64,000 nucleotides of DNA from Endobacter medicaginis. GTDB taxonomy: Bacteria; Pseudomonadota; Alphaproteobacteria; Acetobacterales; Acetobacteraceae. Location of the stretch: positions 297,569 through 361,568 of the forward strand of contig NZ_JACHXV010000002.1 in assembly GCF_014192375.1 (NCBI RefSeq), written 5' to 3'. The position numbers and the translations under genes were made by a program. This document shows, one piece after another, positions 1 through 64,000 of this stretch. How positions within the stretch are numbered: position 1 is the stretch's first letter; every line of letters begins with the position of its first letter. The notes beneath the pieces are model-generated. The model was not told where the DNA came from. It made no database searches and was given only the letters and a program-made list of their open reading frames with translations.

Positions 1-103
1 GCCGTGCAGCGTAGCTGCGATCAGCGCGGCGAGCGCGGGGCTGACAATGGCGAGCGCCACGCCTTCGCCCGCCACGCGTACCGTGCCGAAGATGCCGGTC
101 TGA
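1..103 (-). pseudogene. MFS-type permease fragment
   Basis: Read on the minus strand from position 103 to the window edge, the frame is open and encodes a glycine/alanine-rich hydrophobic stretch beginning TGIFGTVRVAGEGVALAIVS, which looks like a transmembrane helix and loop of a major facilitator transporter. Membership is judged by eye from a very short stretch. The readable homology stops at about 103, directly next to a 36-bp palindrome (101-136), and no start codon with a ribosome binding site precedes it. I therefore read it as a transporter whose front was removed by a rearrangement. The rest lies outside the window, so a complete gene entering from the left in another arrangement cannot be excluded. 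Confidence 0.35.
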
Positions 104-136
104 GGTGGTCCTGTCCAACGAGACGGGACCACCTCA
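101..136. repeat. 36-bp palindrome, possible mobile-element end
   Basis: Positions 101-111 (TGAGGTGGTCC) and 126-136 are exact reverse complements. Inside the loop, 113-115 (GTC) pairs with 122-124 (GAC), and a T-G wobble joins the stems, so only six bases stay unpaired. Neither side has a T-run, so it does not look like an intrinsic terminator. It starts with TG and ends with CA, as many insertion sequence ends do, and lies where the transporter fragment breaks off. It may be the remnant of two abutting element ends. Confidence 0.45.
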
Positions 137-447
137 CCGGCGCGGCCCGCCGATTGCCCTCCATAGCCCGATATTGCCGCCGATCACCGCGTACCATCGT
201 GCGGTATAGCAAGCCGCCATTTCCACGTTATTGCCTGATACTTGCGTGCCCAAGCCGACAATGCGGCCGCTTTCGACCAGCTTTCGCCACTTATCTGCTG
301 GCTCTTGAATGGCCTGTGTCGCAGGAACCTGCCTGCTGCCAATTATGGCTGACCGGTCCACCACAACCCTTATCGAAAAATTATAGCTCGCCTATTTACG
401 TCTTATCGTATATATGGTGTGTGTAGAATTCAGATTAGGAGTTCCGA
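137..447. other. Gene-poor remnant region with a possible operator
   Basis: No convincing gene is seen here. Base composition falls towards the right, reaching an A+T-rich stretch at about 375-445 just before the small gene at 448, which probably supplies its promoter. Positions 196-206 read ATCGTGCGGTA, the reverse complement of an 11-mer found at the tetR/RND divergent promoter near 24241. It may be a relic operator of the broken transporter to the left. A 76-codon minus-strand frame at 134-364 resembles no family I know. Confidence 0.4.
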
Positions 448-753
448 ATGAGCCTGACCATGCGACAAATCGACGATTTTATCGACGTCGCCATAGACCG
501 CCTATCAGGAGAAGAGGGGGTTGCCATAAGCAGGTTTTATATTGATCTGCGTGACTACCAGCAGCGCATCACCCCAAAATTGGTGGAGCAGTGTGTGAGC
601 ATTTGCGAGTCACGCGGGCTTTCCGCCGAACGCCAAGGCGACGGGCTGCAAATCCTTGTGAATTTGAATAGTTGCTTGATGAATCACAGTCAGGCGGTAG
701 CTTATCGTACAGCTTTGGCCTTTACGAAGAGCCAATATGGTAATCACACTTGA
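448..753 (+). CDS. Small hypothetical protein
   Basis: This encodes a 101-residue soluble protein of unknown function. I do not recognise the family. The start is supported by a ribosome binding site, AGGAG at about 437-441. The protein is mildly acidic at its N-terminus (DDFIDVAIDRL) and looks mostly helical. It has no signal peptide, membrane segment or obvious catalytic motif. Base composition and codon use are clearly less G+C-rich than in the chromosomal genes to the right, and an integrase follows about 600 bases downstream, so it is probably cargo of an integrated element. A small phage- or plasmid-type regulatory protein is possible but unsupported. Confidence 0.55.
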   Translation: MSLTMRQIDDFIDVAIDRLSGEEGVAISRFYIDLRDYQQRITPKLVEQCVSICESRGLSAERQGDGLQILVNLNSCLMNHSQAVAYRTALAFTKSQYGNHT

Positions 754-808
754 AAGTTTATCAGAAGCATTATTCGCTGTATGATTTCTGGATAAGGATT
801 TATTAATT

Positions 809-1414
809 ATGCCTGACAGGCGACTGGACAAGTATCATTCCAATTTCACTTCGTAAGACTCTGACTTCGAAGAGACTGCTCGCAACATCGTCGAGCTTGA
901 TCCGAGAATGAAAAAACTTCGAGGTGCAAGCAATAGAGACGGCGATGATGGCCTTTATGAGAACGAAGAAGCTGGCGATCGCTTAACAGCCGAAGCTAAG
1001 CATTACAGGGAGCACTAGCCAGTCCCAAAGCGAGATATCGTTAGCCTTAGAGAGACAACAGCTAGAAATAATTCGCTGGGCAATGGCAAGGGGTGTGGAC
1101 GACTCTACTCTACATCCGGTCGTCTCAGCCAACCAGCGAAAGCAGAGCTTCGGGATGCGCAGAGAAGTAGTGAGGATATCAGTGTGAACCTTTACGCTGA
1201 ATTGAAGGAGCTGGTTGCCAGCGAAACCACCCTAAATCAATCCTCTATTCCGCTCAAGGCCTCGCTCGTTGAGAAAGGGTGCCGAACAAAATCTGAACCG
1301 CCCCGGAATTGGCTGAGGCTTCATATCTCGAGAGATCGGACCATCCCACAGCAAAATGAATTCCACGTCTGCATCATCTCGCGGCGCTTGTCGAACAGAT
1401 CGCCACGCCGATAA
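809..1414 (+). pseudogene. Reading frame interrupted by two in-frame stops
   Basis: Beginning at ATG 809, with a TAAGGA-like ribosome binding site near 793, one frame stays open for about 200 codons apart from TAA at 854-856 and TAG at 1016-1018. Segments are MPDRRLDKYHSNFTS, then a 53-codon acidic stretch from 857 (DSDFEETARNIVELDPRMKK...), then a frame from 1019 that runs into the 3' end of the integrase gene. Random DNA of this composition would carry about nine stops over that length. I read it as a gene decaying by nonsense mutations, with a tail replaced where it meets the integrase. A GTG at 1184 with GAGGA upstream could still start a 76-residue protein. I cannot name a family. Confidence 0.45.
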
Positions 1415-2529
1415 GCGGCCTCGACCTTGTCGCGGATGACATGCGCCAGCGCCATCTCCGCGACATCGCCCGGAAAGTCGGTCTCCTCCGCCACCCAGTC
1501 GCGGAACCCCGATCGCAGCCCGTGGACCGTCACATTATCCGACCCGGCCGCCGCGTGCAGGGCCTTCGACAGCGCGACATCACTTAGCGGGCGACCCTCA
1601 CGCCCGCCGGGGAAGACAAAGCGATCGGATTGCACGCCGAAGAGCTTCAATTCCTCCAGGATCGATAGAGCCTGCTCCGAGAGCGGCACGCGGTGGTCTC
1701 GGCGGCTTTTCATGCGACTGGCCGGGATCACCCACAGCCCGCGATCGATGTCGACCTCCTTCCAGGTCATACCCCGAACCATGTCAGAGCGTGACGCAGT
1801 CAGGCACACGAAGCGGACAGCCATCGCAGCCATGCCGCCCTGGCCGGCCAGTCGTTGCATGACGCCGGGGAGCTCACGATACGGGGTGGCCGCAAAATTC
1901 CGAACGGGTGCTACGGCCGAGGGACGCGGTAGGATAGTGGCCAGATGGCCGCGCCATCGCGCCGGGTTCTCACCGGCATACCAGCCCTGGCTGCGAGCGT
2001 AGTCGATGATGCGCTCGATGCGGCCGCGCAACCGGCTCGCGGTTTCGGTCGTGCTGCTCCATAGCGGCCGCAGAACGCTCAGGACGTCGTCGGTAACCAG
2101 GGACTGGATCGGGCGGCTCCCGATGGTTGGGTAGACATGATGCGAAAGGGAGCTGCGCCAGATCGGCACCGCCCTGGGGTCGCGCCAGCCAGGTGCCTGC
2201 TCGGTGATATATGTCTCGGCGACCTGCTCGAAGGTTCTTTCGCTGGACCTGTTCCGACGGTTCTCCCGGTCATCGATTGGATCAATCCCGGAGAGCAGCA
2301 GGCGCCGGGCATCAGCAGCGATCTCCCGAGCCTCCGCGAGCGAGATATCGCGGGCAGGGCCCAGCCCCATCTCGCGGCGCTTGCGGGAAGCCGGGCTGGT
2401 ATAGCGGAAGGTCCAGGCCCGGGTCTCGCCGCGGATGGTGATCCATAAATTGCCGCCATCGCCATGCACGCCGTCCGGCAATGTTGCGAGTTTACGGGCG
2501 GTCAACCGGTTCGGTGGACGCCTGCTCAT
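1321..2529 (-). CDS. Tyrosine-type site-specific integrase
   Basis: This 402-residue recombinase is of the type that integrates phages and genomic islands. It has an N-terminal arm-binding domain of the DUF4102 kind (about residues 8-95), a core-binding helical domain (about 98-190) and a C-terminal catalytic domain. The catalytic set is visible: Arg247, Lys274, His336 and Arg339 in HGLR, His363 and the nucleophile Tyr373 in AAYRR. Length and motif spacing match P4-like integrases, so it appears intact. It is the only complete mobility gene here and sits between the low-G+C patch on the left and chromosomal genes on the right. No tRNA is adjacent and no duplicated attachment core could be found. 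Confidence 0.93.
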   Translation of the reverse strand: MSRRPPNRLTARKLATLPDGVHGDGGNLWITIRGETRAWTFRYTSPASRKRREMGLGPARDISLAEAREIAADARRLLLSGIDPIDDRENRRNRSSERTFEQVAETYITEQAPGWRDPRAVPIWRSSLSHHVYPTIGSRPIQSLVTDDVLSVLRPLWSSTTETASRLRGRIERIIDYARSQGWYAGENPARWRGHLATILPRPSAVAPVRNFAATPYRELPGVMQRLAGQGGMAAMAVRFVCLTASRSDMVRGMTWKEVDIDRGLWVIPASRMKSRRDHRVPLSEQALSILEELKLFGVQSDRFVFPGGREGRPLSDVALSKALHAAAGSDNVTVHGLRSGFRDWVAEETDFPGDVAEMALAHVIRDKVEAAYRRGDLFDKRREMMQTWNSFCCGMVRSLEI

Positions 2530-2586
2530 TAGGATTCCTATCCCATCTTCAGTCCCACCTTAATGCCTGCGTTTTTCTGCGTCGAG

Positions 2587-2660
2587 ATGCGTCGTCGGGC
2601 GTTGTTGATTTGGCGTAAAACACTGAAAAGACGCCGATATGACATCGCCATGCGTCGTCG
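2587..2660. repeat. Pair of 11-bp direct repeats upstream of the integrase
   Basis: ATGCGTCGTCG occurs at 2587-2597 and again at 2650-2660, 63 bp apart, in the 170-bp gap between the integrase start and the neighbouring dehydrogenase-like gene. GGCGT and ACGCC in between (about 2612-2635) can form a small stem. Direct repeats in this position can be arm-type integrase binding sites next to the attachment core, but no crossover core is identifiable, so the role is inferred. Confidence 0.3.
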
Positions 2661-2699
2661 TGAGGGCATATATCGGTGGACACCCCATCCGCCATTTTG

Positions 2700-3872
2700 T
2701 CAGCCCAGCGCCCGAGCACCCGCAGCGGCCAGCACCGCGTCGCCTTGTGGGGTGTGGATGCGGCCGCACAGAACGTTGCGGTAATGGCGCTCCAACGGGT
2801 TGTCCAAGTTGAGCGCGGGATTGCCGATCGCGGCGACGGCGCGCCCGACCGCATCGATCGCCGCTTCGGTCACGTTGTGCTTGACCAGCAATGCATCGGC
2901 GCCAAGACCTCGCCCGCTGTCGTCGCGCTGATAGGCGAATTCGAGCTGCGCCTCGTTTGCCAGCAGCAGCGCGTCGATCTCGCCGAGCAGGGACCGAAAC
3001 CGCGGCAACGTGGCCAGCGGTGCGCCCAGATTGGACGGTGTGCGGGCCTTGAGAAACCCTACCAGCCAGTCGCGGGCCTCGCGGGCGATGGCGTCGTACA
3101 GTGCGGCGATGGCGATGGTGGATTCGAACGCCGCCGACAGCTCCTCGCCCGGTGCCGCATCCGGACGGTTGAGATTGACCAGCCAGCGGGCGGGGATCTC
3201 GACATTCTCGAAATGGATCGTATGGCTGCCGGTGGCCCGCATGCCGAGCTGATTCCAGCTCCGCTCGATGCGCACCCCGGGACGGTCCAGACGCACCAGC
3301 ACCTGGCCCACCCGCGGGCTCGCCTCGTCGGTCGCCGCCCAGACCACGCCCCAGCCCAGCGCCTCCGAGCCGGTGGAGAAGATCTTGCAGCCGTTCAGGC
3401 GCCACACCCCGTCGTGAAGGCTCACCCGGGTCGCCGGCAGCCCGCCGCGCGCCGGCGTGCCGAGCTCGGGTTCAACGCGCAGCGCGTTGACCAGCGCGCC
3501 CTCGTCGCGGATCGAGGCGAACAGCTCCGCCTTGACCGCATCGTCCCAGGCCGCCGAGCGGCCGACGCTGCCCGATTGCAGATACTGCATCGCCAGAATC
3601 AGCGCGGTGGACGGGTCGCCGCGTGCGACATCGGCGACGATGGTCGAGATCCGCCGCAGCCCGATCGCCCGGCCGCCATGTGCCCGCGGCAGGGCGAGAG
3701 CCAGCAGCCCGGCCTCGCGCAACTCCGCGAGATTGTCGAACGCGATCTCGCCCGAGCGGTCATATCCCGCGGCACGCGCGGCGAAGCGCGGCCTCAGCAC
3801 GGCCAGTGCTGCATCGATGCGGTCGTCGTCCTGCGCCTCGTCCACGGCGATCCTCGTTGATTGTCCGTCCAT
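2700..3872 (-). CDS. Acyl-CoA dehydrogenase-fold flavin monooxygenase (DszC/SfnC type)
   Basis: This 390-residue protein has the acyl-CoA dehydrogenase fold: a helical N-terminal domain (SGEIAFDNLAELREAGLLAL), a middle beta domain (about 140-225, with GVWRLNGCKIFSTGSEALGW and QLGMRATGS) and a C-terminal helical bundle. The C-terminal part lacks the catalytic glutamate pattern that I would expect of fatty-acyl-CoA dehydrogenases. Relatives beside sulfonate-type binding proteins are usually reduced-flavin monooxygenases such as SfnC or DszC, which attack sulfur compounds. It is the last gene of a leftward unit after the TonB receptor and binding protein, 27 bp from the latter. The substrate is unknown, and no flavin reductase is seen nearby. 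Confidence 0.78.
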   Translation of the reverse strand: MDGQSTRIAVDEAQDDDRIDAALAVLRPRFAARAAGYDRSGEIAFDNLAELREAGLLALALPRAHGGRAIGLRRISTIVADVARGDPSTALILAMQYLQSGSVGRSAAWDDAVKAELFASIRDEGALVNALRVEPELGTPARGGLPATRVSLHDGVWRLNGCKIFSTGSEALGWGVVWAATDEASPRVGQVLVRLDRPGVRIERSWNQLGMRATGSHTIHFENVEIPARWLVNLNRPDAAPGEELSAAFESTIAIAALYDAIAREARDWLVGFLKARTPSNLGAPLATLPRFRSLLGEIDALLLANEAQLEFAYQRDDSGRGLGADALLVKHNVTEAAIDAVGRAVAAIGNPALNLDNPLERHYRNVLCGRIHTPQGDAVLAAAGARALG

Positions 3873-3899
3873 CGTGGCGGCTCCTCGCGATCATACGGC

Positions 3900-4835
3900 C
3901 TATCGGCCGAGGACAAAGGCCGATGCCAGCGGCGCATCGGTCTGCAGCAGGCCGGCGCTGCGATAGGCGTCGAGCGTCGCCTGCTCGTCCGCCACCACGG
4001 CGGCGGTGAGCGGTCCGGGACTGGCGATCATCTTCGCCGCCACCGCGCGCGCGACCGGCTCCGGCAATCCGGTCTGGCGCGCCAGGATCTGCGCATACGC
4101 GTCCTGATGCGTTCGTCCCCACGCAAAGGCAGCCGTCACCCGGCGGTAGAAGTCGTCAAGCAGGGCGCGCTTCCCGGCGAGTGCGGTGTCGCTCGCGACC
4201 CAGAAGGCGTCGTTCGGCATCAGCCCCGCCGCATCGACGACCACGCGACCCTGCCCACCGACACTCTCCAGCGAAACATAGGGCTCCCAGGTGGACCACG
4301 CATCGACGCTGCCGGCTTCAAGCGCCGCCTTGGCCTGCGCGGGGGTGAGGAACACGATCTGCGGCGCCGGTGGCGGGATGGCTCCGGTCTCGATCAACCG
4401 CAGCAGCAGCAGATGACCGATCGAGCCGCGCCCGGTGGCGATGCGCCGGCCGGACAGCTCGGCCGGATCGTGAATCGACGACCCCGCCGCCACCACCACC
4501 GCCACCGCATGGCCGGCACCGCGCGGCGGCAGCAGCCAGGCGGCCTTGAGCGGCATCCCCGCACCCCAGGCGAACAGGAACGGCCCGTCACCGGCAATGC
4601 CGGTGTCGACCGCGCCGGCCGCCAGCGCCTGCAGCAGCGGCGACGCCGCCTCGAAATCGGTCCAGGCAATGGTGTAGGGCGCACCCTGCACCGCGCCCGA
4701 CGCCTCCAGCAGCGCGCGCTGTTGCCCCTTCTGGTCGGCCACCGTCAGGGTCTCCGCCACCGCCGGCAACGCGGTGCAGGCGAGGACGATCAATACTAGC
4801 AGGGTTCGCGTCCACCTCACGATCATCTCCCTCAC
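3900..4835 (-). CDS. ABC transporter binding protein, SsuA/TauA-like
   Basis: This is a periplasmic solute-binding protein of the NMT1/SsuA class (aliphatic sulfonate, taurine or nitrate type), 311 residues with a Sec signal peptide ending near LPAVAE. Typical features are AGAVDTGIAGDGPFLFAWGA and DAWSTWEPYVS, which line the ligand cleft in this class. GTG at 4835 overlaps the receptor stop in a GTGA arrangement, which suggests translational coupling. ATG at 4826 is the alternative but lies only about 2 bases after the AGGGAG motif. No permease or ATPase follows it, so it probably feeds the single ABC transporter at 8.3-10 kb or acts with the adjacent receptor. The ligand is inferred only. 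Confidence 0.8.
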   Translation of the reverse strand: MREMIVRWTRTLLVLIVLACTALPAVAETLTVADQKGQQRALLEASGAVQGAPYTIAWTDFEAASPLLQALAAGAVDTGIAGDGPFLFAWGAGMPLKAAWLLPPRGAGHAVAVVVAAGSSIHDPAELSGRRIATGRGSIGHLLLLRLIETGAIPPPAPQIVFLTPAQAKAALEAGSVDAWSTWEPYVSLESVGGQGRVVVDAAGLMPNDAFWVASDTALAGKRALLDDFYRRVTAAFAWGRTHQDAYAQILARQTGLPEPVARAVAAKMIASPGPLTAAVVADEQATLDAYRSAGLLQTDAPLASAFVLGR

Positions 4836-7111
4836 AGCCGGTAGCGCAGGGTGGCGAACACCGTGCGGGGGTTGGCGTAGGATGCCGCCCAGATCAGCGG
4901 CACGCCCTGTGCCTGCACGAAGCTGAGCGTCTGCGGCAGGCGACGGTCGGCGAGGTTGCGCGCCGACAGGCTCACGTCCCAGTGCCTGTCGGCGCTCGTC
5001 CAGGCGAGAAGGGCGTTGAAATAGGTCTGGTCCGGCAGCCTGGTCTGGGTATTGTCGAGCGCGTCGGTGAACAGCGCGCTCTGATAGCTGACATCGCCGC
5101 CAATGCGGAATTCGCCCGGCAGATTCCGCGTCCAGCGCTGCGGCAGGGTGTAGCTGGCGGCAAGATTGCCCTGGAAACGCGGCGCGTAGGGCAGCCGTTC
5201 GCCGGCATGCGGCGTGTTGTTGATCGCAAGCCCGCTGGCATAGACGGTGCGTGAGAACACCCCGGCGAAACTGTCGAGCTGCGCGAACAGATACGAGCCG
5301 GTGGCGTCGATCGAGACCGCGGCGACGGGATGCCAGTGCGCCTCGAACTCGGCACCATAGGAGTGACCGTCGCCGGCATTGTAGCGATGGCTGAGGCCGG
5401 TCGACGGATCGAGCGTGGTGATCTGCAACGCATCGAAGCTGTTGTAGAACAGCGCACCGTTCAGCGTCAGCCGCCCGGCCAGCGGCTCGCTCTTGGCGCC
5501 CAGCTCATAGGTGGTGACGGTTTCCGGCGCATAGGGCAGCAGCGCCTGCTGGCGGCCGCTCGCGATGGGCGTCTGCGCGCGATAGTCATAGCCTGCCGAC
5601 TTGCCGCCCTGGCTGATCGTCGCATAGCCCAGCACGCGCGGCGTGATCTGGTATTCGAGCGACCCCTTGGGCAGCAATTGCTCCCACGATCCATGCGCGT
5701 TCGCACGCCACGCCACCGCCGCGGGGCTTGCATTGTAGAGCACGCCGAGCGCTGCCGGCCACGCCACCGTATGTGTCTGGGTGGAGGCGAGATAGCTCAG
5801 CGTTTCCGCGTTGCCGTGATTTTCGAAGTTCCAGCGCAGGCCCACGGTCGCGGTCAGGCGCTGCGTGAGCCGATAGCGAGCCTGGCCGAAGATCGCCGCA
5901 TTGCGGTTGATCTGGTCGATATTCGCATAGACCGGCATGTAGACGGTCTGGCGCGGATCGACGGTGTAGCGCGAGACATTGTTGGCCCAGCGCTGTGTGA
6001 GCCAGTCCTCGTAGAATCCATAGACGCCGCCGACGAAGGTCAGCCTGTCCCACTGGCCGGTGGCACGCAGTTCCTGCGAATAGCTGCGGTCACGATAGTA
6101 GAGGAGTTGCGAGGTGCGGGCGTAGAGATCGCCGGTATTGTCATAGGCGCCGCGATCGTCATAGCCGCGCACGGCACTGATCGAGCGCAGGATCCAGTGG
6201 GCGCCGAAATGGTTGGTCACGGTGCCGGTGAAACCGGCCTCGCTGTAGTTGTTCTTCGGATAGATCGACGATGCCAGCGCGTAGCGATCCGCCGCCAGCA
6301 GGCTGCCATAGCCGCGATTGGTGCTGCCGTCGGCGGTACCGTCGAACGCGAGCACGATGTCGAGATCCTCGGTCGGCGTGAAGCGCAGCTTGCCGCGCGC
6401 CTGTGTGTAATCGATGTCGTTGACACGCCGCTCGAGCGTGACGTTGCGGTCGAACCCGTCCGACGCATGATGCGACACCGCAAGGCTGGCATAGACGCGA
6501 TCGCGCACCAGCGGACCGCTGACCACGACGCCGGTGCTCCATTCGTTGAAGGTGCCATAGCCGGCCTGCGCGATCAGCCGCCTGCGGTCATCGGGCAGCA
6601 TGGTGTCGATGCGCACCGCACCACCTTCGGCCTGATGACCGGTGGTGAAGCCCACCGGGCCGCGATCGATCTCGATCGCGTCGATGTCAAGCAGCTCCTG
6701 CATCGTGCCGATCGTGCGCGGCAGATACACGCCGTCGATATAGGTGCCAACCGAGGGCTCGCCCTGCGGGTCGAGCTCACCGATGCCGCGGATGAAGTAG
6801 TTCGCGTTGGAATAACCGACCGTCGCGCGCGGCTGGTAGAGATTGGGGGTGAGATTGGCGAGCTGGCGCGTGCTGACGATCGCACGCGCCTCGAGCCGCG
6901 CCGCGCTCAGCAGCGACACCGAGGCGGCCGTATGCTGGATGCGCTCGGCCCGCCGCGCATTGCGCGAACGGCTCACCACGGAGATCGTCTCGGTGGTCGC
7001 CTTCGCCGCCACCCCTGGCGCATGCGCCACCGGTGCGGCGAGCGCGGGTGCGGCACAGCCCAGCGCCAGTCCCGGCAGGACGAGCGAGAAAGACAGGCTT
7101 GGGCGAGACAT
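4832..7111 (-). CDS. TonB-dependent outer-membrane receptor
   Basis: This 759-residue beta-barrel receptor imports substrates across the outer membrane using TonB energy. It has a signal peptide (LPGLALGCAAPALA), a TonB-box-like segment (TETISVVSR), a plug domain (about residues 55-165, including YFIRGIGELDPQGEPSVGTY) and a long C-terminal barrel with alternating aromatic strands ending ATLRYRL. Length is normal for the family. It starts a leftward unit with a sulfonate-type binding protein and a flavin monooxygenase, so it probably imports an organosulfur compound rather than an iron siderophore. It faces the divergent binding-protein gene at 7265. The ligand cannot be read from sequence. 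Confidence 0.9.
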   Translation of the reverse strand: MSRPSLSFSLVLPGLALGCAAPALAAPVAHAPGVAAKATTETISVVSRSRNARRAERIQHTAASVSLLSAARLEARAIVSTRQLANLTPNLYQPRATVGYSNANYFIRGIGELDPQGEPSVGTYIDGVYLPRTIGTMQELLDIDAIEIDRGPVGFTTGHQAEGGAVRIDTMLPDDRRRLIAQAGYGTFNEWSTGVVVSGPLVRDRVYASLAVSHHASDGFDRNVTLERRVNDIDYTQARGKLRFTPTEDLDIVLAFDGTADGSTNRGYGSLLAADRYALASSIYPKNNYSEAGFTGTVTNHFGAHWILRSISAVRGYDDRGAYDNTGDLYARTSQLLYYRDRSYSQELRATGQWDRLTFVGGVYGFYEDWLTQRWANNVSRYTVDPRQTVYMPVYANIDQINRNAAIFGQARYRLTQRLTATVGLRWNFENHGNAETLSYLASTQTHTVAWPAALGVLYNASPAAVAWRANAHGSWEQLLPKGSLEYQITPRVLGYATISQGGKSAGYDYRAQTPIASGRQQALLPYAPETVTTYELGAKSEPLAGRLTLNGALFYNSFDALQITTLDPSTGLSHRYNAGDGHSYGAEFEAHWHPVAAVSIDATGSYLFAQLDSFAGVFSRTVYASGLAINNTPHAGERLPYAPRFQGNLAASYTLPQRWTRNLPGEFRIGGDVSYQSALFTDALDNTQTRLPDQTYFNALLAWTSADRHWDVSLSARNLADRRLPQTLSFVQAQGVPLIWAASYANPRTVFATLRYRL

Positions 7112-7264
7112 GGACGACCGATCGGGTTGTTGAAGGCGGCCCTGCTTACGACGCGATCACGCGATATATCTCATTCATTCTTATCGGGGCGTAGTTTAAC
7201 AAAACTCACTCTTTTGGTTCGCGGTGTTCGTTTACGCTCTGGGTCTTCCTGAGGAACCACCGCC
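7112..7264. promoter_or_regulatory. Divergent promoter region, receptor / binding protein
   Basis: This 153-bp gap separates the leftward receptor unit from the rightward binding protein and must hold both promoters. It includes an A+T-rich core at about 7165-7230 and the small inverted repeat GTTT-AACA-AAAC at about 7194-7205, a possible regulator site. GAGGAA at about 7250 is the ribosome binding site for the gene at 7265. Exact -35 and -10 boxes are not clear. Confidence 0.45.
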
Positions 7265-8245
7265 ATGACCGTCCTTTCGCGTCGGCGCCTGCTGATCGGC
7301 GCCGCGGCCGCTGCCGCCGTGCAGCCCGCCATCGCCGCCCCGAGTGCCATTCCCGCTGATTTCACCTTGCGCGTCGGCACCTATCGCGGCGCCGACGCGA
7401 CACTGCTGCGCGGCACCGGGCTCGACCACGCGCCCTACCGGATCGCGTTCAATGAATTCAGCGGCGGCAACCTCATCACCCAGGCGATCAATGCCGGCGC
7501 GCTCGATCTCGGCACCTGGAGCGAGATCCCGCTGGTCTTCGCCGCCGCCGCCGATGCGCGGGTGCGCGTGGTGGCGACCCTTGAGGGGCCGACCGCCAAT
7601 CAGGCCGTGCTGGTGCCGCAGGATTCGCGCGCACGCTCCATCGCCGATCTGCGCGGCCGCCGTGTCGGCTACATCCGCGCCACCACCTCGCAGTATTTCC
7701 TCATCAGGATGCTTGCGCAGCACGGGCTCGGCCTTGCCGACGTCGAGGCGATCAGCCTGGGCTATGCGGAGGGGCTGGCAGCGTTCCATTCCGGTGCGAT
7801 CGATGCGTGGGCGACCTATGGCTATGCGATCGCCACGCTGGAAGCGCAGGGCAGCGCGCGCGTGCTGCAGAACGCGGTCGGCATCCTGTCGGGCAACTAT
7901 CTGATCGGAGTCGATCCCGACCGGCTCGGCGATGCCGGCTTCCGGGCCGCCGCGTCCGACTATATCGACCGCATCGGCCGCGCCTACGCGATCCTCGATG
8001 CCGACAAGCCGCGCTGGTCGAAGCTGCTGGCCCCCGCGGTCTCGGTGCCCGAACCGATCGCGCTCGCCTATCTGCGCGAGGAGGAACAGCCCTACCGTGT
8101 CCGCGCCATCCGCCCCGCCGACATCGCCAGCGCCCAGAACGTGGCCGATACCTTCATCGCCCAGGGTCTGCTGCCGAAGGGCACCAGCGTCGCGGCCTAC
8201 TTCAGCGACGCGCTGCCGCCCCGCGAGCCTGGCCGCCAGGGCTGA
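7265..8245 (+). CDS. ABC transporter binding protein, SsuA-like, Tat-type leader
   Basis: This 326-residue solute-binding protein has a twin-arginine-like leader, SRRRLLIGAAAAAAV, and a cleavage region near AIAAPSA. The mature part has the SsuA-class layout: binding lobe 1 (LRVGTYRGADATLLRGTG), FNEFSGGNLITQAINAGALD and FHSGAIDAWATYGYAIA. Start ATG 7265 follows GAGGAA. It is transcribed alone to the right and meets the ATPase gene tail to tail with a 27-bp gap. It is the second of three sulfonate-type binding proteins in this locus. Its close resemblance to known alkanesulfonate binders is a family judgement; the true ligand is unknown. Confidence 0.82.
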   Translation: MTVLSRRRLLIGAAAAAAVQPAIAAPSAIPADFTLRVGTYRGADATLLRGTGLDHAPYRIAFNEFSGGNLITQAINAGALDLGTWSEIPLVFAAAADARVRVVATLEGPTANQAVLVPQDSRARSIADLRGRRVGYIRATTSQYFLIRMLAQHGLGLADVEAISLGYAEGLAAFHSGAIDAWATYGYAIATLEAQGSARVLQNAVGILSGNYLIGVDPDRLGDAGFRAAASDYIDRIGRAYAILDADKPRWSKLLAPAVSVPEPIALAYLREEEQPYRVRAIRPADIASAQNVADTFIAQGLLPKGTSVAAYFSDALPPREPGRQG

Positions 8246-8272
8246 CGACCCGTCGGCTGACCGCTCCACGCC

Positions 8273-9034
8273 CTACCACAATTCGCGGTGGCCGAGCTGG
8301 CCGAGGATGTCGCGCCGCAGCCCCAGCAGGCGCGCATCGTCGCGATGGCGAGGCGCCTGCATGTCGATGGCGATGTCACCGATCACCCTTCCGGGCCGGC
8401 CGCCGATCACCACCACCCGCGTCGCGAGCAGCAGCGCCTCCTCCACGTCATGGGTGACCATGACCGCGGTGAAGCCGCGCTGCTCCCACAGGCGTCGCAA
8501 TTCGGTCTGCATGGTCAGTCTGGTGAGGCTGTCGAGCTTGCCGAGCGGCTCGTCGAGCAGCAGGGCGCGCGGCGCATTGACCAGCGCGCGGGCAAGGGCT
8601 GCGCGCTGCGCCATGCCGCCGGAGAGCTGATGCGGCCAGGCCCGTTCGAACCCGCGCAGCCCGACAAGGTCGATCGCACGCTCGACCGCGTCGCGATCGC
8701 CCCGTCCGGCAATATCATGGCCGAGCGCGATATTGCCGCGCACGCTGCGCCACGGGTACAGCGTCGGGTCCTGAAACATCACCAGCCGGTCCGGACCCGG
8801 ACCGGCGATCTCGACATCGTCGGCGAGGATGCGGCCCGAGCGCGGCCGCTCCAGCCCAGCCATCAGGCGCAGCAGGGTGGACTTGCCGCTGCCCGAGGCA
8901 CCGAGCAGGGCGACGAAGGCGCCCGGCGCGATGCGCAGATCGATCCCGTCCAGCACCGTGCGCTCGGCCCCGTCGATGCGGTAGGCATGCGAGACGTCCG
9001 CAATACGGAGCGACAGCGGTGCGGCATTCACCAT
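8273..9034 (-). CDS. ABC transporter ATP-binding protein, SsuB/TauB-like
   Basis: This 253-residue ATPase powers uptake by the permease encoded just upstream. It has Walker A GASGSGKST (45-53), a Q-loop at FQDPTLYPW, signature LSGGMAQR (137-144), Walker B ALLLDEP (157-163) and switch His195 in VTHD. Only 253 residues are needed; the longer open frame upstream is not supported. ATG 9034 overlaps the permease 3' end by 7 bp, so the two are translationally coupled. The family (nitrate/sulfonate/taurine ATPases) fits the neighbouring binding proteins. Confidence 0.92.
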   Translation of the reverse strand: MVNAAPLSLRIADVSHAYRIDGAERTVLDGIDLRIAPGAFVALLGASGSGKSTLLRLMAGLERPRSGRILADDVEIAGPGPDRLVMFQDPTLYPWRSVRGNIALGHDIAGRGDRDAVERAIDLVGLRGFERAWPHQLSGGMAQRAALARALVNAPRALLLDEPLGKLDSLTRLTMQTELRRLWEQRGFTAVMVTHDVEEALLLATRVVVIGGRPGRVIGDIAIDMQAPRHRDDARLLGLRRDILGQLGHRELW

Positions 9035-10011
9035 TTCAGACCATCCTTCTGCCAGCGCAGCACACGGTCGCGCACCTTGAACAGCAGGCTCATCAGCACG
9101 CTGCACATCACCGACATCACCAGCAGGGCGGCATACATGTTCGGGTAGGCGGCCCAGCCCTGCGCCCATTGCAGATAGAAGCCGAGCCCCGACTTGACGC
9201 CCAGCATCTCGGCCACCACCAGCATCGCGAACGACACGCCAAGTCCCATGAACAGGCCGACGAAGATCTGCGGCATCGCCGCCGGCAGCGCGACACGCCA
9301 CACCAGGAAACGATCCTTCGCCCCCATCGTGCGGGCGACGTCATACAGCGCGGGATCGACCGCGGCGATGCCCGACCAGGTCAGGATCGCGACCGGAAAT
9401 CCGGCTGCCAGCGCCAGCAGCGCCTCGCTGGCCAGCCGGCTCGACGGGATCAGTACGAAGGCCAGCGGCAGCAGTGCGGCCGGCGGCAGCGGACCGACCA
9501 GCCGGATCACCGGCTGCGCCCAGTAGCGGAAGCGCGGCGCCCGGCCGAGCCCGACACCGACCGCAACGCCCAGCAACGCGCCGGCCGCATAGCCCACCCC
9601 GAGCAGCGCGAGCGAATGCGCCAGGCTGTCGGCGAGCCTGCGCCAGTCGCTGACGAACACGTCGAGCAGATCCTGCGGCGTGCCGAAGAACGGGCGCTTC
9701 AGCCACAGCAGCTTCGCCTGCACCACCTCCCACGCGGCCAGCGCCAGACCCAGGGCGACCGCCCACGGGCCCCGCCTGTGCAGACGACCCGACAGGGCGG
9801 CGACGAACAGCACCGCCCCGACGAGGGCCAGCAGTCGCGACAGCAGCGCGGTCTCGGGAAAATCGTCCGCATCCGGCCAGTACCAGGTCACGAACGCCGC
9901 CAGCCACCAGGCCGGCGCGGCGAGGAACGGGCGCCAGTCCGGCCGACGGGCGGAGGCGCGCCTGCCCGTGGCGCCGAGCCGCGCGGGTGCGGCGGCGAGC
10001 AGCCCGCTCAT
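9028..10011 (-). CDS. ABC transporter permease, SsuC/TauC-like
   Basis: This 327-residue inner-membrane permease has several extra N-terminal hydrophobic segments (about 30-85), then the core binding-protein-dependent transport domain. The EAA-type loop is visible as DVARTMGAKDRFLVWRVALP, which contacts the ATPase. ATG 10011 overlaps the upstream binding-protein stop as ATGA. With about 80 residues before the core domain it is longer than typical SsuC (about 260 residues); the extra segment carries a WW-rich hydrophobic region. Together with the binding proteins and ATPase it forms one complete importer. Confidence 0.9.
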   Translation of the reverse strand: MSGLLAAAPARLGATGRRASARRPDWRPFLAAPAWWLAAFVTWYWPDADDFPETALLSRLLALVGAVLFVAALSGRLHRRGPWAVALGLALAAWEVVQAKLLWLKRPFFGTPQDLLDVFVSDWRRLADSLAHSLALLGVGYAAGALLGVAVGVGLGRAPRFRYWAQPVIRLVGPLPPAALLPLAFVLIPSSRLASEALLALAAGFPVAILTWSGIAAVDPALYDVARTMGAKDRFLVWRVALPAAMPQIFVGLFMGLGVSFAMLVVAEMLGVKSGLGFYLQWAQGWAAYPNMYAALLVMSVMCSVLMSLLFKVRDRVLRWQKDGLKW

Positions 10012-11096
10012 GCCGCGAACAGGTCCTGGGTGACGCGCGTGGCATAGCGCACGGAGTCGAGCGACGGACGAAACACGCCGACCTCCTTGAGCGCATCGGC
10101 ATAGCGCGCGATCTCGGCGCGGAACGCCCCTGCCAGCACCTGGTGATGATGACCCTGCATGGTCAGCATGGCGGCGAGATCCTCGGCACTGGCCTTCGGC
10201 GCGAACGGCCTGAAGATGCGCGCCGTCTCCTCGGGATGGCAGGCGACCCACGCGCCGGCGTCGAGGATCGCACGTGCCACAGCAGCGGCCACCAGAGGCT
10301 CGTCGCGGATCAGGCTGCCGCGCAGACCGATCACGCAGCAGGCGACATGCGCCCACTCGCCGCGCATGTTGCTGTCGATCTCGACAAGCCCGAACTGCTT
10401 CTTCTGCAGATACGAGATCGGATCGCCACTGGTGATCGCAGCCACCTCGCCGCGCTGCAACGCCAGTGGCAGCAGATCGGCGGGATATTGCCGCCACTGC
10501 ACGTCGCCCTGCGGATCGAGTCCCGCCTCCTTGACGCGGATCGAGAAGAAATTGCGGTCGGGCCCGCCGATATCGCTGACGCCGACCGTCCTGCCACGCA
10601 GATCGGCGATCGTCTTCACCGGACCCGCCGGCGGCGCGAGCATGTACATGCAGCCCGCATGCAGCCCGCCGACCAGCTTGACGTCGAAGCCCTGGCTGAG
10701 CGGCTTGAGCCAGCGCAGCGCCATGCCGGGTGCGCCATCGGCCCGCCCGGTCGACAGTGCCTCGAGCAACTGGTCGGTGGAGCCGGCGAAGTTGACGTAA
10801 TCGACGTCGAGATTGTAGCGCGCGAAGAAACCCTTCTCCTTCGCCACCGGCACCGCGGCGGTGCAGATCGCGGTCTCGTTCCAGGCGATGGTGAGCTTGC
10901 GCGCGGCCCCTGCGACCGGCCGCACGGATGCGCCGCCGGCGGCCGCGCATCCCGCCTCGGGCATGTCCATACCCGCCATCGACGGCGTGGCGGAGCGGGC
11001 CGGCAGCAGCGGCAGTGAGGCCGCACCGACTGCCCCGGCCAGCCAGCGCCGCCGCGACAGCAGGCCGAGACGGCTGGAGACGATATCAGGCGGCAT
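10008..11096 (-). CDS. ABC transporter binding protein, NMT1/SsuA-like, Tat-type leader
   Basis: This 362-residue binding protein has a twin-arginine-like leader (LLSRRRWLAGAVGAA) and a mature domain with the family pattern: KLTIAWNETAICTAAVPVAK, KGFFARYNLDVDYVNFAG and a ligand-lobe repeat through ADLRGRTVGVSDIGG. It is the third such protein in the locus and the one inside the transporter operon, overlapping both the peroxiredoxin-like gene (11086) and the permease (ATGA). An unusual run of histidines (QGHHHQVLAG) and several cysteines occur in the mature part. It probably delivers the main substrate of the ABC transporter; a sulfonate-like ligand is inferred from family. Confidence 0.85.
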   Translation of the reverse strand: MPPDIVSSRLGLLSRRRWLAGAVGAASLPLLPARSATPSMAGMDMPEAGCAAAGGASVRPVAGAARKLTIAWNETAICTAAVPVAKEKGFFARYNLDVDYVNFAGSTDQLLEALSTGRADGAPGMALRWLKPLSQGFDVKLVGGLHAGCMYMLAPPAGPVKTIADLRGRTVGVSDIGGPDRNFFSIRVKEAGLDPQGDVQWRQYPADLLPLALQRGEVAAITSGDPISYLQKKQFGLVEIDSNMRGEWAHVACCVIGLRGSLIRDEPLVAAAVARAILDAGAWVACHPEETARIFRPFAPKASAEDLAAMLTMQGHHHQVLAGAFRAEIARYADALKEVGVFRPSLDSVRYATRVTQDLFAA

Positions 11097-11808
11097 GGAT
11101 CTGTTCCTGTTCGTGTCGGGCGAGATCCGCAGCCCGTGCATCGAGGCCGAGCGCCTCCAGCACGGCAGCGGACTCGGTGCGGTCCATCCAGTCCGGCGAG
11201 ACATCGACGAATCGCGCGATCCGGCCAGGGCCGACGACCAGCACCGCCGGTTTCGGCAGCTCCCATTGCGAGACGCCGTTGAGCGTCTCGGGCCGCTCGC
11301 CGCGCGCCTCCGCCACCGCGCGCGAGGCGTCGTCGAACACATAGGTGATGCCAAGCGCGCGCGACAGCGACAGCGCCGGATCGCTCACCACCTCGAACGG
11401 CAGCGCGTGCCGGCGCGCGATCTCGCCGAGTGCCGGATACGGCTGCGGCGAGACCGCCAGCAGCGTCACTCCGGCCGCCGCGAGCGCGGGTGCGAGCGTG
11501 TCGCGATAATAGGGCAGTGCGATGTTGCACGCCGGACAGGTCGCGAACCGAAAGAACACCAGCACCACCGAACCGCCATCGACCAGCGCGTCGAGCGACA
11601 GCAGCGTCCCGTCCTCGCGCCGCAGTTCCGTGTCCGGCAGCACGTCGCCCACGCGGACGTGACGGGCCGCATCATGCGTGCGTCGCAGCGTGGCACGCTG
11701 GCCGGCATTGATCGCCAGCGCTGCCGGCGACCAGCTCCGCTCGCGCTCCTGCTGCAAGGCGCGGAAGCGCTCGCCAAGCGAAAGGGGAGCGACGGCGATG
11801 TCGGGCAT
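11086..11808 (-). CDS. Peroxiredoxin-like (AhpC/TSA fold) protein
   Basis: This 240-residue cytoplasmic protein has a thioredoxin/AhpC fold. The redox site reads FRFATCPACN, giving Cys91 and Cys94 in a CPAC arrangement, preceded by a long N-terminal helix region (about 1-55). No signal peptide is seen. It may reduce peroxides or handle a disulfide or persulfide formed during thiol metabolism. Its 3' end overlaps the start of the binding-protein gene, and it follows LysR by 80 bp, so it belongs to the transporter operon. A redox protein inside a sulfur-uptake operon fits protection from sulfite or peroxide by-products, which is an inference. Confidence 0.8.
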   Translation of the reverse strand: MPDIAVAPLSLGERFRALQQERERSWSPAALAINAGQRATLRRTHDAARHVRVGDVLPDTELRREDGTLLSLDALVDGGSVVLVFFRFATCPACNIALPYYRDTLAPALAAAGVTLLAVSPQPYPALGEIARRHALPFEVVSDPALSLSRALGITYVFDDASRAVAEARGERPETLNGVSQWELPKPAVLVVGPGRIARFVDVSPDWMDRTESAAVLEALGLDARAADLARHEQEQIHAA

Positions 11809-11888
11809 GCGTTGGGTCCTTCGTCAGCGATGCAGTGTGCAGGCCGCAAGTATGCGACCGCGCTGCATGTGCGACGAGGGAGTTCTGC

Positions 11889-12818
11889 TCAAGCGAGACT
11901 TGGCGATCTGTCATCGCTCGCCGCCTCGGCGAGCAGGCTGGCGAGATCGGCACCCGCCTCCGACACCCCCTCGCGCTGCACCAGGACGGTCTCGATCCGC
12001 GGCACCGGCGGCAGCGCGCCGGACGGCAGCATCGCCAGCCCCTCGGCCAGCGCGAAGCGACGCGTCCGGCACGAGATGCCCAGGCTGCCGCGCACTCCCG
12101 CGCGCAGGGCGGGCAGATGCGGCGTCTGCATCACGACGCGATAGTCACGCCGCGCCTCGCCGAGCGCGCGCAGGGCCGCCTCGCGAAACCGGCAGGGCGG
12201 CTCGAGCAGCACCAGCGGCAGTTCGGACTGGTCGACGATCGCCGGGTCGCCCAGCCACACCATGCGGTCCTCGGCGACGATGCGGGTCTGCGCACCGCTG
12301 CGCTCGGCATGGCGGCCCAGGCACAGCACGATATCGAGCCGGGCGCGGTCGAAATGCTCCAGCAGTTCGGCTGAACCGCCGACCCGCACCGTCACCCGCG
12401 CGCGCGGATGCTCCAGCCGGAACCGGCCCAGCACGTCGGCCAGCACCGTGTCGGCGAAATCCTGCACCATGCCGACCGAGACCGGCTCCGGGTCGGCGGC
12501 CTGGCCGAGCTGAAGCATGATGCGGTCATTGAGCTCCAGCAATTGCCGCGCATAGGCGACCAGCTCGACCCCGGCGGCAGTCAGCACCAGCCGGCGGCCC
12601 TCTCGCTGGAACAGCTTCTGCTGGAGCACGTCCTCGAGCCGCTTCATCTGCAGGCTGAGTGCCGACTGGGTCAGGAAGATGGTGTCGGTGGCCTGCGCCA
12701 TCGAACCGGCCTCGGCGATGGCGACGAAGGAGCGCAGCAGTTCGGTCGGCACGTTGCGGGTGACGCGCCTGAGCGCGGTCTCCGCCGGCGGCGCCGACGG
12801 CAGGACGGACGCGGACAT
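11889..12818 (-). CDS. LysR-family transcriptional regulator
   Basis: This 309-residue regulator has the winged helix-turn-helix near residues 27-85 (LLRSFVAIAEAGSMAQATD, LTQSALSLQMKRLEDVL) followed by a LysR effector-binding domain. It is divergent from the monooxygenase operon at 12977 and first in the leftward unit that encodes the peroxiredoxin-like protein and transporter, so it probably controls both. The 158-bp gap holds TTCAAC/GTTGAA half-sites of the kind used by this family. Effector unknown; by analogy with CysB and Cbl it could sense sulfur status or a pathway intermediate. Confidence 0.92.
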   Translation of the reverse strand: MSASVLPSAPPAETALRRVTRNVPTELLRSFVAIAEAGSMAQATDTIFLTQSALSLQMKRLEDVLQQKLFQREGRRLVLTAAGVELVAYARQLLELNDRIMLQLGQAADPEPVSVGMVQDFADTVLADVLGRFRLEHPRARVTVRVGGSAELLEHFDRARLDIVLCLGRHAERSGAQTRIVAEDRMVWLGDPAIVDQSELPLVLLEPPCRFREAALRALGEARRDYRVVMQTPHLPALRAGVRGSLGISCRTRRFALAEGLAMLPSGALPPVPRIETVLVQREGVSEAGADLASLLAEAASDDRSPSLA

Positions 12819-12890
12819 GTTCGGCTCCGGTGTTTGACGAACGAAGATCGTATTTAAGGATTAAAACCTTGCCATGACGGTTTCTGGCTT

Positions 12891-12950
12891 GTTCAACTCG
12901 CTTCTGCAAGTGTTGAATTCAATTATCAACGATCATCGTAAGTTGAATTA
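12891..12950. promoter_or_regulatory. Candidate LysR operator cluster
   Basis: In the gap between the divergent lysR and monooxygenase genes, several matching half-sites occur: GTTCAAC at 12891-12897, GTTGA at 12912-12916 paired with TCAAC at 12926-12930, the perfect palindrome TTGAATTCAA at 12913-12922, and a further GTTGAATTA at 12942-12950. Dyads of this size and spacing match LysR-type recognition and activation sites. Binding is inferred, but the repeated half-site is directly visible. Confidence 0.5.
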
Positions 12951-12976
12951 ACCAGCACGCCAGCAGGAGCGGGTCC

Positions 12977-14086
12977 ATGTCCAGCGAGAGCGCCGTCGAA
13001 TTCATCGGCTATGTCGGCAGCCGCAACCATTCCGAGACCATCCCGGCCTCCGGCCCGGTGATCGACCTCGCCCATATCGAGGCCGCAGCCCGTGTCCACG
13101 AGAACGCCGGCTTCGATCGCGTACTGGTGGCGTTTCACTCCAACTCGCCTGAAAGCCTGCTGATCGCCCAGCATATCGGCGCGGTGACGCGTGAACTCGG
13201 CCTGATGATCGCGCATCGGCCCGGCTTCACCGCGCCCACGCTGGCTGCGCGCCAGCTCGCCACCCTCGACCAGATCACGCGCGGCCGTGTCGCTGTACAC
13301 ATCATCACCGGCGGCAGCGATACCGAGCTCGAGGCCGATGGCGACCGGCTGACCAAGGCCGAGCGCTATGCGCGCACCGGCGAATATCTCGACATCGTCC
13401 GCCGCGAATGGACCGAGACCACGCCCTTCGACCATGACGGGCCGCATTATCGCATCCGCGGCGCCCATTCGCAGGTGCGGCCGTGGCGCGAGGCCGGCAT
13501 CCCGGTCTATTTCGGCGGCTCGTCGGACGAGGCGATCGCCGTCGCCGGCCGGCATGCCGACATCTACGCGCTGTGGGGCGAAACCTACGACCAGGTGCGC
13601 GAGACCGTCTCGCGCGTGCGTGACGCAGCGGCCGTCCATGGCCGGCGGCCGCGCTTCTCGCTGTCGCTGCGTCCGATCATCGCCGAGACCGAGGACGCGG
13701 CCTGGGCGAAGGCAGACCGCATTCTCGACATCGCCCGCGCCCAGGCCGAGCGCACCGGCTATGTCCGCCCTGCGGTGATCCCCAACGAGGGCTCCCGTCG
13801 CCTGCTCGACGCCGCCGCCCGCTCGGACGCGGCGGGGCGTGCCGACAAGCGGCTGTGGACCGCACTTGCCCAGGCCACCGGCGCGCGTGGCAACTCCACC
13901 TCACTGGTCGGCACGCCCGACCAGGTCGCCGACGCGCTGCTCGACTACTGGCGCCTCGGCATCGACACCTTCCTGATCCGGGGCTTCGACCCGATCGAGG
14001 ACGCGCATGCCTATGGCCGCGACCTGCTGCCACGGGTGCGCGCGCTGGTCGCCGCCGAGACCGGTCGCAGCGCGAAGGCCGCCTGA
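12977..14086 (+). CDS. Luciferase-like (LLM) flavin monooxygenase, SsuD-like
   Basis: This 369-residue FMNH2-dependent monooxygenase has the bacterial-luciferase TIM-barrel fold used by alkanesulfonate monooxygenase SsuD. Family features include HIEAAARVHENAGFDRVLVA, TLDQITRGRVAVHIITGGSD and an SLVGTPDQVADALLDYW C-terminal signature. Length is normal for SsuD-like enzymes. It starts a rightward operon of five genes with short gaps, opposite LysR. It probably cleaves or oxidises a sulfur compound in the cytoplasm using reduced FMN from a reductase that is not encoded in the window. Substrate unknown; sulfonates, sulfones or thioethers are possible. Confidence 0.88.
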   Translation: MSSESAVEFIGYVGSRNHSETIPASGPVIDLAHIEAAARVHENAGFDRVLVAFHSNSPESLLIAQHIGAVTRELGLMIAHRPGFTAPTLAARQLATLDQITRGRVAVHIITGGSDTELEADGDRLTKAERYARTGEYLDIVRREWTETTPFDHDGPHYRIRGAHSQVRPWREAGIPVYFGGSSDEAIAVAGRHADIYALWGETYDQVRETVSRVRDAAAVHGRRPRFSLSLRPIIAETEDAAWAKADRILDIARAQAERTGYVRPAVIPNEGSRRLLDAAARSDAAGRADKRLWTALAQATGARGNSTSLVGTPDQVADALLDYWRLGIDTFLIRGFDPIEDAHAYGRDLLPRVRALVAAETGRSAKAA

Positions 14087-14088
14087 GC

Positions 14089-15105
14089 ATGGCGCGGCGC
14101 GAGACGCTGGTGGTGGTCAACCAGCTCGGCGAGGCGGTGCGCGACGCGCTGGCCCCGTTCGGGTCACGGCTGCAGATCGTCGAGGCCGATCGCGACAGCG
14201 ACACGCCCTGGCAATACGCCAACCTCGCTCGCGCCGCCGACGTGCTGCTGACCGGCCCCTCCCCCGGCTGGAAGAATGCCCCGGTCCTCGCCCCGCCCGG
14301 ATGGGCGGCACATGACGAGGGGCCCGAATGGGTGCAGCTCGCCTCCGCCGGGATCGATGGCTACCCGCACTGGCTGCTGGCCGGGCGGACGGTCACCTGC
14401 GGACGCGGCGATGCGGCGGTGCCGATCGCCGAACACGTGCTCGCCGCGCTGTTGCTGCACACGCGCCGCCTCGACCGGCTCGGCGTGCACGGCCGCGACG
14501 CCTGGATCGCGCAGGGCACGCCATTTCGCCTCGGGACGCAGACGCTGCCCACGCTGTCCGGCCGTACGCTCGGCATTGCCGGGTTCGGCGCCATCGGCCG
14601 TGCGGTCGCACAGCGCGCCCGCGCCTTCGGGGTCGAGATGCTGGCCTGGCGACGACGCGATTGGGCGCCGGGCGAGGCGGCGGCGGAGGCGGTCCGCCCG
14701 GTCGCCTCGCTGGCCGAGCTCGCTGCGTCCTCCGACGACCTCCTGCTCGCCCTGCCGCTGACCGCGGCAACGCGCGGCATCGTCGATGGCGCGGTGCTCG
14801 GCGCGGCACGGCCCGGGCTGCATCTGATCAACGTCGCCCGCGGCGCGCTGATCGACGAGACCGCGCTGCTGACCGCCCTCGCCTCGGGGCGGGTCGGTGC
14901 GGCGACGCTGGACGTCACCGAGCCCGAGCCCCTGCCGGACGGACATCCGTTCTACGCCCACCCGTCGATCCGCCTCACCCCGCATGTCTCGTGGTCCGGC
15001 CCCGAGGTACGCGCCAGCTTCGCCACCCGCGTGGCCGACAATCTCGACCGCTTCCTCTCCGGACGGCCCCTGCGCGACCTCGTCGACGCCGCCGCCGGCT
15101 ACTGA
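14089..15105 (+). CDS. D-2-hydroxyacid dehydrogenase
   Basis: This 338-residue NAD(P)-dependent oxidoreductase follows the monooxygenase gene by 2 bp. The Rossmann motif is GIAGFGAIG, and the family elements are present: DDLLLALPLTAATRGIVDG, INVARGALIDETALL with the catalytic Arg (second Arg region) and TPHVSWSG with the His of the Glu-His pair. A longer open frame exists upstream, but ATG 14089 fits the operon and the family N-terminus. The protein probably oxidises or reduces the 2-hydroxy/2-oxo product left after sulfur removal, such as an alpha-hydroxy acid. Substrate inferred from context only. Confidence 0.85.
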   Translation: MARRETLVVVNQLGEAVRDALAPFGSRLQIVEADRDSDTPWQYANLARAADVLLTGPSPGWKNAPVLAPPGWAAHDEGPEWVQLASAGIDGYPHWLLAGRTVTCGRGDAAVPIAEHVLAALLLHTRRLDRLGVHGRDAWIAQGTPFRLGTQTLPTLSGRTLGIAGFGAIGRAVAQRARAFGVEMLAWRRRDWAPGEAAAEAVRPVASLAELAASSDDLLLALPLTAATRGIVDGAVLGAARPGLHLINVARGALIDETALLTALASGRVGAATLDVTEPEPLPDGHPFYAHPSIRLTPHVSWSGPEVRASFATRVADNLDRFLSGRPLRDLVDAAAGY

Positions 15106-15131
15106 TCCCCATTTTTCGGACACACCCGACC

Positions 15132-15926
15132 ATGCCAGACACACTCGTCCTCGACCGGCCCGCCAGACTTGAACGCAAGCTGGTGCCGCGCCCGCCAGCC
15201 GCCTCGTTCGCCGAGGAGCGCCTGCACCGCAAGCAGCGCCTCGCCGCCACCTTCCGCCTGTTTGCCCGCTCCGGCTTCGACCAGGGCCTCGCAGGCCACG
15301 TCACCGCACGCGACCCGGAATTTCCCGACCGCTTCTGGATCAATCCGCTGGCGGTGCATTTCTCGCAGATCCGTGTCTCCGACCTCCAGCTCGTCGAGCA
15401 TGACGGCACCATTTTGATCGGCGACAAGCCGATCAACCAGGCCGGTTTCACCATCCACTCGGCGCTCCACAAGGCGCGCCCCGACGTGATCGCCGCCGCG
15501 CATACCCATTCCACCTACGGCAAGGCGTTCTCCGCACTCGGCATCGAGCTGGCGCCGATCACCCAGGATTCCTGCGCATTCTTCGATGATCACGCGGTGT
15601 TCGATCCGTTCAGCGGCGTGGTGCTCGACGAGGGCGAGGGCGACCGCATCGCCGCCACCCTCGGCAGTCGCAAGGCGCTGATCCTGCAGAACCACGGCCT
15701 GCTCACCGTCGGTGGCTCGGTGGAGGCGGCGGCATGGTGGTTTCTCACCATGGACAATGCCGCCCACGCCCAGCTCCTCGCCCAGGCCGCCGGCCCGCTC
15801 AAGCCGATCGCGCCGGACATCGCCCGCCTGACCGCCTCCCAGGTCGGCACCGAGCAGGGCGGTTATTTCTCCTTCCAGCCGCTATGGGACTGGATCACCG
15901 CCGCCGAGCCGGACCTCCTGGCGTAA
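15132..15926 (+). CDS. Class II aldolase/adducin-family protein
   Basis: This 264-residue protein has the class II aldolase/adducin fold (about residues 35-225), a zinc-dependent family that includes fuculose-phosphate and rhamnulose aldolases. Metal-binding signatures are visible as AAAHTHSTYGKAFS and LQNHGLLTVGG, and the acidic catalytic residue region is also present. Start ATG 15132 leaves a 26-bp gap from the dehydrogenase. In this operon it may split or decarboxylate the carbon skeleton after the dehydrogenase acts. Family assignment is firm; the substrate is not known. Confidence 0.88.
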   Translation: MPDTLVLDRPARLERKLVPRPPAASFAEERLHRKQRLAATFRLFARSGFDQGLAGHVTARDPEFPDRFWINPLAVHFSQIRVSDLQLVEHDGTILIGDKPINQAGFTIHSALHKARPDVIAAAHTHSTYGKAFSALGIELAPITQDSCAFFDDHAVFDPFSGVVLDEGEGDRIAATLGSRKALILQNHGLLTVGGSVEAAAWWFLTMDNAAHAQLLAQAAGPLKPIAPDIARLTASQVGTEQGGYFSFQPLWDWITAAEPDLLA

Positions 15927-15962
15927 CGGACGCGCCGGGGACGAATTCGAGGGATTTGAGAG

Positions 15963-16565
15963 ATGTCTGCTTCCATTGCGCCGTTGCGCGACTTCGTCCG
16001 TGACATCACCGCGCTGTTCGACCGTGGATTGAACCCGCCCGCCGTGCAGCTCGAAGGGGTCAATCTGCTGCGGCGGCTGGTCTCGCGTGACGACTGGCTG
16101 CCCGATGCGTTCGCCCGTCCTGATCCGCAACGTTACAGCCAGTATCTGCTGCATTGCGATCCCGCCGAGCGCTTCTCGGTGGTCAGCTTCGTCTGGGGCC
16201 CGGGGCAGTCCACCCCGCTGCATGACCATCGCATCTGGGGGCTGATCGGGATGCTTCGTGGCCGCGAGGTCGAGACACAGTTCGTCCGCGACGCGCAAGG
16301 ACGCTTCCACGAGGCGGAGTCTTCCGAACTGCACCCCGGCGAAGTGACGATCCTGGAGCCCGATCTCAACGATTATCACCGTGTCGCCAACGCATCCGCC
16401 GACACCACAGCGATCTCGATCCATGTCTATGGCGGCAATATCGGCGGCGTGCTGCGCGCGACCTACGATCCGGCGAGCGGTGCCCGGAAGGCCTTCATCT
16501 CCGGCTACAGCAACGACACCGTGCCCAATCTGTGGGACCGTTCGCGACAGACGGAGCCTGCGTGA
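15963..16565 (+). CDS. Cysteine-dioxygenase-type thiol dioxygenase
   Basis: This 200-residue cupin enzyme adds O2 to a thiol to give a sulfinate. The iron ligands are His87 and His89 in STPLHDHR and His139 in NDYHR, the three-histidine set of cysteine dioxygenase. SIHVYGG (Tyr156) matches the conserved tyrosine after the last strand. The family includes cysteine and 3-mercaptopropionate dioxygenases, which cannot be separated here by eye. Its stop overlaps the rhodanese start by one base (TGATG), so they are co-translated. It marks the pathway as thiol-forming: a sulfur compound is processed to a thiol, then oxidised. Confidence 0.9.
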   Translation: MSASIAPLRDFVRDITALFDRGLNPPAVQLEGVNLLRRLVSRDDWLPDAFARPDPQRYSQYLLHCDPAERFSVVSFVWGPGQSTPLHDHRIWGLIGMLRGREVETQFVRDAQGRFHEAESSELHPGEVTILEPDLNDYHRVANASADTTAISIHVYGGNIGGVLRATYDPASGARKAFISGYSNDTVPNLWDRSRQTEPA

Positions 16566-18250
16566 TGACCCATCTCGCCGCCCCCGTCACCACCGCCGAA
16601 GCCGTCCGCCGATCGCTGCGCGATGGCGACGAGATCGCGCTGATCGACCTGCGCGAGGAAGCCGCCTATGCCGCCGGCCATCCGCTGTTCGCGATCAACC
16701 TGCCGCTCGGACGCATCGAGGAACGCGTCGGCGCGCTGCTGCCGCGACGCGATGTCGCCATCGTGGTCTATGACGATGGCGACGATTCCCGTATCCGCCG
16801 CGCCCTGCCGCTGCTTGCAGCACTGGGCTATCGCCGCGTCAGCCGGCTCGAGGGCGGTCTCGCCGGCTGGCGCGCTTCGGGCGGCGAGATCTTCATCGAC
16901 GTCAACGTGCCGTCGAAGGCGTTCGGCGAGCTGGTCGAGCATGTGCGCCATACGCCCTCGATCCCGGCCACCGAACTGCGCGCGCGGCTCGACCGCGGCG
17001 ACGATGTGGTGATCCTCGACGCGCGCCGGTTCAGCGAATATGCCACCATGTCGATCCCTGGCGGTCGCTCCGTGCCGGGTGGCGAACTCGCGCTGCGCGT
17101 GCGCGACCTCGCCCCCGATCCGGCGACCACCGTGGTGGTCAACTGCGCCGGCCGCACCCGCTCGATCATCGGCGCACAGTCGCTGGTCAATGCGGCGATC
17201 CCCAACCCGGTGTTCGCGCTGCGCAACGGCACCATCGGCTGGACCCTGGCCGGACTCGAGCTCGAGCGCGGCGCCGAACGACGCGCCGGCGACCCCTCCC
17301 CCGCCAGCATCGCGCTCGCCGCCGCCCGCGCCCGCGATCTCGCCACGCGTGCCGGCGTGCGCATCGTCGATGCCGCCGGACTCGCGCAATTGCAGCGCGA
17401 TCCGGCCCGCAGCCTGTATCTGCTCGACGTGCGTTCGCCCGAGGAGTATGCGCGCGGTCATCTGCAGGGCTTCCGCTCCGCGCCGGGCGGCCAGCTTGTG
17501 CAGGCGACCGACGAGTGGGTGGGCGTGCGCGGCGGCACGCTGGTGCTGACCGACGATGACGGCGTGCGCGCCCGCATGACGGGGCATTGGCTGCGCCAGC
17601 TCGGCTGGGCCGAGACCTATGTGCTCGATGACGGGTCCGGCCTGCCCCGCACCGAGGGTCCGGAGCCGCCCGTGCTGGCCGTGCCGCCGCCGCCGGTGCC
17701 GCAGATCACGCCACAGGAGCTCGAAGACCGACCGGAAGCGCTGCTGATCGACCTTGCCACCAGCCCCGAGCACCGGCGCGGCCACATCCCGGGCGCACGC
17801 TTCGCCATCCGCGCCGATCTCGCCACGCATGGCGATGTCGCCTCCGCCGCCGACATCGTGCTGGTCTCGCCCGACGGCATCGCCGCCGCCTTCGCCGCCG
17901 CAGAGCTGATCACGCTCGGCCACCCGGCCCGCATTCTCGCCGGGGGCACCGACGCCTGGCGCGCCTCCGGCCGCACCCTCGCCACCGGCCTCGACCCCAG
18001 CCGCGCCCTGTCGGCCGCCGACGACGTCTACAAGCGCCCCTACGAGGGCACCGACAACGCAACGGCCGCGATGCAGGCCTATCTGGACTGGGAATTCGGC
18101 CTCGTCGCCCAGCTCGAAGCCGATGGCACGCATCGCTTCGAGGTGCTGGGCGGAGAGCCTGCTGCTGCGTCCGCGCCGCCGGGCGCGTCGACCGGCCCGA
18201 TCTCGCATTCGCGCCTGCCGACGCAGGCTGTGGCGTCGCTGTCAGGCTGA
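16565..18250 (+). CDS. Four-domain rhodanese-like sulfurtransferase
   Basis: This 561-residue protein has four rhodanese-homology domains, roughly residues 10-105, 125-235, 265-360 and 375-480. Only the second has the catalytic cysteine: Cys194 in NCAGRTRS. The equivalent loops of the other domains read VYDDGDDSR, LTDDDGVRAR and VSPDGIAA, with no cysteine, so they are structural or regulatory. It follows the thiol dioxygenase with a TGATG overlap, linking it to sulfane-sulfur transfer, for example persulfide plus sulfite giving thiosulfate. No signal peptide is seen, so it is cytoplasmic. It is the last gene of the operon, and its end overlaps the convergent gene by 9 bp. Confidence 0.9.
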   Translation: MTHLAAPVTTAEAVRRSLRDGDEIALIDLREEAAYAAGHPLFAINLPLGRIEERVGALLPRRDVAIVVYDDGDDSRIRRALPLLAALGYRRVSRLEGGLAGWRASGGEIFIDVNVPSKAFGELVEHVRHTPSIPATELRARLDRGDDVVILDARRFSEYATMSIPGGRSVPGGELALRVRDLAPDPATTVVVNCAGRTRSIIGAQSLVNAAIPNPVFALRNGTIGWTLAGLELERGAERRAGDPSPASIALAAARARDLATRAGVRIVDAAGLAQLQRDPARSLYLLDVRSPEEYARGHLQGFRSAPGGQLVQATDEWVGVRGGTLVLTDDDGVRARMTGHWLRQLGWAETYVLDDGSGLPRTEGPEPPVLAVPPPPVPQITPQELEDRPEALLIDLATSPEHRRGHIPGARFAIRADLATHGDVASAADIVLVSPDGIAAAFAAAELITLGHPARILAGGTDAWRASGRTLATGLDPSRALSAADDVYKRPYEGTDNATAAMQAYLDWEFGLVAQLEADGTHRFEVLGGEPAAASAPPGASTGPISHSRLPTQAVASLSG

Positions 18251-19651
18251 CGCGAGACTGGCCGCGAGTTGCGTGATCGCGCCATCCCAGTCGCCGGGTG
18301 TCGGCTGCCGGAACAGCCGCATCGACGGATACCACGGTGAGTCGCTGCGGCCACGCTGCCAGCGCCAGTCGGCGGGCGAAGGCGTCAGCACGCTGACCGG
18401 CCGGCCGAGGCTGCCGGCGAGATGCGCCACCGCGCTGTCGACGGTCACGAGGAGATCGAGCTGGCCGATGATCGCGGCGGTGTCGTCGAAACTGTCGAGA
18501 TGGGGCGACAGATCGACGATTCCACGCGCTGCGAGCGCGGTGGCATCGGCCTTGCTGAGCTCCTTCTGCAGCGAGACCACATACGCATCGCCGATCGCTT
18601 CCAGCACCGGTCCGAGGGCGTCCAGTGGCAGCGAACGACGCGCATTGTTCGGATGCGTTGCCCGCCCCGACCAGAAAAGCCCGATCCGCCGCCGCCCTGC
18701 CGCCTTGCGCTCGAACTCCCCCCGCCAGCGCAGCGTGCGTTGGGGATCGGCGGTCAGATAGGGGATCACGGCCGGGATGCTGTCGATCTCGGTACGAAGC
18801 AGCCCCGGCAGGCTGGAGATCAGCGCATGCGCAGAAAAGCCCGGAATATCCGCCCAGCGGTGGCAGCAGCGCGCTACCCCAGGCATGCGTGCAAACAGCG
18901 TCTCCAGTTCGGGGCTGCAGACGAGCACCAACTCTTTCACCTTCGCCGCCGCCAGCGGCAGATAGCGGGCGAACTGGATCGCGTCGCCGAAACCCTGGTC
19001 GCACACCACCAGAAGCCGACCACGCGGCAGCACCATGCCGTTCCAGGCGGCGGCGTTGATCGGCGGGACGCGGCCCTGCGCCTCCGGCAGCCGGTTGCGC
19101 CATTCGTATTCGATCCAGCCGGGCGCGAATTCGCCATCAGCCAGCAGCACCTGGCCGAGACCCATATGCGCCCCGGCATTGTCCGGATCGAGCGCGAGGA
19201 TGGCGAGGAAACACTCCGCCGCATCCTCCGGCTCGTCACGGTCGATGCGCAGCCGCGCGAGTTCGAGCAACGGTTCCAGCCGTGCCTGACCGGCCGAGCG
19301 AGACACCGCGGCCAGACCGGCGGCAAGTGCGGCGTCGAGCCGGAAGCGCCTGCGGTAGAGATTGCACAGCAGCGCCAGCCAGGACGGCTCGGCACGCTTG
19401 GCGGTCGCCGCCTCCATCAGCAGCACCGCCCGATCGACCTCGTCGCGGGCGGCAGCGACGAAACCCCGCACCGCCAGCGCCTCCGCCAACCCCGGCGCGC
19501 GGGCGAGGATGTCGAGTGCGATGCCGTCCGCCTCATGCAGCCGGTTGCCGAGCCTGGCCGCCTCGGCGCGTTCGAGATCGGATCTGATCGCCGCCAGCGC
19601 GGGCGGCTCGGCGGCGGGTACGATCGAGGTCGACGTGACCGGCTCGGCCAT
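18242..19651 (-). CDS. TPR protein with glycosyltransferase-9-like C-terminus
   Basis: This 469-residue protein has TPR-like helices in its first half (about 20-190; e.g. AAECFLAILALDPDNAGAHM and GLGQVLLADGEFAPGWIEYE) and a heptosyltransferase/GT9-like second half (RLLVVCDQGFGDAIQFARYL, GLFWSGRATHPNN, DLLVTVDSAVAHLAGSLGRP). Proteins of this build are frequent in Acetobacteraceae and are thought to act on surface polysaccharide or protein glycosylation. No signal peptide is seen. It is transcribed leftwards and converges with the rhodanese gene. The GT activity is inferred from the VDSAVAHLAG motif. Confidence 0.85.
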   Translation of the reverse strand: MAEPVTSTSIVPAAEPPALAAIRSDLERAEAARLGNRLHEADGIALDILARAPGLAEALAVRGFVAAARDEVDRAVLLMEAATAKRAEPSWLALLCNLYRRRFRLDAALAAGLAAVSRSAGQARLEPLLELARLRIDRDEPEDAAECFLAILALDPDNAGAHMGLGQVLLADGEFAPGWIEYEWRNRLPEAQGRVPPINAAAWNGMVLPRGRLLVVCDQGFGDAIQFARYLPLAAAKVKELVLVCSPELETLFARMPGVARCCHRWADIPGFSAHALISSLPGLLRTEIDSIPAVIPYLTADPQRTLRWRGEFERKAAGRRRIGLFWSGRATHPNNARRSLPLDALGPVLEAIGDAYVVSLQKELSKADATALAARGIVDLSPHLDSFDDTAAIIGQLDLLVTVDSAVAHLAGSLGRPVSVLTPSPADWRWQRGRSDSPWYPSMRLFRQPTPGDWDGAITQLAASLASA

Positions 19652-19833
19652 ATGCGCAATCTCCGTTGCCGCAGACTAGACCGCTAGCCCTCCGAAGTCG
19701 ATTCGAAACCGGTTCGACGATGTGCGGGAGAGACGCGCTACCGGCCGCCGCAAACAGCCGTACTGCCCCCGCCAGCGCCGGGTCGACCGGCTGGAGCACC
19801 CTTGCCGGGAGGACGACGCACGAGCGCCGGGGC

Positions 19834-22800
19834 TCAGCCTGCCCCGGCCCGGCTGAGGACGGCCGCCCGGCCCGGCCGACGGCCGAAACGCTGCACCACG
19901 GTGTAGAAGGTTGGCGTGAACAGCAGACCGAATCCGGTCACGCCGATCATGCCGGCGAACACAGCCGTGCCGAGCGAGCGACGCATCTCCGCCCCCGCGC
20001 CCGTCGCGATCGCCAGCGGCAGCGTGCCGAGGATGAAGGCGAACGAGGTCATCAGGATCGGCCGCAGTCGGGTGCGCGCAGCATGCATCGCGGCCTCGGC
20101 GGCCGATGCCCCCTCGTCTTCTGCCTGGCGGGCGAACTCGACGATCAGGATGGCATTCTTCGCTGCCAACCCGACCAGCACCACGAAGCCGATCTGGGCG
20201 AGGATGTCGATCGCCATGCCGCGGAACAGTAGTCCGGTGATCGCCGCGAGCAGACACATCGGCACGATCAGGATTACCGCCAGCGGCAGCCTGATGCTCT
20301 CGTACTGGGCTGCCAGCACCAGGAACACGAACAGTGCCGCCGCCCCGAACACCAGCAGCGTCGGCGTGCCCTTGAGCTGCTGCTGGAAGGCGAGCTCGGT
20401 CCATTCCATCCCGAAGCCCGGCGGCAGCACCTCATGCGCAATCTGCTCGATGCGGTGCAGCGCGGTCCCGGTGGCGACCCCGGGGGCGGCCGCACCCAGC
20501 ACGTCGGCGGCGGGGAAGAGATTGTAGCGCGGCACACGATAGGCCGAGGTCACGCGCTCGAAACGGGCCACCGTGCCGAGCGGAATCATGTCGCCGTTGG
20601 CATTGCGCGCGCGCAGGCGCGCGATGTCGTCGACGTCGCGGCGGAAGCCGGCATCGGCCTGCGCGATGACCTCGTAGGTGCGGCCGAGAAAGTTGAAGTC
20701 GTTGACATAGGTCGAGCCAAGATAGGTCTGCATCGTGTCGAAGATCTGCGTCGGCGACAGGCCGAGCTTCTCGGCGCGCACCCGGTCGATATCGGCATAG
20801 ATCGACGGCGTGGAATTGGAAAACAGCGTGAACACGCCGGCGAAAGCATGATCCTGATTTGCCGCGGCGAGGAATTTCTGCGTCGCCGCCATCATCGCCG
20901 AAGTGCCGAGACCGGCGCGGTCCTCGATCATCAGCTTGAACCCGCCGGCGGTGCCGAGACCCTGCACCGGGGGTGGGGCGATGGTCAGCGTGAACGCGGT
21001 CTGCATCACCGACAGTCGCCTGCGGAGCTCGCCGAGGATGTACTGCGCCGTCTGGCCCTTCTTCACCCGCTCGTCGAAATCGTCGAATTTCGAGAAGATG
21101 GTGCCTGTATTGGGCGCGTCGGTGAAGGTCGCTGCCTCGAGCCCGGCGAACGGTACCGCGTGTGCCACGCCCGGCGTATGCATGATGATCTGCGTCGCCT
21201 CCTCCACCGCGCGCTGCGTGCGCTCAAGAGAGGCGCCGGGCGGCAACTGCAGGATGGTGATCAGGTAGCCCTGATCCTGGTCGGGAATGAACCCGGTCGG
21301 TGCGCGGGCGAACTGGAAACCAGTCAGGCCGATCAAAGCCGCATAGACCAGCAGCACCAGCCCGGAGACCTGGATCATCCGCCGGGTCAGTCGCGCATAG
21401 AAGTTCGACAGGCGCTCGAAGCCGCGATTGAACAGATCGGCCGCCGACGCCAGGCCCCGCATCAGCAGCGGACGGCGCACATGATGAGCCCCCGGCGCAT
21501 GCCCCTTGAACAGCAGCGCGCAGAGCGACGGGCTGAGCGTGAGCGAGACGATGCAGGAGATGATCGTCGAGGCGGCGATGGTGACCGCGAACTGGCGGAA
21601 GAACTGCCCCGAGATGCCGGAGATGAACGCGGTCGGCACGAACACCGCGCACAGCGTCAGCGCGATCGCGATCAGGGCGACCGCCACCTCGTCCATCGTG
21701 CGGTGAGCCGCCTCGGATGGCGACATGCCCTGGGCGAGATTGCGCTCGACGTTCTCGACCACGACGATCGCGTCGTCCACCACGATGCCGACCGCCAGCA
21801 CCAGCCCGAACAGAGAAAGGTTGTTGAGCGAGAAGCCGAGCGCTGCCAGCACGGCGAAGGTGCCGATCAGCGACACCGGAATCGCGATCACCGGGATCAG
21901 CGACGCGCGCCAGGTCTGCAGGAACGCAATCACAACCAGCACGACGAGGAAGATCGCGATACCGATGGTGACGATCACCTCATGAACCGAACGGGCGATG
22001 AACTCGGTCGGATCGTAGATGATCTTGTAGGCCACGCCGGGCGGGAACTCGGCTGCCAGCCCGTTCATCGTGCGCTTGACCTCGGCCTCGACGGCCAGAG
22101 AGTTCGCCCCCGGCTGCGCGAACACCAGCAGCGGTACCGCCACACCGTCGTCGAGATAGCCGGCGGTGCCGTAATCCTGCGCGCCGATATCGATATGCGC
22201 GACATCACGCACCCGCGTCACGCGGCCGTCGGCATCGGTGCGGATAACGATGTTGCCGAACTGCTCCGGCGTCTCCAGTCGCCCCAGCGTCTGCACGTTG
22301 AGCTGGTAGGCGTTGGGCGAATGCACCGGCGGCTGGTTGAGCACGCCGGCCGAGACCTGCACGTTCTGCGCGCGCAGGGCCGAGATCACGTCCGATGCAT
22401 TCAGTCCCAGCGCCGCCACCCTGTCCGGATCGAGCCAGACCCGCATGGCGTAGTCCTGGCCGCCGAAGATCTGCACGTCGCCGACGCCCGAGAGGCGGGC
22501 GAGGATGTCCTTCACATGCAGGGTCGCGTAGTTCGACAGATAAAGCTGGTCGCGCGACCGGTCCGGCGAGATCAGATGCACCACCAGCAGGATGTCGGGC
22601 GTCGCCTTGCGCACCGAGACGCCGATGCGCTGCACATCCTCCGGCAGGCGCGGCAGCGCGTCGGTGACGCGGTTCTGGGTCAGCACCTGCGCGGTGTTGA
22701 GGTCGGTGCCGATGGCGAAGGTGACGGTGATGGTCAGCTTGCCATCGCCCGTCGACTGGCTGGACAGGTATAGCATGTTCTCCACGCCGTTGACCTGCTG

Positions 22801-23004
22801 CTCGATCGGGGTGGCGACGGTGCGGCTGACCACGTCGGCCGAGGCACCCGGATACGAGGTGGTGATCTGCACCGTCGGCGGCACGATCTCGGGATATTGC
22901 GCGATCGGCAGGGTGAACAGCGCACCCGCACCCACCAGCGTGATGAACACGCTGACCACGATGGCCAGCACCGGCCGGTCGATGAAGCGATGGAAGAACT
23001 GCAT
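19834..23004 (-). CDS. RND multidrug efflux permease, HAE1 family
   Basis: This 1056-residue inner-membrane pump (AcrB/MexB type) expels drugs using proton entry. It has the N-terminal helix FIDRPVLAIVVSVFITLVGA, large periplasmic porter loops after TM1 and TM7, and the proton-relay aspartates in AVGIVVDDAIVVVENVE (TM4). FPPGVAYKI and AQIGFVVLVGLAAKNAI are family signatures. Length matches AcrB. It is co-oriented with the adaptor, separated by 9 bp, and no outer-membrane factor follows; the only one in the window is a decayed fragment at 27.7-28.1 kb. The 182-bp stretch between its stop and the TPR gene holds nothing recognisable. Confidence 0.97.
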   Translation of the reverse strand: MQFFHRFIDRPVLAIVVSVFITLVGAGALFTLPIAQYPEIVPPTVQITTSYPGASADVVSRTVATPIEQQVNGVENMLYLSSQSTGDGKLTITVTFAIGTDLNTAQVLTQNRVTDALPRLPEDVQRIGVSVRKATPDILLVVHLISPDRSRDQLYLSNYATLHVKDILARLSGVGDVQIFGGQDYAMRVWLDPDRVAALGLNASDVISALRAQNVQVSAGVLNQPPVHSPNAYQLNVQTLGRLETPEQFGNIVIRTDADGRVTRVRDVAHIDIGAQDYGTAGYLDDGVAVPLLVFAQPGANSLAVEAEVKRTMNGLAAEFPPGVAYKIIYDPTEFIARSVHEVIVTIGIAIFLVVLVVIAFLQTWRASLIPVIAIPVSLIGTFAVLAALGFSLNNLSLFGLVLAVGIVVDDAIVVVENVERNLAQGMSPSEAAHRTMDEVAVALIAIALTLCAVFVPTAFISGISGQFFRQFAVTIAASTIISCIVSLTLSPSLCALLFKGHAPGAHHVRRPLLMRGLASAADLFNRGFERLSNFYARLTRRMIQVSGLVLLVYAALIGLTGFQFARAPTGFIPDQDQGYLITILQLPPGASLERTQRAVEEATQIIMHTPGVAHAVPFAGLEAATFTDAPNTGTIFSKFDDFDERVKKGQTAQYILGELRRRLSVMQTAFTLTIAPPPVQGLGTAGGFKLMIEDRAGLGTSAMMAATQKFLAAANQDHAFAGVFTLFSNSTPSIYADIDRVRAEKLGLSPTQIFDTMQTYLGSTYVNDFNFLGRTYEVIAQADAGFRRDVDDIARLRARNANGDMIPLGTVARFERVTSAYRVPRYNLFPAADVLGAAAPGVATGTALHRIEQIAHEVLPPGFGMEWTELAFQQQLKGTPTLLVFGAAALFVFLVLAAQYESIRLPLAVILIVPMCLLAAITGLLFRGMAIDILAQIGFVVLVGLAAKNAILIVEFARQAEDEGASAAEAAMHAARTRLRPILMTSFAFILGTLPLAIATGAGAEMRRSLGTAVFAGMIGVTGFGLLFTPTFYTVVQRFGRRPGRAAVLSRAGAG

Positions 23005-23013
23005 GATGTCGCC

Positions 23014-24198
23014 TCAGGCCGGACCGTCCGATTTGATGCTGCCTCGCACGGCGTTCACCTTCGCGCCGGGGCGGACCAGCATCAGGCCGCCGATGATGAC
23101 GCGATCGTTCGGATCGAGCCCCGCGGTGACCACCCGCAGGCCCTGCGTCACGGCCCCGGTGGCGACCGGCTTGGGTACCACCGATCCGTCATGACCGACG
23201 GTCATGACGATCTGCTGCGACTGGTCCGACATCACCGCCGCATCCGGCACCAGCATCGCCGGCGCAGGGTTGGCGAGCGGCAGCCGCACGCGGGCGAACT
23301 CGCCCGGGGTGAGCGCTGCATCGGCGTTGGCCAGCGTCGCGCGCGCCCTGATCGTGCCGGAGGCGCGGTTGACGGCATTGTCGATGAAGTCGAGCGTGCC
23401 GCGCAGGCGGAAATCCCGGCTCTCGCCAAGGGCGATCTCCACCGCCGGCGGTGCCGCATCATGCGCATGCGCGCGGCCGTAGGTCACGAAATCCGCCTCG
23501 CTCATGTCGAAGTCGACATAGATCGGATCGATCGACACCAGCGTCGCCAGCAGCGAGTTCGCCGACCCGCCGGTGCGGCTGCCGCTGATCAGCGCGCCGA
23601 CCGAAACCTGGTGCGCGCCGATGCGGCCGGTGAAGGGTGCGCTGATGCGGCAGTAGTCGAAATCGAGCTGCGCGTCGCGCACCGCCGCCTCCGCGCCGGC
23701 CAGGGTCGCCTGGGCGGCATCGAGATCGGCCTGGCGCTGGTCGACCACCTGCTGGCTGCCGAAATCGTCCTGGCGCAGGCGCTTCGCCCGCCACAGCTCC
23801 TGTGCCGCCAGCGACACCCGCGCCTGCGCCCCGCGCAGCGTGGCGACCGCCTGGGCGACCTTGATCTGATAGGGGCGCGCGTCGATCTCGAACAGCAGGT
23901 CGCCCTTGTGGACCAGCTGACCGTCATGGAAATGGATCGCGGTCAGCGTGCCGCCGACCTGGGCGCGCAGCTGCACCGTGTCGACGGCAGAGAACTGGCC
24001 GAGGAACTCGGTCGGCACCGCCAGCGTGCGCGAAAGCGGCGTGGCGACGGTAACGGTCGGCGGGGGCCCGCCCGCCCCCTGCGCGCGCGCAGGCAGGCAG
24101 CCGACGCAGGCGGTCAGCGACATTGCCGCCATGAACGCCCCCGTTCGCCGGCGCGAACGGACGGCCGCGAGCCAGCTGGCCTGAGAATCTGCGGGCAT
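23014..24198 (-). CDS. RND efflux periplasmic adaptor (membrane fusion protein)
   Basis: This 394-residue AcrA/MexA-type protein links the pump to an outer-membrane channel. Residues 15-31 contain basic residues followed by MAAMSLTAC, a lipobox with Cys31, so it is probably a lipoprotein; translation may also begin at the internal Met23. The lipoyl half-motifs (AQVGGTLTAIHFHDGQLVHK and RISAPFTGRIGAHQVSVG), helical hairpin and beta-barrel parts occur in the usual order. It is the first gene of the leftward efflux operon and divergent from tetR. Confidence 0.95.
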   Translation of the reverse strand: MPADSQASWLAAVRSRRRTGAFMAAMSLTACVGCLPARAQGAGGPPPTVTVATPLSRTLAVPTEFLGQFSAVDTVQLRAQVGGTLTAIHFHDGQLVHKGDLLFEIDARPYQIKVAQAVATLRGAQARVSLAAQELWRAKRLRQDDFGSQQVVDQRQADLDAAQATLAGAEAAVRDAQLDFDYCRISAPFTGRIGAHQVSVGALISGSRTGGSANSLLATLVSIDPIYVDFDMSEADFVTYGRAHAHDAAPPAVEIALGESRDFRLRGTLDFIDNAVNRASGTIRARATLANADAALTPGEFARVRLPLANPAPAMLVPDAAVMSDQSQQIVMTVGHDGSVVPKPVATGAVTQGLRVVTAGLDPNDRVIIGGLMLVRPGAKVNAVRGSIKSDGPA

Positions 24199-24239
24199 GG
24201 GCGTCTTTCCTGCATCCGATCGGCGACGTATGGCGTTCT

Positions 24240-24253
24240 GTACCGCACGATAC
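24240..24253. promoter_or_regulatory. Candidate TetR operator between efflux and tetR genes
   Basis: In the 146-bp gap between the adaptor and tetR, GTACCG (24240-24245) and CGATAC (24248-24253) form an inverted repeat matching at five of six positions with a 2-bp centre. Its core TACCGCACGAT also occurs inverted at 196-206. A repressor of this kind typically blocks its own promoter and that of the pump; binding is inferred from position and symmetry. Confidence 0.4.
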
Positions 24254-24344
24254 GATTCGACCTTGAATGAAGGCGTCCAGAATCGATTTTCAACCCTCGC
24301 GCGCCGAAAAACCTCGGCCGCCCGATTTGCACGGGGACCATTCG

Positions 24345-24935
24345 ATGGGTAGACCGCTGGGCTTCGATCCGAAGGTCGCGATCCGCGCAGCGCTGGCGGT
24401 GTTCTGGGCCAAGGGCTTCGAAGGCGCGACGCTCAGCGAACTGACCGAGGCGATGCAGATCAGCCGCCCGTCGCTCTACGCCACGTTCGGCGACAAGGAG
24501 ACGCTCTTCCACAAGGCGATGAAATGCTACGATCTCGGGTATATGGGATTTTTCGACGACGCACTGGCCGATCCATGCGTCGACGAGGCGATCCGGCGTA
24601 TCGTCGATGGCTTTCTCGACCTCAACACCTCCGAGACCCACCCGCACGGCTCGCCCGACACGGTGGGGGCGCTGGTCTGCTCGGATGCGGCCGACTCCGT
24701 TCGTCGCTGGCTACTGGAGCGGCGCCAGAAGCGCGAGGCGGCGCTGGCCGCGCGCTTTGCCAAGGCCGTCGAAGAGGGGCAGTGGCCGCCGGGAACCGAC
24801 ACGCACGGGCTTGCGGCGTATCTGATGACCTTGCTGCACGGCATGGATGTGCAGGCGGCATCGGGCGCCTCGCGCAAGCGCCTGCAGCAGATTGTCGGAC
24901 TTGGCCTGGCGGTGATCCCGAAAGCCACAGCGTAA
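24345..24935 (+). CDS. TetR-family repressor of the efflux operon
   Basis: This 196-residue regulator begins MGRPLGFDPK, a start typical of TetR proteins, with GGGGA about 8 bases upstream; the open frame extends to 24267 but the extra residues are not family-like. The helix-turn-helix is TLSELTEAMQISRPSLYATF, followed by the common continuation GDKETLFHKAM. The C-terminal ligand domain is ordinary helical. It is divergent from the RND pump and probably represses it until a drug or fatty ligand binds. Confidence in the pairing is high because the intergenic region is short. Confidence 0.93.
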   Translation: MGRPLGFDPKVAIRAALAVFWAKGFEGATLSELTEAMQISRPSLYATFGDKETLFHKAMKCYDLGYMGFFDDALADPCVDEAIRRIVDGFLDLNTSETHPHGSPDTVGALVCSDAADSVRRWLLERRQKREAALAARFAKAVEEGQWPPGTDTHGLAAYLMTLLHGMDVQAASGASRKRLQQIVGLGLAVIPKATA

Positions 24936-25015
24936 GCCCTCGCCCGGTTGCACCGCCCCGCTCTGCTTTGCCTAGTACTGGCCAAATCTGACCAGGGTAT
25001 GCAAGCAGTCTAGGA

Positions 25016-25984
25016 TCAGGTGTCCTTCGGGTCGACCGAGCGGAACCCGAACGTCTCGTAACGCGGCGTGACCCTTCCGTCGGCCACATCGATCACCATG
25101 AACCCCTCCGGCGTGCCGAGCCTCGTGCCATGCCACCAATTGCCGCTGACCGCGCCGCCGGTGATGTAGGGCACGCCGTGCCATTCGACGCGCTCGACGA
25201 CATGGGTATGGCCCTGCAGCACGGCGATGACGTTCACATCGTCGAACAGCGGCAGCACCTCGTGCGCGTTGGCGACGGTGAGGGCGTGATGCGTCGGCAG
25301 ATCGGCCGGATCCATGTAGTCGGCGATCGCGCTGACCAGCGGAATATGGGTCACGACGATGATCGGCGTGCCGGCCGGCTGTGCCGCGAGATCGGCCTTC
25401 AGCCAGGCGAGCTGGACCGCATCGATGCGCCCCTCATAGGCGCGGTCGGCGGTCACCCCGATCGAGTCCAGAATGACGAAATGCACGCCCTTGTGGTCGA
25501 AACTGCGATACAGGCTGCCGAAGGCGTCCTCGAAATACTTCTTGCCGTAGAGCGGATCGTCTGGCCGCGCGCCGCTTTTGGTGTAGATGCCGAACAGATC
25601 GTGGTTGCCGATCGTGTCATGGACCGGCAGCGACAGGTCCTGCGCGGTGCGCTTGTAGAGATCCATCAGCATGGTCGCGCGCGTCGCCGGCACGCCGAGC
25701 GCGTCGAAGACGTGGTCACCGCCCTGGATGACCAGGTCCGCGCGGAGGGTGCGGGCCTTCGCATAGGCCAGCCGGCAGCCATGGGTCGCCTCGAGTTCCG
25801 GCTGCTGATGGGTGTCGGTGATGAACAGGAAGGTGAACGGCGCATGAGCCCGCAGCGGCGGGCGTTGCGCCGAGCGCGCCGCATGGGCGAGCAGGGGCAG
25901 CGCTGGGGCCATCGACAGCAGGCGTCGGCGCGGCAGCTTCAGCATCCCGCCTCGGGACCCGGCGGCATCGCTGGTTGGGTTCAT
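25016..25984 (-). CDS. Calcineurin-like metallophosphoesterase with Tat-type leader
   Basis: This 322-residue metallophosphoesterase has a twin-arginine-like leader, LPRRRLLSMAPALPLL, about 25 residues in, so the protein is likely exported folded. The di-metal signature is complete: ITDTHQ, QGGDHVFD, GNHD, THIPLVS and GHTHVVE. It hydrolyses phosphomono- or diesters in the periplasm; substrate unknown. It is convergent with tetR (80-bp gap), and its start faces the RadC gene region. Family assignment is firm. Confidence 0.92.
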   Translation of the reverse strand: MNPTSDAAGSRGGMLKLPRRRLLSMAPALPLLAHAARSAQRPPLRAHAPFTFLFITDTHQQPELEATHGCRLAYAKARTLRADLVIQGGDHVFDALGVPATRATMLMDLYKRTAQDLSLPVHDTIGNHDLFGIYTKSGARPDDPLYGKKYFEDAFGSLYRSFDHKGVHFVILDSIGVTADRAYEGRIDAVQLAWLKADLAAQPAGTPIIVVTHIPLVSAIADYMDPADLPTHHALTVANAHEVLPLFDDVNVIAVLQGHTHVVERVEWHGVPYITGGAVSGNWWHGTRLGTPEGFMVIDVADGRVTPRYETFGFRSVDPKDT

Positions 25985-26029
25985 CGCTCCGGTCTCCTTG
26001 AAGAACGAGAGCCGGGCGCCGCACCGTTA

Positions 26030-26785
26030 CTAGCGTGGCAACAGGCCCTGCTCGGAAAAATGGGTGAAACGGCCGTTGCCGACGATGACATGGTCCAGCA
26101 CCGCCACCCCGAGCAGCGCACAGGCTTCCGACACCATGCGCGTCATCGCCAGATCCTCGGCGGACGGCGTCGGATCGCCGGTCGGGTGGTTGTGCACCAG
26201 GATCAGCCCGTCGGCGCCCAGGTCGAGCGCGCGACGGACTACCTCGCGCGGATAGACCGGCGTGTGGTTGACGGTGCCGCGTGCCTGCGCCTCATCGGCG
26301 ATCAGCCGCCCTTGCCCGTCGAGAAACAGGATGTGGAACTGCTCGACCTTCTCGCGCGACAGCACCGAAGCGAGGTAGGCGCGCAGCCGCACAGGATCGG
26401 CCAGCACCGGTTGGCCCTGCACCGAGGCCCGCGCCATGCGCAGCGCCGCCTCCTGCAACAGCCGGATGGCCGCGAGCCCGTGCGTGCCCAGACCGGAAAT
26501 GCCGCGCAGTTCGGCGTCAGGCGCGCTCAGCAGGGCCGCGAAGCTGCCGAACCGGCCGATCAGCCGGGCCGCGAGCGCCGTGGCGTCATGCCCCTGCATC
26601 GCCGCACCCAGCAGCAGTGCGGCGAGCGCCACATCATGGGCCTGAGCCGGCTCCGCCGCCTGGGTTGGGGCCGACGCGGCCGTGGCGCGCTCCGCTCCCG
26701 CATCGCGCCGGCCCCGTGCCCAGCGCAGCGCACCCTCGGCGAAGCCGGGGCGCGGGGGTCTCTGATCCGCCTGCCTCGTGACCAT
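26030..26785 (-). CDS. radC: RadC-family JAB/MPN protein
   Basis: This 251-residue protein has the UPF0758/RadC layout: helix-hairpin-helix-like region (about 70-110, LIGRFGSFAALLSAPDAEL and GISGLGTHGLA) and a C-terminal JAB domain. Zinc ligands are intact in VHNHPTGDPTPSAEDL: His198, His200 and Asp211. The N-terminal 45 residues are arginine- and alanine-rich and unusual. A second RadC paralogue with a damaged motif lies at 28182. The cellular role of RadC proteins is unsettled; the repair link is historical. Confidence 0.88.
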   Translation of the reverse strand: MVTRQADQRPPRPGFAEGALRWARGRRDAGAERATAASAPTQAAEPAQAHDVALAALLLGAAMQGHDATALAARLIGRFGSFAALLSAPDAELRGISGLGTHGLAAIRLLQEAALRMARASVQGQPVLADPVRLRAYLASVLSREKVEQFHILFLDGQGRLIADEAQARGTVNHTPVYPREVVRRALDLGADGLILVHNHPTGDPTPSAEDLAMTRMVSEACALLGVAVLDHVIVGNGRFTHFSEQGLLPR

Positions 26786-26875
26786 CCGTTACCGTCCAAT
26801 CCGTGCTGCGCCATTGACCGACGCCGCCGCGCCGCGACAATGAACTGCTACACCGTGCCGGAACCGCCACCCACC

Positions 26876-27619
26876 ATGCTGACCCGACCCCTCGACGGCG
26901 CCTCCATCCTGCTCGATCTCGACGGGACGCTGATCAATTCGCAAAAGGCCATCCTCGACAGTCTGTTTCACTCGATGCGCGCGGTCGGCCAGGAGCCGGA
27001 TCCGCAGGGCGACTATCGCTGGGTGATCGGACCGCCGCTGCATGACGTGGTGGGCGCCATCCTCGATCCGTTCACACCCGAACGCGCCGAATCCGCGATC
27101 ACGGCCTACCGGGCACATTATGCGACGCTGGGAATGCTGGCGAGCCCGTTGTTCGAGGGCATCGAGGCCCTGCTCGACCGGCTGCGCGCGCAGGGCGCAA
27201 AGCTCTATCTCGCCACCTCGAAGCCGCTGCACATGGCGCGCCCGATCCTCGCCGCGCACGGCCTGCTCGACCGCTTCGCCGCCACCTACGGCGCGCGCCC
27301 CGATGACAGCGGGGCGGAGAAGCCCGAGCTGATCGGCGAACTGATCGCCCGCGAGGGGGTCGATCCCGCCCGCGCGGTGATGGTCGGCGACCGCCGCTTC
27401 GACATCAGCGGCGCGCATGCCAACCGCCTGCGCGCGATCGGCGTGCTGTGGGGATTCGGCGGTCTCGACGAGCTCGAACAGGCCGGCGCGGAGGCGATCG
27501 TCGCCGATCCGGAGGCCCTCTACGACGCCATCGTCGAGCAGATCTCGGCCGCCGCCCGACATGACGGGCGACACGGCACACCCGCCCGGCAAACCACGCT
27601 CTCCCAGCCCTCCGGCTGA
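26876..27619 (+). CDS. HAD-superfamily phosphatase, phosphoglycolate-phosphatase-like
   Basis: This 247-residue hydrolase has the HAD motifs: LLDLDGTLINS (motif I, nucleophile Asp), LATSKPL (motif II, Thr/Ser), the lysine region near GAEKPELIG and MVGDRRFDISGAHAN (motif IV). Similarity to phosphoglycolate phosphatases and 5'-nucleotidases is general. ATG 26840 gives a longer form with 12 extra residues; 26876 has a weak GGAA upstream. It is divergent from radC and ends near the decayed outer-membrane factor. Confidence 0.85.
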   Translation: MLTRPLDGASILLDLDGTLINSQKAILDSLFHSMRAVGQEPDPQGDYRWVIGPPLHDVVGAILDPFTPERAESAITAYRAHYATLGMLASPLFEGIEALLDRLRAQGAKLYLATSKPLHMARPILAAHGLLDRFAATYGARPDDSGAEKPELIGELIAREGVDPARAVMVGDRRFDISGAHANRLRAIGVLWGFGGLDELEQAGAEAIVADPEALYDAIVEQISAAARHDGRHGTPARQTTLSQPSG

Positions 27620-27653
27620 GCCCGGGGGTGTGCCCCCGGAGCGGCGGTTCGCA

Positions 27654-28061
27654 TCAACGACCGGTGGGCGGCAGGGCGGCGACAGAGGTCAGCTGTCCGG
27701 TGGCGAAGGCCAGCGTCGCCGCTGAGGCCAGCACCTGCGCAATGGCCTGCGCCAGCGTCGCGTTGGCCCGGTCGCGCTGGCTGGCCAGTGGCGGAAGGTG
27801 TCGGCATCGGAGGTGTAGGCCAGCCGGGCGGCCTTCGCCTGCTCGACCGCAGCCCGATAGCGGGCGATTCCGGAGGCCAGCTCGTCATAGGCCATCGCCA
27901 CCTCGCGCATCGCATGGCCCTCGGCCTGCTGGAGGCGGTCACGCTGCTCGGCCTCCCGGCTCTCGGCGAGGCGGATGCGGTGTGACGTCGCGCGTATCGT
28001 TGCACGCCCCCAGGATGGCTGCCACCAGCAAGGCCGCAAATCGTGAGGCGAGCGGACTCAA
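27654..28061 (-). pseudogene. Outer-membrane efflux factor (NodT/TolC type), internally deleted
   Basis: Minus-strand fragments together resemble a RND outer-membrane lipoprotein. From TTG 28061 a lipoprotein leader is readable, ending AILGAC with the lipobox Cys at residue 20. A downstream frame reads REVAMAYDELASGIARY..., typical of the C-terminal coiled coil of NodT proteins. After a frame change near 27795 it continues DRANATLAQAIAQVLASA and FATGQLTSVAALPPTGR to a TGA at 27654-27656. The central barrel and most of the coiled coil are missing, so it cannot work as a channel. It may have served the RND pump at 19.8-24.2 kb, which lacks an outer-membrane factor in this window; that link is inferred. 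Confidence 0.7.
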
Positions 28062-28181
28062 CGGTCGGTCATGATCGAGGCACCGACCAGCCTCAGACCG
28101 GCCATGGGCTCGGCGTCAAGATGCTGCCCAGCCGTCACCCCCCTTCCTTGTCGATGCCGGCGTCCGCCGCCATTCGTTGGG

Positions 28182-28949
28182 TCACAGCATTCCGCGCTGA
28201 CGCAGGCTGGTCCAGCCTCCCCCGCAGCCGACCATGGTATCGTGCAGCACCACGCTGAGCAGCGTCGAGGCGCGTCCCAGCTCGGCCGACAGCGCTGCCG
28301 CCTCCTGCAGGCTCGCCGCCCCGGCGCGGGCTTCGACATGCAGCGCGATCAGTGCGGTCGCATGCAGCGCCAGCGCGCGCGCCAGCACCGCACGCCCGAC
28401 CAGCGCGCGGCTGCCGGGCAGCACCGCCTCGTCGGCCAGCAGCCGGTTGCGGTTGTCGAGGTACAGCATCCGCCATTGCCCGGGCTCGATCTGGGTGGCG
28501 CTGCGGTCGAGATAGGCGCCGAGCTGTGTCCAGTCGCCGAGTGTGAGCGTCTCGCGCGGCTCGGCCTCGGCCAGTCGCGCAGCCGCGATGCGAGGCAGGC
28601 CGAGAATGTCGAGACAATCGGGGGCGAGGTCGAAATCGACTGCGACCGTCTCGCGATCGGTCCGCAGCACGCCGTCCAGCGAGCCGTAGCGGTTGATCAT
28701 CGCCTTGGCGAGCGGCTTGGTGTCTCGACGCGGGATGCCGAGAAACAGCAGCATCTCCAGAATCTCGTAATCGGCGAGGCTGTCCGCCCCCGCGCCCAGC
28801 AGCCGCGCCCGCATCCTCGCGCGGTGCCCGGTCGGGCCCGTGGACCGGAAAGCAGGCGGCACGAGGCCGGGCAAAGCGACGTCTGAGACGATGGTATCCG
28901 GCACGGCTACGGCGACGATCCTCTTCGTTACGCAGCAGGATAGGGTCAT
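28182..28949 (-). CDS. RadC-like paralogue with destroyed metal-binding motif
   Basis: This protein (255 residues from ATG 28949) keeps the RadC N-terminal region: HRARMRARLLGAGADSLAD, YEILEMLLFLGIPRRDTKPL and AMINRYGSLDGVL. In the C-terminal JAB domain the HNHP motif is replaced: IALHVEARAGAASLQEA, so His204 stays but the second His is Glu206, and the downstream Asp is not conserved. It cannot bind zinc in the usual way. Start choice is uncertain; GTG 28904 is an alternative, but the HRARMRARLL segment at about 42-50 must be included. It lies 120 bp from the decayed efflux factor. The frame is intact, so it may be a real non-enzymatic paralogue rather than a pseudogene. Confidence 0.78.
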   Translation of the reverse strand: MTLSCCVTKRIVAVAVPDTIVSDVALPGLVPPAFRSTGPTGHRARMRARLLGAGADSLADYEILEMLLFLGIPRRDTKPLAKAMINRYGSLDGVLRTDRETVAVDFDLAPDCLDILGLPRIAAARLAEAEPRETLTLGDWTQLGAYLDRSATQIEPGQWRMLYLDNRNRLLADEAVLPGSRALVGRAVLARALALHATALIALHVEARAGAASLQEAAALSAELGRASTLLSVVLHDTMVGCGGGWTSLRQRGML

Positions 28950-29069
28950 TTGTCGACCGGCGTCTGTCTCAAGAACATTGCCGCCGAGACATCCTGCGTC
29001 CATCTCCGCCCCCGGGCGAGCGATCGGGCGAACTGGCGAAGCACCCCTCTTTGTTCTATGTTCGTTGCC

Positions 29070-31271
29070 ATGAGTGACTATCTCGACCGGCTGAATCCCG
29101 AGCAGCGCGACGCGGTGCAGAGCCTCGACGGCCCGCTGCTGGTGCTGGCCGGCGCGGGCACCGGCAAGACCCGCGTGCTGACCACCCGTTTCGCCCATAT
29201 CCTGCTGTCGGGGCGCGCCAGCCCGCATCAGGTGCTGGCCGTCACCTTCACCAACAAGGCCGCCCGCGAGATGCGCGAGCGCGTCGGCGCCATCCTCGGC
29301 CATCCGGCCGAGGGGCTCTGGCTCGGCACCTTCCATGCGCTATGCGCGCGCATGCTGCGCCGCCATGCGAGCGAACTCGGCCTGACCTCCTCGTTCACCA
29401 TCCTCGACACCGACGACCAGCTCCGACTGCTCAAGCAGGTGATGGAGGCGCACCGGATCGATGCCAAGCGCTGGCCGGCGCCGGGGCTGATGGGGGCGAT
29501 CCAGCGCTGGAAGGATCGCGGCCTTACCCCCGACCGCATCACGCCCGCCGAGGACACCGAGTTCGGCGGCGGTGCCGCGCGCGCCATCTATGCCGACTAC
29601 CAGGCCCGGCTGATCACGCTGAATGCGTGCGATTTCGGCGACCTGCTGCTCCACGTCACCGAGCTGCTGCGCACCCGGCCCGAGATCCTCGACGGCTATC
29701 ACAGGCTGTTTCGCTACATCCTGGTCGACGAGTATCAGGACACCAACGTGGTGCAGTATCTGTGGCTGCGCCTGCTCGCCCAGCGCGCCGATGCACCCGC
29801 CAACATATGCTGCGTCGGCGATGACGACCAGTCGATCTATTCCTGGCGCGGCGCGGAGGTGGAGAACATCCTTCGCTTCGAGGCGGATTTCCCCGGCGCG
29901 AAAGTGGTCCGTCTCGAACGCAACTATCGCTCCACCGCGCCGATCCTCGCCGCCGCCGCCGGGCTGATCGCCCATAACGACGCGCGCCTCGGCAAGACCC
30001 TGCGCCCAGGGCGCAACGACGCCTCCGGCGAAAAGCTCACCGTCGCCGCATTGTGGGATTCCGACGAGGAGGCGCGCTTCGTCGGCGAGCGCATCGAGAA
30101 CCTTCGCCGCGACGATCACAGGCTTTCGGAAATTGCCATCCTGGTGCGCGCCGGCTTCCAGACCCGCGCCTTCGAGGAGCGGCTGATCACGCTCAACATC
30201 CCCTATCGCGTCATCGGCGGCCTGCGCTTCTACGAACGTGCCGAGATCCGCGACGCGCTCGCCTATCTGCGCTGCGTGGTGCAGCCCGCCGACGATCTCG
30301 CCTTCGAGCGCATCGTCAATGTCCCGCGCCGCGGTGTCGGCGATGCAGCCCTCGCCAGCCTGCACGCCCATGCGCGCGCGCGTTCCATCCCGCTGATCTC
30401 CGCGGCCGCCGAGATGATCGACAGCGGCGGCGTGAAGGGTCGCGTGCGCGACAATCTTCGCGCACTCATCACGCTGTTCGCCGAATGCCGCGACGATCTC
30501 GACCGCGGCGTGCTTGGCCATGTCGCCGTCGTCGAGCGCCTGCTCGACGAGAGCGGATACACCGCGATGTGGAAGGCGGACAAATCCCCCGACGCGCCCG
30601 GCCGGCTCGACAACCTGTCCGAACTCACCCGCGCCATCGCCGAATTCGAGACTTTGGCCGGGTTTCTCGAACATGTCTCGCTGGTGATGGACAATGACGA
30701 GAGTGCGGGCGACGACAAGGTCAACCTGATGACGCTGCATGGCGCCAAGGGCCTCGAGTTCGACAGCGTGTTCCTGCCCGGCTGGGAAGAGGGGCTGTTT
30801 CCGTCGCAGCGTTCGCTCGACGAGGGCGGCAACAAGGCGCTCGAGGAGGAGCGTCGCCTGGCGTATGTCGGCATCACCCGTGCACGTCGCCGCGCCATCC
30901 TCAGCCACGCCGCCAACCGGCGCATCTACGCCAACTGGCAGAGCTCGATCCCCAGCCGCTTCCTCGAGGAAATCCCCTCCGAGCATGTCGAACAGACCGG
31001 ATCGGCGGCCTTCGCCCGCGAGCAGGTCCGCAACGCACCGCCGGTGTTCGGCAGCCCGTTCGGGCTGACCGCGCGCCGGCCGAAGACGATCGAGGCCTGG
31101 GAACAGCCCGCCCGTCCGGCACGCAGCAGCGCCATCGCGGTGGGTGCGCGGGTGTTTCACCAGAAATTCGGCTACGGAACCGTGACCTCGGCAGAGGACG
31201 GGCGGCTCGACGTGACGTTCGAGAAGGCGGGGAGCAAGCGGGTGATGGATAATTACGTGGAGATGGTGTGA
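29070..31271 (+). CDS. UvrD/PcrA-type DNA helicase
   Basis: This 733-residue SF1 helicase unwinds DNA in excision repair and replication restart. Motifs are GAGTGKT (about 28-34), TFTNKAA, DEYQDTN, GDDDQSIYSWRGA, ERNYRST, TLHGAKGLEFD and YVGITRARR. The C-terminal 60 residues include the small RXKF-like segment GARVFHQKFGYGTVTSAEDG, as in PcrA/UvrD. Start ATG 29070 (MSDYLDRLN) is preferred over 29058. PrmA follows after 97 bp; this helicase-prmA pairing is common in related bacteria. Confidence 0.95.
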   Translation: MSDYLDRLNPEQRDAVQSLDGPLLVLAGAGTGKTRVLTTRFAHILLSGRASPHQVLAVTFTNKAAREMRERVGAILGHPAEGLWLGTFHALCARMLRRHASELGLTSSFTILDTDDQLRLLKQVMEAHRIDAKRWPAPGLMGAIQRWKDRGLTPDRITPAEDTEFGGGAARAIYADYQARLITLNACDFGDLLLHVTELLRTRPEILDGYHRLFRYILVDEYQDTNVVQYLWLRLLAQRADAPANICCVGDDDQSIYSWRGAEVENILRFEADFPGAKVVRLERNYRSTAPILAAAAGLIAHNDARLGKTLRPGRNDASGEKLTVAALWDSDEEARFVGERIENLRRDDHRLSEIAILVRAGFQTRAFEERLITLNIPYRVIGGLRFYERAEIRDALAYLRCVVQPADDLAFERIVNVPRRGVGDAALASLHAHARARSIPLISAAAEMIDSGGVKGRVRDNLRALITLFAECRDDLDRGVLGHVAVVERLLDESGYTAMWKADKSPDAPGRLDNLSELTRAIAEFETLAGFLEHVSLVMDNDESAGDDKVNLMTLHGAKGLEFDSVFLPGWEEGLFPSQRSLDEGGNKALEEERRLAYVGITRARRRAILSHAANRRIYANWQSSIPSRFLEEIPSEHVEQTGSAAFAREQVRNAPPVFGSPFGLTARRPKTIEAWEQPARPARSSAIAVGARVFHQKFGYGTVTSAEDGRLDVTFEKAGSKRVMDNYVEMV

Positions 31272-31272
31272 T

Positions 31273-31294
31273 GTTCTTTCTCGAAAGAAAGAAC
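31273..31294. terminator. Perfect hairpin between helicase and prmA genes
   Basis: GTTCTTTCT (31273-31281) and AGAAAGAAC (31286-31294) pair perfectly over 9 bp with the loop CGAA, immediately after the helicase stop codon. It is followed by CAAGGAACTTTCGAATTTT, which includes a short T-run. It can act as an intrinsic terminator or attenuator in either direction. Similar AAGAAC-type hairpins recur in Acetobacteraceae as I recall, so it may also be a repeat element; that recall is unchecked. Confidence 0.6.
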
Positions 31295-31368
31295 CAAGGA
31301 ACTTTCGAATTTTCTGGCGGCTGCGGGGGGATTTGCGGTCTTGCGAGCTACCCGGAAGAGAATTTCTG

Positions 31369-32313
31369 ATGCGCACCACCGCCCCGATGCTGTTCACCCC
31401 GCCGGCCACCGCCGGCGCCCGCCACGCCACACGGCTGGAAACCCTCTCCGTCACCGTGCCGGAGGCCGCCGTCGAGCCCTATGAGCAGGCGTTTCTGTCG
31501 GTCTGCGCCACCGTGGGCATGTTCGAGGCCGATGACGAGCAGCTCTTCTGGCGCATCGAGGGCGTCAAGCAGGCCGGTCAGGGCGAGGCGGAGCTCGAAG
31601 CAGGTCTCGCGCTGGCCGCCCTGCTGAGCGGCCACGAGGCGGAACTCAGCCGTGAGCCGACCGAGGCCGAGGGCTGGCTGGCGCGGATCTACGAATCGTT
31701 TCCCGAGCAACGCATCGGCCGCCGTTTCGCCGTGCGCGGCACGCATCTGCCCCGCACCACGCCGCGTGAGAACGGGCGGCTGGTGCTCACGCTCGATGCC
31801 GGCATCGCGTTCGGCTCCGGCGAGCACGGCTCGACGCGCGGCTGCCTGCGCGCCTTCGAGGCTGTCGCGCATCGCCGCCCACGCCGGATCCTCGATCTCG
31901 GCACCGGCACCGGCGTCCTGGCCATGGGTGCGGCCGCCCTGCTGCGCCGAAAGGTGCTGGCGACCGACATCGAGCCATGGTCGGTGCGCGTGACGGCAGA
32001 GAACGCAAATCTGAACGGGCTCGGCAATCTGGTGCGCGCCGAGCTCGGCAATGGCTGGCGGACGCGGGCGATCACCCGTGCGGCGCCGTTCGACCTGGTG
32101 TTCGCCAACATCCTCGCCCGTCCGCTCTGCGCGATGGCCGGCCAGCTCGCCGCGCATCTCGCTCCGGGCGGCACCGCCATCCTCGCCGGGCTGCTGGATT
32201 CGCAGGCCAACATGGTGCTTTCGGCCCATCGCCGGGCGGGGCTGGTGCTGGAACGGCGCCTGCACGAAGGACAATGGACCACGCTGATCCTGCGGAGGCT
32301 GCCAGAACGCTGA
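31369..32313 (+). CDS. prmA: Ribosomal protein L11 methyltransferase
   Basis: This 314-residue S-adenosylmethionine-dependent methyltransferase modifies ribosomal protein L11. Residues about 140-165 give GIAFGSGEHGSTRGCL, the family signature; the SAM motif I is ILDLGTGTGVLA and the catalytic NPP-like region is VFANILARPL. Length is normal. GGAAGAG at about 31354 is the ribosome binding site for ATG 31369. It follows the helicase with a hairpin between them. Confidence 0.93.
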   Translation: MRTTAPMLFTPPATAGARHATRLETLSVTVPEAAVEPYEQAFLSVCATVGMFEADDEQLFWRIEGVKQAGQGEAELEAGLALAALLSGHEAELSREPTEAEGWLARIYESFPEQRIGRRFAVRGTHLPRTTPRENGRLVLTLDAGIAFGSGEHGSTRGCLRAFEAVAHRRPRRILDLGTGTGVLAMGAAALLRRKVLATDIEPWSVRVTAENANLNGLGNLVRAELGNGWRTRAITRAAPFDLVFANILARPLCAMAGQLAAHLAPGGTAILAGLLDSQANMVLSAHRRAGLVLERRLHEGQWTTLILRRLPER

Positions 32314-32436
32314 TGCCGCCCATCACGCAACTGTCACGCGACGAGGGGTGACACCGACCGCCATCCTGCGTTCAGTCCGCAGGAGCTTGATGCAGCGCAA
32401 GGACCGATCCTGCGCGCGAGTGGAAGGATGGACGGC

Positions 32437-34821
32437 ATGAACGACACACCCCGACCCGATTCACTGACCACCGAGCTGCTGAGCGATGACGAGTTGCACC
32501 GCATCGACGGGTGGTGGCGGGCGGCGAACTACCTGACTGTCGGACAGATCTACCTGATGGCCAACCCGCTGCTGCGCGAGCCGCTCGCGCCGGAGCACAT
32601 CAAGCCACGCCTGCTGGGCCACTGGGGCACCTCGCCGGGGCTGAGCCTGATCTACGTGCATCTCAATCGGCTGATCGTGAAATACGATCTCGACGTGATC
32701 TATATGGCCGGCCCCGGCCATGGCGGGCCGGCGCTGGTGGCGAATGTCTGGCTCGAAGGCAGCTACAGCGAGTTCTACCCGGAAATCACCGCCGACGCGC
32801 CCGGCATGCTGAAGCTGTTCCGGCAGTTCTCCACCCCCGGCGGCATCCCCTCGCACGTCTCCGTCCCAACCCCCGGCTCGATCCACGAGGGGGGCGAACT
32901 CGGCTACGTGCTGGTGCACGCGTTCGGCGCGGTGATGGACAACCCCGACCTCATCGTCACCGCCGTGGTCGGCGACGGCGAGTCGGAGACCGGGCCGCTG
33001 GCCGGGAGCTGGAAGGGGATCGATTTCATCAACCCGGTGCGCGACGGCGCGGTCCTGCCGATCCTGCATCTCAATGGCTACAAGATCGCCGGCCCCACCG
33101 TCTGGGCGCGGCATGACGACCGCGATCTCGACGCCTTCTTCCGCGGCCAGGGCTACGCGCCGGTGTTCGTCGAGGGCGACGATCCGGCGACGGTCCATCG
33201 GGCGATCGCCGCCGCGCTGGAAGAGTCCGTCACCACCATCCGCGCCATCCAGCGCGATGCGCGCGCCAACGGGTTGCGCGGCCGCCCGCACTGGCCGCTG
33301 ATCGTGCTGCGCACGCCGAAGGGCTGGACCGGACCGAAATTCGTCGACGGCAAGCCGATCGAAGGCACGTTCCGCGCTCATCAGGTGCCGGTCGCCGACA
33401 CACGCAACAATGCCGAACACCGACGCATCCTCGAGGACTGGATGCGCAGCTACCACCCCGAGGAGCTGTTCGACGAGGCGGGCAGGTTGCGCGCCGAATA
33501 CGCCGCCCTCGCCCCCGCCGGCGCCCGGCGGATGGGCGCGAATCCGCAGGCCAATGGCGGGCTGCTGATGACACCGCTCGCCCTGCCCGAGTGGCAGGAC
33601 TACGCACTGCATCTCGAACATCCCGCCACGGAACGCATCGGCTCGACCGCTGTGCTCGGTCAGTATCTGCGCGACATCTATCGCGCCAACCCGCACAATT
33701 TTCGCCTGTTCTGCCCCGACGAGACCAACTCCAACCGTCTCGGCGCGGTGTTCGAGGTCTCCGATCGCTGCCTCGTCAGCACCATCATCCCCGGTGACGA
33801 CCACATCTCGCCCGAGGGCCGCGTGATGGAGGTGCTCAGCGAACACAACTGCCATGGCTGGCTGGAAGGCTACACGCTGACCGGGAGGCATGGGCTGTTC
33901 GCCACCTACGAAGCCTTCGCGATGATCGTCGATTCGATGGCGATGCAGCACTCGAAATGGATCGAGCATGCCAAGCGGGTTCCGTGGCGCGCCGACATCC
34001 CGTCGCTGAACTACCTGCTGACCTCGACCTGCTGGCGCAACGACCATAACGGCTTCAGCCACCAGGGGCCGGGCTTCATCGACACCATCATCCACCGCAA
34101 GCCCACGGTCGCGCGTGTCTATCTGCCGCCCGACGCGAACTGCCTGCTGTCGGTCGCCGATCACTGTTTCCGCAGCGTCAACTACCTGAACCTGATCGTC
34201 ATCGACAAGCAGCCGCAACTGCAGTGGCTCACCCTCGAGGAGGCGACGGCGCATTGCGCGGCCGGCGCCGGCACATGGCCGCGATACAGCCGCAATCCCG
34301 AACGTCCCGACATCGTGCTGGCCTGCGCCGGCGACATCCCGACCCAGGAAATCATCGCGGCCGCCTCGATGCTGCGGCAATACCTTCCCGACCTTGGCGT
34401 CAGGATCGTCAATGTCGTCGATTTGATGCGCCTAGCGCCCGCGGACCGTCACCCGCACGGCATGTCGGACGAGGAATTCATCTCGATCTTCACCGCCGGC
34501 ACGCCGGTGGTGTTCGCCTTCCATGGCTACGCCGGCGTCATCCACGACATCCTGCATGGCCGAGACGCGCATGAGCGTTTCCACGTGCGCGGCTACCAGG
34601 AGGAGGGCACCACCACCACGCCGTTCGACATGGTGGTGCTCAACGGCATCAGCCGGCTGCATCTCTGTCTCGATGTCGTGCGCTACGTGCCGGGCCTGCT
34701 GACCAAGGGTGCGGCGCTGGTCGCCGAGTGCAATCGGCTGCTCGCAGAACACGAGGTCTATATCCGCGAACATCTTGAGGACATGCCGATCGTTGCCGAC
34801 TGGGTGTGGACGGATGGCTGA
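32437..34821 (+). CDS. xfp: Xylulose-5-phosphate/fructose-6-phosphate phosphoketolase
   Basis: This 794-residue thiamine-diphosphate enzyme splits xylulose 5-phosphate or fructose 6-phosphate into acetyl phosphate plus glyceraldehyde 3-phosphate or erythrose 4-phosphate. Motifs: [25 protein letters not shown] (TPP/Mg) and [12 protein letters not shown] with GEGD-like family patches. The start is decided by GGAAGG at 32422-32427: it directly abuts ATG 32428, so ATG 32437, nine bases further, is the better start. The acetyl phosphate produced is the substrate of the acetate kinase encoded next, giving a complete phosphoketolase shunt. Absence of an obvious local regulator suggests constitutive or global control. 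Confidence 0.95.
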
Positions 34822-35965
34822 GCTGATCGCGGCGCTGAACGCCGGCTCGTCGAGCATCAAGTTCGCGCTCGCCGAGACCGACGGTGCCGCGATCGGCGCG
34901 CGTCGCCTGTCGGGCGAGCTCGAAGGCCTGCACACCGCGCCGCATCTGCGCATCCGCGACCAAGGCGGCAACACGGTCGAGGAACGGCGCTGGTCGGCCA
35001 AGACGGATCACGACGAACTGCTCGACATGCTGCTCGGCTGGATCGACCGGCATATCGCCCCCGACCGGCTGATCGCGGTCGGCCATCGCGTGGTGCATGG
35101 CGGCACGGTCTTCACCGCTCCGGTCCGCATCGACGATGATGCGATCACGCAGATCGACGCGCTGACCCCCCTCGCCCCGCTGCACCAGCCATTGTCGCTT
35201 GCCCCAATCCGCGCCATCGGCAAGCTGCGTCCCGGCCTGTTACAGGTGGCCTGTTTCGACACCGCCTTCCACCGCACCATGCCTCCGGTCGCCGCGCGCT
35301 ACGGCCTGCCGCGACGCTACGAGGCTGAGGGCATTCGTCGCTACGGGTTCCACGGCCTGTCCTACGAGCATATCGCGTCGATGGTGCCGAAGGGCCGCAC
35401 CATCGCCGCCCATCTCGGCAACGGCGCGAGCCTGTGCGCCCTGCGCGACGGGGAAAGCATCGACACCACCATGGGCTTCACCGCGCTCGACGGGCTGGTG
35501 ATGGGCACGCGCTGCGGATCGATCGATCCCGGCGCGCTGCTCTACATCCAGCAGACCGAACAGCGCTCCGCGGCCGACATGCAGGACATGCTCTACCACG
35601 ACAGCGGCCTGCTCGGCGTCTCCGGCCTGTCATCGGACATGCGCGACCTGCTCGCCTCCGACGCCCAACCCGCACGCGAGGCGGTGGAGCTGTTCGTCTA
35701 CCGGATCGCCCGCGAGACCGGCGCGCTGGCCGCCTCGCTCGGCGGGCTCGACACGCTGATCTTCACCGCCGGCATTGGCGAGCACATGGCCGCGATCCGG
35801 CAGTCCGTGTGCGAGCGTCTGGCCTGTTTCGGCGTGCATCTCGACGCCCAGGCCAATGCCCGGCATGATCCGGTGATCTCGGCCGGCACGTCGACGGTGA
35901 GCGTCCGCATCGTCCCCGCCGACGAGGAAGCGGTGATCCTGCATGAGACCCTCGTCCTGCTCTGA
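34814..35965 (+). CDS. ackA: Acetate kinase
   Basis: This 383-residue kinase converts acetyl phosphate and ADP to acetate and ATP. Family motifs are [47 protein letters not shown] and IFTAGIGE. Its start overlaps the phosphoketolase stop by 8 bp, so the two enzymes are translationally coupled and harvest ATP from the shunt. Length is near the usual 400. Confidence 0.95.
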
Positions 35966-37262
35966 GTGCGTCCTGACGGCACCTCCCGACCCTGAAGCGC
36001 CGAGCGATGTGGTCGGTCCGAGCCGCCCGCATCTGCTGCGCGTGCTCGGCCCCGGCCTGATCACCGGCGCGTCCGACGACGATCCGAGCGGCATCGCCAC
36101 CTATGCCCAGGCCGGCGCGCAGTTCGGTTATACGCTGGGCTGGACGATGCTGTTCACCTACCCGTTGATGGTGGCGATCCAGATGATCAGTGCGAGGATC
36201 GGCCGCGTCACCGGTCATGGCATCGCAGGCCTGCTGCGGCTGCACTATCCGCGCTGGCTGCTCGACATCACGGTGGGTCTGCTGCTGGTCGCCAATGTCA
36301 TCAATCTCGGCGCCGATCTGGGCGCGATGGCCGATGCGCTCGCCCTGCTGCTGCCTGGACCGAGACCACTGTATGTGATCGGCTTCTGCGCGCTGTGCGT
36401 CGGGCTTCAGGTCTTTCTGAATTACGCCCGCACCGTGCGTGTGCTCAAGTGGCTCAGCCTCGCCCTGTTCGCTTATGTCGCGACCGCCGCCATCGTGCAT
36501 GTGGACTGGCCGGCCTTCACTCTCGCCCTGCTGGTTCCGCATCTTCCCCCGACCCGGGACGGGTTGACCATGCTGGTTGCCATCCTCGGTACCACGATCA
36601 GCCCCTACCTGTTCTTCTGGCAGGCCTCGGAGGAGGTCGAGGACCTCGCCGTGCATCCCCGGCGGATCGACCTGCTCGACGCACCCGCCCAGGGCCGCGC
36701 CGCCCTGCGCCGCATCCGCACCGATACGCTGGTCGGCATGGCGTTCTCGAATCTCGTCGCGCTCGCCATCATCGTCACCACCGCGGCGACCCTGCATGTG
36801 CGCGGCATCACCGACATCGCCACCTCCGCGCAGGCGGCGGAGGCGCTGCGGCCGATCGCCGGCCGTTTCGCGGCCCTGGTCTTCACCATCGGCATCGTCG
36901 GCACCGGGCTGCTGGCGGTGCCGGTGCTGGCCGGGTCGGCTGCCTATGCAATCGGCGAGGCGCGGCACTGGCCGACCGGGCTTGGCCGCCGCCCGCGCGA
37001 AGCGCGCGCCTTCTACGCCACCCTGGTCGCCGCCACGGTGATCGGCGCGGCGATCAACTTCACCTCCATCGACCCGATCCGCGCCCTGCTGCTCAGTGCC
37101 GTGCTCAACGGCATCGTCGCGGTGCCGGTGATGGCGCTGATGATGCTGATCACCGCACGGGCCGACATCATGGGCAAGTTCGCCGTGCGTGGCACGTTGC
37201 GCCTGCTGGGCTGGCTGGCGACCGCGCTGATGGCGGGAGTGGTCATCGCGATGCTGGTCTGA
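35943..37262 (+). CDS. Nramp-like membrane transporter with altered motifs
   Basis: This 439-residue protein has about 11 transmembrane segments and the Nramp-like layout, but its metal-site motifs differ from true manganese importers. The first half reads DDDPSGIATYAQAG (Asp45-Gly50) instead of DPGN, and the sixth helix reads TISPYLFFWQASEEVED without the MPH motif. It therefore belongs to divergent Nramp-related proteins, possibly magnesium or other ion carriers. It overlaps ackA by 23 bp, so the three genes form an operon. ATG 35943 is used; a downstream GTG near the start of helix 1 is an alternative. Substrate unknown. Confidence 0.85.
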   Translation: MRPSSCSECVLTAPPDPEAPSDVVGPSRPHLLRVLGPGLITGASDDDPSGIATYAQAGAQFGYTLGWTMLFTYPLMVAIQMISARIGRVTGHGIAGLLRLHYPRWLLDITVGLLLVANVINLGADLGAMADALALLLPGPRPLYVIGFCALCVGLQVFLNYARTVRVLKWLSLALFAYVATAAIVHVDWPAFTLALLVPHLPPTRDGLTMLVAILGTTISPYLFFWQASEEVEDLAVHPRRIDLLDAPAQGRAALRRIRTDTLVGMAFSNLVALAIIVTTAATLHVRGITDIATSAQAAEALRPIAGRFAALVFTIGIVGTGLLAVPVLAGSAAYAIGEARHWPTGLGRRPREARAFYATLVAATVIGAAINFTSIDPIRALLLSAVLNGIVAVPVMALMMLITARADIMGKFAVRGTLRLLGWLATALMAGVVIAMLV

Positions 37263-38559
37263 GCCGGAAAATCGCCAGCGCGCAACCCGCACTGATCAGG
37301 CCCACTGCGACCAGATACAGACAGATCCAGACCGGCGACCCGCCGCCCAGCCCGAGCAGCCAGGTGGCGATGATCGGCAGCAGTCCGCTCGCGAACACGC
37401 CGGAGAGTTGATAGACGACCGAGATGCCGGTGTAGCGGACTTCAGGTGCGAACAGATCGGCGAACAGCGCCGATTCCGGCGCGTAGCACAGCGAATAGAA
37501 CACCCCGAGCGGCAGAATGACACCAAGTGCCACGCCGACCGGATCGCCATGATCCATCAGCCAGAACGACGGATACGCCGACGCCGCCAGCAACAGCGCG
37601 CCGATCGCATACGGGATTGCCCGGCCCCAGCGATCCGACAGCCTGCCGACGACGGGGATCAGAACGGTCAGCACGACCGCCGCCACGGTCACCGCCGCCA
37701 GCGCACGTCCTCGCGGCACGTGCCGATACTGCGACAGATACAGCACCGAGAACACCGAATAGGTGTTGAACGCCACCCCCTCGATGCACCGCGCGCCCAT
37801 ACCCAGCCACAGCTCGCGCGGATAGTCGCGCAGCATGTCGCGCAGCGGCAGCCGCACTAGCTTGCGCTCGCTGCGCGCGCGCTCGAATTCAGGCGTCTCG
37901 AGCACCTTGAGCCGGATGTACAGCCCGATCGCCACCAGCACCACGCTGAGCAGGAACCCGACCCGCCAGCCCCACTGCATGAACGCCGCCTCCGGCAGCA
38001 GCGACATCACGCCGACCACACCCGAGGCGAGACACAACCCGATCGAGAGACCGAGCTGCGGCAGGGCGGCGTAGAAACCGCGCTTTCCGGGCGGCGCCGT
38101 CTCGTAGGCCATCAGCACCGCCCCGCCCCACTCGCCCCCGATGCCCACGCCCTGCAGCAGGCGCAGCGCGAACAGCGCGACCGAAGCCGCCGGGCCGATC
38201 TGCGCGTAGGTCGGCAGCAGGCCGATCAGCGTGGTGGACACCCCCATGATGAGCAGTGTCGCCACCAGCACGCGCTTGCGCCCCAGCCTGTCACCGAGAT
38301 GGCCGAAAATCACCCCACCGATCAGCCGCGAGACGAAGCCCATCGCGAAGGTCGAATAGGCGAGAAGTTCGGAAAGAGCATCGCTGTGCGAGGGAAAATA
38401 CAGTCTCGACAGCACGATCCCGGCGACGATGCCGTAGAGGAAGAAATCATACCATTCGATGATCGCGCCGATCGTCCCGGCGAGGATCACGCGGCGGAGG
38501 TGGGCCTCCGGGGCGTCGCCCCGGCCCCCGCCAGAAGCCTGAGGCTCCTGGACCTGCAT
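37243..38559 (-). CDS. MFS transporter, metabolite:H+ symporter (MHS) family
   Basis: This 438-residue inner-membrane carrier with 12 helices resembles MHS symporters for organic acids (shikimate, ketoglutarate, proline/betaine). Signatures: TIGAIIEWYDFFLYGIVAG, GHLGDRLGRKRVLVAT and LRLLQGVGIGGEWGGAVLM. ATG 38559 (MQVQEPQ) is likely; GTG 38568 lies in a GTGA overlap with the upstream reductase stop. It converges with the Nramp-like gene and overlaps it by 20 bp. With the reductase and BenE-like transporter upstream it looks like an aromatic or unsaturated acid uptake and use unit, an inference. Confidence 0.9.
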   Translation of the reverse strand: MQVQEPQASGGGRGDAPEAHLRRVILAGTIGAIIEWYDFFLYGIVAGIVLSRLYFPSHSDALSELLAYSTFAMGFVSRLIGGVIFGHLGDRLGRKRVLVATLLIMGVSTTLIGLLPTYAQIGPAASVALFALRLLQGVGIGGEWGGAVLMAYETAPPGKRGFYAALPQLGLSIGLCLASGVVGVMSLLPEAAFMQWGWRVGFLLSVVLVAIGLYIRLKVLETPEFERARSERKLVRLPLRDMLRDYPRELWLGMGARCIEGVAFNTYSVFSVLYLSQYRHVPRGRALAAVTVAAVVLTVLIPVVGRLSDRWGRAIPYAIGALLLAASAYPSFWLMDHGDPVGVALGVILPLGVFYSLCYAPESALFADLFAPEVRYTGISVVYQLSGVFASGLLPIIATWLLGLGGGSPVWICLYLVAVGLISAGCALAIFRLRPASR

Positions 38560-38564
38560 CCGTT

Positions 38565-43647
<5,083 letters not shown>

Positions 43648-43747
43648 ACGCCCGCCCGGGCACAAATAAGCCCTCGGGGGTTGCCTCGCCGCGCACATTG
43701 GTCGAAACCGGCACCGACGAGACAGACAGCGACAAAGAGGCGACACG

Positions 43748-44776
43748 ATGAGCGGCGGGCAGCGCATTGCGGCAACCCTGATCCCGGGCGATGGCATCGG
43801 ACCGGAAATTACCGCCTCGGTCGTCGCCGTTCTCGACGCGCTCGGCGCGCCGTTCGCCTGGGAAGAGCACGTCGCCGGCATGGCGGGCATCGCCGCCAAG
43901 GGCGATCCGCTGCCCGGTGCGACGCTGGACAGCATCGCGCGCACCAAGCTGGCGCTGAAAGGTCCGCTCACCACCCCGGTCGGCGGCGGCTTCAAGTCGA
44001 TCAACGTCACCCTGCGGCAGAAATTCTCGCTCTACGCCAACCTGCGTCCGGCGCGCACCATCCTGCCCGGCGGCCGCTTCGAGGACATCGACATCGTGCT
44101 GGTGCGCGAGAACCTCGAAGGGTTCTACGCGGCGATGGAGCACTACATGCCGATCGGCGACGACCCCAAGGCGATCGCCATGTCGGCGGGCTTCAACTCG
44201 CGCGCCGAATGTCGCCGGATCTGCGAATACGCCTTCGAATATGCCCGCAAGAACGGCCGCAAGAAGGTGACGCTGGTCCACAAGGCCAACATCCTCAAGG
44301 CGCTGACCGGCATCTTCCTCGAGGAAGGCCGCGAGGTGGCGCGCAAATATGCCGGCGAGATCGAGTGCAACGACCGCATCGTCGATGCCTGCGCGATGCA
44401 GCTGGTGCTCGATCCGTGGCAGTATGACGTGATCGTCACCACCAACCTGTTCGGCGACATCCTCTCCGACCTGATCGCCGGCCTCGTCGGCGGGCTGGGC
44501 ATGGCGCCGGGAGCCAATATCGGCCCCGAGGCGGCGATCTTCGAGGCGGTGCACGGCTCCGCGCCCGACATCGCCGGCAAGGGCATCGCCAACCCGCTCG
44601 CCCTGATGATGGCTGCCGGGCTGATGCTGCGCCATGTCGGGCGCCACGATCTCGCCGACCGGCTGACCGCCGCGATCGACAAGACGGTGCGCGTCGATGC
44701 CGTGCGCACCGGCGATCTCGGCGGCCGCGCCAACACCGAGGGGCTGACGAAGGCGCTGATCGGCAACCTCGCCTGA
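43748..44776 (+). CDS. NAD-type isocitrate dehydrogenase
   Basis: This 342-residue beta-decarboxylating dehydrogenase converts isocitrate to 2-oxoglutarate. Substrate residues are of the isocitrate kind: Ser84, Asn86, Arg90 and Arg100 in GFKSINVTLR and YANLR, which separates it from 3-isopropylmalate dehydrogenase. The coenzyme segment HGSAPDIAGKGIANP carries Asp after Pro, the NAD+ pattern, instead of the Lys-Tyr of NADP+ enzymes. NAD-dependent isocitrate dehydrogenase is typical of acetic acid bacteria. AGAGG at about 43735 serves ATG 43748; the HAD gene follows with an ATGA overlap. Confidence 0.9.
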   Translation: MSGGQRIAATLIPGDGIGPEITASVVAVLDALGAPFAWEEHVAGMAGIAAKGDPLPGATLDSIARTKLALKGPLTTPVGGGFKSINVTLRQKFSLYANLRPARTILPGGRFEDIDIVLVRENLEGFYAAMEHYMPIGDDPKAIAMSAGFNSRAECRRICEYAFEYARKNGRKKVTLVHKANILKALTGIFLEEGREVARKYAGEIECNDRIVDACAMQLVLDPWQYDVIVTTNLFGDILSDLIAGLVGGLGMAPGANIGPEAAIFEAVHGSAPDIAGKGIANPLALMMAAGLMLRHVGRHDLADRLTAAIDKTVRVDAVRTGDLGGRANTEGLTKALIGNLA

Positions 44777-45444
44777 TGACCGCCCCGGCCCTGGGCCTGC
44801 TGTTCGACCTCGACGGCACGATGGCGAACAGCGACCCGGCGCATTTCGCCGCCTTCAACGCATTGCTCGCCCCGCATGGCCGCTCGATCGACCAGGCCGA
44901 ATTCCACGCCCACATCGTCGGCGGGGCGAATGCCCAGATCATGCGTCGTCTGTTTCCGGAGCTCGACGAGGCGGCGCATCGCGAACTCGCCGACCGCAAG
45001 GAGGCGCTGTTCCGAGCCTCCGGCGACCGCATCGAACCGATCGCCGGGCTGCACGCGCTGCTCGCACCCATGGCGGCGGCAGGCGTGCCGGTCGGCGTGG
45101 TGACCAACGCGCCGCGACGCAATGCCGAGCACATGCTGGGCGCGCTGGGGCTGGCGCATCTGCTCGATACGGTGGTGATCGGCGAGGAAGTCGGTCGCGG
45201 CAAGCCCGATCCGCTGCCCTACCGCACCGGGCTGGAGCGCCTCGGCCTGCCGGCAAACCGCGTGATCGCGTTCGAGGATTCGCGTGCCGGCATCCGCTCC
45301 GCCACCGGGGCTGGGCTGTTCACCGTGGGGATGACCACCAACCTGCCGGCCGAGGCCCTGCGCGAGGCGGGTGCGGGGCTGACCGCGCCGGATTTCGAAG
45401 ACCCTGCCCTTCTTGCACTGATCGATACGAGGCTGGCGGCATGA
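44776..45444 (+). CDS. HAD-superfamily hydrolase, phosphoglucomutase/phosphatase-like
   Basis: This 222-residue HAD enzyme has motif I LLFDLDGTMANSD, a cap helix region, motif II GVVTNAPRR, the KPDP motif (GRGKPDPLP) and motif IV AFEDSRAGIRSA, with the extra aspartate-like elements seen in beta-phosphoglucomutases and related sugar phosphatases. It overlaps the isocitrate dehydrogenase by one base and DUF3253 by 4 bp, so all three may be co-transcribed. Substrate unknown. Confidence 0.88.
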   Translation: MTAPALGLLFDLDGTMANSDPAHFAAFNALLAPHGRSIDQAEFHAHIVGGANAQIMRRLFPELDEAAHRELADRKEALFRASGDRIEPIAGLHALLAPMAAAGVPVGVVTNAPRRNAEHMLGALGLAHLLDTVVIGEEVGRGKPDPLPYRTGLERLGLPANRVIAFEDSRAGIRSATGAGLFTVGMTTNLPAEALREAGAGLTAPDFEDPALLALIDTRLAA

Positions 45445-45719
45445 GCGACAGGACCGACAAGCCGGTTTCCAACACGCTGATCCGCGAGACCATCCTCGCG
45501 CAGACCGGCGAGCGTGGCACCGCCAAGTCCATCTGCCCGAGCGAGGTCGCCCGGGCGCTCGCCACCGAGTGGCAGGGGCTGATGAGCCGCGTGCGGCGCG
45601 AGGCGGTGGTGCTGATGCAGGAAGGCGCGATCGACATCCTGCGCAAGGGCAAGCCGGTGCCGGCGGAGGAGGTGCGCGGCGTCATTCGCCTGCGCCGCCG
45701 CGCCGCCCCACAGGACTGA
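45441..45719 (+). CDS. DUF3253 family protein
   Basis: This 92-residue protein is of the DUF3253 family, recognised from ICPSEVARAL, RREAVVLMQEGAIDILRKG and the C-terminal IRLRRR. The fold is expected to be a winged helix, so nucleic-acid binding is possible. Function is unknown. Its start overlaps the HAD gene by 4 bp (ATGA). Confidence 0.85.
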   Translation: MSDRTDKPVSNTLIRETILAQTGERGTAKSICPSEVARALATEWQGLMSRVRREAVVLMQEGAIDILRKGKPVPAEEVRGVIRLRRRAAPQD

Positions 45720-45725
45720 GCCGGA

Positions 45726-45870
45726 ATGCAGCCGGCGCCGGCGAGGCTGGTGATCATCACCGGCCCGAACGGCGCGGAGACGACGACCTTCGTACGCTCG
45801 TTTCTGCCGGCGGTGGGGATCAGGGATCTCGCCATCGCCGACCTGAGCGGCTGGTCATGTCAGCGCCGAA
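45726..45870 (+). pseudogene. Zeta-toxin/AAA-like kinase remnant with broken Walker A
   Basis: The reading frame from ATG 45726 starts like a zeta toxin or related P-loop kinase: LVIITGPNGA, then a phosphate-loop that reads GPNGAETTTFVRSFLP where GPNGAGKTTF would be expected, so the essential lysine is gone. Similarity fades after about 40 residues into unrelated arginine-rich sequence, and the frame runs into the convergent DoxX-like gene. It is probably a decayed toxin gene; no antitoxin is seen beside it. Confidence 0.55.
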
Positions 45871-45923
45871 GAACGCTGCGGCGAACGCGCTCAGGCTGCG
45901 GCGGCGCTACCCGGCCCCACCGC

Positions 45924-46700
45924 TCAGGCCCAGCCCTTCGACCGCGCCATCTCCTTGGCCCGATCGCTGGCCTGGGCCGCCGCCTGGCGGGCGTAATCCG
46001 CCGCCACATCCCCTGCACGGCTCGCCTGCCGCGCCGCCTTGCGTCCCAGCACCCTCGCCTGCCGACCGGCGGCCTGTCCTGCCGAGCTCGCCGCACGTCC
46101 GGCCAGATCGGCCGCAGCCGCGCCGGCCTGCTTCGCCACCCCGGCCGCAAGCCCGCCTGCCTTGCGTGCAGCGAGGCTGGTCACTCCCATCGCGGCCTTG
46201 CCTACGGCGCAGCCCGCACGACCCGCCACCGACGCGCTTCCGGCGGCCAGTGCGCCGGCCACCTGCCTGACCTTCGACGGTCCCGGCGCAGGCGCACGAT
46301 ACGGTGCGGAAGGTGTGGCCGGCTTGGGCGTGGGAACGGGCGCGGAGGGCGCTTCGGGGGTCGCCGCGTGCGCCCTGCCGCCACCGAGGAACCCGCTCGC
46401 CGCAGCCAGCAGCATCGCTGCGCGCGGCGTGACCAGTTCGTCGTCGCCATGCGCGATCTCGTGCTGGAGCACGCAGCCGGACGTGGTTGTCAGCAGCGCC
46501 GCGCCGACCTTCTGCGTGCGACCAGTCACCAGCAGCAGCGCGCCGACGAGTTCGGCCGCACCGATCACCTGCATGCTCTGCTTCGGCCAGCCCCAGGATT
46601 CGAACAGCTCCGCCTGCGGCCGGACCGCGAGCAACTTGCTCGCTCCGGCGACCCCGAAGCCGAGACCGACGAGCGTGTGCCATGCAGAGGGTTTGGACAT
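45924..46700 (-). CDS. DoxX-like membrane protein with long alanine/lysine-rich tail
   Basis: This 258-residue protein has two or three N-terminal hydrophobic segments of DoxX type (VGLGFGVAGASKLLAVRPQ, QVIGAAELVGALLLVTG, ALLTTTSGCVLQHEIAHG) up to about residue 105. Then follow a proline-rich linker and a C-terminal half rich in Ala, Gly, Arg and Lys (AGRAASSAGQAAGRQAR and similar). The tail is amphipathic and resembles apolipoprotein-like or phasin-like repeats. The combination is unusual; the tail could bind lipid or nucleic acid. It is transcribed leftwards into the zeta-like remnant. Function unknown. Confidence 0.8.
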   Translation of the reverse strand: MSKPSAWHTLVGLGFGVAGASKLLAVRPQAELFESWGWPKQSMQVIGAAELVGALLLVTGRTQKVGAALLTTTSGCVLQHEIAHGDDELVTPRAAMLLAAASGFLGGGRAHAATPEAPSAPVPTPKPATPSAPYRAPAPGPSKVRQVAGALAAGSASVAGRAGCAVGKAAMGVTSLAARKAGGLAAGVAKQAGAAAADLAGRAASSAGQAAGRQARVLGRKAARQASRAGDVAADYARQAAAQASDRAKEMARSKGWA

Positions 46701-46775
46701 GTCGTTTCCGTCGCGCGATTGAACCGTTGACTGCCCAACGCCGGGCCGCGGGCGGGGTTCTATGGGGTCGGGCGC

Positions 46776-47105
46776 TCAGGGATCGATGGTGGCGGCGAGT
46801 TCCATCGGCAATGCCAGCAGCCGGGCCACCACCTCGTCACCCTGCCCGGCCACCAGCACCTCGCCGGGCCGCTCGCTGTCGATGACGGTGATGCCGCGCT
46901 TCGGACAGATGCCGAGGCATTTGATGTCGATCACCTTGAGATAGCGGCCGCCATCGCGCCTGAGCGCCTTCTTCAGCGAGAGGTCGCCCTGCTCGCCATA
47001 GCCCTCATTGTCGAGCTTACGCGAGCATTTGCGGCAGACGCCGATCACCCGGCGCCATTTGACGCGGATCGGCAGGATCTCGCCATCGGATGCTACGATG
47101 CCCAT
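46776..47105 (-). CDS. Small thioredoxin-like 2Fe-2S ferredoxin
   Basis: This 109-residue protein contains the four-cysteine set Cys24, Cys27, Cys63 and Cys67 (GVCRKC and CLGICPKR), the pattern of thioredoxin-like 2Fe-2S ferredoxins. The longer frame to 47297 runs through the tRNA gene, so ATG 47105 is chosen. It is cytoplasmic and likely transfers electrons; partners are unknown. The tRNA-Met gene lies 51 bp upstream of the start on the same strand. Confidence 0.85.
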   Translation of the reverse strand: MGIVASDGEILPIRVKWRRVIGVCRKCSRKLDNEGYGEQGDLSLKKALRRDGGRYLKVIDIKCLGICPKRGITVIDSERPGEVLVAGQGDEVVARLLALPMELAATIDP

Positions 47106-47155
47106 CGTTCCTCGCCTCGCCGTAGCGCGCATAACGAAAAGAGGGCCAAAACGGT

Positions 47156-47230
47156 TGGTAGCGGCGGACGGATTTGAACCGCCGACCAAGGGATTATGAT
47201 TCCCCTGCTCTACCGCTGAGCTACGCCGCC
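47156..47230 (-). tRNA. tRNA-Met (CAT), elongator type
   Basis: The minus strand folds as a cloverleaf of 75 bases including CCA: acceptor stem GGCGGCG with a G-U top pair, D-arm GCTCAGCGGTAGAGC, anticodon stem-loop GGGGA-ATCATAA-TCCCT with anticodon CAT, T-arm GGCGGTTCAAATCCGTC and 3' ACCA encoded. The anticodon stem is typical of elongator Met in alphaproteobacteria; a lysidine-modified Ile tRNA is less likely. Confidence 0.93.
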
Positions 47231-47325
47231 AAGCCGTTCGGTGCGCCCCAATAAGGCCCGCAGCCGCAGGTGTCAAACCCCCGCAGGCAGTTTGCAACCC
47301 GACCGCAGGCAGGGCTTTTGAGACA

Positions 47326-48459
47326 ATGATGAACCGATTTACCTATTTCATGGGCCAGGTGCGCGACTGGCTGAGCTGGCTGCCGGCCCCCGTCGCCGCG
47401 GCGGCCGTGCTGGTGCTGGCCGGCGCGGGGGCCGCGCTGCTCGGCCGGATGACGACCAATGCCTTCCTGCGCGTGCCCGGCAGGCGCGGCGCGGTGGTGC
47501 GCTCCTTCGCCAAGGACATGCGCCGGCCGCTGCGGGTGTTCCTGGTCATCGTCGCGCTGAGTGCGACGATCCCGGTCGCCGGCCTGCCCTATCGCTGGAT
47601 CGCCATCCTCTACCAGATGCTGCTGGTGGTGTTCATCCTGCTGGTCGGCTGGTCGCTCAGCATCGGCGCGCGGTTCTGGTCGCAGCAATACCTGTCGCAC
47701 ATGTCGATGGATGGCGACGACAGCTTCACCGCCCGCAAGCACGTCACCCAGATCCGCGTGCTGCGCCGGGCCATGGATCTGATGATCTTAGTCATCACCG
47801 TCTCCGCCGCCCTGATGACCTTCAAGCCGGTGCAGCAGTATGGCGTCAGCCTGTTCGCCTCCGCCGGTGCGGCATCGCTGATCGTCGGTCTCGCCGCACG
47901 GCCGCTGCTGACCAATCTGATCGCCGGCGTGCAGATCGCCATCACCCAGCCGATCCGGCTGGAGGATGCGGTGATCGTCGAGGGCGAATGGGGCTGGGTG
48001 GAGGAGATCACTTCCACCTTCGTGGTGGTGCGGCTGTGGGACTGGCGGCGGATGATCCTGCCGATTTCCTACTTCCTGGAAAAACCCTTCCAGAACTGGA
48101 CCCACCAGTCGGCCTCGCTGATCGGGGCAATCTATCTCAATCTCGACTATCGCGCGCCGATCGAGGACATGCGCGAGGAACTCGCCCGCATCGTGCGCGC
48201 CAGCGCGCTGTGGGACGGCAATATCTGCAATCTTCAGGTGTCCGACGCGACCGAGCGCACCATTCAGGTGAGAATGCTCGCCAGCGCACGAAACGCACCG
48301 CAGACTTGGGATCTGCGGTGCGAGATCCGCGAGAAGATGGTGGCCTTCCTGCGCGCCAACTGCCCGGAGGCGCTGCCGCGCCTGCGGCTGTTCGACGACC
48401 GGCCCGGCGACGGGCCGGAGATCAGTCCTCCACGGCCGACAGGCTCGTCGCCGGGGTGA
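47326..48459 (+). CDS. MscS-type mechanosensitive channel
   Basis: This 377-residue inner-membrane channel releases solutes upon osmotic downshock. It has N-terminal transmembrane helices (about 15-130), then the MscS pore helix and beta-domain: ASAGAASLIVGLAARPLLTN, ITQPIRLEDAVIVEGEWGWV and VVVRLWDWRRMILPISYF. The C-terminal cytoplasmic domain follows. Its end overlaps the convergent DUF4167 gene by 38 bp. Length is larger than E. coli MscS (286) but common among homologues. Confidence 0.9.
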   Translation: MMNRFTYFMGQVRDWLSWLPAPVAAAAVLVLAGAGAALLGRMTTNAFLRVPGRRGAVVRSFAKDMRRPLRVFLVIVALSATIPVAGLPYRWIAILYQMLLVVFILLVGWSLSIGARFWSQQYLSHMSMDGDDSFTARKHVTQIRVLRRAMDLMILVITVSAALMTFKPVQQYGVSLFASAGAASLIVGLAARPLLTNLIAGVQIAITQPIRLEDAVIVEGEWGWVEEITSTFVVVRLWDWRRMILPISYFLEKPFQNWTHQSASLIGAIYLNLDYRAPIEDMREELARIVRASALWDGNICNLQVSDATERTIQVRMLASARNAPQTWDLRCEIREKMVAFLRANCPEALPRLRLFDDRPGDGPEISPPRPTGSSPG

Positions 48460-49351
48460 TCTCGGGCTGATCGCCCGAACGGCGGTCCTCTGCGACCTGC
48501 GGCTCGGCAGGCGCCGACGCGACCCGCCGGCGGGTGCGCGGCGCGCGCGGCGCGCGCGCCGGCGTGGGGGCGGCTTCCACGGCCGCGGTCTCGGCCGCAG
48601 GCGCGGGATCGACCACCACCTCCCTGACCACGGGCTCGACAGCAACCGGCGGCGCAACGCGCTCCTGCCTCAGTTCAACCACGGCGTCGTCCGGTGTCTG
48701 GACCGGCAGCTCGGCCTGGCTGGCGGCCTGTGGCACGGGCTGGCGGAAGCGCTGGTCACGGTCGCGATCGCGGCCGTACGTCCCGTCCGACCGCTCGTTG
48801 CGCCCGTCGCCGCGAGCCTCGCTGCGCTGGCCCTCATTGCGTTGGCCGTCATTGCGATAGCCATCGCGGGGCTGGTCGCGATTGTGTTCGCGGTTGCGGT
48901 CGCGATTGCCGTAGTCGCGGTTTGGCTGCCCGTCGCGCTGACCACCGCCATTGTTGCCCGTGAAGCGTGGCTGCACATCGGCCTCGTCCTCACCCTCCTC
49001 GGGATCGGCGAATCGGCGCTGGTTGGAGTTGTTGTAATGCGCGTTCTGCTGGCCGCCCTGGCCATGCTGGTTCTGCTGTGCGGCCTGCGCCATCGCGTTG
49101 ACGATGCGGAAATAATGCTCCGCATGCTGAAAATAGCCCTCGGCGGCGACGCGATCGTCGCTGCTGCTGGCATCGCGGCCGAGCTGGAGATACTTCTCGA
49201 ACAACTGCTGCGCCGTGCCGCGCACGCGCATGTCAGGACCGTTGCTGTCGAAGACGTGGTTCCGGTTCAGCGGCACCTGGCCGTTATTGTGCCGGATCGC
49301 GCCGCCACCCCCCGAACGGTGGTTGCGGCCTCGCATGCGCTTCATGTTCAT
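48422..49351 (-). CDS. DUF4167 domain protein
   Basis: This 309-residue protein has the conserved DUF4167 N-terminus (about 1-85: MKRMRGRNHR, HVFDSNGPDMRVRGTAQQL, AEGYFQHAEHYFRIVNAMAQ) and a low-complexity C-terminus rich in Arg, Asp, Asn, Gln and then Pro/Ala/Val. It is found just after prmC in many alphaproteobacteria. The basic and flexible nature suggests RNA or ribosome association, which is unproven. It is transcribed with prmC, upstream of it by a 344-bp gap. Confidence 0.88.
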   Translation of the reverse strand: MNMKRMRGRNHRSGGGGAIRHNNGQVPLNRNHVFDSNGPDMRVRGTAQQLFEKYLQLGRDASSSDDRVAAEGYFQHAEHYFRIVNAMAQAAQQNQHGQGGQQNAHYNNSNQRRFADPEEGEDEADVQPRFTGNNGGGQRDGQPNRDYGNRDRNREHNRDQPRDGYRNDGQRNEGQRSEARGDGRNERSDGTYGRDRDRDQRFRQPVPQAASQAELPVQTPDDAVVELRQERVAPPVAVEPVVREVVVDPAPAAETAAVEAAPTPARAPRAPRTRRRVASAPAEPQVAEDRRSGDQPEITPATSLSAVED

Positions 49352-49695
49352 CGGCTTGTTCGCAGCACTTTCCTGTCTGGTCCGGCCGTCATGTCGACCC
49401 TGACCCGGGCGCCCGCCCCGTCTTCGACGCTACCTGGATGAAGCGCGCCGACCTCCGCGAACCCATCCCGAAGGATGAATTGGCGACCTTGAAAACCGGG
49501 GGGCCGTTCTGATGGCCTCCGCGCCCTGGACTTGCGAACCACCCGCACCCTGGCAGGAATTCCGCAACGTCCGAAATGGGGCTGGACCATCCGTCTGCCG
49601 CCTGAGCGGCCTCTGGATCAGGAAAATATCGCGATTCCCGTCCCGTGCCAATGGTTTTTCGGCCACACCCGACCGCCAACCGCACAGCGCCCCGA
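49352..49695. other. 344-bp gap between DUF4167 and prmC
   Basis: No gene or RNA is recognised. Open frames on both strands here resemble no family. The stretch probably carries the promoter of DUF4167; no convincing -35/-10 pair is visible. Confidence 0.4.
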
Positions 49696-50622
49696 TCAGA
49701 CGAGGCGCCGCCGCGCCGCCATCACACGCTCGATCCCGCCCAGGTCACACCGCAGCGCCAGCAGATCGAACCCGTGCGCCGCCAGCATCGCCACCAGCGC
49801 CGGGGCCTGCCCGATGCCAAATTCCAGCAGCAGCACCCCCTCTTCGGCGAGCAGACGCATGGCCAGCGGCAGGATGGTCCGGTAGGCATCGAGCCCGTCC
49901 GCGCCACCATCGAGCGCCGCCCGCGGCTCCCAGTGCCGAACCTCGGCCATCAGCCCGGACAGGTCGCCGCTCGGGATATACGGCGGGTTGGCGAGGATCA
50001 CGTCGAACCCGCCTCCACGTCCCCGCTCGCCCAGCGCGGCGCCCCAGTCGCTGCACAGGACCGCGCTGCGTCCGGCCAGCCCGTTGCGACGCGCGTTGGC
50101 CCGTGCGAGGGCCGCGGCCTGTGGCGCGCGCTCCACCCCCAAGCCCCAGGCGGACGGATACTCGGCGAGGGCGGCGAGCAGCAGACAGCCGGTCCCGGTG
50201 CCGAGATCCAGCACCCTGCGCACCGCACCACGCTCCGGGCGCAGCGCCAGCAGCGTCTCGATCACCGTCTCGCTGTCGGCCCGCGGCACCAGCGTCGCCG
50301 GCGAGACGGCGAGATCGAGGCTCCAGAAGCCCCGCGAACCCAGCAGATGCGCCATCGGCTCATGGCGCAGCCGGCGCGCCAGCAGGGCGTCGAACCGTGA
50401 GACGGACACCATCGTGTCGCGCGGCGCCAGCATCAGCGCACCGGGGCTCTCGCCCAGCACATGGGCGAGCAGCAGACGCGCCTCGCGTGCGGGGGAGTCG
50501 ATGCCGGCCCCGCGCAATGCGGCCGTCGCCCGATCCAGGGTCGCCCCCAAGGTCGCCGTCCCGGGGTCGCTTTGGCCGGGGGGCTGCAGCAAGGAGGCGC
50601 CTGGTGTAGTCTTGGCCGTCAT
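49696..50622 (-). CDS. prmC: Release-factor glutamine methyltransferase
   Basis: This 308-residue SAM-dependent enzyme methylates the GGQ glutamine of release factors. The helical N-domain includes AGIDSPAREARLLLAHVLG; the Rossmann part has VLDLGTGTGCLLLAALA and the catalytic NPPY (ILANPPYIPSGDL). Homology starts around residue 25, so the N-terminus is slightly long; ATG 50622 lies back to back with the ATG of the divergent gene at 50621, sharing the bases CATG. An internal start is possible. Its substrate RF1 is encoded 6 kb away by prfA. Confidence 0.93.
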   Translation of the reverse strand: MTAKTTPGASLLQPPGQSDPGTATLGATLDRATAALRGAGIDSPAREARLLLAHVLGESPGALMLAPRDTMVSVSRFDALLARRLRHEPMAHLLGSRGFWSLDLAVSPATLVPRADSETVIETLLALRPERGAVRRVLDLGTGTGCLLLAALAEYPSAWGLGVERAPQAAALARANARRNGLAGRSAVLCSDWGAALGERGRGGGFDVILANPPYIPSGDLSGLMAEVRHWEPRAALDGGADGLDAYRTILPLAMRLLAEEGVLLLEFGIGQAPALVAMLAAHGFDLLALRCDLGGIERVMAARRRLV

Positions 50623-51082
50623 GTCCTCACCACGTCTGCATCCCATCGCCGTCGCCTGCGGCCTGTCCCTTGCCGGATGGCTGGCCTGCACGCCGGCGCT
50701 GGCCGCGCAGTTCAGCATCGTCGACCAGCGCGGCGAGGGCGAGATCTCCGAGCGGACGCGCTTCTACATCGACGGCGTCCTGGTCGCCCAGGCGCAGCTC
50801 GGCGACCGCCAGAACGAGACCGTGATGCAGGTCACGGTCCCTGACCGCGACCACTACGAGTACAGCCTCTGTGGCAGCGTGACCATCCAAAACCCCGGCG
50901 GGACCGAGACGCATGAGGTGAATGCCTCGGGTATTCTGCGTCATCCGGACGGGCACCGCTTCGAGGCGATGGGCACCGAGAACTACAACGGCTTTTACCT
51001 GGTCGACCGCACCGACCCGACCAGCGGCAGTGTCGAGAACCGCGCCATCCGCTCGCTGGCCTGCGCGTCGCCAAGCAGTTGA
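50621..51082 (+). CDS. Secreted protein of unknown function
   Basis: This 153-residue protein has a clear Sec signal peptide, MSSPRLHPIAVACGLSLAGW then TPALAAQ, and a mature part of about 125 residues that looks like a single beta-rich domain (FYIDGVLVAQAQL, YNGFYLVDRTDP). Two cysteines (SLCGSV and LACAS) could form a disulfide in the periplasm. No family is recognised. Its start codon overlaps that of prmC on the other strand; AAGGAGG lies 23 bases upstream, farther than usual. It is followed by the MpaB-like gene with a TTGA overlap. Confidence 0.75.
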   Translation: MSSPRLHPIAVACGLSLAGWLACTPALAAQFSIVDQRGEGEISERTRFYIDGVLVAQAQLGDRQNETVMQVTVPDRDHYEYSLCGSVTIQNPGGTETHEVNASGILRHPDGHRFEAMGTENYNGFYLVDRTDPTSGSVENRAIRSLACASPSS

Positions 51083-51921
51083 CTCCACCCGACCGCCTCG
51101 CCGGCACCCCGCGCGACGCCATCGCCCGTCGCGTCTCGGAGCTGTTCACCGATCCCGACCGGCCCGATCCCCCGGTGCGGCGCAGCAGCGAGGCGCTGTT
51201 CGCACCGGATTCGATGGCCTGGCGGGTGCATGGCGATGTCGGCGCGATGATGGTCGGCGGCATCGCCTCGCTGCTGATGCAGATGCTGCACCCGGCGGTG
51301 CTGGCCGGCGTGTGGGACCACTCGGCCTTCCGCGAGAACATGCAGGGCCGCCTGCGCAGCACCGCGCGCTTCATCGCACGCACCACCTATGCCGCACGAC
51401 CCGAGGCGGAGGCGGCGATCGCCCGGGTGCGGGCGATCCACGAGCGGGTCTGCGGCACGTTGCCGGACGGCACGCCCTATCGGGCCAGCGATCCGGCCCT
51501 GCTGGCCTGGGTGCATGTCACCGAGACGAGCTGCTTCGTCGAGGCGTGGCGGCGCCATGTCGCGCCGGGGGCGACGCTGGCTGAGCAGAACCGCTATCTC
51601 GACGAGATGGCGCGGATCGGCCTCGCGCTGGGTGCTGCGCCCGTGCCACGCTCGCGACGCGAGGCGCAGGCGCTGATGGCCTCCACCCGGCCGCAGCTGC
51701 GCGTGGATGACCGCACGGTGGAGGTGGCCCGGCTGCTGCGTGAACAGCCGGGCGGCAACCTGCCCGGACCGATCCGCGGCCTGCTGATGCAAGCCGCGCT
51801 CGACCTGCTGCCCGGCTGGGCTCAGGCGATGCATGCGCGCACCCCCCTCCGGCCACCGCGTCCGCTGGTGAGGCTCGCGGCAACAGGGGCGGCATCGACC
51901 CTGCGCTGGGCGCTGCGCTGA
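51079..51921 (+). CDS. MpaB-type oxygenase (DUF2236)
   Basis: This 280-residue haem-dependent-oxygenase-like protein of the MpaB/DUF2236 family shows its signatures: MLHPAVLAGVWDHSAFRENM, GRLRSTARFIARTTYA and VHVTETSCFVEAWRR. Relatives include Lcp (latex clearing protein) and MpaB, which cleave double bonds of lipids or polyisoprenoids; MpaB itself oxidises a farnesyl chain. Start is TTG 51079, overlapping the previous stop as TTGA. No signal peptide is seen. Next to a lipoxygenase, it suggests oxidation of unsaturated lipids, an inference. Confidence 0.85.
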   Translation: MTPPDRLAGTPRDAIARRVSELFTDPDRPDPPVRRSSEALFAPDSMAWRVHGDVGAMMVGGIASLLMQMLHPAVLAGVWDHSAFRENMQGRLRSTARFIARTTYAARPEAEAAIARVRAIHERVCGTLPDGTPYRASDPALLAWVHVTETSCFVEAWRRHVAPGATLAEQNRYLDEMARIGLALGAAPVPRSRREAQALMASTRPQLRVDDRTVEVARLLREQPGGNLPGPIRGLLMQAALDLLPGWAQAMHARTPLRPPRPLVRLAATGAASTLRWALR

Positions 51922-51946
51922 ACGACGGAGCGCCCGACGCGTCGGA

Positions 51947-53017
51947 TCAGAAATAGACGCCGGCGACGGGTCCGGTCCCGGTCGACAGCACGTTGCCGAC
52001 CTGCTGGAAGGTCGAGGTGTCGTAGGTGGTCACGTGCCCGGTCAGGCCCGGCGGCAAAACGTAGAAGAAATCGTAGATGAAGAAGCGCAGCGCGGGCGGC
52101 AGCGCCGACACGGGGCCAAGATCGCTCAGATAGGCCTTGGTGCCGTCGGGGCTGAGGCCGACGAACGCCGGCGCGTTGGTCGTCGGCATCTTCCGCACGA
52201 TCTTGTCGGTGGTCATGTCGATGACCGTCACGTCATAGGTGCCGATATCGGCGACCCACATCTTCCTGCCATCCGGCGTCAGCGTGCCAGAGAGCGGCCA
52301 GCTCCCGGCGGGCAGGGTAATGGTGTCGGCGATCGTCATCGTGCGCGTGTCGATCTTGGTGATGTTCGACGTCGTGAAGTTCAGCGAATAGACATAGATG
52401 CCGTCCGGACTGATGGCCGACCAGGCCGGCACCATGCCGCTGACCGTGATCGCGGACAGACGCTGGCCGGTGGCGGTATTGTAGACCTCGAGCCCGTTGG
52501 ACGTATTGAAGACATACAGCTTGCTCCCGTCGGGGCTGACCTGCACCGCCATCGGTCCCATCGCGGTCGGGATCGTCCTGACGATGCTGTCGGTCGTGGT
52601 GTCGATCACCTGCACGACGTTGGCATTGGTCGGCACGTAGAGATAGCGGCCATCCTTGCTCAGCTCGAACGACGCATACGGGTCGCCCATCATGCTGATG
52701 GTCTTGCTGACCGTGTTGGTGGCCGTGTTGATGACGCTGACCTGCCAGGGCAACAGGCCGAAATTGTCGACATACACCTTCGAGCCGTCCGGCAGCGCCT
52801 TGAGCACGATCGGATGCGTGCCGACGCCGATCTTCGTGGTCAGCGCGCCGGTATTGGTGTTGAACACGTAGACCGAGTTCTCGTCATCGACGGGAATGTA
52901 GATGGTCCCGGCTGCGGGAGCGGCCAGCGCGTTGCCGCAGCCCAGCACGGCCAGGCCCCCGAGCAGGGAGGCACGCAGCGAGCGTGCGAGCACGCCCAGG
53001 GCTGAGATGTATTTCAT
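51947..53017 (-). CDS. YncE-like beta-propeller protein, copy 1
   Basis: This 356-residue protein has a signal peptide (LLGGLAVLGCGNALAA) and a seven-bladed YVTN/YncE propeller (SKVYVDNFGLLP, GRYLYVPTNANVVQVIDTTT, GYLSDLG-type repeats). Ribosome binding site GGAGCAA precedes ATG 53017. It is a close paralogue of the next gene: both share the SKVY(V/I)DNFGLLP block. Exported; ligand unknown. It lies with copy 2 and the lipoxygenase in one leftward run, last of the three. Confidence 0.88.
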   Translation of the reverse strand: MKYISALGVLARSLRASLLGGLAVLGCGNALAAPAAGTIYIPVDDENSVYVFNTNTGALTTKIGVGTHPIVLKALPDGSKVYVDNFGLLPWQVSVINTATNTVSKTISMMGDPYASFELSKDGRYLYVPTNANVVQVIDTTTDSIVRTIPTAMGPMAVQVSPDGSKLYVFNTSNGLEVYNTATGQRLSAITVSGMVPAWSAISPDGIYVYSLNFTTSNITKIDTRTMTIADTITLPAGSWPLSGTLTPDGRKMWVADIGTYDVTVIDMTTDKIVRKMPTTNAPAFVGLSPDGTKAYLSDLGPVSALPPALRFFIYDFFYVLPPGLTGHVTTYDTSTFQQVGNVLSTGTGPVAGVYF

Positions 53018-53066
53018 GATTTGCTCCGAATGAGATCGAGATCGCGGGTTGAAGACCGGGAAGGGC

Positions 53067-54158
53067 CTATGGCGCCGCCGGGATCCACGCACCGATACCG
53101 GGTCCGGGACGGACCACGACCGGGGCACCGACGATCCGGTCGGTGGCGGGATCGAAGGCGATGATCTGGCCATTGCCGAGCCAGCCCAGCGTGACGAGAT
53201 TGAGGAACGAGATGCCCTCGCCGAGCGGTGTGACGAAGGCGGCGGTGGATGCGCCGAGATCGGAAATGTAGCCGCGTGTGCCATCATCGCTGAAAATGAC
53301 CGCGACCGCGGAACCGGCGGTGGGAATGACGCCGCGGAGCCTGTCGGTGACGACATCGTAGATCCGTACGCCGCTGCCGCCGAAGACGCTCACATAGAGC
53401 TTGGTGCCGTCAGGGGAGAGGATCGAGGTGAAGGCGCCCGGCTCCGCGGGCGTGTAGACGCCGTTGAGACTGGTGGGAATGATCGATGTCAGCCTCCAGT
53501 TCGCGACATCGATCACACCGATCGAATTGACCGTGTCCACATAGAGCTTTTTGCCATCCTTGGTGAAGGTGTACCAGAACGGCGCGACGCCCCCGGTGGC
53601 GATCGGCGCCCTGATCTGCTGGCCCGTCACGGGATCGTAGGCGCCGATCCGGCCATCGGCAAAACCGACATAGAGGGCGCCATCCGGGCCCGGGATGGCA
53701 CCCACCGGCACGGCGGCAAACCTGAGGCTGCGCACCACCGTGTCGGTGGCGACATTCATCACCTCGACGGTGAATCCCGCCTCCGGGAGATAGACCTCCT
53801 TGCCGTCGTTCGACATGAACGCGCCCAGCGGCACCGAGGCCACCGCGATCGTGCGCTGCGTGTTGTGCTTGAGGTCGAGCACCGTGACGCTGGCCGGCAG
53901 CAGGCCGAAATTGTCGATATAGACCTTGCTGCCGTCGGGCGTCCTCGCCATGACCGCCGGGCGCGACGCCGGCAGCGGCACCGTGAAGCGGTTGACGACC
54001 CGGTTGGTCGCACCGTCGATCACGGCCACCGTGTTGCTGTCCACCTCCGGCACCAGCAGACTGCCGCTGGGAGCGGCCTGGGCGGTGACGCTCGCGCCGA
54101 TCCACAAGGTCGCGGCAAGCACACCAGAGATCCGCGATCCTCTTGTCTTCAAGGGCAT
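53067..54158 (-). CDS. YncE-like beta-propeller protein, copy 2
   Basis: This 363-residue exported propeller begins MPLKTRGSRISGVLAATLWI with a Sec leader cleaved near TAQAAP. TTG 54167 (MKNMPLK) is an alternative start, and ATG 54158 follows GAG by about 9 bases. Blade repeats: TPDGSKVYIDNFGLLPAS, DGKEVYLPEAGFTVEVM and GTRGYISDLGAS. It is 49 bp upstream of copy 1 and 11 bp after the lipoxygenase. A carrier, scaffold or quinone-like-cofactor binding role is possible but unsupported. Confidence 0.87.
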   Translation of the reverse strand: MPLKTRGSRISGVLAATLWIGASVTAQAAPSGSLLVPEVDSNTVAVIDGATNRVVNRFTVPLPASRPAVMARTPDGSKVYIDNFGLLPASVTVLDLKHNTQRTIAVASVPLGAFMSNDGKEVYLPEAGFTVEVMNVATDTVVRSLRFAAVPVGAIPGPDGALYVGFADGRIGAYDPVTGQQIRAPIATGGVAPFWYTFTKDGKKLYVDTVNSIGVIDVANWRLTSIIPTSLNGVYTPAEPGAFTSILSPDGTKLYVSVFGGSGVRIYDVVTDRLRGVIPTAGSAVAVIFSDDGTRGYISDLGASTAAFVTPLGEGISFLNLVTLGWLGNGQIIAFDPATDRIVGAPVVVRPGPGIGAWIPAAP

Positions 54159-54169
54159 GTTTTTCAATC

Positions 54170-56206
54170 TCAGATATTGGTGCTGGTCGGAATCCGGCTC
54201 GGCAGCAGATACGGGTAGGGATAGCTGCGGGTGGTGTTGGCTGCGTTGATCTTCGCCTCGATCGCCGTCAGCGCCGCCCGATATTGCGACAGCGGTCCGC
54301 CCGTTGCGGTGATCGCCGGATCGGTGAGGGTCGACAGATACGCGAAGTTGGCGCTCTGGTAATTGCCGAGCGAGCGGTAATGCACCGAGCCAAGCAGATA
54401 CAGGAAATGCATCTGCGCGATGGCGGCCACCATGTTGGGCAGCAGCGCGTTCCAGTTCTGCTGGCTTGCCGACAGGCCCGATGGCGGCGGCGCGTTCATC
54501 ACGCCCGAATAGACCGGCTGGTAGACCATGAACTGGCTTTGCGGAAAATTCACCGCCGCGTGCTGGGCGGATGCCGTGAACATGATCATCGCGACGACCT
54601 GTGCAAGCTGGCTGCGCGAGGTGATCGGCCTGAAGCCGAGGATCTTGCCGCTGGAGGCAATCTCCGTCACCCAGGCCGAAAGCTCGCCATCTCCGACCAC
54701 GTCGGCGTCAGACTTGTAGTACACGCCGATATAATTCGTCGCCCAGTCGAGCAGCGCCTGCCAGATCAGCAGCGCATCGTCGCGATATGGGTATTCGGGC
54801 AGCACGCTGCTGCTGGCGACGCCGCGGTTGGCGAAATCCACCGGCGGCATCTGATTGTAGAAATCGAAGGCCAGTCGGTCGCGGGCCGCGGCCTGCTGGG
54901 CTGCGGCAATCGGACCCCCGAGAATGAGATCGCCGAACGTATCGGGCGACATGATGATCGCCGCCGCCAGCTCGTTGATGAAGATATCGCCCTCGTAATG
55001 CGGCAGCAGCAGCACGCTCAGCGGATGGTTCGGCGCGAGCTGCCGGTGCGTCGCGACGCAGAATGCCTCGGAGACGAGATGCGTGCGGCCGAGATGGACG
55101 AACATCTCATGATAGTTGAAATCTGCCGTGTTGACGACGGTCTTCGCCATCTGCCAGGCCCAGTAGGCCTGGCTGCTGGACGCGGCGGTGCGACAGATGA
55201 TCGGATTCGTCGCCGGGTTCTGGCCACACTGGATCGCCACCGCCGACAGCGTCGCGGCACCCGGCAGCAGCGCGAACAGCGCGATCGGCGCGGCGACATA
55301 GCCTGTCCCGGTCAGGGTCTTGCTGGTGCCACCGGCCGGCGCCATCGCACCGAGCTCGACATAGTCGAGAATGAACAGACGCTTGCCGGCAAGTGCCGCC
55401 GACAAGGTGTCGGTCGTGTTGAGCGCGGCCTGGTACTGCGCATTGGTGATCGGGAACTTCGTCGGAATGGCACTGATCGACGTCAGCAGCATCGGGTTGG
55501 GTCCACCGACACGCAGATAGGCGAACATCGCGTCGTCATGGAGATAGCCGGCAATCTCGGGGCGCGAGATTGCGGTGAACAGCGCATCGTAACTCGCAGG
55601 CGTTCGTGTTGCAGTCGTCGATGTCGACGACAGCGCAGTCGTCAGCACCGTCAGCGCGCTCTCGCCCATCGTGCCGAGTTGCGTGAACAGTGCCTGCAGA
55701 CTCGTCTGGAGCTGACCGGCCAGCAGCGCGTTCACCGTCGCGTCGCTGCCGGTCTGAGCCTGAACGAACAGGGACTGGCTCGCTGCCAGCGTGGTGCGCG
55801 CGGAGGCGAGCTGGCTGTTGATGCTGGAGAGCTGCGCGCCGACCGCCTGCCCTCCCACCGTGGCGACCGCGCCCAGCAGGTTCGCAACGATGGTGATGCC
55901 GACGGAGATCGCGCCGATCAGCCATTCGATGGTCGGCAGTTCCTGGGTAGGCAGCAGCGCCGAAAGCGGCACGCCGGGCAGCGTCGGGAACTGGTCGGTC
56001 CAGACATACTGGAGCTGCATCGATGCGATGGCCGCACGCCGGGTCACTGCATCGATGATGCTGACTTTCTGCGGCAATGTCGGCACCGAGACCGTGGCGG
56101 TCGTCGTGAGCGGCATCGACGCCGCGGAGGCGATTTTCGACAGGTTCGGGAACACGGAGAGGGCCGACAGCCCGGTTCCGGCTGCAAGGAACTCGCGACG
56201 ACGCAC
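54170..56206 (-). CDS. Lipoxygenase, Tat-exported, with complete iron ligands
   Basis: This 678-residue protein is a bacterial lipoxygenase, an iron enzyme adding O2 to polyunsaturated fatty acids. It starts with GTG 56206 (GGAGA about 9 bases upstream), giving MRRREFLAAGTGLSALSVF, a twin-arginine-like leader that suggests folded export. The iron set is present: His366 and His371 (HEMFVH), His549 and Asn553 (SAQHAAVNF) and the C-terminal Ile678 (TSTNI). The family block FCVATHRQLAPNHPL also matches. Two YncE-like propellers follow with short gaps in the same direction, so the three are likely one operon. Substrate and product position are unknown. Confidence 0.9.
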   Translation of the reverse strand: MRRREFLAAGTGLSALSVFPNLSKIASAASMPLTTTATVSVPTLPQKVSIIDAVTRRAAIASMQLQYVWTDQFPTLPGVPLSALLPTQELPTIEWLIGAISVGITIVANLLGAVATVGGQAVGAQLSSINSQLASARTTLAASQSLFVQAQTGSDATVNALLAGQLQTSLQALFTQLGTMGESALTVLTTALSSTSTTATRTPASYDALFTAISRPEIAGYLHDDAMFAYLRVGGPNPMLLTSISAIPTKFPITNAQYQAALNTTDTLSAALAGKRLFILDYVELGAMAPAGGTSKTLTGTGYVAAPIALFALLPGAATLSAVAIQCGQNPATNPIICRTAASSSQAYWAWQMAKTVVNTADFNYHEMFVHLGRTHLVSEAFCVATHRQLAPNHPLSVLLLPHYEGDIFINELAAAIIMSPDTFGDLILGGPIAAAQQAAARDRLAFDFYNQMPPVDFANRGVASSSVLPEYPYRDDALLIWQALLDWATNYIGVYYKSDADVVGDGELSAWVTEIASSGKILGFRPITSRSQLAQVVAMIMFTASAQHAAVNFPQSQFMVYQPVYSGVMNAPPPSGLSASQQNWNALLPNMVAAIAQMHFLYLLGSVHYRSLGNYQSANFAYLSTLTDPAITATGGPLSQYRAALTAIEAKINAANTTRSYPYPYLLPSRIPTSTNI

Positions 56207-56380
56207 GTTCGATCTCCAGCGGCTCAGGATTTCGGCCGCCGCACCCGGCCGAAGGGTGCGACGTCGCGCATTGTCCGGACACACCCGACCCGTGCACCGT
56301 CCACAACCACGGGGCGGGGCGAGTAACACTCAGTGACGAATTGCCAAGGGGGGGGGTGCCTTACGTATGCGTTACGTTCC

Positions 56381-56409
56381 GCTTTAGATACGTATCAAAA
56401 TTTCGTCAA
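56381..56409 (-). promoter_or_regulatory. Candidate promoter of the lipoxygenase operon
   Basis: On the minus strand TTGACG (56409-56404) and TAAAGC (56386-56381) are spaced by 17 bases, matching a sigma-70-like promoter at -35 and partly at -10. It lies in a 475-bp gap that is notably A+T-rich around 56360-56460 and about 175 bases upstream of the GTG start. The gap (56207-56681) carries no recognised gene. Confidence 0.35.
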
Positions 56410-56681
56410 TTCCAAATTCTCTCGATATCGTGATAAATTCGAGACAATGTCAGATGGATACGGCCGCCCTCAGGCCGTCTGCCAGCACAGAGCCTCTTTC
56501 AGTATCCGGCTGTGAGGCCCGTCGGGGGCGGGGACACGCCCGGGATGCGCTTTGCGAGGGACCTGAGTGGACCGGCACAGCCAGTCGTCGCCGGCGACGC
56601 CATCGGCAGCGCGAGCGCTGCACAACCGTACCGTAACGGGATGTCAGGCGTTGCCCGGCGTCATCCCCGGGGCACCCGGCA

Positions 56682-57749
56682 TCAGACGCCCGCCGCGGCG
56701 AGCAGGGCGGCCTGCTCCTCCTGGGTGAGCGCGTCGACGAACTCGTCAAACTCGCCCGCCATCACCCGATCGATCTTGTAGAGGGTCAGGTTGATGCGAT
56801 GATCCGAAACACGGCCCTGCGGGAAGTTGTAGGTGCGAATGCGTTCGGAGCGGTCACCGGTGCCGACCTGCGAGCGCCGGTCGGCCGCGCGCGCATCGGC
56901 GCTCGCACTGCGCTGCGCCTCGTACAGCCGCGAACGCAGGATTTTCATCGCCTTGGCACGATTCTTGTGCTGGCTGCGCTCCTCCTGCATCGCCACCACG
57001 GTACCAGTAGGGATGTGGGTAATGCGCACGGCCGAGTCGGTCTTGTTGACGTGCTGGCCGCCCGCACCCGACGCACGATAGGTGTCGATGCGCAGGTCGG
57101 CCTCGTTGATCTCGACGTCCACCTCCTCGGCCTCCGGCAGCACCGCCACCGTGATCGTCGACGTGTGGATCCGCCCCTGGCCTTCGGTCACCGGAACGCG
57201 CTGAACCCGGTGCACGCCGGATTCGTATTTCAGTCGGGCGAACACCCCCTTGCCGGAAATCTCCGCCACCCCTTCGCGCAAGCCACCGAGCTCGGATTCG
57301 CTCGCCTCGAGCAACTCGAAGCGCCAGCCGCGCAGATCGGCATAGCGCCGATAGGCGTCGAACAGCTCGCGCGCGAACAGGGCCGCCTCGTCGCCGCCCG
57401 CCGCGGGCCGGATCTCCACGATCGCGCTGCGCTCGTCGGCCGCATCGCGTGGCAGCATGGCAATCCGGATTTCATGACGCAGGCCCGGCAGGCGGCCACG
57501 CAGCGCGTCGAGTTCGCCGATCGCCAGCTCGCGCAGCTCGGGATCCGACAGCATCGATTCGAGCCCGCGCTCTTCCGCCTCCGCATCGCGCAGCGCACCG
57601 ATCCGCCCGACCAGCGGCTCGAGCTCCGCATATTCACGCGAGGCGGCAGCGAATGCCTCGCCGGCAAGTTCCCCCGAGCCGAGCATCGCCTCAAGCTCGG
57701 CGAACCGCCCGACGATGCGGTCCAGACGCTCGTCGAGCGACGCGCTCAT
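56682..57749 (-). CDS. prfA: Peptide chain release factor 1
   Basis: This 355-residue protein reads UAA and UAG stops. It shows the tripeptide anticodon PVT at residues 186-188 ([10 protein letters not shown]), the class I release-factor GGQ at 230-232 ([13 protein letters not shown]) and the N-terminal helices. Length is standard. It overlaps hisS by 4 bp (ATGA). In related genomes prmC usually follows directly; here 6 kb of other genes separate them. Confidence 0.96.
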
Positions 57750-58990
57750 CGGGCAGCGAGATGGGCAGCCACCGAATTCAGCGCGAGATCCTGCTGCTCG
57801 CCACCCCGCAGGTCACGCACCCGGGCGACGCCGCGTTCGAGCTCGTCCTCGCCGATGATCACCGCATGCGTCGCCTCGATACGGTTGGCGCGCTCCATGC
57901 GCCGCTTGAGATTGCCGCGATACCCCATCTCGGCCCGCAGGCCGGCGCCGCGCAGAGCCTGCAGCACGCCGATCGCCGCCGCCTCGGCCGCCTCACCGAC
58001 GGGGATCACGCTGACGGTGGCCGCGATCGCCGGCGGCTCGCCGGCCAGCATCGCCAGGCGCTCGATCCCGCCCGCCCAGCCAATCGCCGGCACGGCCGGG
58101 CCGCCCATCTGGGCCACCAGCCCGTCATAGCGTCCGCCGGCCAGCACCGTGCCCTGGGCGCCGAGCCGGTCGGTGGTGAATTCGAACGCGGTGTTCACGT
58201 AGTAGTCCAGACCGCGCACGATGCGCGGGTTGTGGACGTACTGCACGCCGAAGCGGTCGAGGCCCCGCCGCAACCCATCCCAGAACGCCTGCGCCGCATC
58301 GGACAGGGACGCGCCGATCAGCGGCGCATCCGCGAGAAGAGCGCGATCCTCGGGGGCCTTGCTGTCGAGGATGCGCAGCGGATTGCGCTCCAGCCGGAGA
58401 CGGCTGTCTTCGGACAGGCGGTCGCGGAAATCATTGAAATAGCCGACCAGTGCGGTGCGCCAGGCGGCGCGGCTTTCCGCGTCGCCAAGGGTGTTGAGCT
58501 CCAGCGTGGTCTCGCCCGCGATGCCCAGGGCCGCGAGGATGTCGCGGGCCAGCGCGATCGCCTCGGCATCGGCGAGCGGCTCCGGCGGCCCGATCAGCTC
58601 GGCGCCGATCTGGTGAAACTGCCGGTAGCGCCCCTTCTGCGGCCGCTCGTAGCGGAACATCGGCCCGGCATAGAACACGCGCTGCGGGAGCGACTGGGTC
58701 AGACCGTTGGTGACCAGCGCCCGGCAGATCGCCGCCGTCCCCTCGGGGCGCAGCGTGAGGCTGTCCCCGCCGCGATCGGCGAAGGTATACATCTCCTTCG
58801 CCACCACGTCCGACGTCTCGCCGAGCGAGCGCGCGAACACCCGCGTCTCCTCGAAGATCGGTGTCATCCACTCGTCGAACCCGTAGGTGGAGGCGACACG
58901 ACGTGCGGTATCGACCACATGGGCGAAGCCGCGCTGCTCCGCGCCGATCAGGTCGCGCGTGCCGCGAACCGGCTGCGGTGTATCACTCAT
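57746..58990 (-). CDS. hisS: Histidyl-tRNA synthetase
   Basis: This 414-residue class II synthetase charges tRNA-His. Motif 1 and motif 2 ([18 protein letters not shown]), the His A sequences ([14 protein letters not shown] and GGRYDGLV) and motif 3 ([12 protein letters not shown]) are present, with a C-terminal anticodon-binding domain ([13 protein letters not shown]). Start ATG 58990 and the prfA overlap are typical. Length is normal. Confidence 0.96.
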
Positions 58991-59035
58991 CTCTCGAACA
59001 ACCAGACCTGACCGAACGTTTTGAAGAAGAAAGCC

Positions 59036-60193
59036 TTACCCGATATGCTCGGGAATGCGCGACGCGGCTGCCGCCTCCGCGGCGGTCTGCGCGGCCTCGG
59101 CGGCCTGGATCTCGGCCACCTTCTGCTCGACCAGCTCGATCACGTGCTCGACCATGTCGCCATCGGCGGTGGTGTGGTCCTGCTTGCCGGCCGAGTAGAC
59201 CATGTGCCGTCCGGAGCCGCCGCCGGTCACGCCGAGATCGGTCATCAGCGCCTCGCCCGGCCCGTTGACCACGCAGCCGATGATCGACAGCGTCAGCGGC
59301 GTCTCGATATGCGCCAGGCGCTCTTCCAGCGTCTGCACGGTCTTGATGACGTTGAAGCCCTGACGCGCACAGGACGGGCAGGAGATGATCTTGACGCCGC
59401 GATTGCGCAGGCCGAGCGATTTGAGGATGTCCCAGCCCACCCGGACTTCCTCCTCCGGCTCGGCGGAGAGCGACACGCGCATGGTGTCGCCCACCCCGGC
59501 CCAGAGCAGCGAGCCGAGCCCGATGGAAGACTTCACCGTGCCGGCGCGCTGGCCGCCGGCTTCGGTGATGCCGATATGCAGCGGGTGGTCACACACCTCG
59601 GCAAGCTGGTTGTAGGCGGCGACCGCGAGGAACACGTCGGACGCCTTCACCGAGATCTTGAACTCGTGGAAATCGTGGTCCTGCAGGATCTTGGCATGCT
59701 CGAGCGCGCTCTCGACCAGGGCGTCGGGGTTGGGTTCGCCGTATTTCTCCAGCAGATGGCGCTCCAGCGAGCCGGCATTTACCCCGATGCGGATCGAGCA
59801 GCCATGGTCCTTCGCGGCATTGACCACTTCGCGCACCCGGCTGGCATTGCCGATATTGCCCGGATTGATGCGTAGGCAGGCCGCGCCCGCCTGGGCCGCC
59901 TCGATGGCGCGCCGATAGTGGAAATGGATGTCGGCGACGATCGGCACGTTCACCTCGCGCACGATCTCGGCGAGTGCCGCGGTGCTTTCCTCGTCGGGAC
60001 AGGAGACGCGCACGATGTCCACCCCGGCCAGTTCGGCGCGGCGGATCTGGGCGATCGTCGCCTCCGCATCCGAGGTCAGCGTGTTGGTCATCGTCTGCAC
60101 CGTGATCGGCGCATCGCCACCGACCGGCACCCGTCCGACATGGATCTGTCGCGACTTGCGGCGGGTGATCTGCTGATACGGGCGGTACATCAT
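59036..60193 (-). CDS. ispG: 4-hydroxy-3-methylbut-2-en-1-yl diphosphate synthase
   Basis: This 385-residue 4Fe-4S enzyme makes HMBPP in the MEP isoprenoid pathway. It has the TIM barrel ([35 protein letters not shown]) and cluster cysteines in [11 protein letters not shown] and [11 protein letters not shown]. Start [15 protein letters not shown] at ATG 60193 matches the family; the longer frame to 60256 adds non-conserved residues. GGAGAC lies about 12 bases upstream. It is followed by hisS after 45 bp. Confidence 0.95.
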
Positions 60194-60308
60194 GAGGCGT
60201 CTGTCTCCGGACGGGTCGGCGCGCACGCGGCCGACACGGTCGATTATGCCCCACAACGCCGCCCGCGGTCACCCCGCACGCGACAGATGGGGTCGCGTCG
60301 CAAAAAAC

Positions 60309-61565
60309 CTAGGGCTGACCGGCCGGCGGCGAGGCGGCACGATGCTGCTGGAGCTGGATGTTGTTGAGATCGTCCGCACTCGGCTCGTGCGACGGCACTG
60401 CGACCGGCTTCGGACGACGCGGATGTGTCGCCTTCGTCCCGCTGCCGCTGAAATCGGCCGGCAGTCCGGCGACACCCGGCGACGGCGGCGCGGTCGCGGC
60501 GGGTGCGGGCGGTGCGGCGGAGGAGGCGGGCGGGAACACCGCCTGCGGCGAAACCGCCATGCCTTCGCCACCGAGCTTGACGTTGCGCAGCACCGCCCCG
60601 TCGCGGCCGAGCACCGGCGCCTCGACGCCGCCGGTGGCGATCGCCAGCCCACCGGCATTGCCCACCGTCATCACCGCCTGCCCGGCCCCCGGCGGCAGCA
60701 CCCAGCGATCACCGGGCTGCATGGTGTGGTCATAGAGCACATGGCCATCCCGGCGCACCTGAACCCAGCTCGCGGCCTTCGCCACCAGCGCCACCTCGCC
60801 CGGCGCAACGGCCGGCGTCTGCGGGGTCGCCTGCGTCGTGACCGACGGGGGCGGGGCGGGCTGCGGAACAGGTTGCGGCGTCGGCTGGGGGGCGGTCTGC
60901 ACCGTCTGCGGCACGGCGGCGGGGGCCAGCGCGGCAGGCAGCGGAGCGGGCACGGACGTCTCCGCCGGCGCCGGCGGCAATACGCTCGGCGGACGCGCCG
61001 CCTGCCCGTCCGGCAGCACGGAAGCCACCGCCGGGCTGGGCTGCTGGGCGGTCGGCGGCGTCGGGGCGCCGCCTGCCGTCACTGCCGGCGCGGGCAGCGG
61101 CGGCACGCTCTGTGCGGGCACCGTGACATGGCTGCTGAGATGATACCAGCCGGCATAGACCAGCCCGATCACCACCAGGCCGACCAGCACCGCAGCACCT
61201 GCCGGCACGCCGCGTTCGGGCATCGGGGCGGGGAAAGCGAGCTCCGGCTTGCGGTTGACGTCGCGCGATTCGCTGCGGAAGCGGCGACAGAGCGGTTCCG
61301 GATCGAGGCCGAGAATATTGGCGTAGCTGCGCAGGAAGCCCAGCGCATAGGCATTGCCCGGCACCGATTTGAGGTCGCCGCGCTCGATCGCTTCCAGATA
61401 GGGAAGACGGATGCGCAGGGCGGAGGCGATCTCGCCGAGATCCCAGCCCAGCGCCTCGCGGCGTGCGCGCAGCTCGTCGCCGACACGCCCCGCCGCCGTG
61501 GCACCGGCGCCCGATGCCTGACCTCCGGCAGCCCCCGACGCCATCCGGACGGTCTCGGTCTTCAT
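60309..61565 (-). CDS. RodZ-like membrane helix-turn-helix protein
   Basis: This 418-residue protein has a cytoplasmic HTH (about 28-95: LGEIASALRIRLPYLEAIER and GNAYALGFLRSYANILGLDP), one membrane segment (about 120-141), a long Pro/Ala-rich linker and a DUF4115 C-terminal beta domain (about 270-350, with SWVQVRRDGHVLYDHTMQPG). This is the layout of RodZ, which links the MreB cytoskeleton to the cell wall. It overlaps the nitronate monooxygenase stop by 4 bp. RodZ function is inferred from architecture. Confidence 0.9.
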   Translation of the reverse strand: MKTETVRMASGAAGGQASGAGATAAGRVGDELRARREALGWDLGEIASALRIRLPYLEAIERGDLKSVPGNAYALGFLRSYANILGLDPEPLCRRFRSESRDVNRKPELAFPAPMPERGVPAGAAVLVGLVVIGLVYAGWYHLSSHVTVPAQSVPPLPAPAVTAGGAPTPPTAQQPSPAVASVLPDGQAARPPSVLPPAPAETSVPAPLPAALAPAAVPQTVQTAPQPTPQPVPQPAPPPSVTTQATPQTPAVAPGEVALVAKAASWVQVRRDGHVLYDHTMQPGDRWVLPPGAGQAVMTVGNAGGLAIATGGVEAPVLGRDGAVLRNVKLGGEGMAVSPQAVFPPASSAAPPAPAATAPPSPGVAGLPADFSGSGTKATHPRRPKPVAVPSHEPSADDLNNIQLQQHRAASPPAGQP

Positions 61566-62638
61566 GCCGCGCTGTGCTCCGACCGCTGATCCGTCCCCGC
61601 CCCCTCGCCGCGCCGGGCCAGGGCGGCGATGGCCTGCTCGACCAGTGTGGAGACGATGGTCGCCACCGGCAACACGTCCGATACCATGCCGACCGACTGC
61701 CCGGCCATCACCGAGCCGTTCTCGACATCGCCGTCGATCACCGCCCGGCGCAGTGCCCCGGCCCAGAACTGCTCGATCTCGAGCTGGGCCGCGTCGCGCG
61801 TCAGTTCGCCCGACTGGAAGCGCTGCAGGGTCTCGGCCTGATGGGCGAGGAACCGCCTGGTGCCGGCATTCACCAGCCCGCGCACCGGGATCACCGGGAA
61901 GCGCTCGTCAAGCTGCACCGACGGCAGCGCATCGCGGGCGGAGGCGCGCAGGAAGGCGCGCTTGAAATTCTCGTGCGCGATGCTCTCGCTCGCCGCCGCG
62001 AACAGCGTGCCGAGCTGCGCGCCCGAGGCGCCCATCTCCAGCATGCCGGCCACCGCATCGCCGCGCCCCAGACCGCCGGCGACGAACACCGGAACCTCGC
62101 TGATATGCGGCAGGATCTCCTGCGCCAGCACGGTCAGCGACACCGGCCCGATATGCCCGCCCGCCTCGGAGCCCTCGATCACCAGCCCGTCCACCCCGGT
62201 GCGCACCAGGCGCTTGGCCAGCACCAGCGCGGGGGCGAACGCGATCACCTTGGCCCCGCCATCCTTGGCCCGGCGCATCGCCGCGCCCGGCGGCAGCCCG
62301 CCCGCGAAGACGATGTGACCCACGCCGGCGGCAAGGCACACATCGACCAGCGCATCGAGCTGGGGGTGCATGGTGATGAGGTTGACGCCGAAGGGCTGCG
62401 TGGTCAGCGCCTGGGTGGCGGCGATCTCGCGCTCCAGCAGGTCCGGCGTCATCGCCCCGCAGGCGATCACCCCGAAGCCGCCGGCATTGGAGATCGCCGA
62501 GACCAGGTGGCGCTCGCTGACCCAGCTCATCGCCCCGCCGAGAATGGCGTAGCGGGTGCCCAGCAGCGCGCGTCCGCGCGCCCAGAGCCGCTCGAGGCGC
62601 GCCGCCGCCGCGACCTGGGCCTGTGCGGTGTCAGACAT
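61562..62638 (-). CDS. Nitronate monooxygenase family protein
   Basis: This 358-residue FMN-dependent TIM-barrel protein is related to nitronate monooxygenase and FabK-like enoyl reductases: GGAMSWVSERHLVSAISNAG, GGFGVIACGAM and IEGSEAGGHIG. It starts at ATG 62638, overlapping lysC by 8 bp; ATG 62647 is also possible. Many members have unknown physiological substrates. It is part of the lysC-to-prfA operon-like run. Confidence 0.9.
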   Translation of the reverse strand: MSDTAQAQVAAAARLERLWARGRALLGTRYAILGGAMSWVSERHLVSAISNAGGFGVIACGAMTPDLLEREIAATQALTTQPFGVNLITMHPQLDALVDVCLAAGVGHIVFAGGLPPGAAMRRAKDGGAKVIAFAPALVLAKRLVRTGVDGLVIEGSEAGGHIGPVSLTVLAQEILPHISEVPVFVAGGLGRGDAVAGMLEMGASGAQLGTLFAAASESIAHENFKRAFLRASARDALPSVQLDERFPVIPVRGLVNAGTRRFLAHQAETLQRFQSGELTRDAAQLEIEQFWAGALRRAVIDGDVENGSVMAGQSVGMVSDVLPVATIVSTLVEQAIAALARRGEGAGTDQRSEHSAA

Positions 62639-63869
62639 CGAGGTCATAGGCGCTGTGCAGCGCACGCACCGCGAGCTCGGTATAGTCGTTGGCGATCAGC
62701 ACGCTGACCTTGATCTCGGAGGTGGAGATCACCTGGATGTTGATCTGCCGCTCCGACAGGGTGCGGAACATCGTGGATGCGACGCCGGCATGGCTGCGCA
62801 TGCCGACACCCACGATGCTGATCTTGGCGACATCGGGGTCGCAGAGCAGCTCCTCGTAACGGATGGTCTCGCGCATCTCGCCCAGCAGCACCTGCGCGCG
62901 GGCGAGGTCGGACTTGCCGACGGTGAAGGTCATGTCGGTGCTGCCGTCCGCACCGGTAGACTGCACGATCATGTCGACATTGACGTTGGCTTCCGCCAGC
63001 GGCCCGAACACCGACGCCGCGATGCCCGGCCGGTCCGGCACGCGCCGCACCGTCAGTCGCGCCTCATCGCGCGAGTAGGCGATGCCGGCGACAATTTCCT
63101 TTTCCACGATCTCGTCCTCATCCACCACCAGCGTGCCGGGAAGCGCACCCTCCCGCGGGGCGGGGCCATCCGTGAAGCTGGACAGCACCTGTACCCGCAC
63201 GCGTTCCTTCATCGCCAGCTCGACGCTGCGCGTCTGCAACACCTTCGCCCCCACCGAAGCGAGCTCGAGCATCTCCTCATAGGTGATCTTATCGAGCTTG
63301 CGCGCCTTCGCAACGATCCGCGGATCGGTGGTGTAGACACCGTCCACGTCCGTATAGATATCGCACCGATCCGCCTTTAGCGCGGCGGCGAGGGCGACCG
63401 CCGAGGTGTCGGACCCGCCGCGGCCCAGCGTGGTGATCCGCCCCTCGGGGCCCAACCCCTGGAAGCCGGCCACCACCGGCACCACCCCCTGCTCCATCGA
63501 AGCGAGCAGCGCATCGGGCTCGATGCGGCCGATCCGTGCGCGGCCATGCGCGCCGTCGGTGTGCAGCGGGATCTGCCAACCATGAAACGAGCGGCTTTCG
63601 ATGCCGATCGCCTGCAGCGCGATCGCCAGCAGCCCCGACGTCACCTGCTCGCCGGTGGCAACCACGGAATCGTATTCGCGCGGGTCGTGCAGCTCCATCA
63701 GCGCATCGCACCAGCCGACGAGCTGATTGGTCACCCCGGCCATCGCCGAGACCACCACCGCGACCTGGTCGCCAGCCGCGACCTGGGCGGCGATCCGGCG
63801 CGCGGCGGCGCGGATACGGTCGAGATCGGCCATCGACGTGCCGCCGAATTTCATCACGATGCGGGCCAA
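62631..63869 (-). CDS. lysC: Aspartate kinase
   Basis: This 412-residue enzyme catalyses the first step of lysine, threonine and methionine synthesis. It begins MARIVMKFGGTSMADLD (the KFGGTS signature), followed by the GRGGSDTSAVAL nucleotide motif and two C-terminal ACT domains (VPDRPGIAASVFGPLAEANV and GVGMRSHAGVASTMFRTL) typical of feedback-regulated kinases. Length matches the single-chain alpha form. It heads the leftward run of housekeeping genes. Confidence 0.96.
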   Translation of the reverse strand: MARIVMKFGGTSMADLDRIRAAARRIAAQVAAGDQVAVVVSAMAGVTNQLVGWCDALMELHDPREYDSVVATGEQVTSGLLAIALQAIGIESRSFHGWQIPLHTDGAHGRARIGRIEPDALLASMEQGVVPVVAGFQGLGPEGRITTLGRGGSDTSAVALAAALKADRCDIYTDVDGVYTTDPRIVAKARKLDKITYEEMLELASVGAKVLQTRSVELAMKERVRVQVLSSFTDGPAPREGALPGTLVVDEDEIVEKEIVAGIAYSRDEARLTVRRVPDRPGIAASVFGPLAEANVNVDMIVQSTGADGSTDMTFTVGKSDLARAQVLLGEMRETIRYEELLCDPDVAKISIVGVGMRSHAGVASTMFRTLSERQINIQVISTSEIKVSVLIANDYTELAVRALHSAYDLDV

Positions 63870-63966
63870 CTCGATCCCTCGGTCCTGCGCTGCGCCATCA
63901 TGCGCGGGCGATTTGCCTCGGCACGGGCAGCGGCGTCACATACAGGCGACAAGGGAATGCGGCAAC

Positions 63967-64000
63967 ATGGTTGAAACGATACAGAGCCCCAAAACGACGC
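63967..64000 (+). CDS. Start of a divergent gene (possibly ubiG), cut by window end
   Basis: ATG 63967 with AAGGGAA at about 63951 begins MVETIQSPKTT and runs off the window. In related genomes ubiG, the ubiquinone-biosynthesis O-methyltransferase, is commonly divergent from lysC, and the first residues fit a short variable N-terminus. The identity is inferred from gene order only; 98 bp separate the two starts. Confidence 0.35.
   Translation, partial: MVETIQSPKTT

Follow-up and report, generated by a model that had tools for sequence, protein, structure and literature searches.

The window analyzed here, a 64,000-nucleotide stretch of one contig of Endobacter medicaginis, contains a gene that was assigned to the lipoxygenases in a first-pass annotation. 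The question raised by this locus is what such an enzyme might do for its owner and whether the genes around it take part in the same function. Lipoxygenases are uncommon in bacteria, as that annotation had also claimed: they occur in less than 0.5% of bacterial species (PMC6612559) and in one of the 300 genomes from the family of E. medicaginis, while the functional data are confined to few organisms according to a 2024 review (PMC11011848). The following features, listed in the reading direction of the lipoxygenase gene, are considered below:

56682..57749, minus strand: prfA, one border of the insertion
54170..56206, minus strand: LOX, LoxA-type lipoxygenase, 678 aa, GTG start at 56206, open frame intact
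56117..56206, minus strand: putative Tat-type leader of LOX, approximately 30 aa, VRRREFLAAGTGLSALSVFPNLSKIASAAS (sequence; similar leaders in relatives)
53067..54158, minus strand: prop1, putatively exported YVTN beta-propeller, 363 aa (gene order, model)
51947..53017, minus strand: prop2, second putatively exported YVTN beta-propeller, 356 aa, ATG start at 53017 (Pfam)
51079..51921, plus strand: MPAB_Lcp oxygenase (mpaB / rubber-oxygenase type), convergent with prop2 (PF09995, 194 bits)
50621..51082, plus strand: small exported protein (homologue between prfA and prmC in relatives)
49696..50718, minus strand: prmC, the other border of the insertion

The lipoxygenase and its active site

The Pfam profile search placed LOX in PF00305 with a score of 176 bits (cut-off 23.6), and it was the sole PF00305 protein in the 3.63 Mb genome. 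The family block FCVATHRQLAPNHPL was confirmed on the sequence. The gene lies on the minus strand, which the first-pass annotation had left unstated; its GTG start has a GGAG ahead of it, and the protein terminates with ...PTSTNI. The closest solved structure belongs to LoxA of Pseudomonas aeruginosa (PA-LOX; 4g32, 4g33, 5ir4, 5ir5, 5lc8), to which LOX is homologous over the full length: the match to 4g32 reached 601 bits over residues 40–678, which at the sequence level is no chance similarity, and the alignment showed 43% identity over 667 columns. The AlphaFold2 model, for which 24 sequences from the window and the compared loci were used as input, had a mean pLDDT of 89 and a pTM of 0.90, and its comparison with the LoxA structures gave TM values of 0.89 when normalised to the query and of up to 0.95 when normalised to the target, i.e. 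the predicted fold is consistent with the lipoxygenase family. The long helices 93–152 and 156–194 of the model make up a helical N-terminal lid. The same lid replaces the PLAT barrel in LoxA, which also shares with LOX the twin-arginine leader, the five ligands and the Coffa alanine; no PLAT domain was recognized in LOX by Pfam, and the alignment with LoxA begins at residue 40.

Sequence, profile and predicted fold all agreed with the initial identification of a lipoxygenase with a complete iron site, but one of the ligands was originally misassigned. According to the alignment columns, the five ligands of LOX are His371, His376, His549, Asn553 and Ile678, with His377, His382, His555, Asn559 and Ile685 as the X-ray ligands of LoxA (PMC5712309). 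His371, His549, Asn553 and Ile678 were thus named correctly, while His366 falls into the column of LoxA His372, a non-ligand, and is ruled out by this alignment, its place being taken by His376. The human 5-LOX ligands His367 and His372 (PMC13014066) have the same H-x4-H spacing as His371/His376. Three histidines of LOX (His366, His371 and His376) are invariant across 24 relatives.

In lipoxygenase chemistry the ferric centre abstracts a hydrogen, which is followed by O2 insertion. The stereo-control (Coffa) position of LOX is occupied, according to the alignment, by Ala414, corresponding to LoxA Ala420, and on the basis of this alanine an S-hydroperoxide is predicted as the product. The alanine rule has exceptions, and in a Myxococcus lipoxygenase the exchange of the Coffa alanine left the stereochemistry unchanged (PMC6612559). 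The position of attack is not predicted here since the pocket-floor residues differ between the two enzymes (Phe363, Ile428 and Leu429 in LOX against Glu369, Met434 and Phe435 in LoxA). LoxA forms the 15S product from free arachidonate and oxygenates membrane phospholipids as well (PMC5764228), and, by analogy, LOX probably accepts polyenoic acids in either form, free or bound in phospholipids. By its motifs, the single PF00487 protein of the whole genome looks like an AlkB-type alkane hydroxylase and thus provides no hint of polyenoic acids made by the cell; a substrate coming from outside, as suggested in the first pass, is plausible and most likely.

The N-terminal part of LOX (MRRREFLAAGTGLSALS) includes a twin-arginine leader with an RRREFL motif, whose sequence matches the twin-arginine pattern, and residues 1–38 had a pLDDT below 50 in the model. 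Comparable leaders were found on the lipoxygenases of Variovorax, Pelomonas, Burkholderia and P. aeruginosa, as well as of Flexivirga, Nocardia, Antrihabitans, Tsukamurella and Corynebacterium. The Tat-like leader recognized in the first pass is therefore supported both by the sequence and by conservation in exported relatives, which suggests export of LOX by Tat. In contrast, the accompanying statement that bacterial lipoxygenases are mostly secreted did not hold: the LoxA-type enzymes of sphingomonads begin at the mature domain and have no leader, so export belongs to only a part of the LoxA-type family. These sphingomonad enzymes are approximately 40–46% identical to LOX with all ligands kept and form a separate clade. 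Burkholderia multivorans WS-FJ9 has two LoxA-type genes, and the product of one of these lacks an obvious leader.

A separate observation concerns the sphingomonad-type loci, 40 out of 48 of which have a divergent GGDEF diguanylate cyclase gene beside the lipoxygenase gene, within approximately 210 bases upstream. This neighbor may indicate a link between lipoxygenase and c-di-GMP; in P. aeruginosa, biofilms are the main setting of LoxA expression (PMC6702342).

Two propeller genes linked to one lipoxygenase clade

LOX opens an operon of three genes, which had been missed in the first pass: prop1 follows LOX after 11 nt (stop to start), and prop2 lies 49 nt behind prop1. Both propellers open with signal-peptide-like stretches, suggesting that they are exported separately from LOX. 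Prop2 scored above the PF21783 cut-off, while prop1 was only a near miss in Pfam; the latter was modelled as a propeller with a pLDDT of 84, and its best fold match was the archaeal surface-layer propeller 1l0q. The repeat type and the fold are shared with the YncE/YVTN beta-propellers (1l0q, 3vgz, 5c2v chain B), but the identity is approximately 25% or less and the scores are far below the NCBIfam YncE cut-offs (18.7 and 61.3 bits against 400 for the equivalog NF052280). Neither propeller reached any named protein family in NCBIfam, where only a short YVTN repeat model passed. Prop1 has no cysteine and a single unconserved histidine, while prop2 has one invariant histidine and no conserved cysteine. 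An alternative 469-codon frame for prop2 was rejected because its N-terminal 113 residues coincide with prop1 read in a different frame and because the homologues start at the signal peptide.

The same LOX-prop1-prop2 trio was found in 13 operons, belonging to Actinomycetota, one member of the Comamonadaceae and E. medicaginis. Apart from the latter, the hosts are Flexivirga, the Comamonadaceae member, two Nocardia, three Antrihabitans loci, Tsukamurella, Corynebacterium and three plasmids of Rhodococcus qingshengii. In eight collinear loci the next in-frame start lies 9–71 nt past the LOX stop, an exception being Antrihabitans YC2-6, where the propeller genes diverge from LOX instead of lying downstream. 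Prop1 is 41–56% identical to its LOX-linked orthologues and 57–59% identical to the products of the R. qingshengii plasmids (NZ_CP054208, NZ_CP089607, NZ_AP023173) by tblastn; the latter have the same gene order and tight spacing as E. medicaginis. They differ in an acyl-ACP thioesterase gene directly 5' of LOX, which is absent in E. medicaginis and suggests that these rhodococci may produce the fatty acid themselves. As a general partner the thioesterase was rejected, being LOX-adjacent in Rhodococcus only; in one Antrihabitans locus it is separated from LOX by more than 5 kb. The Comamonadaceae prop2 (L026:11342-12364) has one TGA within the match, yet a 340-codon open frame follows; this might be a start-site effect or decay.

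In the lipoxygenase tree the 13 propeller-linked enzymes form one clade (support 97/93), separate from every other alphaproteobacterial lipoxygenase included, and the propeller linkage required a single change of state, recovered in 96% of the bootstrap trees. The distances of LOX and prop1 were correlated (r 0.90, reached in 0 of 20000 permutations), to which the kinship of the hosts contributes. Prop1 orthologues occur solely beside the lipoxygenases of this clade in the collections searched. Among 72,556 plasmids only three were found, each next to a LOX (approximately 377 bits, the next match reaching 85), none was present in viral contigs, and in the operon-carrying genomes the high-scoring copies were located at the LOX loci only, Antrihabitans cavernicola having two of each gene. 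All four genomes examined with a lipoxygenase outside the clade were free of prop1. Within the 300 genomes of its own family, both genes occurred once, in E. medicaginis, and the other 299 had neither; in the Nocardia-type family (251 genomes) both were present in five and neither in 246, and it is these 246 that add information, as the five were known beforehand to carry both. In the open-licence papers searched, nothing relevant on lipoxygenases with beta-propellers, and no description of the operon, was found.

LoxA and the lipoxygenases of Variovorax and Burkholderia have no propellers, which means that these are not required for catalysis as such. Prop1 is missing from the PA7 genome, and no propeller genes adjoin the LoxA-type gene on p2014S05-249-1, a conjugative 847 kb plasmid of P. 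aeruginosa. This plasmid copy is very near to the chromosomal LoxA of PA7 and is surrounded by chromosome-like neighbors. In the Pantoea ananatis plasmid NZ_CP054911 genes for lysozyme and a lysis protein come directly after the lipoxygenase gene, an arrangement resembling a cluster of phage origin.

The insertion between prfA and prmC

A prfA locus was obtained from 12 relatives of the same family. In each of these prmC lies a short distance behind prfA, and in three cases one small exported gene stands between them. The corresponding gap in E. medicaginis is 6 kb and contains the trio together with the MPAB_Lcp oxygenase. Most likely the trio arrived at this site as a single unit by horizontal transfer. 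Foreign base composition was dismissed as a proof of transfer, since the GC3 values of LOX (0.83) and of the propellers (0.85–0.90) are within the range of the neighbors, and no clear insertion repeats, tRNA or phage genes were found at the borders.

Two further genes in the gap were considered as operon members and rejected. The small exported protein was not found near other lipoxygenases and, with its homologue lying between prfA and prmC in three relatives, is probably an older occupant of the site. The MPAB_Lcp oxygenase had only a weak match (26%) near any other LOX; its presence in the same insertion nevertheless brings two unrelated oxygenases of lipid-like substrates next to each other.

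Proposed function and its alternatives

The explanation that we consider probable is that of a Tat-exported LoxA-type lipoxygenase with two dedicated propeller partners, forming one horizontally acquired unit which oxidises exogenous unsaturated lipids extracytoplasmically. LOX would leave the cytoplasm by Tat, with prop1 and prop2 exported separately. Outside, the substrate of LOX would be an unsaturated fatty acid, either free or in a phospholipid, from which the enzyme would abstract hydrogen between the double bonds and to which it would add O2 to give an S-hydroperoxide. The propellers would serve the lipoxygenases of the trio clade by binding, anchoring or presenting either the lipid or the enzyme. 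Such roles are likelier than catalysis given the lack of a conserved cysteine in both propellers and of a conserved histidine in prop1: on balance, we favor binding or scaffolding, while a catalytic role seems improbable. A stronger version, in which the trio is a distinct mobile system for extracytoplasmic lipid oxidation, with the propellers as obligate partners that complex with LOX or feed lipid to it, is possible but tentative.

The trio could be inherited together by co-transfer without a joint function. Accordingly, LOX might be an ordinary LoxA-type enzyme whose neighbors are passengers that moved along once or twice and were kept by chance or co-regulation. The ability of LoxA to function without propellers would fit this, as would the small number of operons found (13) and the failure of the propellers to exceed the cut-off of any curated function family. 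However, the order and the tight spacing have been kept in two phyla among lipoxygenases only 39–49% identical to that of E. medicaginis, prop1 is conserved as much as LOX, and the linkage is strictly one to one, including the doubled set in A. cavernicola, which makes mere passengers unlikely. Somewhat less probable still are propellers that act as enzymes converting the hydroperoxide (e.g., as isomerase, lyase or lactonase) in a three-step oxylipin pathway. Beta-propeller lactonases and lyases do exist, and the thioesterase preceding the trio on the three Rhodococcus plasmids resembles a pathway operon, but that gene recurs at only one other LOX locus and at a distance, while the residue composition of prop1 and its best fold match, a surface-layer propeller, both speak against an enzyme. 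Finally, a decayed or repurposed LOX devoid of lipoxygenase activity is very improbable: although some bacterial lipoxygenases load iron poorly in E. coli (5.6%; PMC6612559), all ligands including the C-terminal isoleucine are kept here, the frame is intact and the fold is confidently predicted.

The lipoxygenase itself is a further member of the known LoxA-type enzymes, set apart by its conserved operon with two propellers. With E. medicaginis, the LoxA-type enzymes reach an alphaproteobacterial family where they are otherwise missing (from 299 of the 300 genomes sampled), and the trio shows such an enzyme moving between phyla as a module, plasmids included. Since prop1 and prop2 always accompany one lipoxygenase clade, they give a direct handle on the role of bacterial lipoxygenases for their owners, offering two proteins for deletion, pull-down and co-crystallisation in a harmless soil bacterium, for example Flexivirga.
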